From NCBI RefSeq assembly GCF_013697775.1, contig NZ_JACCWG010000109.1, positions 1-43,452 on the forward strand: DNA of 43,452 nucleotides, read 5' to 3'. How positions within the stretch are numbered: position 1 is the stretch's first letter; each line of letters begins with the position of its first letter. Position numbers and translations under genes: made by a program. Shown one piece after another: positions 1 to 43,452 of the stretch. This DNA is from Ramlibacter sp. (lineage in GTDB: Bacteria; Pseudomonadota; Gammaproteobacteria; Burkholderiales; Burkholderiaceae_C). Under the pieces are notes generated by a model that was not told the origin of the DNA, did not search any database, and saw nothing but the letters and a program-made list of their open reading frames with translations.

Positions 1-122
1 CAACCCCAAACCATTCATCTGGACAGCCAGTGCTTCGGACATCCTGGCCAAGGTCACCAGAGCCAAGGCTGCATTGGCTGCGATCTCACGATAAGTACAG
101 AACAGAGGCGCGCACCACACTA
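1..122 (+). mobile_element. Right end of an IS630-type element (runs in from outside the window)
   Basis: The first 94 bases encode the C-terminus of an IS630-type transposase. The roughly 28 bases after its stop end in CACTAG, where recognisable M4 protease coding sequence begins. IS630 elements are known to insert at TA dinucleotides, so the boundary is probably the TA at about 121-122. The last bases (GGCGCGCACCACACTA) would then be the right terminal repeat. The left end is outside the window, so the repeat cannot be confirmed here. Confidence 0.6.
2..94 (+). CDS. IS630-type transposase, C-terminal fragment (partial at window edge)
   Basis: Frame 2 reads NPKPFIWTASASDILAKVTR and ends ...AKAALAAISR followed by TAA. 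The pattern PKPFxWTAxAxxILxKVxRA is the characteristic C-terminal tail of IS630-family transposases, which carry a DDE catalytic core further upstream (not visible here). The fragment is too short for the ORF track. It is simply the end of a gene that starts outside the window, so whether the full transposase is intact cannot be judged. Its stop lies about 28 bp before the inferred element end. Confidence 0.7.
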   Translation, partial: NPKPFIWTASASDILAKVTRAKAALAAISR

Positions 123-467
123 GGACGTGCGGTGCGCTCTCTGAAAGACCCCGGCAACCCCGCGCGCACCTACGAGGCCGACGACCAAGCGAAGGATATG
201 ACCGGGTACGTGCCCAATGGCGACGTGCACGCCAATTCGGGTATTCCCAACCATGCGTTCTATCTGGCCGCGCGCGCGCTCGGCGGCCATTCATGGGAGC
301 GCGCGGGCCGCATCTGGTACGAAGCCTTGCACAATATCGGCGCACGCGCGGGTTTCACCGACGCCGCGGCGGCCACGACCGCGGCGGCCGCCACCTTGTT
401 CGGCGACACATCCGCCGAACGCCGAGCGGTAGCGGCGGCTTGGCGCAAAGTCAAAGTCCTCACTTAA
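123..467 (+). pseudogene. M4 (thermolysin-family) metalloprotease, headless C-terminal remnant
   Basis: The reading frame contains NGDVHANSGIPNHAFYLAAR followed by LGGHSWERAGRIWYEAL. This is the signature of the C-terminal domain of thermolysin/protealysin-type secreted zinc proteases, including the Asp and His of the active site (DVHxNSG). The N-terminal propeptide and the HExxH zinc site are absent. The ORF listed as 30-467 is misleading: its first 30 or so codons are an out-of-frame reading of the IS630 end, and protease-like sequence starts at about 'RAVRSLKDPG' right after the TA at 121-122. The simplest reading is that the IS630 element split the gene and only the 3' third remains here. 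The remnant has no start signal and is presumed inactive. Confidence 0.75.
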
Positions 468-489
468 ACGACAATTCCGCAATGTTATG

Positions 490-517
490 CGCCGTCCTGG
501 ACGGCGTTTGCTATCCT
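490..517 (+). promoter_or_regulatory. Candidate promoter with 17-bp palindrome ahead of the adenylate cyclase gene
   Basis: Bases 490-506 form a perfect odd palindrome, CGCCGTCC-T-GGACGGCG. It is followed by TATCCT at 512-517, which resembles a -10 box. No good -35 box is visible, so the palindrome covers the place where a -35/spacer would sit. It could be an operator. The single-base centre makes a normal terminator hairpin unlikely, because a loop needs at least three bases. This is inferred from sequence only. Confidence 0.3.
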
Positions 518-557
518 CGGACTTGCACCAGCGGTGCAACTGAGGGAGCACAAACGC

Positions 558-3500
558 ATGCGCTGCGTTTCCTGCATGACAGCCAACCCCGTCGGAAACC
601 GGTTCTGCGAGAGCTGCGGTGGGCAGCTGCATTTGACCTGCTCGGCCTGCGGGCACGAGGCCAGCCTCACGGCGCGCTACTGCGGCAATTGCGGCCACTC
701 CCTCTTGTCTGCCGCCGCTGCGGGCACCGCTGTGGAGCGCAGTCCCAAATGGGGCGAGCTGAAGCAGGCCACTGTACTGTTCGCCGACGTGGTCGGTTCG
801 ACGGAGCTCGTCGCAAACCTCGACCCTGAGCAAGCCATGGGTCGGCTGCGGCCGGCAGTTCTGCGCATGCGCCACTCCATCGAACGTTTCGGCGGCACCG
901 TGGTGCGGACCCTGGGCGACGGCGTCATGGCGTTGTTCGGCGTCCCACGCACCCTGGAAGGACACGCGCTACTCGCTTGCCAGGCCGCGCTGCATATGCA
1001 GCACGTCTTCAGCCAGGGGCTGGCCGGACTGTCGATCCGTGTCGGACTGCACTCCGGCCAGGTTGCGTCGGACCCCGAGGATGCGGCGGATGGACATGGC
1101 GGCGGTGCGCACGGGCTCACCATCCATTTGGCCAGCCGGGTGATCGCCCTAGCGGAGCCCGGCGGCATCTGCCTGACGGAAGCCTGCCGTGCGGCGGCCG
1201 GCTCGACATGCAAAGTGCACTCGATCGGCGCCCACAGGCTGAAGGGCATTCCACAGGCGGTGGAGATTCTGCAACTCGCCGGGGTGGGGGCTGAGTCCCG
1301 GGCCGGGGCATCTCCGCCCTTGCAGCAGACCACCTTCCGCGGGCGCACCGATGAACTCGAGTTTCTGAGTCGCGCGCTTCAGCGTCTGCAGGCTGGAACC
1401 GCACAGGTCGTCGGCGTGACAGGCGAGCCTGGAACCGGCAAGAGCCGGCTGTGCCATGAGTTTGCGCAGGCGTGCCGCAATCGCGGTACCCCCGTCTACG
1501 AGGTGCGGGCGCAGCCCTACGGCCATGCGCTGCCGATGCAGCCAGTCCTGGAGCTGTTCCGCACTTACTTCTTTTGCATCGTGGCTAGCGACGATGGCGC
1601 AACGGCGCGCGCGCGCATTTCGGCGCGCCTGGAGCCGTTGCAGCCGACAGCGGCGGACCTGGAGCTTCTTTTCGAGTTCTTCGGAGTGGCGCCGCCGGGC
1701 GCACCGCCAATTGCGCTCGGCCCGCGCGCACGCCAGGCCCGGCTGCTCGCGCGGCTGAAGGAGCTCATACGCGCGGATGGCGATACGGAACGCCTGATCC
1801 TGATCGAGGACATGCATTGGCTGGACGAGGGCAGCGAGGAGTTCGTAGGCGCCATCCTGGAGGCGGTGGTCGGCACGCGAACTCTGCTACTGCTCAACTA
1901 CCGCACATCTTACCGTTGCCCGTGGCTGAACGTTCCGTACTTCACGCAGCTGCAGCTCAGCGAATTACCCACGGCGGCCATGGATGCCATCGTTGCCGAG
2001 CTACTCGCCCCGCTGAGCGCGCTGCCGGACATCTGCCGCCTGATCTGCGAACGCAGCGCCGGCAATCCGTTCTTCGCCGAAGAGCTGGTGCGCACTTTGG
2101 CCGACAGCAAACTGCTGTCCCCGGAAACGGGTTTGCCGGTTGGCGGCGTGGAGGCAGTGGAGCGGGCTCTGCCCGCGACGCTGCAAGCTGTCATCGGCGC
2201 GCGCCTCGACTCGCTCGGCGAGCCGGAAAAAACGCTTGTGCAGATGTGCGCGATCATTGGCAAGGACATTCCGCTCGCAGTGCTCGAGCACGTGGCCAGT
2301 CGGCTGGCCAGCCAGATCGAGCGCGGGCTGGAGGGGCTGTGCCACGCCGGACTGATCCTGCCGCAAACCGCGCGCGGCGGCCGCCGCTTTGCATTTCGGC
2401 ACCCTTTGATCCAGGAAGTAGCGTACGGCGCCCAGCTCAAGGTGCGGCGAGGCCAAGTGCATGCGACCGTCGCCGCGGCGATGGAGCTGTACTACGTCGA
2501 GCAACTCGACGAGTACGCCAGCTTGGTCGCTTACCACCACGAGCAGGCCGGCCAGCATCTCTCGGCGGCGCGCTTCATGGCACGCGGCGCGCTGTGGATG
2601 GCCTCGGCAAGTTCGGCGCGCGGCATCCGTGCTTGGCGCAAGGTGCGCTCGCTGTTGGAGCAGTGCCCCCGCTCGTCAGAGGTGGATCGGTTGCGCGCGT
2701 TCGCCGCCGGCAAGATCTGCTATCTCGGCTGGCGCGAAGGCCTGGAGCGCGGTGAGCTGGAACATCTCATCACCGACGCGATCAGTCTCGCCGCCGACAC
2801 GGACAGCGGACTGATCCAGTTGCTGCTGTTCGCCCGCGGGCGCTTGATCCAGTCCAGCGGCGGCGCCGCCGACAACTATGTTGAGAACGTGCAACGTGCA
2901 CTGGGCATGGCGAGCGCGCAGGAGAGCCCCGGGCGAATGGCGACGCTGCAGCTCGCGCTCAGCCATGCCTATGCTTGGGCCGGGATGCTCAAGGAGGCTC
3001 TTCAGGCCAGCGACGCGGCGCTCGCAGGGCTGGGTCGCATCGATTTGGTGGATCGAGAATTCATCGGTTTCTCCGTGGAGCAATGGGCCTACGGCATCCG
3101 CTTGCGACTGCTGAACAGGATGGGGCGGCTGCAGGAAGCGCGCGAGTGCCTGGTCAGTCTCTCGGAGCACGTTTCCAGCGTGGCGGACCCCGTGATGCGC
3201 CAGCTGGTGCACTACGCGTATCTGGACTACGCGTGGCTCAGCAGAGATCGGGAGCTGGCCCGGCATCACGGCGAACTCGTGCTGCGCATCCCTGAGGAGG
3301 ACGCGAGTCCCTACTGCAGAGTGCTGGCGCACAGCGGCCGCGCGATCGCGCTGCAGGTCGAGGGCGACTTGCGCGCGGCAAAGCTCAGTTTCCACGAGGC
3401 CTTGCAGACCGTGCGGCAAGGCCGGGTGGGGCTGGATTTTGAGCCGGAATTCCTTGCTGGGATTGCCGAGTGCGAGCTGGACCTGGGAGAACTGGAAGCA

Positions 3501-3770
3501 ACCGTCGCAATGGCGAGAGAGGCGATTCGCGCGGCTCGCGAGCGGACGAACCGCGTCACGGAATGCCGGGCGATGCTCACGTTGGCTGCGGCGTTGGCGG
3601 CGTGCGGCGGCGAAGAGGGGCGCCGGGAAGCAGCGTCTCTGTTGGAGGACGCGCAAGTGCTGCTCGCGCTGACTGGCGCCCAGGCGTTTCACCCAGCCCT
3701 GTTGCGCGCGCGCGAGGCCATCGCCCAGGCCGCGGCGCCGGACACCGCGTCAACCGCGGTGGACGAGTAG
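558..3770 (+). CDS. Class III adenylate/guanylate cyclase with double zinc ribbon, AAA/STAND ATPase and TPR-like repeats
   Basis: This large (1070-residue) signalling protein belongs to a recurrent family of cyclase-ATPase fusions. Counting from the ATG at 558, residues 3-20 and 28-45 form two CxxC...CxxC zinc ribbons. Residues about 65-230 are a class III cyclase domain, with metal-binding Asp77 in FADVVGST and Asp121 in LGDGVMALFG. Walker A (GEPGTGKS) lies near 289-296 and Walker B (LILIEDMHWLDE) near 412. The C-terminal 450 residues are alpha-helical and TPR-like. The ORF track starts at a GTG at 534, but the ATG at 558 has GAGGGA about 10 bases upstream and opens directly into the zinc ribbon. 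It probably makes cyclic nucleotide in response to a signal sensed by the ATPase/TPR part; the signal is unknown. Its 3' end overlaps the convergent methyltransferase by 21 bp. Confidence 0.85.
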   Translation: MRCVSCMTANPVGNRFCESCGGQLHLTCSACGHEASLTARYCGNCGHSLLSAAAAGTAVERSPKWGELKQATVLFADVVGSTELVANLDPEQAMGRLRPAVLRMRHSIERFGGTVVRTLGDGVMALFGVPRTLEGHALLACQAALHMQHVFSQGLAGLSIRVGLHSGQVASDPEDAADGHGGGAHGLTIHLASRVIALAEPGGICLTEACRAAAGSTCKVHSIGAHRLKGIPQAVEILQLAGVGAESRAGASPPLQQTTFRGRTDELEFLSRALQRLQAGTAQVVGVTGEPGTGKSRLCHEFAQACRNRGTPVYEVRAQPYGHALPMQPVLELFRTYFFCIVASDDGATARARISARLEPLQPTAADLELLFEFFGVAPPGAPPIALGPRARQARLLARLKELIRADGDTERLILIEDMHWLDEGSEEFVGAILEAVVGTRTLLLLNYRTSYRCPWLNVPYFTQLQLSELPTAAMDAIVAELLAPLSALPDICRLICERSAGNPFFAEELVRTLADSKLLSPETGLPVGGVEAVERALPATLQAVIGARLDSLGEPEKTLVQMCAIIGKDIPLAVLEHVASRLASQIERGLEGLCHAGLILPQTARGGRRFAFRHPLIQEVAYGAQLKVRRGQVHATVAAAMELYYVEQLDEYASLVAYHHEQAGQHLSAARFMARGALWMASASSARGIRAWRKVRSLLEQCPRSSEVDRLRAFAAGKICYLGWREGLERGELEHLITDAISLAADTDSGLIQLLLFARGRLIQSSGGAADNYVENVQRALGMASAQESPGRMATLQLALSHAYAWAGMLKEALQASDAALAGLGRIDLVDREFIGFSVEQWAYGIRLRLLNRMGRLQEARECLVSLSEHVSSVADPVMRQLVHYAYLDYAWLSRDRELARHHGELVLRIPEEDASPYCRVLAHSGRAIALQVEGDLRAAKLSFHEALQTVRQGRVGLDFEPEFLAGIAECELDLGELEATVAMAREAIRAARERTNRVTECRAMLTLAAALAACGGEEGRREAASLLEDAQVLLALTGAQAFHPALLRAREAIAQAAAPDTASTAVDE

Positions 3771-4298
3771 GGTGAACTCGTTCAGCCCATAGCCGGCGAT
3801 CAGTTCGCACCGGCCGCCGAGCGTTTCCTCGCAGAAGGCGACCCAGGGCTGGGGATCTGTGCGGTACAGCTGCGGTGCCTGAGGGAGGTGGGTGGGCTCC
3901 GGTGTGAGGAGATTGAACGCGAAGCCGTACCGTGACGTCCGGGCGAGCACCGCCAAGCTGCGCCGGACCAGTGCCTCCCATTGCGGGCGAGCCGCGTCCA
4001 GCTTCACATTGAAGGTGCCACTGGCAACGCAGTAGTCGGCAATGCGCGGGCTGTGCCGGCTGACGCGAAAGCGCGCCTCGGGGTATGCCCGCCAGAGACG
4101 CCGCGCGGCCTCGATCATGGGCTTGGCCAAATCGATGCCGAGATAGTCGACGCTGGCAGGCCGCGCCTGCCAGAGGTAGCCGAAGAGAGCTCCATAGCCG
4201 CAGCCCAGGTCGTTCAGGCTGAATCGGCGTTGCCGCCGGCAGACCAGAAGCAGCTTGCGGAAGCGCAACTCCTGGGTGGCGGCCGACGACCAGTCCAC
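3750..4298 (-). CDS. Class I SAM-dependent methyltransferase (start uncertain)
   Basis: A Rossmann-fold methyltransferase: motif I is DLGCGYGALFGYL and the acidic end of beta-2 is YLGIDLAKPMIEAAR, both typical SAM-binding elements. The substrate cannot be told. The listed start is a GTG inside a stretch (ATPAGVDWSSAATQELRF) that looks like mid-family sequence. The frame stays open upstream and reads ASYYGALVTREG, which also fits the family. However, no ATG, GTG or TTG was found in that extension, which runs into the end of the upstream gene on the same strand. The true start may be a rare CTG (near 4362 or 4385), or the 5' end may have been damaged. The 3' end overlaps the convergent cyclase gene. 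Confidence 0.7.
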   Translation of the reverse strand: MDWSSAATQELRFRKLLLVCRRQRRFSLNDLGCGYGALFGYLWQARPASVDYLGIDLAKPMIEAARRLWRAYPEARFRVSRHSPRIADYCVASGTFNVKLDAARPQWEALVRRSLAVLARTSRYGFAFNLLTPEPTHLPQAPQLYRTDPQPWVAFCEETLGGRCELIAGYGLNEFTLLVHRG

Positions 4299-4374
4299 GC
4301 CAGCCGGCGTCGCGCCCTCGCGCGTGACGAGCGCCCCGTAGTAGCTGGCGACCGCTGCGTGCAGGGCGGCGTCT

Positions 4375-4965
4375 TCAGCTACCAGACTTTTTGGCCTTGG
4401 TGGTCTTCTTGGTCGCAGGCTTGCGGCTGGAAACCGCGCTCTTGCCCTGCTGTCCGCGCGCGGCAGCCCGTGCCGCTCTCGCCTCGTTCGCCGCCTGCAC
4501 CGACTGCATCGGCAGCGAGATGGCCAAGTAGTCCTGCTCCAGGTAGTGCAGGGCGCGATGGCCGTGCGTGACCTTCACCTGGGCGTTCTCCTCTGCACCG
4601 CGCATGTCGTGCGAGGTGAAGTACACCGGCAAGGGCTTTTTCGCCGCAAGGTTCTTGGCGATCGCATCCACAATCGCCTCGTCGCCGTTCTTGCCCTTCA
4701 CGTTCGAGGGGTGCTTGGCCAGCGCGCCGAGCAGATTCAGCCAGCGGTTGCGGATCTCGTTGTTGCGCGCACCGATGTTTAGTGCGCTCACACTGGTACG
4801 GAACGTCCGGCCCGCCTTGAAAATCTTGAATTCCTTCTGGAGTTCGGCCATCTCCTCGACGCCGCCGTAATGGGCCTCGCTGCCCTGGGACGGCGCGAAC
4901 CGGAGGTTCAATTCCTCCAGCATGCTGCCGATGTAGATGTCGTGCTCCTGCATGAACCAGCCCAT
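4375..4965 (-). CDS. Unrecognised protein with a basic Lys/Ala-rich tail
   Basis: I do not recognise this 196-residue protein. The ATG at 4965 (MGWFMQEHDIYIG) has AAGGA about 8 bases upstream and is preferred over the track's start at 5037. Residues 1-150 are a compact, charged, globular-looking region without a signal peptide or membrane segment. The last 40 residues are rich in Lys, Arg, Ala and Ser (ending KPATKKTTKAKKSGS), a composition often seen in nucleic-acid-binding tails. It lies immediately upstream of the methyltransferase on the same strand, and the two frames abut, so they may be co-transcribed. No function is proposed. Confidence 0.7.
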   Translation of the reverse strand: MGWFMQEHDIYIGSMLEELNLRFAPSQGSEAHYGGVEEMAELQKEFKIFKAGRTFRTSVSALNIGARNNEIRNRWLNLLGALAKHPSNVKGKNGDEAIVDAIAKNLAAKKPLPVYFTSHDMRGAEENAQVKVTHGHRALHYLEQDYLAISLPMQSVQAANEARAARAAARGQQGKSAVSSRKPATKKTTKAKKSGS

Positions 4966-5306
4966 AGCGTTAATCCTTGTGGACAAAGTGTGGCGAAGTG
5001 TAAGCGCGCGCGCCGAAGGGCGCAATCGCCCACGCACCCGCCTCTGAACGCCCGAGATAGGCGTCTGTACGTCGCTCGCGGTGCTTGGAAGGCCTTCGCA
5101 CCCGATGCTCGCTCATGCAAACCTTTGAAGGACGCAAGTTGCTGATCGAGCGCATTGCCGTGATGGGGCTGATGCCGGCGGCCGAGGCCGCCGGCATCAG
5201 CTCGCGCGCCGCCCGCAAGTGGCGAGATCGCTTGGAGAACGAAGGTGTTGATGGACTGATGGACCGCAGCTCGCGCCCGGCCAAAACGCGCAGTTGCGTC
5301 GAGCCC

Positions 5307-5314
5307 GAGCTGCC
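5307..5314. repeat. Target-site duplication of the IS256-type element, left copy
   Basis: GAGCTGCC lies directly left of the element and is repeated at 6744-6751 directly right of it. Eight-base duplications are normal for IS256-family insertion. The copies are identical (a ninth base, C, also matches), which suggests a fairly recent insertion with no later rearrangement between the ends. Confidence 0.85.
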
Positions 5315-5343
5315 GGGGCTGTCTGAATTTTCGTGTTTGAGGC
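5315..5343. repeat. IS256 left terminal inverted repeat
   Basis: GGGGCTGTCTGAATTTTCGT followed by GTTTGAGGC. It pairs with 6715-6743, and the inner 11 bases are identical. Confidence 0.85.
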
Positions 5344-5417
5344 GCTGAGACTTGTCCACGGCGGCGGGCGTCGCTTGCGACGAACGACCGACGCGGTGGG
5401 CAAGTCGCTCGTACATC

Positions 5418-6689
5418 TTAAGCTGTCGTCCTTGTGAATCGATCTTCATAGAGGATCGCAAACTGATTCATCGCCTCCTTCCAGTTATGTGCAGCGCGGC
5501 CCCACTCGGCCGTTATGTTTCGCAGGGCCAGCCAAATCAGCTTGCTGGCCGCGTCGTCGCTGGGGAAGTGGCCCCGCGACTTGATGATCTTGCGCAGGCG
5601 CGCATTGATGCTCTCGATGGCGTTTGTCGTGTAGATCACCCGCCTGATCTGTGGCGGGAACGCGAAGAACGGAATCACATGGCTCCATGCTCTGCGCCAA
5701 GCGGCCACCACGGTGGGGAACTTCTGGCCCCAGGGGCCTTGCTCGAACGCATCGAGTTCGCCTTGCGCCGCCTCGGCATTGGCGGCCGTGTAGATCGGCT
5801 TGATCGCCGCAGCCAGCACCTTGCGGTCCTTCCAGCTCGCGTAGTCCAGCGAGTTGCGAATCAGGTGCACGATGCACGTCTGCAGTGTCGTGGCCGGGAA
5901 CACCGCTGCGAGCGCCTCAGGCATGCCCTTCAAGCCATCAGTGACCGCAATCAGGATGTCACCCACGCCGCGGGTCTTCAGCTCGTTGAACACCTTCATC
6001 CAGAACTTGGCGCCTTCGCTGCCCTCGATCCACAAGCCCAGGATGTCGCGCGTGCCATCGGGCAACACGCCCAGGGCCAGGTAGATGGCCTTGTTGCGAA
6101 CCACCGCGTCTTCCTTGATCTTCACGCGCAGGGCGTCGAAGAACACCACCGGGTACATCGGCTCCAGGGGCCTGGCCTGCCAGGCGGTGACTTCGGCCAT
6201 CACCGCCTCGGTGACGCTGCTGATGAATTCAGCCGACACATCGGTGCCGTAGGTCTCGCGCAGGAACCCCTGGATCTCGCGCATGGTCATGCCCCGCGCG
6301 TACAGGGCGATGATGGTTTCGTCAAAGCCGGTGAAGCGCCGCTCGTGCTTGGGGATGAGGATCGGCGCGAAGCTGCCATCGCGATCGCGCGGCACTTCGA
6401 TGCGCACCGGGCCTTCACCGGTCTGCACAGTCTTGGCGCTCTTGCCGTTGCGCTGGTTGGCAGCCGGCTCGGGCTTGGCCGCGCCCGCCGGGTAGCCCCG
6501 GTGGTGGCCCAGCTCGGCGCCCATAGCGCGTTCGATGAGCGCCTTCTTGAATGCCAGCGAGGCCGCGTTCACCGCCTCCCCGGTCATCGGGCCGGTGACG
6601 AATTGGTCAATCAGTTCGTTGGGTATCTTCGGCAGCGCCGCACTCCGAGCTGCGATGGCCGCGTTCTTCAACTTCGTTCTGCTTGGCAT
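5418..6689 (-). CDS. IS256-family (Mutator-type) transposase
   Basis: A full-length 423-residue DDE transposase. Family hallmarks are GYPAGAAKPEPAANQRNGKS, RDRDGSFAPILIPKHERR, the first catalytic region YPVVFFDALRVKIKED, the second VTDGLKGMPEALAAVFP with CIVHLIRNSLDYASWKDR, and the third in VIYTTNAIESINARLRKI. Length is normal for the family and no stop or frameshift is seen, so the protein is probably active. It starts at the ATG at 6689, just inside the right terminal repeat. The long ORF on the opposite strand (5352-6695) is its shadow. Confidence 0.95.
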   Translation of the reverse strand: MPSRTKLKNAAIAARSAALPKIPNELIDQFVTGPMTGEAVNAASLAFKKALIERAMGAELGHHRGYPAGAAKPEPAANQRNGKSAKTVQTGEGPVRIEVPRDRDGSFAPILIPKHERRFTGFDETIIALYARGMTMREIQGFLRETYGTDVSAEFISSVTEAVMAEVTAWQARPLEPMYPVVFFDALRVKIKEDAVVRNKAIYLALGVLPDGTRDILGLWIEGSEGAKFWMKVFNELKTRGVGDILIAVTDGLKGMPEALAAVFPATTLQTCIVHLIRNSLDYASWKDRKVLAAAIKPIYTAANAEAAQGELDAFEQGPWGQKFPTVVAAWRRAWSHVIPFFAFPPQIRRVIYTTNAIESINARLRKIIKSRGHFPSDDAASKLIWLALRNITAEWGRAAHNWKEAMNQFAILYEDRFTRTTA

Positions 6690-6714
6690 AAATGATCCTG
6701 TCGGTCATGGTTAT

Positions 6715-6743
6715 GCCTCAAACACAGAATTCAGGACAGGCTC
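6715..6743. repeat. IS256 right terminal inverted repeat
   Basis: Read on the minus strand it begins GAGCCTGTCCTGAATTCTGT and ends GTTTGAGGC, pairing with the left repeat at 5315-5343. Confidence 0.85.
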
Positions 6744-6751
6744 GAGCTGCC
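6744..6751. repeat. Target-site duplication of the IS256-type element, right copy
   Basis: GAGCTGCC, identical to 5307-5314. Removing the IS and one copy brings the two halves of the IS481 transposase together. Confidence 0.85.
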
Positions 6752-7519
6752 TCGCGAATCGAGCAGCTTCGCAGGCGCCGCATGCCGATGCGCCGCATCG
6801 CTGCCGTGGTCGCGCAGCGTCTCCACCATCAGCCGGCTACTGACTGGCCTGGGCTTGTCCAGCCTCAAGGCGCTCGATCCCAAGCCGGCCTTGGTGCGCT
6901 ACGAGCGAGACGCGCCAAGCGAGTTGCTGCACATGGACACCAAGAAGCTCGGGCGCATCGAGCGCGAAGGCCATCGCGTCAACGGCGATCGCACCACGCG
7001 CGTGCGGGGTGCCGGCTGGGAGTTCGCCCACGTGGCCATCGACGATCATTCGCGCGTGGGCTTCGTGCAGATGCATCCGGACGAGAAGAAGCTCTCGGCC
7101 GTGGAGTTCCTCAAAGCCGCCGTGGCGCACTACCAGGCGCTGGCGTGACCATCAAGCGCCTGATCACTGACAACGGCCCGGCCTACCGCTCCCAGCTGTT
7201 CGCGCGCACCTGCCAAGCCCTGGGCATCAAGCACACCTTCACCAGGCGTACAGGCCACAGACCAACGGCAAGGCCGAGCGCTTCATCCAGACGTGCTTGC
7301 GCGAGTGGGCCTACGGGCGCGTGTGGTCTCACAGCACCGAACGAACCAGCTGGCTGCCAGCCTTCCTGGCCTATTACAACGCCCGCCGCCCTCACTCGGC
7401 CCGGGGCTATCAGCCTCCAGCTTCCCGCCTCTGCGGGAACAACCTATTGCAACTCAACACAAGGGGTAGGTCGCGACGGTGCTCATGGATTCTCCTCAAT
7501 GCCGGTTTTAACAGGCAAG

Positions 7520-7563
7520 AAAAAGGGGAGCGCCGCGCAGCCAAGCTGCGGATGGCGCTCCCC
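7520..7563 (-). terminator. Rho-independent terminator of hpd
   Basis: Read on the minus strand, GGGGAGCGCC and GGCGCTCCCC form a 10-bp perfect outer stem (7563-7554 with 7534-7525). A second inner stem (CCGCAGC/GCTGCGC-like) and then CTTTTTCTT follow. It lies about 40 bases beyond the hpd stop codon, as expected for an intrinsic terminator. The decayed IS481 copy ends just past it. Confidence 0.85.
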
Positions 7564-7604
7564 TGAGAAGGAGGTTCTACGTACGCGACCTGCTCGCGGA
7601 AAGC

Positions 7605-8747
7605 TCAGTCTTTTCTTGCCTCCAGCACGCCGCGCCGCATCTGATCGAGCTCGATGCTTTCGAACAAGGCCTTGAAGTTGCCTTCGCCGAAACCGTCGTC
7701 GCCCTTGCGCTGGATGAACTCGAAGAAGATCGGCCCCAGCTGGTTCTCGCTGAAGATCTGCAGCAGCAGCGCGCCCTTCTTGCCGTCCACCAGGATCTGC
7801 CGCTTGTGCAGCTGCGCCACGTCTTCGCCGTGGCCCGGAATGCGCTTGTCGATCAGCTCGTAGTAGGTGTCGATCGTGTTCAGCAGATTGACGCCGGCGC
7901 CGCGCAACTGGTCCACTGTGGCGTGGAGGTCGGTCGAACCCAGCGCAATGTGCTGGATGCCCTCGCCGTGGTACATGTCCAGGTACTCCTGGATCTGGCC
8001 GGCCTTGTCGTTGCCTTCCTCGTTGATCGGGATGCGGATCCCGCCGCACGGGCTGGTCATGGCCTTGCTCTTGACGCCGGTGACCTGGCCTTCGATGTCG
8101 AAGTAGCGGATCTCGCGGAAGTTGAACAGGCGTTCGTAGAAATCCGCCCATTCCTTCATGCGGCCGCGGTGCACGTTGTGCGTGAGGTGGTCGATGTACC
8201 CGAGGCCAAAGCCGGCCGGATTGAGTGCCTCCTGCGCGCCCACGCCGGGCAAGGCCTCGAAGTCCACGTCATAGAAGCCGATGTTGCCGATGTCGCCCTC
8301 CGCGGCGCCGTTCTTGCCGCGCCAGCGGTCCACCAGATAGATCAGGCTGTCGCCGATGCCCTTGATCGCGGGGATGTTCAGCTCGCCCGGGCCGGCCTGC
8401 CCGGCATAGCCCCAGGCGCCCAGCGAGATCGCGCGTTCATAGGCGGCCTTGGCGTCCTGCACGCGAAAGGCAATGGCGCAGATGCTGGGGCCGTGCAGCC
8501 GCGCGAAGCGCTGCGCAAACGAATCCGGCTCCGCGTTGACGATGAAGTTGATGCCGCCCTGCCGGTACAGCACGACGTTCTTGTGGCGGTGCCGCGCGAT
8601 GGCGCGAAACCCCATCTGTTCGAACACTTTGCCCATGGCTTTGGGATCGGGTGCGGCGTATTCGATGAATTCAAAGCCGTCCGTGCCCATGGGGTTGTCC
8701 CAGGCGGAGGCGGTGGCGGTGGCTTGTTGGGGCAGCGGTGCGTTCAA
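7605..8747 (-). CDS. hpd: 4-hydroxyphenylpyruvate dioxygenase
   Basis: Fe(II) enzyme that converts 4-hydroxyphenylpyruvate to homogentisate in tyrosine and phenylalanine breakdown; cytosolic. It has two vicinal-oxygen-chelate domains. The iron ligands are visible as His in YIDHLTHNV (about residue 187), His in GIQHIALGS (about 265) and Glu in [18 protein letters not shown] (about 344), the last forming the family's C-terminal signature. The preferred start is the TTG at 8747 (LNAPLPQQ), because GGAG lies six bases upstream. The ORF-track start at 8795 has no ribosome site, and an ATG at 8690 is possible but poorly led. It ends at a strong terminator and is transcribed divergently from an AsnC/Lrp-type gene that probably controls it. 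Confidence 0.93.
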
Positions 8748-8850
8748 GGAGGTCTCCTGGCGAATCCGGCCTGGATGATAGAACCGAGAGTGCACAGTTT
8801 TGCGCTGTTTTCAGGCTCGCTTTCTTGATCGTTTGCATTAAAGTTGCGCC
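8748..8850. promoter_or_regulatory. Divergent promoter region between hpd and the AsnC-family gene
   Basis: This roughly 100-bp gap is richer in A/T than its surroundings. On the minus strand TATCAT (8780-8775) could be the hpd -10 box. On the plus strand an A/T-rich run (CTTGATCGTTTGCATTAAAG) precedes the regulator start. The partial symmetry around GTGCACAGTTTTGCGC is a plausible regulator site, but none of this is strong enough to define boxes with confidence. Confidence 0.4.
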
Positions 8851-9333
8851 ATGGAAGTGAAGCAAGCACTCGACAAGCTCGACAAGGGCATCCTGCGCCG
8901 CCTGCAGGAGAACGGCCGGGAAACCTATGACGTGATCGGCGAGCAGGTCGGTTTGTCGCCCAGCGCGGTGCTGCGGCGCGTGAAGCGGCTGGAGGAAGCC
9001 GGCGTCATCGACCGCTACGTCGCCTTGGTCAAGCCGGAATCGGTGGGGCTGGGCCTCACCGCCTACCTCAACGTGCGGCTGGAGAAGAACACCGAGGCGC
9101 ACAAGCGCAATCCCATGGACCTGTTCCGCTCGGCGGTACAGACCTGGCCGGAGGTGGTGGAGTGTGCGGCGCTCACCGGCGAGATGGACTACCTGCTGCG
9201 GGTGGTGGTGCAGGACATGCGGCACTACAGCCGCTTCATCATGGACACCCTGCTCAAGCACCCCAGCGTGCACGACTGCAAGACCAGCTTCGTGCTGGAC
9301 CGGGTGAAGGCCACCACCGCCGTGCCGGTGTGA
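8851..9333 (+). CDS. AsnC/Lrp-family transcriptional regulator
   Basis: A 160-residue one-domain-plus-sensor regulator. Residues about 8-55 form the winged helix-turn-helix (LDKGILRRLQENGRETYDVI, then VGLSPSAVLRRVKRLEEAGVI). Residues 65-155 are the RAM ligand-binding/oligomerisation domain (ECAALTGEMDYLLRVVVQDM). Lrp-family proteins bind small molecules, often amino acids, as octamers. Its head-to-head position with hpd suggests it responds to an aromatic amino acid or a derivative and controls tyrosine degradation. That is inference from context, not from the binding pocket. Confidence 0.9.
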   Translation: MEVKQALDKLDKGILRRLQENGRETYDVIGEQVGLSPSAVLRRVKRLEEAGVIDRYVALVKPESVGLGLTAYLNVRLEKNTEAHKRNPMDLFRSAVQTWPEVVECAALTGEMDYLLRVVVQDMRHYSRFIMDTLLKHPSVHDCKTSFVLDRVKATTAVPV

Positions 9334-9404
9334 GGCGGCGGCACGGCTGTTAGGTAGAACTACTCGCGGGGCGTGCGGTTCATGGAGTAATCGGGGAAAA
9401 CCCT

Positions 9405-9419
9405 TATATTGGGGTGATG
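9405..9419 (+). promoter_or_regulatory. Candidate leaderless promoter of the GNAT gene
   Basis: TATATT at about 9405-9410 is a good -10 hexamer and lies only six bases before the ATG at 9417. There is no separate ribosome site. A transcript starting 6-7 bases after the -10 would begin at the ATG itself, that is, a leaderless mRNA. Confidence 0.4.
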
Positions 9420-10049
9420 TCCTCGTTCAGCGTTCCCATCCGCTCTCTCGGTCCACGGCACCGCGGTCGCATCGAATGGCACCTGCTGGCGCTGGATTCG
9501 CAGGACCGCTACCTGCGCTTCGGCTACCCGGCCAACGACGACCAGATCCGCCGGTACGTGGCCAGGCTCAATTTTTCCCGCGACGACATCTTCGGCATCT
9601 ACAACCGCAATCTGGAAATGATCGCCATGGCGCATCTTGCCGTTGCGGACGGAGGGGGCGCGCCGTCCGGCGCGGAGTTCGGGGTTTCGGTGCTGAAGAA
9701 GGCGCGGGGACGGGGCTACGGCGCCCGGCTGTTCGAACGTGCCGTGGTGCACGCGCGCAACCTGGGCGTTGAAACACTGTTCATCCACGCGCTCACCGAG
9801 AACACGGCCATGCTGAAGATCGCACGCAATGCAGGCGCGACCCTGGAGCGCGCCGGCAGCGAAACCGACGCCTACCTGCGCATGCCGCCCGCCACGCTGG
9901 ACAGCCACGTGAGCGAGATGGTGGAGGAGCGGTTCGCTCGGACCAACTACGGCCTGAAGCTGCAGGCACGCCACCTGCTGCGCTTCCTGCTGGGCATGCA
10001 GGAAATCCGGCAGGGCGTGCGCGAAGCGCGGCACAAGTCGGCGCAGTGA
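9417..10049 (+). CDS. GNAT-family N-acetyltransferase
   Basis: A 210-residue protein with the GNAT fold. The acetyl-CoA pyrophosphate loop is visible as KKARGRGYGARLFERAV, preceded by beta-strands containing MIAMAHLAVADGG and GAEFGVSVL and followed by NLGVETLFIHALTENTAMLKIARNAG. Family members move an acetyl group from acetyl-CoA to an amine; the substrate here is unknown. The C-terminal 50 residues (after LRMPP) are a helical extension outside the core fold. The track uses GTG at 9414; the overlapping ATG at 9417 (MSSFSVPIRSLG) is the likelier start. Confidence 0.85.
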   Translation: MSSFSVPIRSLGPRHRGRIEWHLLALDSQDRYLRFGYPANDDQIRRYVARLNFSRDDIFGIYNRNLEMIAMAHLAVADGGGAPSGAEFGVSVLKKARGRGYGARLFERAVVHARNLGVETLFIHALTENTAMLKIARNAGATLERAGSETDAYLRMPPATLDSHVSEMVEERFARTNYGLKLQARHLLRFLLGMQEIRQGVREARHKSAQ

Positions 10050-10143
10050 AAATCCACGGATGAACCGGCCGGCTGACGGCCGGCCCCAGCGCGTCATCCT
10101 GATCCAGTATCCTACCGGTTCCCTCAATTTCGCCCATCAGGCC

Positions 10144-11022
10144 GTGTCAGAACCACACCCTGCGCGCCCTTCGCAAGAAAAACAGGACAAGCGCGGCTTC
10201 CTGCAAAAAGTCGCCGAGTTCATTCATCCTGGGCCTGATTCCAAGGCCGAACTCATCGAGACACTCGCCGAGGCCGAGGACAACGACGTCATCGGCGCCG
10301 AGTCGCGCGTGATGCTCGAGGGCGTGATCCGCCTGGCGGAACTCACCGCCGGCGACGTCATGGTGGCGGCGCCGCGGATGGACCTGATCAACATCGATGC
10401 GCCGTACGACGGGCTCCTCAACATCGTCATCGACACCGCGCACTCGCGCTTTCCTGTGTACGAGGGCGACCGCGAGAACATCATCGGCATCCTGCTGGCC
10501 AAGGACCTGCTGAAGCTCCAGCGCGCGCCTGCATTGAACCTGCGCGCCCTGCTGCGCCCGCCGTCGTTCGTGCCGGAGACCAAGGGCCTGAACGATCTGC
10601 TGCGCGAATTCCGCGGCAACCGCAACCACCTGGCGATCGTCATCGACGAATTCGGGCGCGTGGCCGGCCTCATCACCATCGAGGATGTGCTGGAGCAGAT
10701 CGTCGGGGAGATCGAGGACGAATTCGACATCGGCGAGGACGCGGGCGACATCTTCGGCTTGGCCGACAGGACCTACCGCGTCAGCGGCGACACCGCCATC
10801 GACCGCGTGTCCGAGACCTTCGGCGTGGCGCTGCGCGCCTCCGACGCCGACCAGGAGTTCGACACCATCGGCGGCCTGGTGGCGCACGAGATGGGCCACG
10901 TGCCCAAGCGCGGCGAGCACATGACGCTGGCCGGGCTGAACTTCGTGGTGCTGCACACCCGGGGCGGCGCGGTGCGCTGGTTCAAGGTGTCGCCGGCGTC
11001 GATGGACGACGGCACTGGCTGA
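10144..11022 (+). CDS. corC: CorC/HlyC-family CBS-domain protein (YbeX type)
   Basis: Cytosolic CBS-pair protein linked in other bacteria to Mg2+/Co2+ efflux and, beside lnt, to envelope and RNA metabolism. The first 45 residues (PSQEKQDKRGFLQKVAEFIH) are the usual leader. The CBS pair runs from about residue 65 (AGDVMVAAPRMDLINIDAP, then SRFPVYEGDRENIIGILLAKDLL) to about 185 (AIVIDEFGRVAGLITIEDVL). The CorC_HlyC transporter-associated domain follows to the end. The GTG at 10144 (SEPHPARPSQ) matches the family's usual N-terminus better than the track's ATG at 10060. Its stop overlaps the lnt start (TGATG), so the two are translationally coupled, as is common for ybeX-lnt. Confidence 0.9.
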   Translation: MSEPHPARPSQEKQDKRGFLQKVAEFIHPGPDSKAELIETLAEAEDNDVIGAESRVMLEGVIRLAELTAGDVMVAAPRMDLINIDAPYDGLLNIVIDTAHSRFPVYEGDRENIIGILLAKDLLKLQRAPALNLRALLRPPSFVPETKGLNDLLREFRGNRNHLAIVIDEFGRVAGLITIEDVLEQIVGEIEDEFDIGEDAGDIFGLADRTYRVSGDTAIDRVSETFGVALRASDADQEFDTIGGLVAHEMGHVPKRGEHMTLAGLNFVVLHTRGGAVRWFKVSPASMDDGTG

Positions 11023-12575
11023 TGGTGCGCGCCAATCGCTGGACTCCAGCCGTTGCCGCGTTGCTCGCCGGGCTGGCGCAAGCCGCTTCCATTGGCGCTC
11101 CCTGGTACGGCCAGCCGCTTTGGTGGCTGCAACTGGCCTCATTGGGCGTTCTGGCGATCTTGCTGCTGCGCACCTCATCGGTGCGGGCGGCGGTGGCCCT
11201 TGGCTGGGTGTTTGGACTGGCCTGGCTGGCGGGAACATTCTGGTGGCTGTTCATCTCCATGCACAGCTATGGCGGCCTGCCGGCGCCCTTTGCGGCGGGT
11301 GCCGTGCTGCTGCTGGCCGGTTTCCTCGGCTCCTATTACGCATTTGCCTGTGGCCTGTTTGCCAAGCTGCGCCATCACGGCGGGTTCATCGATGCCTTGC
11401 TGTTCGCGGCGCTGTGGCTCGCCGCGGAGCTGATGCGCGTCACCTGGTTCACGGGCTTCCCGTGGGGCGAGGGCGGCTATGCACACGTGGACGGGCCGCT
11501 CGCCGTGCTGGCGCCGTACGTCGGGGTGCACGGCATCGGTTTCGTTGCCGCGGTGCTGGCGTATGGCTTGGCTGCGCCCTTTGCCGCGCGGCCGGGTGGC
11601 GCGGCGCGCCCCTGGATCGGGCCGGCGGGCGCGCTGCTGCTGCTTGCTGCCTGCGCCTGGCTGCCTTTGCCTTCGGTGGGCTCGGCGCAGCCGGGGCCGC
11701 GGCTGTCCGTGGCCCTGCTGCAGGGAAACATTCCCCAGGACGAGAAGTTCCAGGGCGGTTCGGGCATTCCGCAGGCGCTTGGCTGGTACGGACGGCAACT
11801 GCTCGACGCCCAGGCAGCACTGGTAGTTGCACCCGAGACCGCGATTCCGCTGCTGCCCCAGCAGCTGCCCGAGGGCTACCTTCAAACCCTGCGGGAACGC
11901 TTTGCGCGTGGCGACAGTGCCACCTTGATCGGCATCCCGCTGGGCAATGCGGGCGAGGGCTACAGCAACTCCGTGATCGGCCTGAAGCCGGACGCATCGC
12001 CCTACCGCTACGACAAACACCACTTGGTGCCGTTCGGCGAATTCATCCCGCCGCTGTTCCGGTGGTTCACCGAGGCGATGCACATTCCGCTGGGCGACTT
12101 CAACCGCGGCGCCGTCGGCCAGGCGTCTTTTGTGTGGCAGGGCCAGCGGCTTGCGCCCAACGTCTGCTACGAAGACCTGTTCGGCGAAGAACTGGGAGCC
12201 CGTTTTGCCGACGCCGCGGAAGCGCCCACGATGTTCGTCAACTTGAGCAACATCGGCTGGTTCGGCAACACTGTTGCGATAGACCAACACCTAAATATCA
12301 GCCGTATGCGGTCGCTGGAATTCGACAGGGCCATGATCCGTGCTACTAATACAGGCGCTACGGTTGTGATCAACCGCCGTGGACGGGTCACGCATTCGTT
12401 GCCGCGCCACACCCGTGGAGTACTGCTCGGCGAGGCGGAAGGCGCGTCCAGCCTCACGTTTTACGCATGGTGGGTGTCACGCCTGGGGCTGTGGCCGCTC
12501 TGGCTGCTGGCGCTCGCCCTGCCCGTCATCTGTGTCCTGCGGAGCCGTCGGACGGGGCCTACGGGCCTCGCATGA
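11022..12575 (+). CDS. lnt: Apolipoprotein N-acyltransferase
   Basis: Inner-membrane enzyme that adds the third acyl chain to the N-terminal Cys of lipoproteins, the last step of lipoprotein maturation. About six hydrophobic segments fill residues 1-215, followed by the periplasmic nitrilase-like domain. The catalytic triad is visible as Glu in APETAIPLL, Lys in KHHLVPFGEFIPP and Cys in NVCYEDLFGEEL. A final membrane segment (WPLWLLALALPVICVL) anchors the C-terminus. Length (517) is normal. It overlaps corC by one base. A short patch around 12270-12375 uses more A/T-ending codons than the rest of the gene, although its protein sequence is conserved. Confidence 0.95.
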   Translation: MVRANRWTPAVAALLAGLAQAASIGAPWYGQPLWWLQLASLGVLAILLLRTSSVRAAVALGWVFGLAWLAGTFWWLFISMHSYGGLPAPFAAGAVLLLAGFLGSYYAFACGLFAKLRHHGGFIDALLFAALWLAAELMRVTWFTGFPWGEGGYAHVDGPLAVLAPYVGVHGIGFVAAVLAYGLAAPFAARPGGAARPWIGPAGALLLLAACAWLPLPSVGSAQPGPRLSVALLQGNIPQDEKFQGGSGIPQALGWYGRQLLDAQAALVVAPETAIPLLPQQLPEGYLQTLRERFARGDSATLIGIPLGNAGEGYSNSVIGLKPDASPYRYDKHHLVPFGEFIPPLFRWFTEAMHIPLGDFNRGAVGQASFVWQGQRLAPNVCYEDLFGEELGARFADAAEAPTMFVNLSNIGWFGNTVAIDQHLNISRMRSLEFDRAMIRATNTGATVVINRRGRVTHSLPRHTRGVLLGEAEGASSLTFYAWWVSRLGLWPLWLLALALPVICVLRSRRTGPTGLA

Positions 12576-12739
12576 ACAGGGTGTGAATTCAAGGCACAAG
12601 ATACTGCCGAAGATTCCATACCTACTTAGTTCACGAGTTCTCAACAATACGATTCGTCCGCGTCTCCCACCAAAGAGGAGACCGCGCGGCATTCTGATTG
12701 AGCATGGTTTTGAGCACACTGAACAGGAGAAACATCGTT
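12576..12739 (+). promoter_or_regulatory. Leader region of the porin gene with a small hairpin
   Basis: This 164-bp gap is A/T-rich relative to its flanks and must hold the porin promoter, but I could not pick convincing -35/-10 boxes. Within it GTCTCC (12662-12667) and GGAGAC (12677-12682) can form a short hairpin with a nine-base loop. It has no T-run, so it is not a typical terminator and may be a 5' UTR structure. A good ribosome site (CAGGAGA) ends about nine bases before the ATG. Confidence 0.35.
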
Positions 12740-13762
12740 ATGAACAAAAAGTTGCTAGCTCTGGCTGCGCTTTCCGCGCTGGCAGGCGGCGCTTCGGCGC
12801 AATCCAGCGTCACGCTGTACGGCGTGGTCGACGTCGGCATCGAGCAGACGCGCCTGAGCCCCGGTAGCAATACGCTGCGCCTGAGCAGCGGCATCCAGTC
12901 GGGCAGCCGCTGGGGTGTCAAGGGCAAGGAAGATCTGGGTGGCGGCCTGTCCGCTTCGTTCCAGCTGGAAGCCGGTTTCGACGCCACCACCGGTGCGCGC
13001 GGCCAAGGTGGCCTGGCATTCGGTCGTCAATCCTGGGTCGGCCTGGACGGCGCCTGGGGCTCCGTGAAGCTCGGTCGCCAGTACGTTCCGTTCTTCCTGG
13101 CGCAAGACACCATTGACCCGTTCGGCACCGGCATCATCGGTGACGGCTCGGGCATGTCCGCGGTCTTCCGCCCGTACGGCGTGCGCATGGACAACACCAT
13201 CAACTACTCCACCCCGAACTTCGGCGGCCTGTCCGCTGAAGTTGCCTATGGCATGGGTGAGATCTCGGGCAGCACGTCGCGTGGCAGCCAGTACGGCTTC
13301 GCCGCCTACTACGACAAGTCGCCCGTCACCGCGGTGCTGGCGTACCACAAGCAAAACCTCGTTGGCCAGCCGGGCAACGTGGACGCTGGTGAAGCGCGCA
13401 GCTGGCTGGTCGGTGGCGTGTTCGACTTCAAGGCTGCCAAGCTGCATGCCGCCTACGCCGACAACCGCGACGAAACCGCTGGTGGCGCCACCTTCGGCCG
13501 CAGCCGCGACTGGATGCTGGGCGTGAGCGCTCCGGTGGGCCCCGTGACCGTGATGGCTTCGTACATCCGCCACAAGGACCGCCAAGTGGGCAATGCCGAC
13601 GCCGACTTCTGGGGCCTGGGCGCGACCTACGCCCTGTCCAAGCGCACGAACTTCTACGCGTCCTACTCGCGCGTGAACAACGACGCGCTGGGTGCTTCGG
13701 GTACCGGCCTGACCGGCGTCGACGCCACCTGGCTGAACGTCGGCATCCGCCACCGCTTCTAA
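12740..13762 (+). CDS. Gram-negative general porin
   Basis: A trimeric outer-membrane beta-barrel for diffusion of small hydrophilic solutes. The signal peptide is MNKKLLALAALSALAGGASA, cleaved before QSSVTLYGVVDVGIE, the standard start of Burkholderiales porins. The strands follow with typical motifs (GSRWGVKGKEDLGGGLSASF, RQSWVGLDGAWGSVKLGRQY, then TINYSTPNFGGLSAEVAYG), and the chain ends in GIRHRF with the terminal Phe needed for Bam assembly. The true start is the ATG at 12740, not 12698, given the signal peptide and CAGGAGA upstream. Its stop is one base from the stop of the convergent LysR gene. Confidence 0.95.
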   Translation: MNKKLLALAALSALAGGASAQSSVTLYGVVDVGIEQTRLSPGSNTLRLSSGIQSGSRWGVKGKEDLGGGLSASFQLEAGFDATTGARGQGGLAFGRQSWVGLDGAWGSVKLGRQYVPFFLAQDTIDPFGTGIIGDGSGMSAVFRPYGVRMDNTINYSTPNFGGLSAEVAYGMGEISGSTSRGSQYGFAAYYDKSPVTAVLAYHKQNLVGQPGNVDAGEARSWLVGGVFDFKAAKLHAAYADNRDETAGGATFGRSRDWMLGVSAPVGPVTVMASYIRHKDRQVGNADADFWGLGATYALSKRTNFYASYSRVNNDALGASGTGLTGVDATWLNVGIRHRF

Positions 13763-13763
13763 G

Positions 13764-14696
13764 CTAAGCGGCCAGGGTCTCCGCTTCCGGCTCGGCACGT
13801 GCCGGAGCGAGACCCGGCTGGATTCGCAGTAATTCCAGCATGCGCAACGCATGCTGGCCCGGCGGCGACGCCGTGGCATGGTAGGCATAGAGCGGGATCG
13901 GGGGCAAGTCCCGCAACTCCAAGGCGACCATGTACTGCGGATCCAGATTCGCTGCCGTCAGGAAATCCACCACCGTCCAGCCCATTCCCCTGCGCACCAG
14001 CTCCAGTGCCAGGCGCGAGGTCTGCACTTCGATGGTCGGCTCCACGGTCACGCGCAGCACGCGTGCCAGTTCATTGATGAATTCCCGCATCGGATCGTCG
14101 CCTACAAGCCGAATCAACGGCGTGCCGGCAAGAAAGCCCATGGGATCGCGCCGGTTCGCGCGCATGGCGCGTTGCCACGTGTCGCGCGGCATCGCCGCAT
14201 AGAGCGCACCGTTGGCGAGCTGCGAGCCCGTGAGCTGCGGATGCGGGTGCGGGTAGAAGCCCAGCGCAAAATCCACCGCGCGCGTGAGCAGCGCCTGCGC
14301 CATCTGGTCCTGGTGCAGCGTGCGCACTTCCACATGGACCCCGGGATAGCGCTGCGCGTGCTGCTGCAGCACCGCCGGAAGCAGTTCGTCCGAGACCGAC
14401 GGCAGTGCCGCCATGCGCACACGGCCCTGCGCCACCTGCCGCAGGTTGTGGGCGATCTTGCGCAGGTCTTCCAGCTTGCCGTGAATGGCGGTGGATTCGT
14501 CGAACAGCACCATCGCCTCGGGCGTTGGCGCAAGCGCGCCCTTGGCGCGCGTGAACAGCTTGTAGCCAAGCTGCAATTCGGTGTGGGCAATGGTCTTGCT
14601 GACCGCGGATGGCGTGATGCACACCAGCCGCGCAGCCGCGCTCATGTTGCCGGTCTGCATGACGGCCTGGAAAACTTCAAGCTGGCGAAGGTTCAT
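13764..14696 (-). CDS. LysR-family transcriptional regulator
   Basis: A 310-residue LysR protein. The N-terminal helix-turn-helix spans residues about 3-62 (MNLRQLEVFQAVMQTGNMSA, then ITPSAVSKTIAHTELQLGYKLFTR). Residues 90-295 form the periplasmic-binding-like effector domain. Effector and target genes are unknown. It converges with the porin with a one-base gap, and a pilus operon ends about 120 bp upstream of its start, so it has no divergent partner of the kind LysR regulators often control. A clear promoter lies upstream. The C-terminal 20 residues (APARAEPEAETLAA) are a low-complexity tail. Confidence 0.92.
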   Translation of the reverse strand: MNLRQLEVFQAVMQTGNMSAAARLVCITPSAVSKTIAHTELQLGYKLFTRAKGALAPTPEAMVLFDESTAIHGKLEDLRKIAHNLRQVAQGRVRMAALPSVSDELLPAVLQQHAQRYPGVHVEVRTLHQDQMAQALLTRAVDFALGFYPHPHPQLTGSQLANGALYAAMPRDTWQRAMRANRRDPMGFLAGTPLIRLVGDDPMREFINELARVLRVTVEPTIEVQTSRLALELVRRGMGWTVVDFLTAANLDPQYMVALELRDLPPIPLYAYHATASPPGQHALRMLELLRIQPGLAPARAEPEAETLAA

Positions 14697-14729
14697 AGCC
14701 CTGACGTTGTCGAGCGAAAGTACGCAAAC

Positions 14730-14758
14730 AATACACCCGGCTGCTGCCGGACGTGCAA
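14730..14758 (-). promoter_or_regulatory. Sigma-70-type promoter of the LysR gene
   Basis: On the minus strand TTGCAC (14758-14753) and TGTATT (14735-14730) are separated by exactly 17 bases, a good match to the -35/-10 consensus. The hexamers lie about 35 bases before the LysR start codon. Confidence 0.55.
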
Positions 14759-14816
14759 ACGGATTCCGTCCGGGAACCGTCGCGGCCGGCGCCTCGCCTT
14801 GTGCAGGCGCAGCCGG

Positions 14817-15290
14817 TCAGTACTCGATGGTCAGTGTGACGGAGGTGGAGTAGACCCCCGCGGGCAATGCGCGGAAGTCCACGGACCGGATTTTCCCGTA
14901 CAAAACGACAGTCTGGTTGGTGCCGTTGCGGGAGATCCCAAGCGACGTCCCGGGGGCTGCCGTCGGCAGCTGCGACCCCCCGGGGGACGCCAGGCTGAGC
15001 GTGAAGGGGAGGCTCCTGCCCGCAGCGGCCATGGCGCGGCCGCTGTCGGAGTAAAGCTGGGGCGCCGAGGTGACTTCGGCGTTGCAGTTCACCCAGAAGC
15101 TGCCGCCGGTGTCGCTGATGACGTCCGGCGAGCTCGCCAGTGCCACCACGGTGCCGAACGAGAGCTGCCCTCCCGACGCGACCATGCACTGTGGTGCCGC
15201 CGCAGCGGTGCCGGCAAGGCCGATGAGGAAGGCCGCGACGCAGCAATATGTCTTTTTCAAGCGACACTTTCTCGTTGCGCGCGCACTCAT
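14817..15290 (-). CDS. Spore coat protein U (SCPU)-domain pilus protein, last gene of the operon
   Basis: A 157-residue secreted protein with one SCPU domain, the fold used by subunits of archaic (Csu-like) chaperone-usher pili. A signal peptide is visible (KKTYCCVAAFLIGLAGTAAA, cleavage near AAA-PQC). Typical subunit features are two Cys residues (PQCMVASG and VNCNAEV), SFGTVVALASSPDV, and the C-terminal donor-strand-like end GVYSTSVTLTIEY. Its ATG overlaps the usher stop (ATGA), so it is coupled to the usher. By position it may be a minor or tip subunit, although tip adhesins in such systems are often longer; this is inference. Confidence 0.85.
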   Translation of the reverse strand: MSARATRKCRLKKTYCCVAAFLIGLAGTAAAAPQCMVASGGQLSFGTVVALASSPDVISDTGGSFWVNCNAEVTSAPQLYSDSGRAMAAAGRSLPFTLSLASPGGSQLPTAAPGTSLGISRNGTNQTVVLYGKIRSVDFRALPAGVYSTSVTLTIEY

Positions 15291-18156
15291 TGCGCGGCCC
15301 CGCACACCAGGGGCCCGAGGTGCGACTCGGCCGGCAGTGCCGCGTCGACCGCGAGCGGGAGATCGCAGCCCCCGCCGGCGAACCGGACCTGCAGCCGGTT
15401 CTCGGCCTGCACGTTCATGAGATACACCTCGCCGCGCGTGGCGACCACGAACTGCTGCGACCCAGGCATGAGCACGACCTGTGCGCCCGAAGGCACCGGC
15501 ATGCCGTCCGGCCGGCGCAGGGTGACCAGCACGTTGCGCGTGCGATGCACCGGAAAATCCACGCGCATGCCGCTGCGGGCGTAGGGCACGACTTCCTCGC
15601 GCACGCCGCCGATCTCCACGTCGAGGGGCAGTTCGTCGGAGTTCACGGTGAGCTGGTTCTTCTGGTAGGGCAGCAGCCCCGTGACCAGCGCCCGGCCGCG
15701 GCTGTCGGTGGTCGCCACCACCTGGTTGGAGCGCGACACCGCCACGCCTTCGAGGTCGCCGACCTGCACCACGGCGAACGCGCCCTGGTCGATGCGGCGC
15801 GCGCGAACGCCTGGCCTTCCAGCCAGCCCACCGAGCCGTTGGCCGACAGCCGCACGGCGTTGTTGTCCTTGCCGGCGTTCGCTTCGGCGGCGACCTGCAC
15901 ATGGTTGGTGTTCAGGGTGGCCTGGGCGCGCGCGCGCTGGCCGGCGGCATTGCTGGCGCGCACGCTCCAGCCCACCCCAGGCCCGGCCGGCGTCGCCTGC
16001 GTGGCCTGCACCGCCGTCGTCGTTGCGCCGTCCACCTGCCGCGTGGTGTTCGCGGCAAGGATCTTGCCGCCTTCCAGCGGCACCACCAGATTGACGCCGG
16101 CGCTCCAGCCGCCCGTCACCAGCTCCCGGCTCGCGTAGAGCGACAAGGACGCATTGCCCGGCAGGCGCACGCCCAGCGTCGCACCGGCCAGCGAGAAGCT
16201 GTCGGCATTCCAGCTGGTCTGCCGCGTGTAGCTCAGGCCGGCGTTGAAGGTGTCGTTCAGGCGCATGCCGCCGCCGATGCGCAGGCGGTCGCGCGCACGC
16301 GCCTCGCGCTCGCCCGCGCCGAACGCGCGGTAGTTATCCGTGGAATGCTCCCAGAGGGCGGACGCGCCGCCGCCTGGCGTCACGCGATCGATGCCGGCCA
16401 GCCAGTGCGCGCCGCTGCCGGCGTCGGATTGCGAGACCGCCAAGGCGCCCTGCGCGACCGCGTAGGTGCCCAGCAGCCGGGTAGCATCGGCGCCGATGGC
16501 CTGCCGCGCGCGCTGCAGCTCGGCGCGCGCGCCGACGGTGGTCTGCGCATCCAGGCCGTAGCGGTACGTGCCGGAAGCGAACACCGGCCCGTAGTCGTTG
16601 CTTTCGGAGCCGAAGTTGCGGCGCAGCGCGCCGGCTTCGAAGGAGAAGTCGGACAGTTCCGGTGCGAGCAGCGCGGCAGCGGTGTAGTAGCTCTGCGACA
16701 CCACCGTCTCGACGCCGCGCAGGTCGCGGACCACCACGTTGAGATCGCCCGCGCCGTTGACCAGCGGAACGTCGGTCAACGCGAACGGACCCGCCGGCAC
16801 GCTGGTGCTGGACTGGCGCTGGTTGTTCACCAGCACGTCCACCGTGGAGGGCAGGGCGGCGGAGCCGTTGATGGCGGGCATCGGTGTGGTGATGTAGCCC
16901 GGCGCCAGGGAAAAGTCGCGCGCATACCGCACGCCGCCAAAGCGCACCGGGCGGCTCCAGGCGCCCGCGCTGCCGATGGCATCGCCCACCACCAGCGACT
17001 CCATGGTGCCCGGCCAGTCCTTGCGCGCGTAGGTTTCGGTGCGCACATGCCGCAGGCCATCGCTGCTGCTGCTGGTGAGCGCGCTGCCGCTGACCAGCGC
17101 GCCCAGGTGATTGAAGGCCACCATCTCCACCAGGCCGCCGCGGCTGCTGCTTCCCTCGCCCGCGGTCATGGTGACGTCGTAGTTCAGGTAAACGCCCGGC
17201 GACGCCTTGTTCGGAAGATCGCGCTCGGTGCCGGACATGGAAATGCGGGTGCCGTCGAACGCCTCGGGCTGCGCGTCGATCACCAGCTGCAGCTTGCTGC
17301 GGTCGATGCGGTAGTGCAGGCCGGTCGCCGCGTCCAGCGCATAGCCGGCCCCGTCGCTGTCGCTGAACACCACGGTGTCGCCGGCCGGGCGCAGCCGGGC
17401 GGTTTTCCATGTCGCTGCTGGCAGGATCACCCGCCCGTCGGCAAGACGCTCCACGCGCACGACGTCGGGCAGCACGCTGCCGTTCACCTGCACGTCCAGC
17501 AGCAGCGTTTCGGGGCGGCGGCCCGGCGGCGGTGACGGTGGCGGGAGGGCGCTAGGCCGCGCCAGCGCCAGCAGCTCGCGCGCGGGAGCAGGTGCGGCGG
17601 GCGGCTGCACAGGCGGCTGGACAGCGGCCAGCGCAACCTGGAGAGGAGCAGGTGCAGCCGAAGGGCGCACCGGCGTCGGCGCCGTAGCCACGGGTGCGGC
17701 AACCGGTGCCGCAACGCGTGCGGGCGCCGGCGCGCGCGGCGCCTTCGGCGCGACGGCATCCAGCTGAAGCACCCAGCTGTCGGCCACACGCCGCAGGCGC
17801 GGCAACACGTCCTGGTCCACCTGCATCTCCAGGCGGGTGCCCTGTGGCGTGTCGCTCATCGTCATTGTCTGCAGCGGGCCCGAGCCGCCCGCCGGCACCT
17901 GCGGCAAGGGATGGCCGAGTGCAACCTGCGAAGCCTCCCACAGCAGGGCGACGCGGTAGGGCGGCGCCTGCGACGTGCCCGACCACATCAGCACCGGTTC
18001 GCTGGTGTTGCCGCGCAGCTGCACCTGAACGGCGGAATTGGGTTGCGGCACCAGGCTCACATCCAGCGGAGGCTGCGCGGACCAGGCGGGCGAAAGCACG
18101 GCTGCGCCCGCGAGAGCGGCCAAACCGTGCAATGGAAGCCGTGGGGGAGGGCGCAT
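15287..18156 (-). pseudogene. Outer-membrane usher of an SCPU pilus (one frameshift near 15800)
   Basis: Chaperone-usher assembly platform. The ATG at 18156 overlaps the chaperone stop and starts a signal peptide (RLPLHGLAALAGAAVLSPAWS). Residues about 30-125 are a small extra domain. A Pro/Ala-rich linker of about 70 residues follows, then the usher N-domain (PETLLLDVQVNGSVLPDVVR), the barrel (GVYLNYDVTMTAGEGSSSRG, then STVDVLVNNQRQSSTSVPAG, then GDLNVVVRDLRGVETVVSQS) and the C-terminal domains. The frame breaks in GCGTTCGCGCGCGCCGCATC near 15793-15806: one missing G would restore AFAARRIDQGAFAVVQVGDL. The rest of the protein (to ...GPLVCGAAQ, 15287) lies in the next frame. It is either a real inactivating deletion or a sequencing error in a GC repeat; everything else looks intact. 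Confidence 0.85.
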
Positions 18157-18884
18157 CAGCGAAGGCGAGGCGGCAGCTCCACGGACAGGGCACCGGCGGT
18201 GGTTTCGGCAGTGACGGTCACTGCGCCCGCCGAGGCCGGCGGATCGAGCGTCCACTGCTTCCAGCGGTCCGTGAGCACCGTCGCGGGCGAACCGATCTCG
18301 CGCTGCCATCCGGTGCCCGTGGCGACCAGCTTCAGCAGCTTGACGCGCTTGCCGCCCTGGTTGTCCAGGCGCACGCAGGCAGGAGCGGCTGCGCAGCGCA
18401 CCAGTTGTGCATGGTGCTGGGTCTTCTCGCGCGTGCCGACGAAGACCGGCAGGCTGTGGCGGAACTGCAGGCGAACCGCGGCACTGTCGCCGGTACTCGG
18501 TGCGGTTTCCGTGGTGACGTCCTCCAGGATCAGCCGGTAGGCGAGTTCCTGCGCCGGCGGTTGCCGGCGCAGTGCCACGCGAAAGATCTGGCTTGCGCCC
18601 GGTGCCACATTGGCCACCGGCGGCACCACCAGCAGGTCGGCGCTTTCCGCGTAGCGGTCGGCACCCTCCACCTGTTCCCAGGCCAGCGCCTGGGCCTGAA
18701 ACGTCATCGGCCTGTCGCTGTTGTTGCTGAGCGTGACGGACGCCACGCGGCGTGCCGCCGACAGCTCCACCAGCACCGGCGCGATCAGCTGGGCGCCGGC
18801 CGTGCCGGCGGCCAGGCCGAGCGCCAGGGCCGCGCCCAGCCGCAACAGACTGCGCCGCCAGCCGGCGCGGGAAGCGACAGTCAT
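18156..18884 (-). CDS. Periplasmic pilus assembly chaperone (PapD-like)
   Basis: A 242-residue two-domain immunoglobulin-like chaperone. The signal peptide is RSLLRLGAALALGLAAGTAGA. The N-domain begins QLIAPVLVELSAARRVASVTLSN, with the family pattern AxSxxLxN and the G1 region VANVAPGASQIFRVALRR. The C-domain follows (FRHSLPVFVGTRE). It folds subunits in the periplasm and hands them to the usher. The ATG at 18884 gives a proper signal peptide; the track's ORF to 19502 runs through the upstream subunit gene in another frame. It sits 17 bases after the first subunit gene and overlaps the usher start by ATGA. Confidence 0.88.
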   Translation of the reverse strand: MTVASRAGWRRSLLRLGAALALGLAAGTAGAQLIAPVLVELSAARRVASVTLSNNSDRPMTFQAQALAWEQVEGADRYAESADLLVVPPVANVAPGASQIFRVALRRQPPAQELAYRLILEDVTTETAPSTGDSAAVRLQFRHSLPVFVGTREKTQHHAQLVRCAAAPACVRLDNQGGKRVKLLKLVATGTGWQREIGSPATVLTDRWKQWTLDPPASAGAVTVTAETTAGALSVELPPRLR

Positions 18885-18901
18885 TGCCAGCCCGCCTGGG
18901 T

Positions 18902-19399
18902 TCAATAGTCGACGTTGACGGTGACCGTCTTTGCGTAGCTGCCGGCGGGCAGCGCCTTGAAGTTCGCCGCGAGGATGCGGCCGTGCAGCGCCACGGTCTG
19001 CAGGCTGCCGTTCTGCGTGATGGACAGGGTGTCCGCGCTTAAAGCGGCACTTGCCAGGTCGTTGGAGCCGGTGCAGGCCGACAGGCACAGGTTGAATGCC
19101 AGGGTGTGGGTGGCGCCGTCGTCCATCTCGCGCGTCGTGGCCGAGTAGATGGTGGGGCTGAGGCCGGTGCTGCAGGCCACCTGGAAGCCGGAGCCGCTGT
19201 TGGCGGCCTTGTTGCCGCTGCTGGCCAGCGCCACCACGGAGCCGAAGTCGATCGCCGCACCGGATGCGGAGATCTCGCAAGCGGCCGTCAGGGTGGTCTG
19301 CACATCGACGGAGCCTCCCACGGTGGCGGCGTGCGAGCTGAATGCCATGGAGGCGAGGCCGGCTGCGGCCAGCGCGGAAATAAGAATGCGTTTCGACAT
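18902..19399 (-). CDS. Spore coat protein U (SCPU)-domain pilus subunit, first gene of the operon
   Basis: A 165-residue secreted subunit, probably the main pilin by position. The signal peptide is SKRILISALAAAGLASMAFSS with cleavage near SHAA. The mature part begins TVGGSVDVQTTLTAACEISA and carries the SCPU pattern AIDFGSVVALASSG, two pairs of Cys, and the C-terminal AGSYAKTVTVNVDY. The start at 19399 has GGAGG eight bases upstream, so the track's extra 11 residues are not needed. It heads the order subunit, chaperone, usher, subunit. Confidence 0.88.
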   Translation of the reverse strand: MSKRILISALAAAGLASMAFSSHAATVGGSVDVQTTLTAACEISASGAAIDFGSVVALASSGNKAANSGSGFQVACSTGLSPTIYSATTREMDDGATHTLAFNLCLSACTGSNDLASAALSADTLSITQNGSLQTVALHGRILAANFKALPAGSYAKTVTVNVDY

Positions 19400-19428
19400 G
19401 ATTTGGTTCCTCCAACGGTTTGAACAAC

Positions 19429-19483
19429 ACACCTGCGGGTCGCTGCCCTCGCCGTAACTCCTGCAGGTGTCCAGTCACTTTAG
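19429..19483 (-). promoter_or_regulatory. Leader of the pilus operon with an inverted repeat and a possible -10 box
   Basis: ACACCTGC (19429-19436) and GCAGGTGT (19463-19470) are a perfect 8-bp inverted repeat with a 26-bp spacer. On the minus strand TAAAGT (about 19483-19478) could be the -10 box, which would place the repeat in the early 5' UTR. It may form an RNA hairpin or be an operator. Confidence 0.35.
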
Positions 19484-19526
19484 GGTTGAGGCGCCGCGCC
19501 ACTGCTGCCGAGTTCCTTAGCGCGCC

Positions 19527-19544
19527 CTAGGCGAATTGCCTAAG
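19527..19544. promoter_or_regulatory. Palindrome upstream of the pilus operon, candidate activator site
   Basis: CTAGGCGAATTGCCTAAG contains the perfect repeat TAGGC-GAATT-GCCTA. A further half-site-like CCTTAG lies seven bases to its left. It is about 45-60 bases upstream of the possible -10 box of the pilus operon, a position typical of LuxR/NarL-type response-regulator activation sites. It could equally serve glyQ on the other strand. The binding protein is unknown. Confidence 0.35.
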
Positions 19545-19590
19545 CGCCTGCGCCACACGCCGCCACCCCCAGCGTGCTGCTGTGCCCGCC

Positions 19591-19596
19591 TACAAT
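19591..19596 (+). promoter_or_regulatory. Candidate -10 box of glyQS
   Basis: TACAAT is a near-consensus -10 hexamer about 67 bases before the glyQ ATG. No clear -35 element is present, and no T-box or glycine-riboswitch-like structure was recognised in the leader. Confidence 0.4.
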
Positions 19597-19662
19597 CGAA
19601 AGCTTTGGCCGCCGTGGCATTCCCGCAACGTGCGCGGCATCGGCCGGCCCTTCCAGGTCTCT

Positions 19663-20568
19663 ATGCTCACTTTCCAGCAACTCATCCTGAAGCTGCAGTC
19701 GTACTGGGACGCCCAGGGCTGCGCGCTGCTGCAGCCGTACGACATGGAGGTCGGCGCCGGCACCTCGCACACCGCCACCTTCCTGCGCGCCATCGGCCCC
19801 GAGCCGTGGAAGGCCGCCTACGTGCAGCCCAGCCGGCGGCCGAAAGATGGCCGCTACGGCCAGAACCCGAACCGCATGCAGCACTACTACCAGTTCCAGG
19901 TGGTGTTGAAGCCCGCGCCGGCCGACATCCTGGAGCTGTACCTGGGCTCGCTGGAAGCGGTGGGATTCGACTTGAAGAAAAACGACATCCGTTTCGTCGA
20001 GGACGACTGGGAGAACCCGACACTGGGGGCGTGGGGCCTGGGCTGGGAAGTCTGGCTGAACGGCATGGAGGTGACGCAGTTCACCTACTTCCAGCAGGTC
20101 GGCGGCATCGACTGCAAGCCGATCACCGGCGAGATCACCTACGGCCTGGAGCGCCTTGCCATGTACCTGCAGGGCGTGGACAACGTCTACAACCTGCAGT
20201 GGACCGACGGCCTCACCTATGGCGACGTCTACCACCAGAACGAGGTGGAGCAGTCCACCTACAACTTCGAGCACAGCGACGCCGAGTTCCTGTTCACCGC
20301 CTTCGGCGCGTACGAGAAGCAGGCCGGGCACCTGATGGAGCAGCAGCTGGCGCTGCCCGCCTACGAGCAGGTGCTGAAGGCCGCGCACACCTTCAACCTG
20401 CTGGACGCGCGCGGCGCGATCAGCGTGACCGAACGCGCGGCCTACATCGGCCGCATCCGCAACCTGGCGCGCAGCGTGGCGCAGAGTTACTACGAGAGCC
20501 GCGAGCGGCTGGATTTTCCGATGGCGCCGCGCGAATGGGTGGCGCGGATGCAGAAGAAGGCGGCTTGA
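19663..20568 (+). CDS. glyQ: Glycine--tRNA ligase alpha subunit
   Basis: Catalytic subunit of the bacterial alpha2beta2 glycyl-tRNA synthetase, charging tRNA-Gly in the cytosol. The start [20 protein letters not shown] is the canonical N-terminus; the track's ATG at 19582 adds 27 residues not found in the family. Conserved class II elements include [40 protein letters not shown] and [20 protein letters not shown]. Length (301) is standard. Only one base separates its stop codon from glyS. Confidence 0.97.
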
Positions 20569-20569
20569 G

Positions 20570-22672
20570 ATGGCAGCGACAACCAAGAACCTGCTGGTCG
20601 AACTGTTCGTCGAGGAACTGCCGCCCAAGGCGCTCAAGAAGCTTGGCGAGGCGTTTGCGAACGAGATTTTCGGAACATTGCGCAAGCTCGACTATCTCGA
20701 CGCTGCATCTATTCAAACGGTTTATGCCTCCCCTCGCAGGCTTGGCGTCCACATCACAGCGGTTCGATCGGTTTGTCCCGATGTGCCCGTCCGAACACGG
20801 CTGCTGCCGGTTGGTGTTGCGTTCGGGCCGGCTGGCGAGCCGTCGGACTCCCTGCTGAAACGCCTCGACAAGGAGGGAGCATCTCTCGCTGAAACCAAGC
20901 GCGCCTTTGAAGGCGGAAAGGAGTTCGTGTTTCTTGAGAGATTGGCGGTGGGCCGGCCGCTTGTGGATGGATTGCAGGGCGCACTGCTGGTTGCCATCGA
21001 GAACCTGCCGATTCCCAAGGTCATGACCTACCAGCTAGCCGACGGGACGGACGTGAAATTCGTGCGGCCGGCGCATGCGCTGGTCGCGCTGCACGGCAAC
21101 GAGGTGGTGCCGGTGCAGGCGCTGGGCCTGCAGGCCGGACGCACCACGCGCGGCCACCGCTTCGAAGCCGCTGTCGAACGCATCGAGATCGCGGATGCCG
21201 ACAGCTATGCGCAAACGCTGGAGCGCGACGGCGCGGTCATCGCGAGCTTCCAGGCCCGCCGCGCCGAGATCGCGCGGCAGCTCGCCGACGCTGCGCAGAA
21301 GGTCGGCGGCGGCGTGCAGCCGATCGATGACGCCGCGCTGCTGGACGAAGTGACGGCGCTGGTCGAGCGGCCCAACGTTCTGGTCTGCGCGTTCGAGCGC
21401 GAGTTCCTCGACGTGCCGCAGGAATGCCTCATCCTCACGATGAAGGCCAACCAGAAATACTTTCCGCTGCTGGATGCCGGCGGCAAGCTCACCAACAAAT
21501 TCCTGGTGGTCAGCAACATCCGCCCGGCCGACGCCAGCGCCGTGGTCGGCGGCAACGAGCGCGTGGTGCGCCCGCGCCTGGCCGACGCCAAATTCTTCTT
21601 CGACCAGGACCGCAAGAAGCCGCTGGAGTCGCGCGTTGCCGGCCTGTCGAAGGTGGTCTACCACAACAAGCTGGGCACCCAGGGCGAGCGCATCGAGCGC
21701 GTGCGCGCCATTGCCAGGGTGATCGGCGCGCGGCTGGGCGACGACTTGCTCGCGCACAACGCCGACCGCGCGGCGCTGCTCGCCAAGGCCGACCTGCTGA
21801 CCGACATGGTGGGCGAATTCCCCGAGCTGCAGGGCATCATGGGCGGCTACTACGCGCGCCACGACGGCCTGGGCGAGGACATCGCCTTCGCCATCGAGGA
21901 CCACTACCGTCCGCGCTTCGCCGGCGACGCGCTGCCGCGCAACCGCGTCGGCCTGGTGGTCGCGCTGGCCGACAAGCTGGAAACGCTGGCCGGCCTGTTC
22001 GCCATCGGGCAATTGCCCACCGGCGACAAGGACCCGTTCGCGCTGCGCCGCCATGCGCTGGGCATCGTGCGCATGCTGATGGGGCAGGACCTGCCGCTGG
22101 CCGTCGGCGAGCTGGTCGCCCAGGCGCTGGCCCTGTTCCCGCAGGCCGAGGCCAAGACCGGCGCGCTGCTGGCCGACTTCATCTTCGAACGCCTGGCGGG
22201 CCTGCTGCGCGAGCAGGGCTACAGCACGCAGGAAGTCGACGCGGTGCTGGCGCTGCGCCCGCAGCGCCTGGGCGACGTCGCCAAGCGGCTCGCCGCGGTG
22301 CGGGCCTTCGCTGCGCTGCCGGAAGCGCCCGCGCTGGCGGCCGCCAACAAGCGCATCGGCAACATCCTGAAGAAGGCCGACGGCCGGGTCGATCCGCACG
22401 TGAGCGACGTGCTGCTGCAGGAGGACGCGGAAAAGGCGCTCCACGCCGCCATGGGCAGCATCGGGCCGCAGGCGCATGCGCAGTTCGAGGCGGGCGACTA
22501 CACCGCTTCGCTGCAGACCCTGGCCGCCCTGCGCGGCCCGGTGGATGCGTTCTTCGATGGCGTGATGGTCAACGCCGAGCAGCCGGACCTGCGCCTGAAC
22601 CGGCTCGGCCTGCTGTCGATGCTGCACCAGGCGATGAACCGCGTGGCGGACCTGTCGCGGTTGGCAAGCTGA
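20570..22672 (+). CDS. glyS: Glycine--tRNA ligase beta subunit
   Basis: The tRNA-binding beta subunit, 700 residues, full length. The N-terminus NLLVELFVEELPPKALKKLG, the tract LTMKANQKYFPLLDAGGKL, the HD-like region GIMGGYYARHDGLGEDIAFA and the C-terminal anticodon-binding (DALR-like) part ending MLHQAMNRVADLSRLAS are all typical. From about 20640 to 21060 the DNA uses many A- or T-ending codons (for example TCTATTCAAACGGTTTATGC), unlike glyQ and the rest of glyS, which end almost always in G or C. This suggests a recombined segment, although the protein stays normal. Confidence 0.96.
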   Translation: MAATTKNLLVELFVEELPPKALKKLGEAFANEIFGTLRKLDYLDAASIQTVYASPRRLGVHITAVRSVCPDVPVRTRLLPVGVAFGPAGEPSDSLLKRLDKEGASLAETKRAFEGGKEFVFLERLAVGRPLVDGLQGALLVAIENLPIPKVMTYQLADGTDVKFVRPAHALVALHGNEVVPVQALGLQAGRTTRGHRFEAAVERIEIADADSYAQTLERDGAVIASFQARRAEIARQLADAAQKVGGGVQPIDDAALLDEVTALVERPNVLVCAFEREFLDVPQECLILTMKANQKYFPLLDAGGKLTNKFLVVSNIRPADASAVVGGNERVVRPRLADAKFFFDQDRKKPLESRVAGLSKVVYHNKLGTQGERIERVRAIARVIGARLGDDLLAHNADRAALLAKADLLTDMVGEFPELQGIMGGYYARHDGLGEDIAFAIEDHYRPRFAGDALPRNRVGLVVALADKLETLAGLFAIGQLPTGDKDPFALRRHALGIVRMLMGQDLPLAVGELVAQALALFPQAEAKTGALLADFIFERLAGLLREQGYSTQEVDAVLALRPQRLGDVAKRLAAVRAFAALPEAPALAAANKRIGNILKKADGRVDPHVSDVLLQEDAEKALHAAMGSIGPQAHAQFEAGDYTASLQTLAALRGPVDAFFDGVMVNAEQPDLRLNRLGLLSMLHQAMNRVADLSRLAS

Positions 22673-22695
22673 AGCGTGGACCGGATAATCGACGC

Positions 22696-23019
22696 GTGAA
22701 CCGGCAGCAACAGATCGACGACTTCCTGCTGGAAATGCATCGGCTCGCAGTGGCGCGCCTTCGTGCGGAGCCTGCCCGGATCGCGGACGTTGCCGCCTTG
22801 CTGGCGCGCTGGCGCGCGCTGAACGGCGAAACCCGCTCGGACGCCTACCGTGATGAATGGAACCAACTGGTCGCACTCGGCGTCGAGGCGATTGAGCGTG
22901 AAGCATGCGCGCCCACCGAACACGCCGCCGCACTGCGCAACATCTCCCCACTGTCGGTGCTGGTGACCCAGCAAGAGCGCGGTGCGCTGCTGCGTGCCGC
23001 ACGGCGCGCTTCGCCATGA
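22696..23019 (+). CDS. Small unrecognised protein paired with a nucleotidyltransferase-like gene
   Basis: A 107-residue protein starting at a GTG (MNRQQQIDDFLLEMHRLAVA), rich in Arg, Ala and Leu and predicted helical, with no membrane segment. I do not recognise a named family. Its ATGA overlap with the next gene (stop 23017-23019, next start 23016) shows the two are a translationally coupled pair. Such small-protein-plus-nucleotidyltransferase pairs resemble AbiE/MNT-type toxin-antitoxin modules, but that is inference from arrangement only. The pair lies between glyS and gmhB, genes that I expect to be adjacent in related genomes. The reading frame is buried in a longer shadow ORF (21424-23019) on the ORF track. 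Confidence 0.6.
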   Translation: MNRQQQIDDFLLEMHRLAVARLRAEPARIADVAALLARWRALNGETRSDAYRDEWNQLVALGVEAIEREACAPTEHAAALRNISPLSVLVTQQERGALLRAARRASP

Positions 23020-23450
23020 AGCGGTCCGAAGTCGAGCACGTGCTGCGCGCGGCCGCGGCCATCACGCAGGAGCATTCCTTTGTGGTGGTGGGCAGCCAGG
23101 CGATTCTGCTGGCCTATCCGCACGCACCCGAAGAGTTGCTGGTGTCGCGTGAGCTCGATTTATATCCGGCGCTCAATCCCGGGAAGGCCGACCTGATCGA
23201 TGGCGCGATCGGTGCCATGTCGAGTTTCGACGAAACGTTCGGCTATCACGCCGATGGCGTCGGCCCCGAAACTGCCGTGATGTCGTCGGATTGGCAGAGT
23301 CGAATGCAGTTGTTTTATGTGGGCGGCCGTCGCATGCTCGATGCCGACGTCCTGCTGCAGCGCATCGGCCAGCTGGACATCGCTGCGCATCCTGTCGCCG
23401 CTATTTCCGAATGGGCGCGCCGCCGGTCCCTGGAGGCTCGATCCGCATGA
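23016..23450 (+). CDS. Nucleotidyltransferase-like protein (DUF6036-like), possibly shortened
   Basis: A 144-residue protein whose N-terminal half looks like a minimal nucleotidyltransferase: FVVVGSQAILLAYP gives the GS motif and VSRELDLYPAL the acidic motif, followed by LIDGAIGAMSSFDETFGYHA. Related proteins, as I know them, continue with a helical segment (HDLxxxKLxAxRxKD) before an end like LLQRIGQLDIAAHPVAAISE. Here the acidic-end segment follows almost at once after MQLFYVGGRRMLDAD, so an in-frame internal loss is suspected. It starts at 23016 overlapping the upstream small gene, and its own stop overlaps the gmhB start (ATGA). Function is unproven; a toxin role is only a guess. Confidence 0.6.
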   Translation: MKRSEVEHVLRAAAAITQEHSFVVVGSQAILLAYPHAPEELLVSRELDLYPALNPGKADLIDGAIGAMSSFDETFGYHADGVGPETAVMSSDWQSRMQLFYVGGRRMLDADVLLQRIGQLDIAAHPVAAISEWARRRSLEARSA

Positions 23451-24016
23451 AACTCGCCATCCTCGACCGCGACGGCACCATCAACGCCGACAGCGACGAG
23501 TTCATCAAGTCGCCCGACGAATGGCAGCCGCTGCCCGGGGCGCTGGAGGCGATCGCGCGGCTGAACCATGCGGGCTGGCACGTGGTGGTGGCGTCCAACC
23601 AGTCGGGCCTGGGCCGCGGCCTGTTCGACGTGGCGACGCTCAACGCCGTGCACGCCAAGATGCACAAGGCGCTGGCGGCCGTCGGCGGGCGCATCGACGC
23701 CGTGTTCTATTGCCCGCACAGCCCGGACGAGGGCTGCCGCTGCCGCAAGCCGCTGCCGGGGCTGTTCGAGCAGATCGGCGAGCGCCTGGGCGTCGACCTG
23801 AAGCAGGTGCCGGTGGTCGGCGACACGGTGCGCGACCTGCAGGCAGGCGTGGCGGTCGGCTGCGCGCCGCACCTGGTGCTCACCGGCAAGGCCGCCGCGC
23901 TGCGCGGCCAGCCGCTGCCGGCGGAGTTTCCCGCCGGCACGCAGGTGCACGAGGACCTCTGCGCGTTCGCCGACTGGCTGGTCAAGCGCGTCCCGCCGCC
24001 CGCCAAGCCGGCCTGA
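23447..24016 (+). CDS. gmhB: D-glycero-beta-D-manno-heptose 1,7-bisphosphate 7-phosphatase
   Basis: HAD-superfamily phosphatase in ADP-heptose synthesis for the LPS inner core. The start MKLAILDRDGTINADSDEFI carries the catalytic pair Asp7 and Asp9. Substrate and zinc motifs are visible as VASNQSGLGRGLF and CPHSPDEGCRCRKP, and the late acidic motif as VVGDTVRDLQAGVAVG. Length (189) is normal. GGAGG lies about ten bases before the ATG, so it can be translated independently despite overlapping the upstream gene by four bases. The track buries it inside a longer frame starting at 23291. Confidence 0.95.
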   Translation: MKLAILDRDGTINADSDEFIKSPDEWQPLPGALEAIARLNHAGWHVVVASNQSGLGRGLFDVATLNAVHAKMHKALAAVGGRIDAVFYCPHSPDEGCRCRKPLPGLFEQIGERLGVDLKQVPVVGDTVRDLQAGVAVGCAPHLVLTGKAAALRGQPLPAEFPAGTQVHEDLCAFADWLVKRVPPPAKPA

Positions 24017-24039
24017 GCGCGGCCGTCAACCGCGCTGCC

Positions 24040-24807
24040 ATGGCCTTCCTGCGCTCGCTCCTCCACGCCCTCTGGATGCTGCTGACGGTGATTCCTTGGG
24101 CCATCATCATGCTGGTGGCCTCGCTCTGGCGGCGCGGCGTGCCGCTGTACTGGATGGCGGTGCGCTGGCTCGGCTGGGCGGTGCACGGGGCACGGGTGCT
24201 GTGTGGCGTGCGCTGGCGCGTGCACGGCATGGAACACCTGCCGCAGGGCGAACGCAGTCCCGCCATCCTGCTGGTCAAGCACCAGTCCACGCTGGAAACC
24301 TTTTTGATGCCGGTGCTGATGCCGCATCCGCTCGCCTTCGTGTTCAAGAAGGAGCTGCTGCGCGTGCCGTTCTTCGGCTGGGCCATGGGCCGGCTGGACA
24401 TGGTGCACATCGACCGCAACCAGCGCGCGCAGGCCTTCAACAAGGTGGTGGCGCAGGGCCGGCTGCTGCTGGACCAGGGCATTTGGATCATCATGTTCCC
24501 GGAGGGCACGCGCATCGCGCGCGGCCAGCAGGGCAGCTACAAGAACGGCGGCACGCGGCTCGCGGTGGAGACCGGCGCGCCGGTGATCCCGGTGGCGGTG
24601 ACGTCCGGCAAGTGCTGGCCGCGCAAGGCATTCGTCAAGCGCGCCGGCGTGGTCGACGTGTCCATCGGCCGGCCCATCCCCAGCGCCGGCCGCAGCGCCG
24701 ACGAGCTCATGCGCGAAGTGGAAACCTGGATCGAAGCCGAGATGCGGCGGCTCGATCCCGGGGCCTACGCCACATCGGCGGACGCCGCCCCCTCGCCGGC
24801 GCCCTGA
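24040..24807 (+). CDS. plsC: 1-acyl-sn-glycerol-3-phosphate acyltransferase (PlsC family)
   Basis: Inner-membrane enzyme that makes phosphatidic acid from lysophosphatidic acid and acyl-ACP or acyl-CoA. An N-terminal membrane segment (LWMLLTVIPWAIIMLVASL) precedes the acyltransferase domain. Motif I reads KHQSTLETF, so the usual H-x4-D is H-x4-E here. Motif III is intact (FPEGTRIARGQQGSYKNGG), and motif IV-like ETGAPVIPVAVTSG follows. It begins 23 bases after gmhB in the same direction, the common Burkholderiales order. The last 20 residues are Ala/Pro-rich. Confidence 0.9.
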   Translation: MAFLRSLLHALWMLLTVIPWAIIMLVASLWRRGVPLYWMAVRWLGWAVHGARVLCGVRWRVHGMEHLPQGERSPAILLVKHQSTLETFLMPVLMPHPLAFVFKKELLRVPFFGWAMGRLDMVHIDRNQRAQAFNKVVAQGRLLLDQGIWIIMFPEGTRIARGQQGSYKNGGTRLAVETGAPVIPVAVTSGKCWPRKAFVKRAGVVDVSIGRPIPSAGRSADELMREVETWIEAEMRRLDPGAYATSADAAPSPAP

Positions 24808-24845
24808 CGCGGACTTTTTGCGCGCGGCGCGTGCCGCGCGAACGG

Positions 24846-24861
24846 TACACTGCCCCGCATG
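24846..24861 (+). promoter_or_regulatory. Candidate leaderless promoter of the metallopeptidase gene
   Basis: TACACT (24846-24851) is followed by only seven bases before the ATG at 24859, and there is no ribosome site. If TACACT is the -10 box, the transcript would start at or near the ATG. Confidence 0.35.
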
Positions 24862-25770
24862 CGGTCTCCGTTCCAGCTCCTGCTCGATCTGTTCGACGAG
24901 CCGAAACCGCCTCCCGCGCCTGCGCCACCCCCACCCGCCGCCGCCACGCCGCCTGCGCCACCGCAGGCGCCGGCCGTGGAGCTGGACACGCTGCTGGCGC
25001 CGCAACGCTTTCGCCATCCCGCGGCCAACCGCGAGGTGCTGCTGGGCGAGCTGCACGTGGCCTACGAATTCCGCCGCGCCAAGCGCCGCAACATCGGCTT
25101 CGTGGTCGGCCCCGACGGCCTGACCGTCAGCGCGCCGCGCTGGGTGCCGCTGGCCGAGGTGGACGCGGCGCTGCGCACCAAGGCGCGCTGGATCGCCGCC
25201 AAGCTGCAGCAGGCGGGCAAACGCCGCGAGCGCATCGAGGCCGCGCGCATTGCCTGGAAAGACGGCGCGACGTTTCCTTTCCTGGGCGAACCGGTGATCG
25301 TGGTGCTCGACCCGCGCCATGCGTTCGAAGAGGCCGGCTGCATGCTGCACGCGGCCGACGGCGGCTTGCCCGGCGTCGCGCGCCATACCCTGCACGTGGG
25401 GGTGGCGCAGAACGCCGAGCCGGCGCAGATCCGCGACGCGGTGCAGGCTTGGCTGATGCGCCAGGCCAAGCGCGTGTTCACCGAGCGGCTCGACCACTTC
25501 GCGCCGCAGCTGGGCGTGCAATGGCGGCGGCTCTCCCTCAGCAGCGCCGGCACCCTGTGGGGCACGGCGCGCAACGACGGCTCGATCCGCCTGAATTGGC
25601 GGCTGGTGCATTTCCGCATGCCGGTGGTCGACTACGTGGTGGCGCACGAACTCAGCCATTTGCATGTAATGGACCACAGCCCCCGTTTCTGGGACACCGT
25701 GCGGGCAGTGGTGCCCGACTACGCATCGCTGCGTGCGCAGCTCAAGGAAGAGGCGCTGCCCCCCTGGTGA
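24859..25770 (+). CDS. YgjP-type zinc metallopeptidase (M48/DUF45, SprT-like)
   Basis: A 303-residue predicted metalloprotease. The zinc site is VVAHELSHLHVMDHSPRFWD: HELSH supplies two His and a Glu, and the downstream His the third ligand, as in the YgjP/DUF45 family. Residues 15-45 are an unusual Pro/Ala-rich stretch (EPKPPPAPAPPPPAAATPPA), probably a flexible linker. The folded region begins near residue 60 (VLLGELHVAYEFRRAKRRNI). No signal peptide is present, so it is likely cytosolic. It follows plsC by 51 bases and may also have its own promoter. Substrates of this family are not well defined. Confidence 0.88.
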   Translation: MRSPFQLLLDLFDEPKPPPAPAPPPPAAATPPAPPQAPAVELDTLLAPQRFRHPAANREVLLGELHVAYEFRRAKRRNIGFVVGPDGLTVSAPRWVPLAEVDAALRTKARWIAAKLQQAGKRRERIEAARIAWKDGATFPFLGEPVIVVLDPRHAFEEAGCMLHAADGGLPGVARHTLHVGVAQNAEPAQIRDAVQAWLMRQAKRVFTERLDHFAPQLGVQWRRLSLSSAGTLWGTARNDGSIRLNWRLVHFRMPVVDYVVAHELSHLHVMDHSPRFWDTVRAVVPDYASLRAQLKEEALPPW

Positions 25771-25859
25771 TCCGCGCCGGCGCCCGCCGCACGGCGCATG
25801 GGCACCGCGTACACTGATCCACGCGCGGCGCGGCGCGCGCAACACAAAGGAGCCATGCT

Positions 25860-28800
25860 GTGCAAGGCAGGCTGAGTCTGCGGGAGCGGCTGGTGCTGCT
25901 GGTCCTCGCGGCCGTGCTGCCGCTGGCCATCCTGTCCGTGTGGTTCGCGGCGCGGGAGAACGACGCCAGCGCGGCGCGCGCGCAGTCGCAGCTGAAATTC
26001 ACCGCCTCGGCCATCGCCAGCTACCAGGACCGCGCGGTCGAATCGGCCCAGCTGCTGCTGGGGGTCATTGCCTCGGTGCCGCAGCTGCGCCAGATGCAGC
26101 GCGGCGGCTGCGACAGCTTCTTCGAGAACCTGCGCGGCCGCTACCCGGTGTACGCCAACATCGGCGTGGTGGATACCGGCGGGCAGATGATCTGCGATGC
26201 CAACGCCGGGCCGCGCGGAACCGTCGCACGCGCGCGTTCTGCCTACGGGCAGGCGGTGGCCGAGCGGCGCTTCGCGGTCGGCCAGGCCCAGTTCGGCAGC
26301 CTCACCGGACGCTTCGTGCTGCCTTTTGCGCACCCGTTGATGGACGGCGACGAGGTGATCGGCGCGGCCTTTGCCTCGCTGGACCTGGAGCACGCAAGCA
26401 ACCTGCTCGCCCGCATGGACCTGCCCGCCGGCGCCCAGGTGTTCGTTGCCGACCGGCGCGGCCAGGTGCTGATGGAATACCCGCGCGGCGCCGCCACCCG
26501 GGGCGGCCGCGCGCTCGCCGATCCCGTCTTGCGCGAGGCCGCCCTTACCATGAAGCCGCTGGTGGGGGAGCTGACCGATGTCGCCGGCGAGCGCCGCCTC
26601 TATGCCGCGGTGCCTAGCCAGGGCGTGGGCGGCGAGAATTTCCTGTCGGTCGTGAGCCTGGGCCGCGCGCAGGCCACGGCCGGCGCGCACGACCAGCTGG
26701 GCGACCTGCTGCCGGTGGTCGCGCTGACCCTGCTGACGGGGCTCGCCGCGGCGTGGTGGGTAGGCGGACGCGTGATCGTCAAGCCGACCAAGCAGATCCT
26801 GGGCGTGGTGCGGCGGCTGGAGCAGGGCAAGCTGGACGCGCGGGTGCCGCTGCAGGCCCGCAGCACCCGCGGCGAGTTCATGCGCATCGGCGCCGCGTTC
26901 AACCTCATGGCCGAGTCGCTGCAGCTGCGACAGGCCGACCTGGAGGCGGAGCTGGGGCGCAGCCGCAGCGCCTACGCGGTGCTGGACACCGTGCTCAACA
27001 GCATGCAGGAGGGACTGATCGCGGTGGACCGCATGGGCCAGCTGATGATGGTCAACCGCGCCGCCGAGCACCTGTTCCCGCTGGAAGGCGCCAAGGTCAT
27101 GCCCGAGGACTGGCCGCGCCACTTCGGCCTGTACCGGCCCGGCACGCAGCAGCTGTTCGAGACGCAGGACATGCCGTTCGCGCGCGCCATGCGCGGCGCC
27201 AGCGGCGAGCTGCTGGTGCTGGCGCGCAACCCGCTGATCGCGCAGGGCCGGCTGCTGCGCTGCAGCTACCAGCCGCTGTACCGCGAGGAGGGCATCACCG
27301 GCGCGCTGGTGGTGTTCACCGACGTCACCGCGCTGGAGCGCGCCGAGTCCGACCTGGTGCTGCTGCGCAACGCGGTGGCGCGGCTCAACGACATCGTGCT
27401 GATCACGCTGGCGGCGCCGCTGGACCCCCCGGGCCCGCGCATCGTGTTCGTCAACGAAGCCTTCGAGCGGCTCACCGGCTATTCGGCGCGCGAGGCGATC
27501 GGCCAGACGCCGCGCATGCTGCAGGGGCCGGACACCGACCGCGCCACGCTGGACCGCATCCGCTCGGCGCTGGCGCAGGGACTGCCGGTACGCGAAGAAC
27601 TGGTGAACTACACCAAGCAGGGCCGCCCGTTCTGGGTCGAGCTGGACATCGTGCCGATGGCCAACGAGGCCGGCCAGTACACCCACTGGATCGCCGTGCA
27701 GCGCGACGTCACCGCGCGCAAGCAGGCCGAGCAGGCGCTGCTGGCCGGCGAGCGCGAGCTGCAGGACTTCAGCCGCATGCTGCAGCGCACGGCCGAGGCG
27801 GCGCAGGCGATCGCACGCCACCAGGTGATGCAGCAGACCATGGACGAGGTGGTGGAGCAGGCGCGGCGCGTGATTGGGGCGCACCAAGCCGTGCTGAGCC
27901 TCACCACCGACAACGACTGGGCGCAGGTGATCACCGCCTTGTCGCTGTCGGACAAGTACGCGCAGTGGCGGGGCAGCCCGATCTCGCCGCCCGAGGGCAC
28001 CGGCATCTACGCCGTGGTCTGCGAAACCGGCCGGCCGCTGCGCCTCACGCAGGACGCGCTGACGGCGCACCCGCGCTGGCGCAATTTCGGCGCGTTCGCC
28101 GCGCAGCATCTGTCGCTGCGCGGCCTGCTGGCGGTGCCGCTGGTCAACGGCCGCGGCGAAAACATCGGGCTGCTGCAGCTGTCCGACAAATTCGAGGGCG
28201 AGTTCACCGAACGCGACGAATACGTGGCCATCGAGCTGGCGCATCTGGCGTCGATCTCGATCGAGAACGCACGCCTGTTCGAGCAGATCCGCGAGCTCAA
28301 CGCCAACCTGGAGTCGCGCATCGCCTACCGCACGGCCGAACTCGCGCGCCAGGAAAAGCGCTACCGCGTGCTGGCCGAGCAGGCGCCCGAAGTGGTGTGG
28401 AACGTCGACCCGCAAGGCCAGGTCACCTACCTGAACCGCGCCTGGTACGAGCTGGCCGGCGGTGCGCCGCACGACTGGCTGGGCGAAGGCTGGCTGAGTG
28501 TCATCCATCCCGAGGATCTGGCGCAGATGCGCCGGGCCTGGAAGCGCTCGCGCGAGCGGCTGGAGCCGTTCAGCGGCATGCGGCGCATCTGTGGGCGCGA
28601 CGGCGCCTGGCACACCATGTCCTACCGCGCGGCGCCGGTGCTGGACGCGCAGGGCGGCGTGGAGTTCTGGGTCGGCATCGACTCCGACATCACCGAGCTG
28701 AAGGCCATCGAGGCGGCGCTGCGCGACACCAACGCGGAGCTGGAGGCGTTCTCCTACTCGGTGTCGCACGACCTGCGCGCGCCGCTGGGCGCGATCGGCG

Positions 28801-29387
28801 GCTTCAGCAAGGCGCTGGAGCAGCGCATCGGCCCGCTGGCCGACGAGAGGGCGCGCCACTACCTGGCGCGCATCGAAGCCGGCGTGCTGAAGATGGAGCA
28901 GCTGATCGAGGCCATGCTGGCGCTGTCGCGCGTGACGCGCGCGCCGCTCAGCCATGCCATGGTGGACCTGAGCGCCATCGCGGGCGAGACGGTGGACAAC
29001 CTGCGCATCCAGGCGCCCGAGCGGCAGGTCGACGTCCAGGTGCACGACGGCCTGCAGGTGCAGGGCGACGACAGGCTGCTGCGCGCGCTGCTGGAAAACC
29101 TGCTGGGCAACGCCTGGAAGTTCACCGCCGGCGCGCAGCCGGCGCGCATTGAGGTCGGGCGCACGGACGAGGGTGCCTTTTTCGTGCGCGACAACGGCGT
29201 GGGCTTCGACATGGCCTACGCCGGCAAGCTGTTCACCGCCTTCCAGCGCCTGCACACCGAAGCCGAATTCGCCGGCACCGGCATCGGCTTGGCAACCGTG
29301 CGGCGCGTGGTGATGCGCCACCAGGGCAAGGTCTGGGTCGAGTCCGTGCCCGGCGAGGGCACGACCTTCTATTTCACGCTGGGCTGA
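25860..29387 (+). CDS. Membrane sensor histidine kinase with periplasmic sensor, HAMP, three PAS and one GAF domain
   Basis: A 1175-residue two-component sensor. There is a membrane segment at about 10-30, a periplasmic CACHE-like sensor at 30-280 (FENLRGRYPVYANIGVVDTG), a second membrane segment at 280-300, then HAMP to 355. PAS domains lie near 374-480, 501-625 and 834-960, with GAF at 650-815. The second PAS resembles LOV domains (NEAFERLTGYSAREAIG, then MLQGPDTDR) but lacks the flavin-binding Cys. The phospho-acceptor His is in SVSHDLRAPLGAI. The ATPase boxes are NLLGNAWKF, VRDNGVGFD and GTGIGLATV. No receiver domain or response regulator gene is next to it, so it is an orphan here. The GTG start has AAAGGAG seven bases upstream. 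Its 3' end overlaps the convergent MBL gene by 14 bp. Confidence 0.93.
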   Translation: MQGRLSLRERLVLLVLAAVLPLAILSVWFAARENDASAARAQSQLKFTASAIASYQDRAVESAQLLLGVIASVPQLRQMQRGGCDSFFENLRGRYPVYANIGVVDTGGQMICDANAGPRGTVARARSAYGQAVAERRFAVGQAQFGSLTGRFVLPFAHPLMDGDEVIGAAFASLDLEHASNLLARMDLPAGAQVFVADRRGQVLMEYPRGAATRGGRALADPVLREAALTMKPLVGELTDVAGERRLYAAVPSQGVGGENFLSVVSLGRAQATAGAHDQLGDLLPVVALTLLTGLAAAWWVGGRVIVKPTKQILGVVRRLEQGKLDARVPLQARSTRGEFMRIGAAFNLMAESLQLRQADLEAELGRSRSAYAVLDTVLNSMQEGLIAVDRMGQLMMVNRAAEHLFPLEGAKVMPEDWPRHFGLYRPGTQQLFETQDMPFARAMRGASGELLVLARNPLIAQGRLLRCSYQPLYREEGITGALVVFTDVTALERAESDLVLLRNAVARLNDIVLITLAAPLDPPGPRIVFVNEAFERLTGYSAREAIGQTPRMLQGPDTDRATLDRIRSALAQGLPVREELVNYTKQGRPFWVELDIVPMANEAGQYTHWIAVQRDVTARKQAEQALLAGERELQDFSRMLQRTAEAAQAIARHQVMQQTMDEVVEQARRVIGAHQAVLSLTTDNDWAQVITALSLSDKYAQWRGSPISPPEGTGIYAVVCETGRPLRLTQDALTAHPRWRNFGAFAAQHLSLRGLLAVPLVNGRGENIGLLQLSDKFEGEFTERDEYVAIELAHLASISIENARLFEQIRELNANLESRIAYRTAELARQEKRYRVLAEQAPEVVWNVDPQGQVTYLNRAWYELAGGAPHDWLGEGWLSVIHPEDLAQMRRAWKRSRERLEPFSGMRRICGRDGAWHTMSYRAAPVLDAQGGVEFWVGIDSDITELKAIEAALRDTNAELEAFSYSVSHDLRAPLGAIGGFSKALEQRIGPLADERARHYLARIEAGVLKMEQLIEAMLALSRVTRAPLSHAMVDLSAIAGETVDNLRIQAPERQVDVQVHDGLQVQGDDRLLRALLENLLGNAWKFTAGAQPARIEVGRTDEGAFFVRDNGVGFDMAYAGKLFTAFQRLHTEAEFAGTGIGLATVRRVVMRHQGKVWVESVPGEGTTFYFTLG

Positions 29388-30428
29388 ACCGCCAAACCCC
29401 GTCGGCGCCGCGCGTGCGCTGCAGCTGCCCCGCATGCCACAGCAGGTGCAGGTGCGCAACCGCCTCGCCCATGGCGAAGGTGGTCTGGTGCAGGTCGAGC
29501 ACACGCTTGAACAGGATCGGCAGCACGTCGGCGGCGCTGTGCGGGCGTTCGGCGCAGGCCTGCATCACCTCGGCCAGGCGCGCGTCGTGGTGCTCGTGCA
29601 GCTGCTCGACGCGCCGGTGCATGCCGCGAAACGGCTTGCCGTGCGAGGGCAGCACCAGCGTGTCGGGGGGCAGCGCGCGGAACTTGTCGATGGACGACAG
29701 GAATAGCGCCAGCGCGTTCGACTCGGGCTCGATGTCGTACACGCTCACGTTGGTGGAAATGCGCGGCAGCAGCATGTCGCCGCTGATCAGCACGTCCAGC
29801 TCCTCGCAGAACAGCGCGATGTGCTCGGGCGCGTGCCCGTAGCCCGCGATGCAGCGCCATCCGTTGCCGCCGATGGCGAGCACGTCGCCTTCCAGCATGC
29901 GGCGAAAGCTCGGCGGAACCGCCGGCACCATGCCCGGTAGTAGTTGGCGCGCGCGCGGATCTTCTCGATCGACTCCGGATCGCTCAGGCCCTGCGAGGCG
30001 AAGAAGCGCGCCGCGCTTTCGCCGCCGAAGCCGGTGGTGCTCTGCGAGGCCATGCGCGCGGCGTTGTAGTCGGTGGCGCTGATCCACAGCGGCGCGTTCC
30101 AGCGCTCGCACAGCCAGTGCGCCAGGCCGATGTGGTCCGGGTGCATGTGGGTGACGACCACGCGCAGGATCGGCAGACCCTGCAGCGCGTTGGCGAACAC
30201 CGCCTCCCACTGCGCCTTGGCCTCGTCGCGCGTGATGCAGCAATCCACCGCGGTCCAGCCGGCGCGCCCGTCGATCTCGTCGCGCAGCAGCCACAGGTTG
30301 ATGTGGTCCAGCGCGAACGGCAGTGCCATGCGGATCCACTGCACGCCGGGCGCTACCTCGATGGTGTGTCCAGGAAGCGGCAGCGTGTCGCCGAGAGGGT
30401 AGTGCAGCTCTTGTTCCTGGAGGTTCAT
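29374..30428 (-). pseudogene. Metallo-beta-lactamase-fold hydrolase, split by one frameshift
   Basis: A glyoxalase-II/MBL-type hydrolase. It starts MNLQEQELHYPLGDTLPLPG and has the metal motif VVVTHMHPDHIGLAHWL (HxHxDH). The second half carries further ligand regions GYGHAPEHIALFCEELDVLI and DMLLPRISTNVSVYDIEPES, plus a helical tail ending VWRFSPA. The frame changes at 29932-29933: ACTACCGGGCATGGTGCCG lacks one base between CGGGC and ATG, and the expected reading is YYRAMVPAVPPSFRRMLEGD. It is divergent from liuR with a LiuR-like site between the two genes, so it belongs to the branched-chain catabolism regulon. Its substrate may be an acyl-CoA thioester or lactone, but this is a guess. The frameshift may be a sequencing error. 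Confidence 0.82.
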
Positions 30429-30460
30429 GCGTGGGTACCGCGAGTGTGAACAGGCCCTGA

Positions 30461-30482
30461 TTGACGTTGACGTAAACGTCAG
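30461..30482. promoter_or_regulatory. LiuR-type operator, upstream of liuR and the MBL gene
   Basis: TTGACGTTGACGTAAACGTC followed by AG matches the second site near 30978 with one internal mismatch. MerR-type LiuR regulators of Burkholderiales and other proteobacteria bind palindromes of this form. Its place between two divergent starts (30428 and 30511) fits autoregulation of liuR and control of the MBL gene. Confidence 0.75.
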
Positions 30483-30510
30483 ATGTAATGGCCCATTGTA
30501 GGGAACCCAC

Positions 30511-30957
30511 ATGACCCGCTTGTCCGTTGCCGTCGCGCAGGCGACCGCTTCCGCGATGCCCACCAACACGACGTTCACCATCAGCGACCTGGCGCGCGAG
30601 TTCGACCTCACCACCCGCGCCATCCGCTTCTACGAGGACATGGGCCTGCTGCAGCCGGAGCGGTCCGGCCCGGGCGGGCGCAACCGCGTCTACAGCAGCC
30701 GCGACCGCACCCGCCTGAAGCTCACCCTGCGCGCCAAGCGCCTCGGGCTGTCCCTGACCGAGGCCAAGGACATCATCGACATGTACGACAGCCCGCGCGA
30801 CACCGGGCCGCAGCTGCGCAAGTTCCTCACCGTCCTGGCCGAGCACCGCCGGCAGCTGGAAGAGCAGATGGCCGAGCTGCAGGCCAACCTGGACGAGGTG
30901 AAGACCCACGAGCGCGAGGCGCGGGCGCTGCTGGGCAAGTTCGAGAAACGTGCCTGA
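30511..30957 (+). CDS. liuR: LiuR, MerR-family regulator of branched-chain acyl-CoA catabolism
   Basis: A 148-residue MerR regulator. The winged helix is at about 20-90 (FTISDLAREFDLTTRAIRFY, then EDMGLLQPERSGPGGRNRVY and RDRTRLKLTLRAKRLGLSLT). A long dimerisation coiled coil follows (FLTVLAEHRRQLEEQMAELQ). There are no Cys metal ligands at the C-terminus, in keeping with an organic effector. The adjoining isovaleryl-CoA dehydrogenase gene and the two TTGACGTTTACG-type palindromes on either side identify it as LiuR rather than another MerR type. The start at 30511 has AGGGA before it; an alternative ATG at 30556 would drop a poorly conserved leader. Confidence 0.88.
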   Translation: MTRLSVAVAQATASAMPTNTTFTISDLAREFDLTTRAIRFYEDMGLLQPERSGPGGRNRVYSSRDRTRLKLTLRAKRLGLSLTEAKDIIDMYDSPRDTGPQLRKFLTVLAEHRRQLEEQMAELQANLDEVKTHEREARALLGKFEKRA

Positions 30958-30962
30958 ACTGG

Positions 30963-30990
30963 TATAGTTGACGTTTACGTAAACGTCAAC
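30963..30990 (+). promoter_or_regulatory. Promoter and LiuR operator of the liu cluster
   Basis: Bases 30967-30990 are a perfect 24-bp palindrome, GTTGACGTTTAC and its reverse complement. TATAGT at 30963-30968 looks like the -10 box and overlaps the left edge, so bound LiuR would sit over the transcription start and block it. The thioesterase gene starts 12 bases downstream. Confidence 0.8.
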
Positions 30991-31002
30991 TGGGGAGTTG
31001 CC

Positions 31003-31464
31003 ATGGCCGTGCCGTCTTTTGAACCCGCGGACGCCGGTTTCGCCGATCGCGTGCGCGCCAGCTTCGAGCGCCAGGGCGCGCTGAAGACCTTCAACGTCGC
31101 GCTCACGGCGGTGGAGCCGGGCCGCTCGGTGATGGAGTTCCCCTGGTCCGAGCAGGTGACGCAGCAGCACGGCTTCGTGCATGCCGGCGTGCTGGGCGCG
31201 GTAATGGACACCGCATGCGGCTATGCCGCCTTCAGCCTGATGCCCGCCGACGCGGCGGTGCTCACCATCGAATACAAGGTCAACCTGCTGGCGCCCGCGC
31301 GCGGCCAGCTGTTCCGCGTCCAGGGCGAGGTGCTCAAGCCGGGCCGCACCATCACGGTGTCCGAAGGCCGTGCCTGGGCGCTGGACGGCGAAAAAGAAAA
31401 ACTCGTTGCCACCATGACCTGCACCCTCATGGCCGTGTTCGGCCGTGAAGGCATCCAGCACTAA
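31003..31464 (+). CDS. PaaI-type hotdog-fold thioesterase
   Basis: A 153-residue single hotdog domain. The central helix and catalytic area read QQHGFVHAGVLGAVMDTACG, as in PaaI/YdiI-type acyl-CoA thioesterases, where the Asp acts as the catalytic residue. Then come EYKVNLLAPARGQLFRVQGE and the terminal strand LVATMTCTLMAVFG. It is the first gene after the LiuR operator, so it probably removes CoA from acyl-CoA intermediates that build up during branched-chain breakdown; the exact substrate is not evident. It lies ten bases before the isovaleryl-CoA dehydrogenase. Confidence 0.9.
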   Translation: MAVPSFEPADAGFADRVRASFERQGALKTFNVALTAVEPGRSVMEFPWSEQVTQQHGFVHAGVLGAVMDTACGYAAFSLMPADAAVLTIEYKVNLLAPARGQLFRVQGEVLKPGRTITVSEGRAWALDGEKEKLVATMTCTLMAVFGREGIQH

Positions 31465-31473
31465 GGAGACACC

Positions 31474-32652
31474 ATGCAACTGCCCGGCCTGAACTTCCAG
31501 CTCGGCGAAGACATCGACGCGCTGCGCGACGCGGTGCACGCCTTCGCCCAATCCGAGATCGCGCCGCGCGCCGGCGAGATCGACCGCAGCGACCAGTTCC
31601 CGATGGACCTGTGGCGCAAGATGGGCGAGCTCGGCGTGCTGGGCATCACGGTGCCCGAGGAGTACGGCGGCGCCGGCATGGGCTACCTGGCGCACATGGT
31701 GGCCATGGAAGAAATCTCGCGCGCTTCGGCCTCGGTGGGCCTGTCGTACGGCGCGCACAGCAACCTGTGCGTCAACCAGATCAAGCGCAACGGCAGCGAC
31801 GCGCAAAAGAAGAAGTACCTGCCCAGGCTGATCTCCGGCGAGCACGTGGGCGCGCTGGCCATGAGCGAGTCCGGCGCCGGCAGCGACGTGATCTCCATGA
31901 AGCTGAAGGCCCAGGACAAGGGCGGCTACTACCTGCTCAACGGCAGCAAGTTCTGGATCACCAACGGCCCCGATGCCGACACGCTGGTGGTGTATGCCAA
32001 GACCGAGCCCGAGCTGGGCGCGCGCGGGGTCACCGCGTTCCTGATCCAGAAGGGCATGAAGGGCTTTTCCATCGCCCAGAAGCTCGACAAGCTGGGTATG
32101 CGCGGCAGCCACACCGGCGAGCTGGTGTTCCAGGACGTCGAGGTGCCGGCCGAGAACGTGCTGGGCATGCTGAACGGCGGCGCCAAGGTGCTGATGAGCG
32201 GGCTGGACTACGAGCGCGCGGTGCTCGCCGCCGGCCCCATCGGCATCATGCAGGCGGTAATGGACAACGTCATTCCGTACATCCACGACCGCAAGCAGTT
32301 CGGCCAGAGCATCGGCGAATTCCAGCTCATCCAGGGCAAGGTCGCCGACATGTACACGGTGCTGCAGGCGGCGCGCGCCTACTGCTACATGGTGGGCAAG
32401 AACCTCGACCTGCTGGGCAGCGAGCACGTGCGCCAGGTGCGCAAGGACTGCGCGTCGGTCATCCTGTACTGCGCCGAGAAGGCCACCTGGATGGCCGGTG
32501 AGGGCATCCAGGTCTACGGTGGCAACGGCTACATCAACGAGTACCCGCTGGGCCGCCTGTGGCGCGACGCCAAGCTGTACGAAATCGGCGCCGGCACCAG
32601 CGAAGTCCGCCGCATGCTGATCGGCCGCGAGCTGTTCGCCGAGACGATGTAA
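31474..32652 (+). CDS. liuA: Isovaleryl-CoA dehydrogenase
   Basis: FAD enzyme that oxidises isovaleryl-CoA to 3-methylcrotonyl-CoA in leucine breakdown, passing electrons to ETF. The full acyl-CoA dehydrogenase fold is present: [38 protein letters not shown] (flavin site), [18 protein letters not shown], and the C-terminal [20 protein letters not shown] with [17 protein letters not shown]. The catalytic Glu is in the middle position ([20 protein letters not shown], about residue 247), as in isovaleryl-CoA dehydrogenases. In most other acyl-CoA dehydrogenases it is near the C-terminus. This makes the assignment specific. The ribosome site AAGGAG lies seven bases upstream. Confidence 0.95.
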
Positions 32653-32654
32653 AC

Positions 32655-33308
32655 ATGACCGCCATCCAAGACCTGTTCGCCCACAACCGTGCCTGGGCCG
32701 CGGAGATGGAGCGCACGCGTCCGGGCTTCTTCTCGGGGCTCACGCAGCAGCAGCGCCCGAAATTCATGTGGATCGGCTGCTCCGACAGCCGTGTGCCGGC
32801 CAACCAGATCACCGGGTTGGAGCCGGGCGAGGTGTTCGTGCACCGCAACGTCGCCAACATCGTCGTGCACTCCGACCTGAACGCGCTGTCGGCGATCCAG
32901 TTCGCGGTGGAGATGCTCAAGGTCGAACACATCATGGTGGTGGGCCACTACGGCTGCGGCGGCGTGCAGGCGGCGCTGCACGGCACGCGCATCGGTCTGG
33001 CGGACAACTGGATCCGCCACATCCAGGACGTGCGCGACCGGCATCGCGGCATTCTGGAGAAGGTGGGCGACGCGCACCGGCTGGACGCGCTGGTGGAACT
33101 CAACGTGATCGAGCAGGTGGTCAATGTCTGCGTCAGCACGGTGATGACCGACGCCTGGGCCAAGGGGCAGAAAGTCAGCGTGCACGGCTGGGCCTTCGGC
33201 GTGCACGACGGCCTGCTGCAGGACCTGCGCATGACCGTCTCCGGCCACGACGCGATCGAGCCGGCGTACCACGCGGCGATCGACACCGTGACGGCCAAGC
33301 GCCGGTAG
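32655..33308 (+). CDS. can: Beta-class carbonic anhydrase
   Basis: Cytosolic zinc enzyme that interconverts CO2 and bicarbonate. The zinc ligands are Cys42 and Asp44 in IGCSDSRVP, His98 and Cys101 in VGHYGCGG, with Arg46 completing the Asp-Arg dyad. Length (217) is standard. It starts only two bases after the dehydrogenase stop, so it is in the same operon. A bicarbonate supply makes sense because the next leucine step, methylcrotonyl-CoA carboxylase, uses bicarbonate; that enzyme is not in the window. The start at 32655 is preferred to the track's earlier in-frame codon inside the dehydrogenase gene. Confidence 0.94.
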
Positions 33309-33325
33309 CAGCGGAGGCGGCAGCG

Positions 33326-35179
33326 ATGTTCCCCCAGCGCCTGGACTCGCCGCAAGCCTACGACATCGCGCGGGCCATGCGCGACGGCTTCGACCGGCAC
33401 TACGAGCTGTTCCGCACCGAGTCCGCGCGCGCCAAGCAGCGCTTCGAAACCGCCGACTGGCACGGCCAGCAGCGCGCGCAGCGCGGGCGCATCGAGTTCT
33501 ACGACCTGCGCGTGCGGGAAGCCGTGACGCGGCTGGAAAACGAATTCAAGGCCGGCGCGCTGCCGATGGAGGTGTGGCAGCAGGTCAAGCTGCACTACAT
33601 CGGCCTCCTGATCGACCACCACCAGCCGGAACTGGCGGAGACCTTTTTCAACTCGGTCACCACCAAGATCCTGCACCGCACGTACTTCCACAACGACTTC
33701 ATCTTCGTGCGGCCGGCGGTCAGCACCGAGTACATCGAAAACGACGAGCCGGCCGCCACGCCGACCTACCGCTCCTACTACCCCACGCGCGAGACGCTGC
33801 AGGAAACGCTGGTGCGCATCGTCGACAACTACCGCCTGCAGCGGGAGTTCGACGACCTGCAGCGCGACGCCGGCTTCGTGCTGGAAGCGATGAGCGCGCG
33901 GCTGCACCAGGTGAAGCTGCGCGCCAACTTCCAGATCCAGGTGCTGTCGTCCCTGTTCTTCCGCAACAAGGGCGCCTACGTGGTGGGCAAGATCATCAAC
34001 GGCTTCAACGAGCTGCCGTTCGCGCTGCCGATCCTGCACAACCGGGCGGGAAAATTGGTGATCGACGCCTGCCTGTTCGGCGAGGACGACCTGCAGATGC
34101 TGTTCAGCTTCGCGCGGGCCTACTTCATGGTGGACATGGGCGTGCCGGCGGCCAGCGTGCAGTTCCTGCGCTCTCTCATGCCGCGCAAGCCGCGCGCCGA
34201 AATCTACAACGCGCTGGGCCTGGCCAAGCAGGGCAAGACGCTGTTCTACCGCGACTTCCTCTACCACCTGAAGCATTCCAGCGACAAGTTCCGCATCGCG
34301 CCCGGCATCAAGGGCATGGTGATGCTGGTGTTCGACCTGCCGTCGTTCCCGTTCGTCTTCAAGGTCATCAAGGACTTCTACCCGCCGCCCAAGGACACTT
34401 CGCGCGAGCAGATCCAGGGCAAGTACCTGCTGGTCAAGCAGCACGACCGTGTCGGCCGCTTGGCCGACACGCTGGAGTACAGCGAGGTGGCGTTCGCGCG
34501 CGAGCGCTTCGAGGACGACCTGATCGACGAGATCCGCAAGTTCGCGCCCAGCCAGCTGGAAATCTCCGACCGCGACGGCGACGGCCACGACGAGGTGGTC
34601 ATCAAGCACCTCTACATCGAGCGGCGCATGATCCCGCTGAACATCTACCTGCAGGAAGCGTTCGACGCCAGCAAGAGCGCCGACCCGGCGGTGGCAGCCG
34701 CCGCGCAGGAGCAGATCGCGCACGCGGTGGTCGACTACGGCAACGCCATCAAGGACCTGGTGTCGGCCAACATCTTCCCGGGCGACATGCTGTGGAAGAA
34801 CTTCGGCGTCACGCGCAACGGCAAGGTCGTGTTCTACGACTACGACGAGATCGAATACATCACCGACTGCAACTTCCGCAAGGTGCCCGAGCCGCGCAAC
34901 GAAGAGGAAGAAATGTCGGGCGAGATCTGGTATTCGGTCGGCCCGCACGACGTGTTCCCCGAAACCTTCGCGCCGTTCCTGCTCGGCAACGCGGCGGTGC
35001 GCGAGGTGTTCATGAAGCACCATGCCGACCTGCTGGACCCGGCGTTCTGGCAGGCCCACAAGGAGCGTATCGCCGCCGGCCACGTGCACGACGTCTTTCC
35101 CTACGAGCGCGACAAGCGCTTCGCGCGCAGGCAGGCGGGCGCGGCCCTTGCTGCCGGGCCGGTGGAGGCCGATGCGTGA
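33326..35179 (+). CDS. aceK: Isocitrate dehydrogenase kinase/phosphatase
   Basis: Bifunctional enzyme that phosphorylates and dephosphorylates isocitrate dehydrogenase, switching carbon between the TCA cycle and the glyoxylate bypass. The 617-residue protein has the regulatory N-domain ([40 protein letters not shown]) and the kinase-like domain. ATP-binding elements are [40 protein letters not shown] and the catalytic [25 protein letters not shown] lies before the ATG at 33326. Its place inside a LiuR cluster fits the fact that leucine yields only acetyl-CoA and acetoacetate, for which the bypass is needed. The stop overlaps the next start (GTGA). Confidence 0.96.
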
Positions 35180-35676
35180 ACGCGGCCATGCGCGACGCCT
35201 GGGAGCTGGCGAGCTTCATCGTCACGGCGCTGGGCCTGCCGGTCGCCATCCTGTTCTTCGCCTGGGAGCAGCGCAAGGAGCGCGACAACGAGGAAGAAGA
35301 GGCGTACCAGCTGCTGAGCAACGCCTACAACGAATTCCTCAAGGTCGTGCTGGCGCATCCCGATTTGCAGCTGCGAACCAACGACCCGCTGGCCGATCCA
35401 ACCGCGGAGCAGCGCGAGCGGATGCTGGTGATTTTCGATATGCTGATCTCGTTGTTCGAGCGCGCCTACCTCGTGGCCTACAAGTCCCGCATGAGCGAGA
35501 CCGAGGCGCGGCGCTGGAACAGCTGGGACGACTACATGCGCGAGTGGTGCCACCGCGAGGACTTCCGCAACGCGCTGCCCCTGCTGCTGCGCGGCGAGGA
35601 CGCGGAATTCCAGGATTACATCCGCCGTGTTGCCGAAGAGGAACACGGCCCCATGATTCTTCATCACACCAGCTGA
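35176..35676 (+). CDS. Small membrane-anchored protein of unknown function coupled to aceK
   Basis: A 166-residue protein. Residues about 9-27 ([20 protein letters not shown]) form one membrane segment, followed by a charged helical cytosolic part ([20 protein letters not shown], then [20 protein letters not shown], then [20 protein letters not shown]). No named domain is recognised. It starts with a GTG that overlaps the aceK stop by four bases; an ATG at 35188 is the alternative. Similar one-helix proteins occur widely in bacteria as uncharacterised membrane proteins. It sits 16 bases before the thiolase. Confidence 0.75.
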
Positions 35677-35692
35677 CCAAAAGGAGCTTTCC

Positions 35693-36880
35693 ATGTCCGA
35701 ATCCATCGTCATCGTCGGTGCCGCCCGCACCCCCATGGGCAACTTCCAGGGCGACTTCGCCTCGCTGTCCGCGTCCGACCTGGGCGCAGCCGCGATCAAG
35801 GCCGCCGTGGAGCGCGCCGGCATTCCCAACGACGCCGTCGGCGAAGTGCTGATGGGCAACTGCCTGATGGCCGGCCAGGGCCAGGCGCCGGCCCGCCAGG
35901 CCGCGCACAAGGCCGGGCTGCCGCGCAGCACCGGCGCCATCACGCTGTCCAAGATGTGCGCCTCCGGCATGCAGGCCGTGATGTTCGCCAACGACATGCT
36001 GTTGGCCGGCACGCACGAGATCCTGGTGGCCGGCGGCATGGAAAGCATGACCAATGCGCCCTATCTCCTGCTCAAGGGCCGCGGCGGCTACCGCATGGGC
36101 CATGACCGCATCTTCGACCACATGACGCTCGACGGCCTGGAAGACGCCTACGAACCCGGCCGCGCCATGGGCACCTTCGGCGAGGACTGCGCGGCCAAGT
36201 ACGGCTTCACGCGCGAGCAGCAGGACGCCTTCGCCCGCGACTCGGTGCTGCGCGCGCAGCGCTCGGCCGTGGCCGGCGGCGCCTTCGCCGCCGAAGTGGT
36301 GCCGGTTGCCGTGAAGGACCGTGCCGGCGAGCGCGTGATCTCCCTCGACGAAGGCCCGGGCAAGGTCAAGGTCGACAAGATCCCGCTGCTCAAGCCCGCG
36401 TTCAAGAAAGATGGCGGCACCATCACCGCGGCGTCGGCCTCGTCCATCAACGACGGCGCCGCCGCCATGGTGCTGATGACCGGCTCCACCGCCGCGCGCG
36501 TGGGCGCCAGGCCGCTGGCGCGCATCGTGTCGCACGCCGTGCATTCGCAGGAACCCAACTGGTTCACCACCGCGCCCATCGGCGCCACGCAGAAGGCGCT
36601 GCAGAAGGCCGGCTGGAAGGTCAGCGACGTCGACCTGTGGGAAATCAACGAAGCCTTCGCCGTGGTGCCGATGGCGCTGATGCACGACCTGAAGGTGTCG
36701 CCCGACATCGTCAACGTCAACGGCGGCGGCCTGGTGCTGGGCCACCCGATCGGCGCGTCCGGCGCGCGCATCCTGGTTACGCTGATCCACGCCATGCAGG
36801 CGCGCGGCGCCAAGCGCGGCCTGGCCACGCTGTGCATCGGCGGCGGCGAAGGTACGGCCATGACGGTCGAGCTGCTGTAA
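35693..36880 (+). CDS. Acetyl-CoA C-acetyltransferase (thiolase)
   Basis: A 395-residue thiolase that cleaves acetoacetyl-CoA into two acetyl-CoA, or runs in reverse. The nucleophilic Cys is in SKMCASGMQAVMFA (about 89), the His in GLVLGHPIGASGA (about 351) and the second Cys in LCIGGGEGTAMT (about 380). The signature VNVNGGGLVLGHPIGASG is complete. In a leucine cluster the natural job is the last step, after acetoacetate is activated to its CoA ester. The ribosome site AAGGAG lies before the ATG. It is followed five bases later by an SDR gene. Confidence 0.94.
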   Translation: MSESIVIVGAARTPMGNFQGDFASLSASDLGAAAIKAAVERAGIPNDAVGEVLMGNCLMAGQGQAPARQAAHKAGLPRSTGAITLSKMCASGMQAVMFANDMLLAGTHEILVAGGMESMTNAPYLLLKGRGGYRMGHDRIFDHMTLDGLEDAYEPGRAMGTFGEDCAAKYGFTREQQDAFARDSVLRAQRSAVAGGAFAAEVVPVAVKDRAGERVISLDEGPGKVKVDKIPLLKPAFKKDGGTITAASASSINDGAAAMVLMTGSTAARVGARPLARIVSHAVHSQEPNWFTTAPIGATQKALQKAGWKVSDVDLWEINEAFAVVPMALMHDLKVSPDIVNVNGGGLVLGHPIGASGARILVTLIHAMQARGAKRGLATLCIGGGEGTAMTVELL

Positions 36881-36885
36881 GCGCC

Positions 36886-37554
36886 ATGGCCACGGTCCTG
36901 GTCCTTGGCGCCTCGCGCGGCATCGGGCTGGAATTCGTGCGCCAGTACCGGGCCGACTGGGACCGCGTCATCGCCACCGCGCGCGACGACGCGGGCTGCC
37001 AGCGCATCGAGGCGCTGGGCGCGCAGGCGCTGCGGCTGGACGTCACCGACCCGGCCAGCACCAGCGGCCTGGCCTGTCAGCTCGATGGCGAGAAGATCGA
37101 CCTGGCGCTCTACGTCGCGGGCGTCTACACCACGGCCGGCGCGACCGAGCCGCCGACCCGCGAAGACTTCGACCGCGCCATGCACACCAACGTGCTGGGC
37201 GCCATGCAGGTCATTCCGCAGGTCGCGCCGCTGGTGGAGGCCACGGGCGGCAGATTCGTCTTCGTCACCAGCAAGATGGCGCACTTCGCCAGCGTGGACT
37301 CCAGCCTGGGCTGGGTCTACCGCGTGAGCAAGGCTGCGCTCAACATGGCGGTGGTGGCCGCGCAGCCTGACTATCCCAAGGCCATCATGGCCGTTATCAG
37401 CCCGGGCTGGGTGAAGACCGACATGGGCGGCCCGGGCGCCACGCTGGAAGTGGAGCGCAGCGTCGCGCTGATGCGCGAAACCGCCGCGCGCCTGAGCTTC
37501 ACGCACCAGGGCGCTTTCCTCAACTACGACGGCCGGCGCTTCAAGAGCTGGTGA
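36886..37554 (+). CDS. Short-chain dehydrogenase/reductase (SDR)
   Basis: A 222-residue classical SDR. The NAD(P)-binding loop is VLVLGASRGIGLEFVRQY (GxxxGxG variant ASRGIG), then LDVTDPAS, the stabilising AGVYTTAG, and the active site with Ser in VFVTSKMAHFASVDSSLG and YRVSK (Tyr and Lys). PGWVKTDMGGPGA closes the fold. The substrate is unknown; an alcohol or hydroxyacyl intermediate is plausible given the neighbours. It lies five bases after the thiolase and 25 before the next dehydrogenase, so it is part of the operon. Confidence 0.9.
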   Translation: MATVLVLGASRGIGLEFVRQYRADWDRVIATARDDAGCQRIEALGAQALRLDVTDPASTSGLACQLDGEKIDLALYVAGVYTTAGATEPPTREDFDRAMHTNVLGAMQVIPQVAPLVEATGGRFVFVTSKMAHFASVDSSLGWVYRVSKAALNMAVVAAQPDYPKAIMAVISPGWVKTDMGGPGATLEVERSVALMRETAARLSFTHQGAFLNYDGRRFKSW

Positions 37555-37579
37555 ACGACAACAACAACGGCGACCCTCC

Positions 37580-38707
37580 ATGCTGCTGACCCAAGACCAG
37601 GAAATGATCCGCGACGCGGTGCGCGCCTATGCGCAGGAACAGCTGTGGCCGCACGCGGCGCACTGGGACCGCGAGCACGCGTTCCCGCGCGAAGCGCACC
37701 AGGGGCTGGCGGCGCTGGGCGCCTACGGCATCTGCGTGCCCGATGAATACGGCGGCGCCGGGCTGGACTACCTTTCGCTGGCGCTGGTGCTGGAGGAAAT
37801 CGCCGCCGGCGACGGCGGCACCAGCACGGCCATCAGCGTGACCAACTGCCCGGTCAACGCGATCATGATGCGCTACGGCAGCGAGGCGCAAAAGAAGAAG
37901 TGGCTCACGCGCCTGGCCGCCGGCGAGCTGCTGGGCGTGTTCTGCCTGACCGAGCCGCACGTGGGCAGCGACGCATCCGCGCTGCGCACCACCGCGGTGA
38001 AGCAGGGCGACGCGTACGTGATCAACGGCGTCAAGCAGTTCATCACCAGCGGCAAGAACGGCCAGCTGGCGGTGGTGATTGCCGTGACGGACAAGGGCGC
38101 CGGCAAGCGCGGCATGAGCGCCTTCCTGGTGCCCACCGACGCGCCCGGCTACACCGTGGCGCGCCTGGAAGACAAAGTCGGCCAACGCTCCAGCGACACG
38201 GCGCAGATCAACTTCGAGAACTGCCGCATCCCAGCCGAGAACCGCATCGGCGAGGAAGGCGAGGGCTACCGCATCGCGCTGTCGGCGCTGGAAGGCGGGC
38301 GCATCGGCATTGCCGCGCAAAGCGTGGGCATGGCGCGCAGCGCCTTTGACGTGGCCGTGGCCTACGCCAAGGAACGCGAGAGCTTCGGCACCGCCATCAT
38401 CAACCACCAGGCCGTGGGCTTTCGCCTGGCCGAATGCGCGATGAAGATCGAGGCGGCGCGCCAGCTGATCTGGCACGCCGCCGCACTGCGCGACGCCGGC
38501 CGCCCTTGTTTGAAGGAAGCGGCCATGGCCAAGCTGTACGCGAGCGAGATGGCCGAGCAGGTCTGCAGCGCCGCCATCCAGACGCTGGGCGGCTACGGCT
38601 ACGTGAACGACTTTCCGGTGGAGCGCATCTGGCGCGACGTGCGCGTCTGCCAGATCTACGAAGGCACGTCGGACGTGCAGAAGATCATCATCCAGCGGGC
38701 GCTGTAA
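37580..38707 (+). CDS. Acyl-CoA dehydrogenase (short/branched-chain type)
   Basis: A second FAD acyl-CoA dehydrogenase in the cluster, 375 residues. Flavin and substrate motifs include CLTEPHVGSDASALRTTAVK, FITSGKNGQLAVVIAVTDKG and GGYGYVNDFPVERIWRDVRV. The catalytic Glu is at the C-terminal position (CQIYEGTSDVQKIIIQRAL, about 361), as in butyryl- and 2-methyl-branched-chain-type enzymes. It is therefore not a second isovaleryl-CoA dehydrogenase. It likely acts on isobutyryl-, 2-methylbutyryl- or short straight-chain CoA esters. Confidence 0.93.
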   Translation: MLLTQDQEMIRDAVRAYAQEQLWPHAAHWDREHAFPREAHQGLAALGAYGICVPDEYGGAGLDYLSLALVLEEIAAGDGGTSTAISVTNCPVNAIMMRYGSEAQKKKWLTRLAAGELLGVFCLTEPHVGSDASALRTTAVKQGDAYVINGVKQFITSGKNGQLAVVIAVTDKGAGKRGMSAFLVPTDAPGYTVARLEDKVGQRSSDTAQINFENCRIPAENRIGEEGEGYRIALSALEGGRIGIAAQSVGMARSAFDVAVAYAKERESFGTAIINHQAVGFRLAECAMKIEAARQLIWHAAALRDAGRPCLKEAAMAKLYASEMAEQVCSAAIQTLGGYGYVNDFPVERIWRDVRVCQIYEGTSDVQKIIIQRAL

Positions 38708-38734
38708 GCGCGCAGCACCCAGGAGGACACACGC

Positions 38735-39154
38735 ATGCCCATCACCAAAGGATTCCGCGCACTGGTCGACGCCGCCATGGCGCAGGTGAAGACGTACACG
38801 GTCCAGGACGTGCGTACGCGCCTGGGCAGCGACCCGCGGCTGCAGGTCGTGGACATCCGCGACGTGCGCGAGCTGCAGGCCGAAGGCACGGTGGCCGGCA
38901 GCTACCACGCGCCGCGCGGCATGCTGGAGTTCTGGGTCGATCCCACGTCGCCGTACTTCAAAAGCGTGTTCGCCGACGAAGGCAAGGAGTTCGTGCTGTT
39001 CTGCGGCGCCGGCTGGCGCAGCGCGCTGGCCGCCAAGAGTTTGCAGGACATGGGCATGACGAACGTGGCGCACATCGAAGGCGGCTACACCGAATGGGCC
39101 AAGCAAGGCGCGCCGACCGAGACGCTGGAAGAGCGCAAGGCGCGCAAGGGCTGA
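38735..39154 (+). CDS. Single-domain rhodanese-like protein
   Basis: A 139-residue rhodanese domain, sulfur-transfer type. The active-site loop is LFCGAGWRSALAAKSL with Cys near residue 90, and the structural motifs are VVDIRDVRELQAEGTVAGSY and IEGGYTEWAKQGAP. The six-residue loop size fits sulfur transferases. The substrate is unknown. It has AGGAGG before the ATG and its stop overlaps the YchJ-like gene start by ATG/TGA. Confidence 0.9.
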   Translation: MPITKGFRALVDAAMAQVKTYTVQDVRTRLGSDPRLQVVDIRDVRELQAEGTVAGSYHAPRGMLEFWVDPTSPYFKSVFADEGKEFVLFCGAGWRSALAAKSLQDMGMTNVAHIEGGYTEWAKQGAPTETLEERKARKG

Positions 39155-39567
39155 TGGCGGCACCGGCTGCCGGCGCGCCGTGCCCCTGCGCACGCGCCGA
39201 CCTCAAGAAACGTCCCCTGGCGTTCGTGCACTGCTGCGGCCGCTATCTCGGCCACTTCGACACCACGCCGGCGCCGGACGCCGAGTCGCTCATGCGCTCG
39301 CGCTACTGCGCGTACGTGCTGCAGGACGCGCGGTATCTGGTGGCGACCTGGCACGCCGGCACGCGGCCGGCCGAGGCCGAGACCGACCCCGGCATCAAGT
39401 GGCTGGGACTGGCCGTGCATGCGCACCGGCAGAGCGACGCCACGCATGCAGAAGTCGAGTTCGTCGCCCGCTACCGCATGGCCGGCCGCGCCGCGCGCAT
39501 CCACGAGCGCAGCCGCTTCATGCGGGAGGACGGCCGCTGGTTCTACGTGGACGGCGATGTATGCTGA
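39154..39567 (+). CDS. YchJ-family (UPF0225) protein
   Basis: A 137-residue protein with the N-terminal SEC-C-like zinc motif CPCARADLKKRPLAFVHCCG and the YchJ core AESLMRSRYCAYVLQDARYL, TWHAGTRP, WLGLAV and EVEFVARYR, then HERSRFMREDGRWFYVDGDV. The family has a nuclear-transport-factor-2-like fold and no firm function. Related proteins often have a second C-terminal zinc motif; this one ends at DGDVC and lacks it. It is coupled to the rhodanese gene by a start/stop overlap. Confidence 0.88.
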   Translation: MAAPAAGAPCPCARADLKKRPLAFVHCCGRYLGHFDTTPAPDAESLMRSRYCAYVLQDARYLVATWHAGTRPAEAETDPGIKWLGLAVHAHRQSDATHAEVEFVARYRMAGRAARIHERSRFMREDGRWFYVDGDVC

Positions 39568-39574
39568 ACGCATG
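39560..39574 (+). promoter_or_regulatory. Candidate leaderless promoter of the HAD gene
   Basis: TATGCT (39560-39565) lies six bases before the ATG at 39572, with no clear ribosome site between them. This is the same spacing as upstream of the GNAT and metallopeptidase genes. It lies inside the end of the YchJ gene, so it may be chance. Confidence 0.25.
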
Positions 39575-40249
39575 AACGACAAGAGTTTCGAAGCCGTCCT
39601 GTTCGACTGCGACGGCGTGCTGGTGGACAGCGAGCGCATCACCAACGGCGTGCTGCGCGAGATGCTGGGCGAGCTGGGCTGGCAGCTGAGCGTGGAAGAG
39701 TGCATGCGCATCTTCGTCGGCAAGGCGGTGAAGGACGAGCGTGCGCTGATCGAGCGGCACACAGGCAAGCCCTTCAGCGAGGACTGGCTGGCCGAGTTCC
39801 GCGAGCGCCGCAACCGCGGCCTGATGGAACGCGTGCAGCCGATTCGCAACGCGCTGCAGGCGGTCGAGCAATTGCACGCACGCCACCAGGGCCGCGTTGC
39901 CGTCGCCTCCGGCGCCGACCTTCCCAAGGTGGAACTGCAGCTGCGCAAGACCGGCCTGATGCGCTTCTTCGAGGGCCGCGTCTTCAGCGGCCACGACCTG
40001 CCGCGCTCCAAGCCTGCCCCCGACGTGTACCTGGCGGCGGCGGCCGCACTCGGCGCCGACCCCGCGCGCTGCATGGTGGTGGAGGACACGGTCACCGGCG
40101 TCACGGCCGGCGTGGCGGCCGGCGCCACCGTGTTCGGCTACAGCCCGCCCGAGGCCGGCCACGACGCGCCGGATGCGCTGCGACGCGCCGGCGCGTCGGT
40201 GATCTTCAGCGACATGGCCGATTTGCCGGCACTGTCACTGCGCTGCTGA
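39572..40249 (+). CDS. HAD-superfamily phosphatase (phosphoglycolate phosphatase/beta-phosphoglucomutase-like)
   Basis: A 225-residue HAD hydrolase with a helical cap. Motif I is AVLFDCDGVLVDSERITNGV, motif II is VAVASGADLPKVELQLRKTG, and motifs III and IV are SKPAPDVYLAAAAALGADP and CMVVEDTVTGVTAGVAAGA. It removes phosphate from a small sugar or acid phosphate; the substrate cannot be named. It is the last plus-strand gene before a convergent operon; 40 bases separate its stop from the YbaK stop, and no clear terminator is visible in that gap. The track's start at 39419 lies inside the YchJ gene in another frame. Confidence 0.9.
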   Translation: MNDKSFEAVLFDCDGVLVDSERITNGVLREMLGELGWQLSVEECMRIFVGKAVKDERALIERHTGKPFSEDWLAEFRERRNRGLMERVQPIRNALQAVEQLHARHQGRVAVASGADLPKVELQLRKTGLMRFFEGRVFSGHDLPRSKPAPDVYLAAAAALGADPARCMVVEDTVTGVTAGVAAGATVFGYSPPEAGHDAPDALRRAGASVIFSDMADLPALSLRC

Positions 40250-40289
40250 TCGCGACACATCACTGCTGCGGCAACGGCCGCATGCCGAG

Positions 40290-40802
40290 TCAAGCAGCAG
40301 CGGCGATGCGCTCCATGCGCGGCTTGGCGATCGTCAGGTAGTCCGCCGTCTTCAATGCGATCGAGCGGTCCAGCCGCGCGGCGTTGAAGTACAGCGTGGG
40401 CCGCTCGGCCAGCGCCGGGTCGGCGACCAGCTCCAGGTCGTCGTCGAACGTGAACGGCAGGATGGTGCCGGCCACGCTCTGCGCCAGGCGCTCGGCCACG
40501 GCCGGATCAGTGAAGCGCGCGAAGGTGCCGCCCTTCAGCCGCTGGATGGCGGCGATGTCCACCTTGCGGTCGCCTGGCACGACGGCCAGTACGAAGCGCG
40601 TGCTCTTCTTGCCGATCTTCACCATCACCACCATGCACTTGGCCGCATCGGCCACGGCGTGGCCGCGCATCGCGCTCACGAGGTCGGTGCGGCCTTCGGG
40701 CGCATGGTCGATCAGCGAATACGCCGCGCCGTGCGCGTCCAGCAGCGCGACCAGGCGCGCGTAGGCGTCGATGGCCGGAACGGCAGCTTGCGGCTCACTC
40801 AT
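40290..40802 (-). CDS. YbaK/ProX-type aminoacyl-tRNA deacylase-like protein
   Basis: A 170-residue YbaK-fold protein. Relatives hydrolyse mischarged aminoacyl-tRNAs (Cys-tRNA-Pro, Ala-tRNA-Pro and others). Family signatures are the Lys in AVADAAKCMVVMVK, the region FVLAVVPGDRKVDIAAIQRL, and VAGTILPFTFDDDLELVADP. The exact tRNA target cannot be told. Its start overlaps the cupin stop by eight bases, so it is the last gene of the operon. Its place behind four catabolic-looking genes is unexpected. Confidence 0.88.
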   Translation of the reverse strand: MSEPQAAVPAIDAYARLVALLDAHGAAYSLIDHAPEGRTDLVSAMRGHAVADAAKCMVVMVKIGKKSTRFVLAVVPGDRKVDIAAIQRLKGGTFARFTDPAVAERLAQSVAGTILPFTFDDDLELVADPALAERPTLYFNAARLDRSIALKTADYLTIAKPRMERIAAAA

Positions 40803-41175
40803 CGCCCACCGCGGTGACGCCGCGCCCTTCGATCATCAGCATGGCCGTGGGCTCGGGCGCGCGCGTGCGGTGCAGCACGCCCTTGGGCACGGTGTAGCCC
40901 TGGTTGGGTTTGAGTTCCACCGTGGCGCCTTCGATGTCGACGAACAGCGTGCCGCGCACCACGTAGAAGAACTCGTCTTCCTTCTCGTGCTTGTGCCAGT
41001 GGAATTCGCCGTGCACCACGCCCAGCCGCACCACGCAGTCGTTGACTTCGCACAGCGTGCGGTTGGACCAGCCGGGCGGCGCGTTGTCCACCAGGTGATC
41101 GACGTCGATGTGCTTGAGAAAACCGAACTGCACGTCGCTGGTGATGTCGTAGGGGGAAGGTGCGTCTTGCTTCAT
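40795..41175 (-). CDS. Cupin-domain protein
   Basis: A 126-residue single cupin. Metal-binding motif 1 reads GEFHWHKHEKEDEFFYVVRG (two or three His and a Glu) and motif 2 GYTVPKGVLHRTRAP. The small barrel probably binds Fe, Mn or Zn. Such proteins may be enzymes (dioxygenase, isomerase) or binding proteins. It starts ten bases after the cyclase stop and overlaps the YbaK gene, so it shares their transcript. No specific reaction is proposed. Confidence 0.88.
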   Translation of the reverse strand: MKQDAPSPYDITSDVQFGFLKHIDVDHLVDNAPPGWSNRTLCEVNDCVVRLGVVHGEFHWHKHEKEDEFFYVVRGTLFVDIEGATVELKPNQGYTVPKGVLHRTRAPEPTAMLMIEGRGVTAVGDE

Positions 41176-41185
41176 GGTGGATGCT

Positions 41186-41954
41186 TCAGGAGGAGGGACA
41201 GATCGCGAACACCCGCGCGGGGAAGCCCGCGCCGGCCTTGGGTTTGGGCCAGCTCGCCACGGCGAGCGCGCCGGCCTCGGGCACCTGGTCCAGGTTCGCC
41301 AGCAGCTCGATCTGCCAGGCGTCCGTGTCCAGCACGTAGCGCTCCAGCGACACGTCGCCGCGGCTGACCGAGATGCCGCTGTCGGTGTCGGTGGTTTCGT
41401 GGCCAAAGGCGAGCGCGCCGCGGTCTTCGTGCAGCAGGCGCAGCACTTCGGCGCTCCAGCCGGGGAAATGCGCCACGCCGGCCGCGTCGCGGTTGTGCAT
41501 GCGTGCATGCGAGGGCCAGCGCTGCGACCAGTCGCTGCGCATCGCCACGAAGGCACCGTGCGGGATGCGGCCGTGCCGCTCTTCCCAACGCTGCACGTCG
41601 GCCGGCTGGATGCAAGAGTCGCTGCGCGCGCGCGCAGGCGGCGCTCGCGTCGATCACCACCAGCGGCAGCACCATCTCCGTCACCGGGATCTCGTCGAGG
41701 AAGCGGCGGCCCGGTACGAAATGCGCGCCCGCATCCACGTGTGTGCCCCACTGGCCGACCAGCTGGTAGTGGTGCGCGAGAAAGCCCTGGCCCAGCGTGC
41801 CCTTGTCCGGCGCGTGCGCATACAGCGTGGTGCGTTGCGCGGGCGGGAAGGCTTGGCAGTGCGGGATGTCGCCGTCGAACGCATGCGTGAGGTCGACCCA
41901 GCGGCCGCACTTGAGCACGTCCAGCAACGCCCAGTAGGGATGCGATGCGCTCAA
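41186..41954 (-). pseudogene. Cyclase-family hydrolase (kynurenine formamidase-like), frameshifted in a GC repeat
   Basis: Metal-dependent amidohydrolase of the cyclase (KynB/isatin hydrolase) family. It starts at a TTG at 41954 (SASHPYWALLDVLKCGRWVD), overlapping the upstream stop (TTGA). The metal motif is GQWGTHVDAGAHF, followed by PLVVIDASAACAR. The frame then breaks in TGCGCGCGCGCGCAGCGAC (41621-41638) and continues in another frame as DSCIQPADVQRWEERHGRIP through ...FPARVFAICPSS at 41186. A change of one or two bases in the alternating GC tract would restore one chain of about 256 residues. It may be slippage, decay or a sequencing error. Confidence 0.82.
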
Positions 41955-42622
41955 GGCTGCACTCCCGCCACGTCGAGGATGGATGCAATCTGGGCGCCGA
42001 AGGTGTCGGCGGGGAACAGCCCGTCGAACAGCGCGCTTCCCACCGTGAAGCCCCACACGCCGGCCGCCTGCATGGCGCCGATGCGCATGGCGCTGTCGAT
42101 GCTGCCGGCCGCGATCACCGGCACGGGCACGGCCCGCACCACGGCGCGCGCCAGCGCCGGCACATCGCCCGCGAAGCGGTAGGCCAGCAGGTCCAGCCCG
42201 TGCACGCCGGGAATGGCGGCCAGCGCGCGGGCGTCCTCGATGATCTCCGTCGCGTCGCCGACCAGGCGCGTGGGATGGCCCACCGTGTGGCCGGCGAACG
42301 GAAAATAGCGGATCGGCCGGCCGCGCAGGATGCGCACCGCGTCGTGCGCCTGCCGCCCGCCCAGCGCGTAGTCCACCTGCAGGCGTGCCGCGGCTTCCAG
42401 CGAGGTCAGTTCCGCATCGCGCGTGCCGCTGACCACTTCCAGCAAGGCCTGCCGGCCGTCGGCCTTGATCATCGCGACCAGTTCGGCCAGTTCGTCGAAC
42501 GGCAGGCCGATGTCCTTGACGCCGACGTGCAGCAGCGGGCCGCCGCGCAGGCGCCGGTACACCTGCGCCGCGTCGCCCACCGTGCGGTCGTCGCGCGTGA
42601 GCATGAGGATGAAGTGGCTCAT
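41951..42622 (-). CDS. TIM-barrel protein of unknown function
   Basis: A 223-residue protein with the look of a phosphate-binding TIM barrel. Alternating strands and helices start MSHFILMLTRDDRTVGDAAQ, and the C-terminal phosphate-binding region reads PVIAAGSIDSAMRIGAMQAA followed by GVWGFTVGSALFDG, as in HisA/TrpF/ThiE-like barrels. The pathway is unknown. The ATG at 42622 overlaps the stop of the PdxA-like gene (ATGA), and its own stop overlaps the next start. Co-occurrence with PdxA-, cyclase- and cupin-type genes suggests a step in breakdown of a small phosphorylated acid or sugar acid; this is inference. Confidence 0.65.
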   Translation of the reverse strand: MSHFILMLTRDDRTVGDAAQVYRRLRGGPLLHVGVKDIGLPFDELAELVAMIKADGRQALLEVVSGTRDAELTSLEAAARLQVDYALGGRQAHDAVRILRGRPIRYFPFAGHTVGHPTRLVGDATEIIEDARALAAIPGVHGLDLLAYRFAGDVPALARAVVRAVPVPVIAAGSIDSAMRIGAMQAAGVWGFTVGSALFDGLFPADTFGAQIASILDVAGVQP

Positions 42623-43452
42623 TCGGATGTTTTCCTGGTGCACAGGTCGTGCGCCATGCACAGCGCGGCGCGCAGGCTGGACGGGTCGGCGATGCCTTGG
42701 CCCGCGATGTCGAACGCGGTGCCGTGGTCGGGGCTGGTGCGGATGAAGGGCAGGCCGGCGGTGAGGTTCACGCCGTCCTCGATGCCCAGCAGCTTGATCG
42801 GGATCAGGCCCTGGTCGTGGTACTGCGCGATCACGATGTCGAAGCGGCCGCGCCGCGCCTGCATGAACACCGTGTCGCCCGGCAGCGGTCCGGTGGCGTC
42901 GATGCCTTCGGCGCGCGCCGCGGCGACGGCGGGCGCGATGACGCCGGCCTCTTCCGACCCGAACAGGCCGCCTTCGCCCGCGTGCGGGTTCAGCCCCGCC
43001 ACCGCGATGCGCGGCGCGGCGATGCACATCGCGCGCAGCGTGCGGTGCGCAAGCCGGATGATGCGCAGCTCGCGCGCGCTGTCGATCTGGTGGATGGCAT
43101 CGGCCAGCGAGCAGTGCACCGTCACCAGCATCACGCGCAGCGCGGTGTTGAGCAGCATCATGGCGGTGTCGGATGCGCCGGCGAACTCGGCCAGCATTTC
43201 GGTGTGGCCCGGGTGACGCACACCCGCCGCGGCCAGCGCTTCCTTGTGCAGCGGCGCGGTGCAGATGGCGGCCACTTCACCCGCCATGGCCAGGCCGATG
43301 GCGTGGCGCACGGCCTCGAAGCCAGCGCGGCCGGCGCGCGCGTCGACCTTGCCGAACGGCAGGTCGGGCGGCAGGTCGCCGATGTCGATCACGTCGAGCA
43401 CGCCCGCCTGCGCCGCATGTTGCTGCGGCGTGCGCACCACGCGGACCGCGCG
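42619..43452 (-). CDS. PdxA-family 4-phosphate dehydrogenase, N-terminus beyond the window
   Basis: NAD- and metal-dependent dehydrogenase family of 4-hydroxythreonine-4-phosphate dehydrogenase. The visible 277 residues include TAPLHKEALAAAGVRHPGHT (metal His), NPHAGEGGLFGSEE, LPGDTVFMQARRGRFDIVIA, QYHDQGLIPIKLLGIEDGVN and LPFIRTSPDHGTAFDIAGQG. The frame is open to the window edge (RAVRVVRTPQQ). It may be PdxA of vitamin B6 synthesis, but its catabolic neighbours and the absence of ksgA or surA next to it favour a PdxA2-type enzyme (D-threonate/erythronate-type pathways). It heads or continues a packed minus-strand operon. Confidence 0.9.
   Translation of the reverse strand, partial: RAVRVVRTPQQHAAQAGVLDVIDIGDLPPDLPFGKVDARAGRAGFEAVRHAIGLAMAGEVAAICTAPLHKEALAAAGVRHPGHTEMLAEFAGASDTAMMLLNTALRVMLVTVHCSLADAIHQIDSARELRIIRLAHRTLRAMCIAAPRIAVAGLNPHAGEGGLFGSEEAGVIAPAVAAARAEGIDATGPLPGDTVFMQARRGRFDIVIAQYHDQGLIPIKLLGIEDGVNLTAGLPFIRTSPDHGTAFDIAGQGIADPSSLRAALCMAHDLCTRKTSE

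Follow-up and report, generated by a model that had tools for sequence, protein, structure and literature searches.

A candidate toxin-antitoxin cassette of a small helical protein and a DUF6036-family nucleotidyltransferase between glyS and gmhB in Burkholderiales

What are two small genes doing inside a household run, between glyS and gmhB, and how did they come to be there? Both lie in the window analysed here, a stretch of 43,452 nucleotides from Ramlibacter sp. A first-pass annotation had described them as a toxin-antitoxin (TA)-like cassette of an unrecognised small protein and a minimal nucleotidyltransferase (NTase)-like protein. The two open reading frames, their coordinates and their ATGA couplings (partner/NTase at 23016-23019, NTase/gmhB at 23447-23450) were correct, and homologues match over the full length. 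The features of the locus are as follows.

20570..22672, + strand: glyS, upstream flank; its final codons overlap the -35-like hexamer
22661..22689, + strand: sigma-70-like promoter, TTGGCA-17-GATAAT, 10/12 matches, 6 nt 5' of the partner start codon
22696..23019, + strand: partner gene (ORF1), GTG start, 107 aa, antitoxin-like, all-helical
23016..23450, + strand: DUF6036-family NTase gene (ORF2), 144 aa, internally deleted; assigned by 12.4 bits to DUF6036 and by alignments
between 23324 and 23325, + strand: deletion scar in the NTase gene, 96 nt lost in frame
23447..24016, + strand: gmhB, downstream flank; ATGA overlap with the NTase gene

A locus of the same genus (L030/L069), likewise flanked by glyS and gmhB, has the gene order and overlaps of the window; its partner is 66% identical to the window partner and its NTase is intact. 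A search of the window genome found no second copy of the cassette.

The pair is an insert rather than a fixed part of this run. A close form was present in 3 of 59 genomes/species of the genus (G000, G165, G189), always in the order glyS-partner-NTase-gmhB, and in a family sample the pair occupied the junction in 8 of 151 genomes. In the cassette-less loci that were measured, glyS and gmhB were adjacent, separated by 6-94 bp. These empty sites bear out the earlier view that a household run is interrupted, and they rule out a household role common to all relatives.

A scan of GTDB species genomes identified 31 Burkholderiales loci in Ramlibacter, Variovorax, Polaromonas, Rhizobacter, Rhodoferax, Brachymonas and unclassified members, which together with the window and the locus L003 make up 33 genomes. 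Each cassette at the site had the partner immediately 5' of the NTase; in L093 the end of the contig truncates the partner at its 5' side. In all 31 loci glyS was upstream, except in L093, where the contig ends, and gmhB directly followed the NTase, except in L091. In the latter (Polaromonas, 4537-5283), an FkbM-type methyltransferase gene separates the NTase from gmhB, so the junction can accept more cargo. Partner proteins also adjoin DUF6036 NTases in Verrucomicrobiota, Chloroflexota, Desulfuromonadales and others. The genes thus form a linked module, as the first-pass annotation had supposed.

The NTases of the glyS-gmhB site formed one clade (support 100/100), whereas presence and absence mapped on the glyS tree required at least 16 changes. 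Together these observations suggest one entry at the junction, followed by repeated loss and/or transfer. Transfer can be followed closely in two Variovorax genomes, V. ginsengisoli (L077) and Variovorax sp. J22P271 (L094). Their DNA is 94-100% identical through glyS and 91-98% from gmhB on, but only 51-74% in the cassette; identity drops at the glyS stop codon and returns just before the gmhB start codon. At the protein level, identity was 99% for GlyS and 98% for GmhB, but 66% for the NTase and 42% for the partner. The sharp breaks at either end indicate, on comparison of the two sequences, that the cassette was exchanged as a whole. The loci L084 and L100 show the same pattern of near-identical flanks and differing cassettes, and the two cases rule out purely vertical inheritance. 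NTase and partner distances were correlated even with the effect of glyS and gmhB removed (partial r 0.71, Mantel p 0.0005, 29 loci), as would be expected for cognate pairs that move together.

The window glyS itself looks mosaic. Residues about 35-140 of its product (20675-20990) are only about 40% identical to GlyS of the same genus, whereas the rest is mostly 72-94% identical and the relatives are 78-86% identical among themselves over residues ~35-140; recombination at the glyS locus is possibly the source. Further upstream, an ORF at 18900-19432 on the - strand (MSKRILISALAAAGLASMAFSSHAATVGG...) resembles, as judged by sequence, an ordinary secreted spore-coat-U/Csu-type pilin; it has a chaperone-like neighbour and adjoins glyQ.

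The partner had been called unrecognised. This holds for family libraries, since no match was found in Pfam, NCBIfam, PADLOC or PHROG; it does not hold in general, because relatives exist. Isolated weak Pfam matches of partner proteins (BTAD, Death domain and others) were rejected. An AF2 model of the partner was compact and helical (pLDDT 94.4), and no significant sequence or fold relative was detected in the PDB. In other places within this bacterial family, genes ahead of DUF6036 NTases encode XRE helix-turn-helix (HTH) proteins of ~230 aa (HTH_31, HTH_3). The window partner aligned to residues 111-210 of these proteins (hhalign probability 99.0, E 5.5e-18), and by this profile alignment it represents their C-terminal domain, with the HTH missing. 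HTH domains on partner-type proteins occurred only in relatives at other places. In other phyla the partner domain stands alone, after a different HTH (L107) or after a cysteine-bearing N-terminus (L110). Residues W55, R81, P85 and R95 were invariant in the partner alignment.

The second gene is NTase-like, as had been proposed. DUF6036 (PF19502) is listed by Pfam as a nucleotidyltransferase of unknown function, and 35 of 35 aligned intact relatives matched it (E <= 0.1). Because of its deletion, the window NTase scored 12.4 bits, below the curated cut-off of 23.6 bits; the intact NTase of the same genus (L069) reached 42.2 bits. The gene is not minimal by nature: intact NTases at the site have 173-180 aa, and the window copy is short through a 32-residue internal loss. 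In 35 NTase homologues from several phyla, S27-Q28, E46/D48, D114, K119, A122, R124 and K126-D127 were invariant and G26 nearly so (in Rhizobacter L088, Asp replaces the motif I glycine), in the order of motifs I-IV of AbiEii, in which mutations remove toxicity (PMC3985639). The intact NTase was modelled with a pLDDT of 96.7; comparison with the PDB gave no significant sequence or fold relative, the fold search returning MenT4 and TglT as weak matches (TM 0.39-0.42). None of the papers searched mentions DUF6036, in line with the earlier suggestion of an undescribed module. In a Rhizobiales ORF (L109, 4001-4582), the first ~122 NTase residues are followed without a break by a partner-like C-terminus (WERLL...RLRHSMPFAGVL), possibly a deletion fusion of the two families.

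Which known system does the pair resemble? Among the closest is AbiE (AbiEi/COG5340 and AbiEii/DUF1814), a type IV TA system of abortive infection that excludes phages and whose bacteriostatic toxin is neutralised without contact. Likenesses are the order of a regulator/antitoxin gene followed by an NTase, the four NTase motifs hG[GS], DxD-like, K/R and +D in the same order, and, in HTH-bearing DUF6036 relatives, inverted repeats at the promoter. In AbiEi, the C-terminal domain suffices for neutralisation (PMC3985639), and by this likeness the partner is a candidate antitoxin. However, the NTase here belongs to DUF6036 and has about 175 aa, and none of the 35 NTases matched DUF1814/AbiEii in Pfam, NCBIfam or PADLOC. 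The libraries used showed no relation of the partner to COG5340; AbiE antitoxins combine a DNA-binding and a C-terminal neutralising domain, whereas the window partner has only a domain of the C-terminal type. The HEPN-MNT systems (HepT/MntA) likewise couple a small helical protein to a small NTase. However, the partner shows neither a HEPN match nor the Rx4-6H motif, and its relatives carry HTH domains fused to it; no HEPN Pfam match was found among 34 partners. By these family assignments the pair is outside AbiE, lacking DUF1814 and a COG5340 partner, and outside HEPN-MNT, and PADLOC gave no match for the pair.

Two further systems are similar in part. MenAT of Mycobacterium tuberculosis has an NTase toxin, and its antitoxins are diverse, MenA1 (7.4 kDa) being without HTH domains (PMC11375011). 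The NTase weakly resembles MenT4 and TglT in structure, but there was no significant sequence or fold match and the antitoxin families differ. The type II system Xress-MNTss of Streptococcus suis joins an XRE-type antitoxin and a nucleotidyltransferase in one operon (PMC8406773), the same make-up as in HTH-bearing DUF6036 relatives. It differs in that MNTss is, by description, kanamycin-NTase-like and in that the window pair is without HTH.

The pair shows what is general to TA systems, a conserved two-gene operon with a patchy, mobile distribution. Plasmid carriage was seen in 56 records, and no relative turned up among phage records or viral contigs. On an Acidiphilium multivorum plasmid (L144, 4001-8528), a DUF6036 NTase gene lies ~4 kb or less from genes for an AbiEii/AbiGii-family protein, a restriction endonuclease and a HipA-family toxin. 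The architecture, the motifs, the mobility, plasmid carriage and this one neighbourhood lend indirect support to a TA-like and possibly anti-phage module. The TA-like reading had been proposed earlier and is strengthened by the partner, a counterpart of the C-terminal domain found in HTH regulators of autoregulated-looking DUF6036 pairs on chromosomes and plasmids.

The cassette had been thought to use the glyS transcript. Reliance on that transcript alone finds no support, given the sigma-70-like site directly before the partner, the sole promoter-like site within 22400-23800 (shuffled sequences, 0.0 +/- 0.1). With the -10 hexamer so close to the GTG, transcription would be expected to start at or near this codon, and the mRNA is predicted to be leaderless. 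An ATAAT 5-8 nt 5' of the partner start was present in 24 of 32 cassettes, compared with 0 of 53 empty junctions, and none of the window's 546 ATGs had one upstream. The -35 element, which overlaps the terminal glyS codons, is weaker in many Variovorax. In HTH-bearing relatives the promoter is also just 5' of the start codon, with inverted repeats on both sides (in L032 a perfect repeat of 11 bp). Promoter and leaderless start are predicted from sequence conservation; read-through from glyS may add to expression but is not needed, given the promoter-like site.

Alignment showed that the window NTase has lost residues 104-135 of its intact relative, i.e., 32 residues or 96 nt, in frame. In the intact model, residues 105-109 form a strand and residues 112-122 a helix, both of which fall in the gap together with most of a further helix (125-136). 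With it go six invariant residues, D114, K119, A122, R124, K126 and D127, so that the window copy no longer has the complete set. The missing residues appear to be counterparts of AbiEii toxicity motifs III-IV, and AbiEii is no longer toxic when K and R of motif III or D of motif IV are mutated (PMC3985639). The loss of these residues suggests that the window NTase is probably inactive.

Broken NTases were found at the site in three further genomes. The gene is frameshifted in Polaromonas P2-4 (L095, complete genome) and in the draft G017 (L003), where the partner is shortened too, and in the isolate V. paradoxus MEDvA23 (L100) most of the C-terminal half was lost in frame. Since the window genome is a draft, its deletion may reflect an assembly error; the comparable in-frame loss in the isolate and the frameshifts in the complete genome and in G017 argue against this. 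Among these four loci only L003 has a damaged partner. That the toxin gene breaks more often than the antitoxin gene is suggestive only, resting on 3-4 cases and not significant. The remaining part of the window NTase did not evolve faster than its intact sister (Tajima counts 7 vs 13 and 8 vs 7), which points to a recent loss or to continued selection on the remnant; saturation of synonymous sites left dN/dS with little information.

Taken as a whole, the data are probably best explained by a DUF6036 NTase/antitoxin-like two-gene module that would act in the manner of AbiE or MenAT. By placing a nucleotide on a cellular target, the NTase would halt growth unless neutralised by the small helical partner. 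In the site version, a partner without DNA-binding domain and its NTase would be driven by their own short promoter, leaderless and right behind glyS. The module would have entered the glyS-gmhB junction once in Burkholderiales, would spread, be swapped and be lost by homologous recombination via the flanking household genes, and may now be decaying in several lineages, the window NTase without its motif III/IV segment being most likely catalytically dead and the partner left intact. Against this reading count the lack of a significant PDB fold match for either protein, the distinctness of DUF6036 from DUF1814 in sequence, the absence of PADLOC, phage and viral-contig matches, the non-significant excess of NTase lesions and the unaccelerated remnant of the window NTase. 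A more far-reaching version of this reading, which we offer tentatively, is that the pair could represent an undescribed class of NTase TA or phage-defence systems: a regulator-less antitoxin and a DUF6036 toxin at one fixed junction behind an essential gene, where diverged cognate versions would be exchanged between strains as the household flanks recombine and the last glyS codons would supply the -35 element.

The NTase might instead serve an accessory function in regulation or metabolism, e.g., modify tRNA, protein or small molecules, with the helical protein as its dedicated subunit; the pair would then be gained and lost for niche reasons. An HTH-less pair within a household operon, a constitutive-looking promoter and invariant residues kept in intact copies would fit such a role, which we nevertheless consider unlikely because the patchiness at one site, the allelic swaps, the HTH-fused, inverted-repeat-regulated relatives and the plasmid carriage with a defence/TA neighbourhood resemble TA and defence genes. 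Reversed roles are very improbable. HEPN toxins are small helical proteins and the NTase MntA modifies HepT (PMC7641770), so the partner could by analogy be the toxin and the NTase a modifying antitoxin. However, the HTH fused to the partner in relatives is normally borne by antitoxins, the invariant partner residues include no conserved Rx4-6H, and the partner stayed intact in three of the four cases in which the NTase broke.

A working, remodelled NTase in the window, shortened yet still able to fold and to act or bind the partner, is also improbable. In its favour, the loss keeps the reading frame and the ATGA overlap, and the remainder evolves no faster than the intact sister; yet one core strand and nearly two helices are gone from a fold that was modelled with confidence, together with all six C-terminal invariant residues, and the same half was lost independently in L100 and, by frameshift, in L003.

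With the TA-like reading, DUF6036, an NTase family of unknown function, gains a constant partner, a candidate role and natural loss-of-function alleles, and the partner domain emerges as one that recurs with different N-terminal parts. The glyS-gmhB junction exists in cassette-plus, cassette-minus and swapped versions in related culturable Comamonadaceae, e.g., Variovorax, and therefore toxicity, cognate specificity and a role in phage defence are directly testable.
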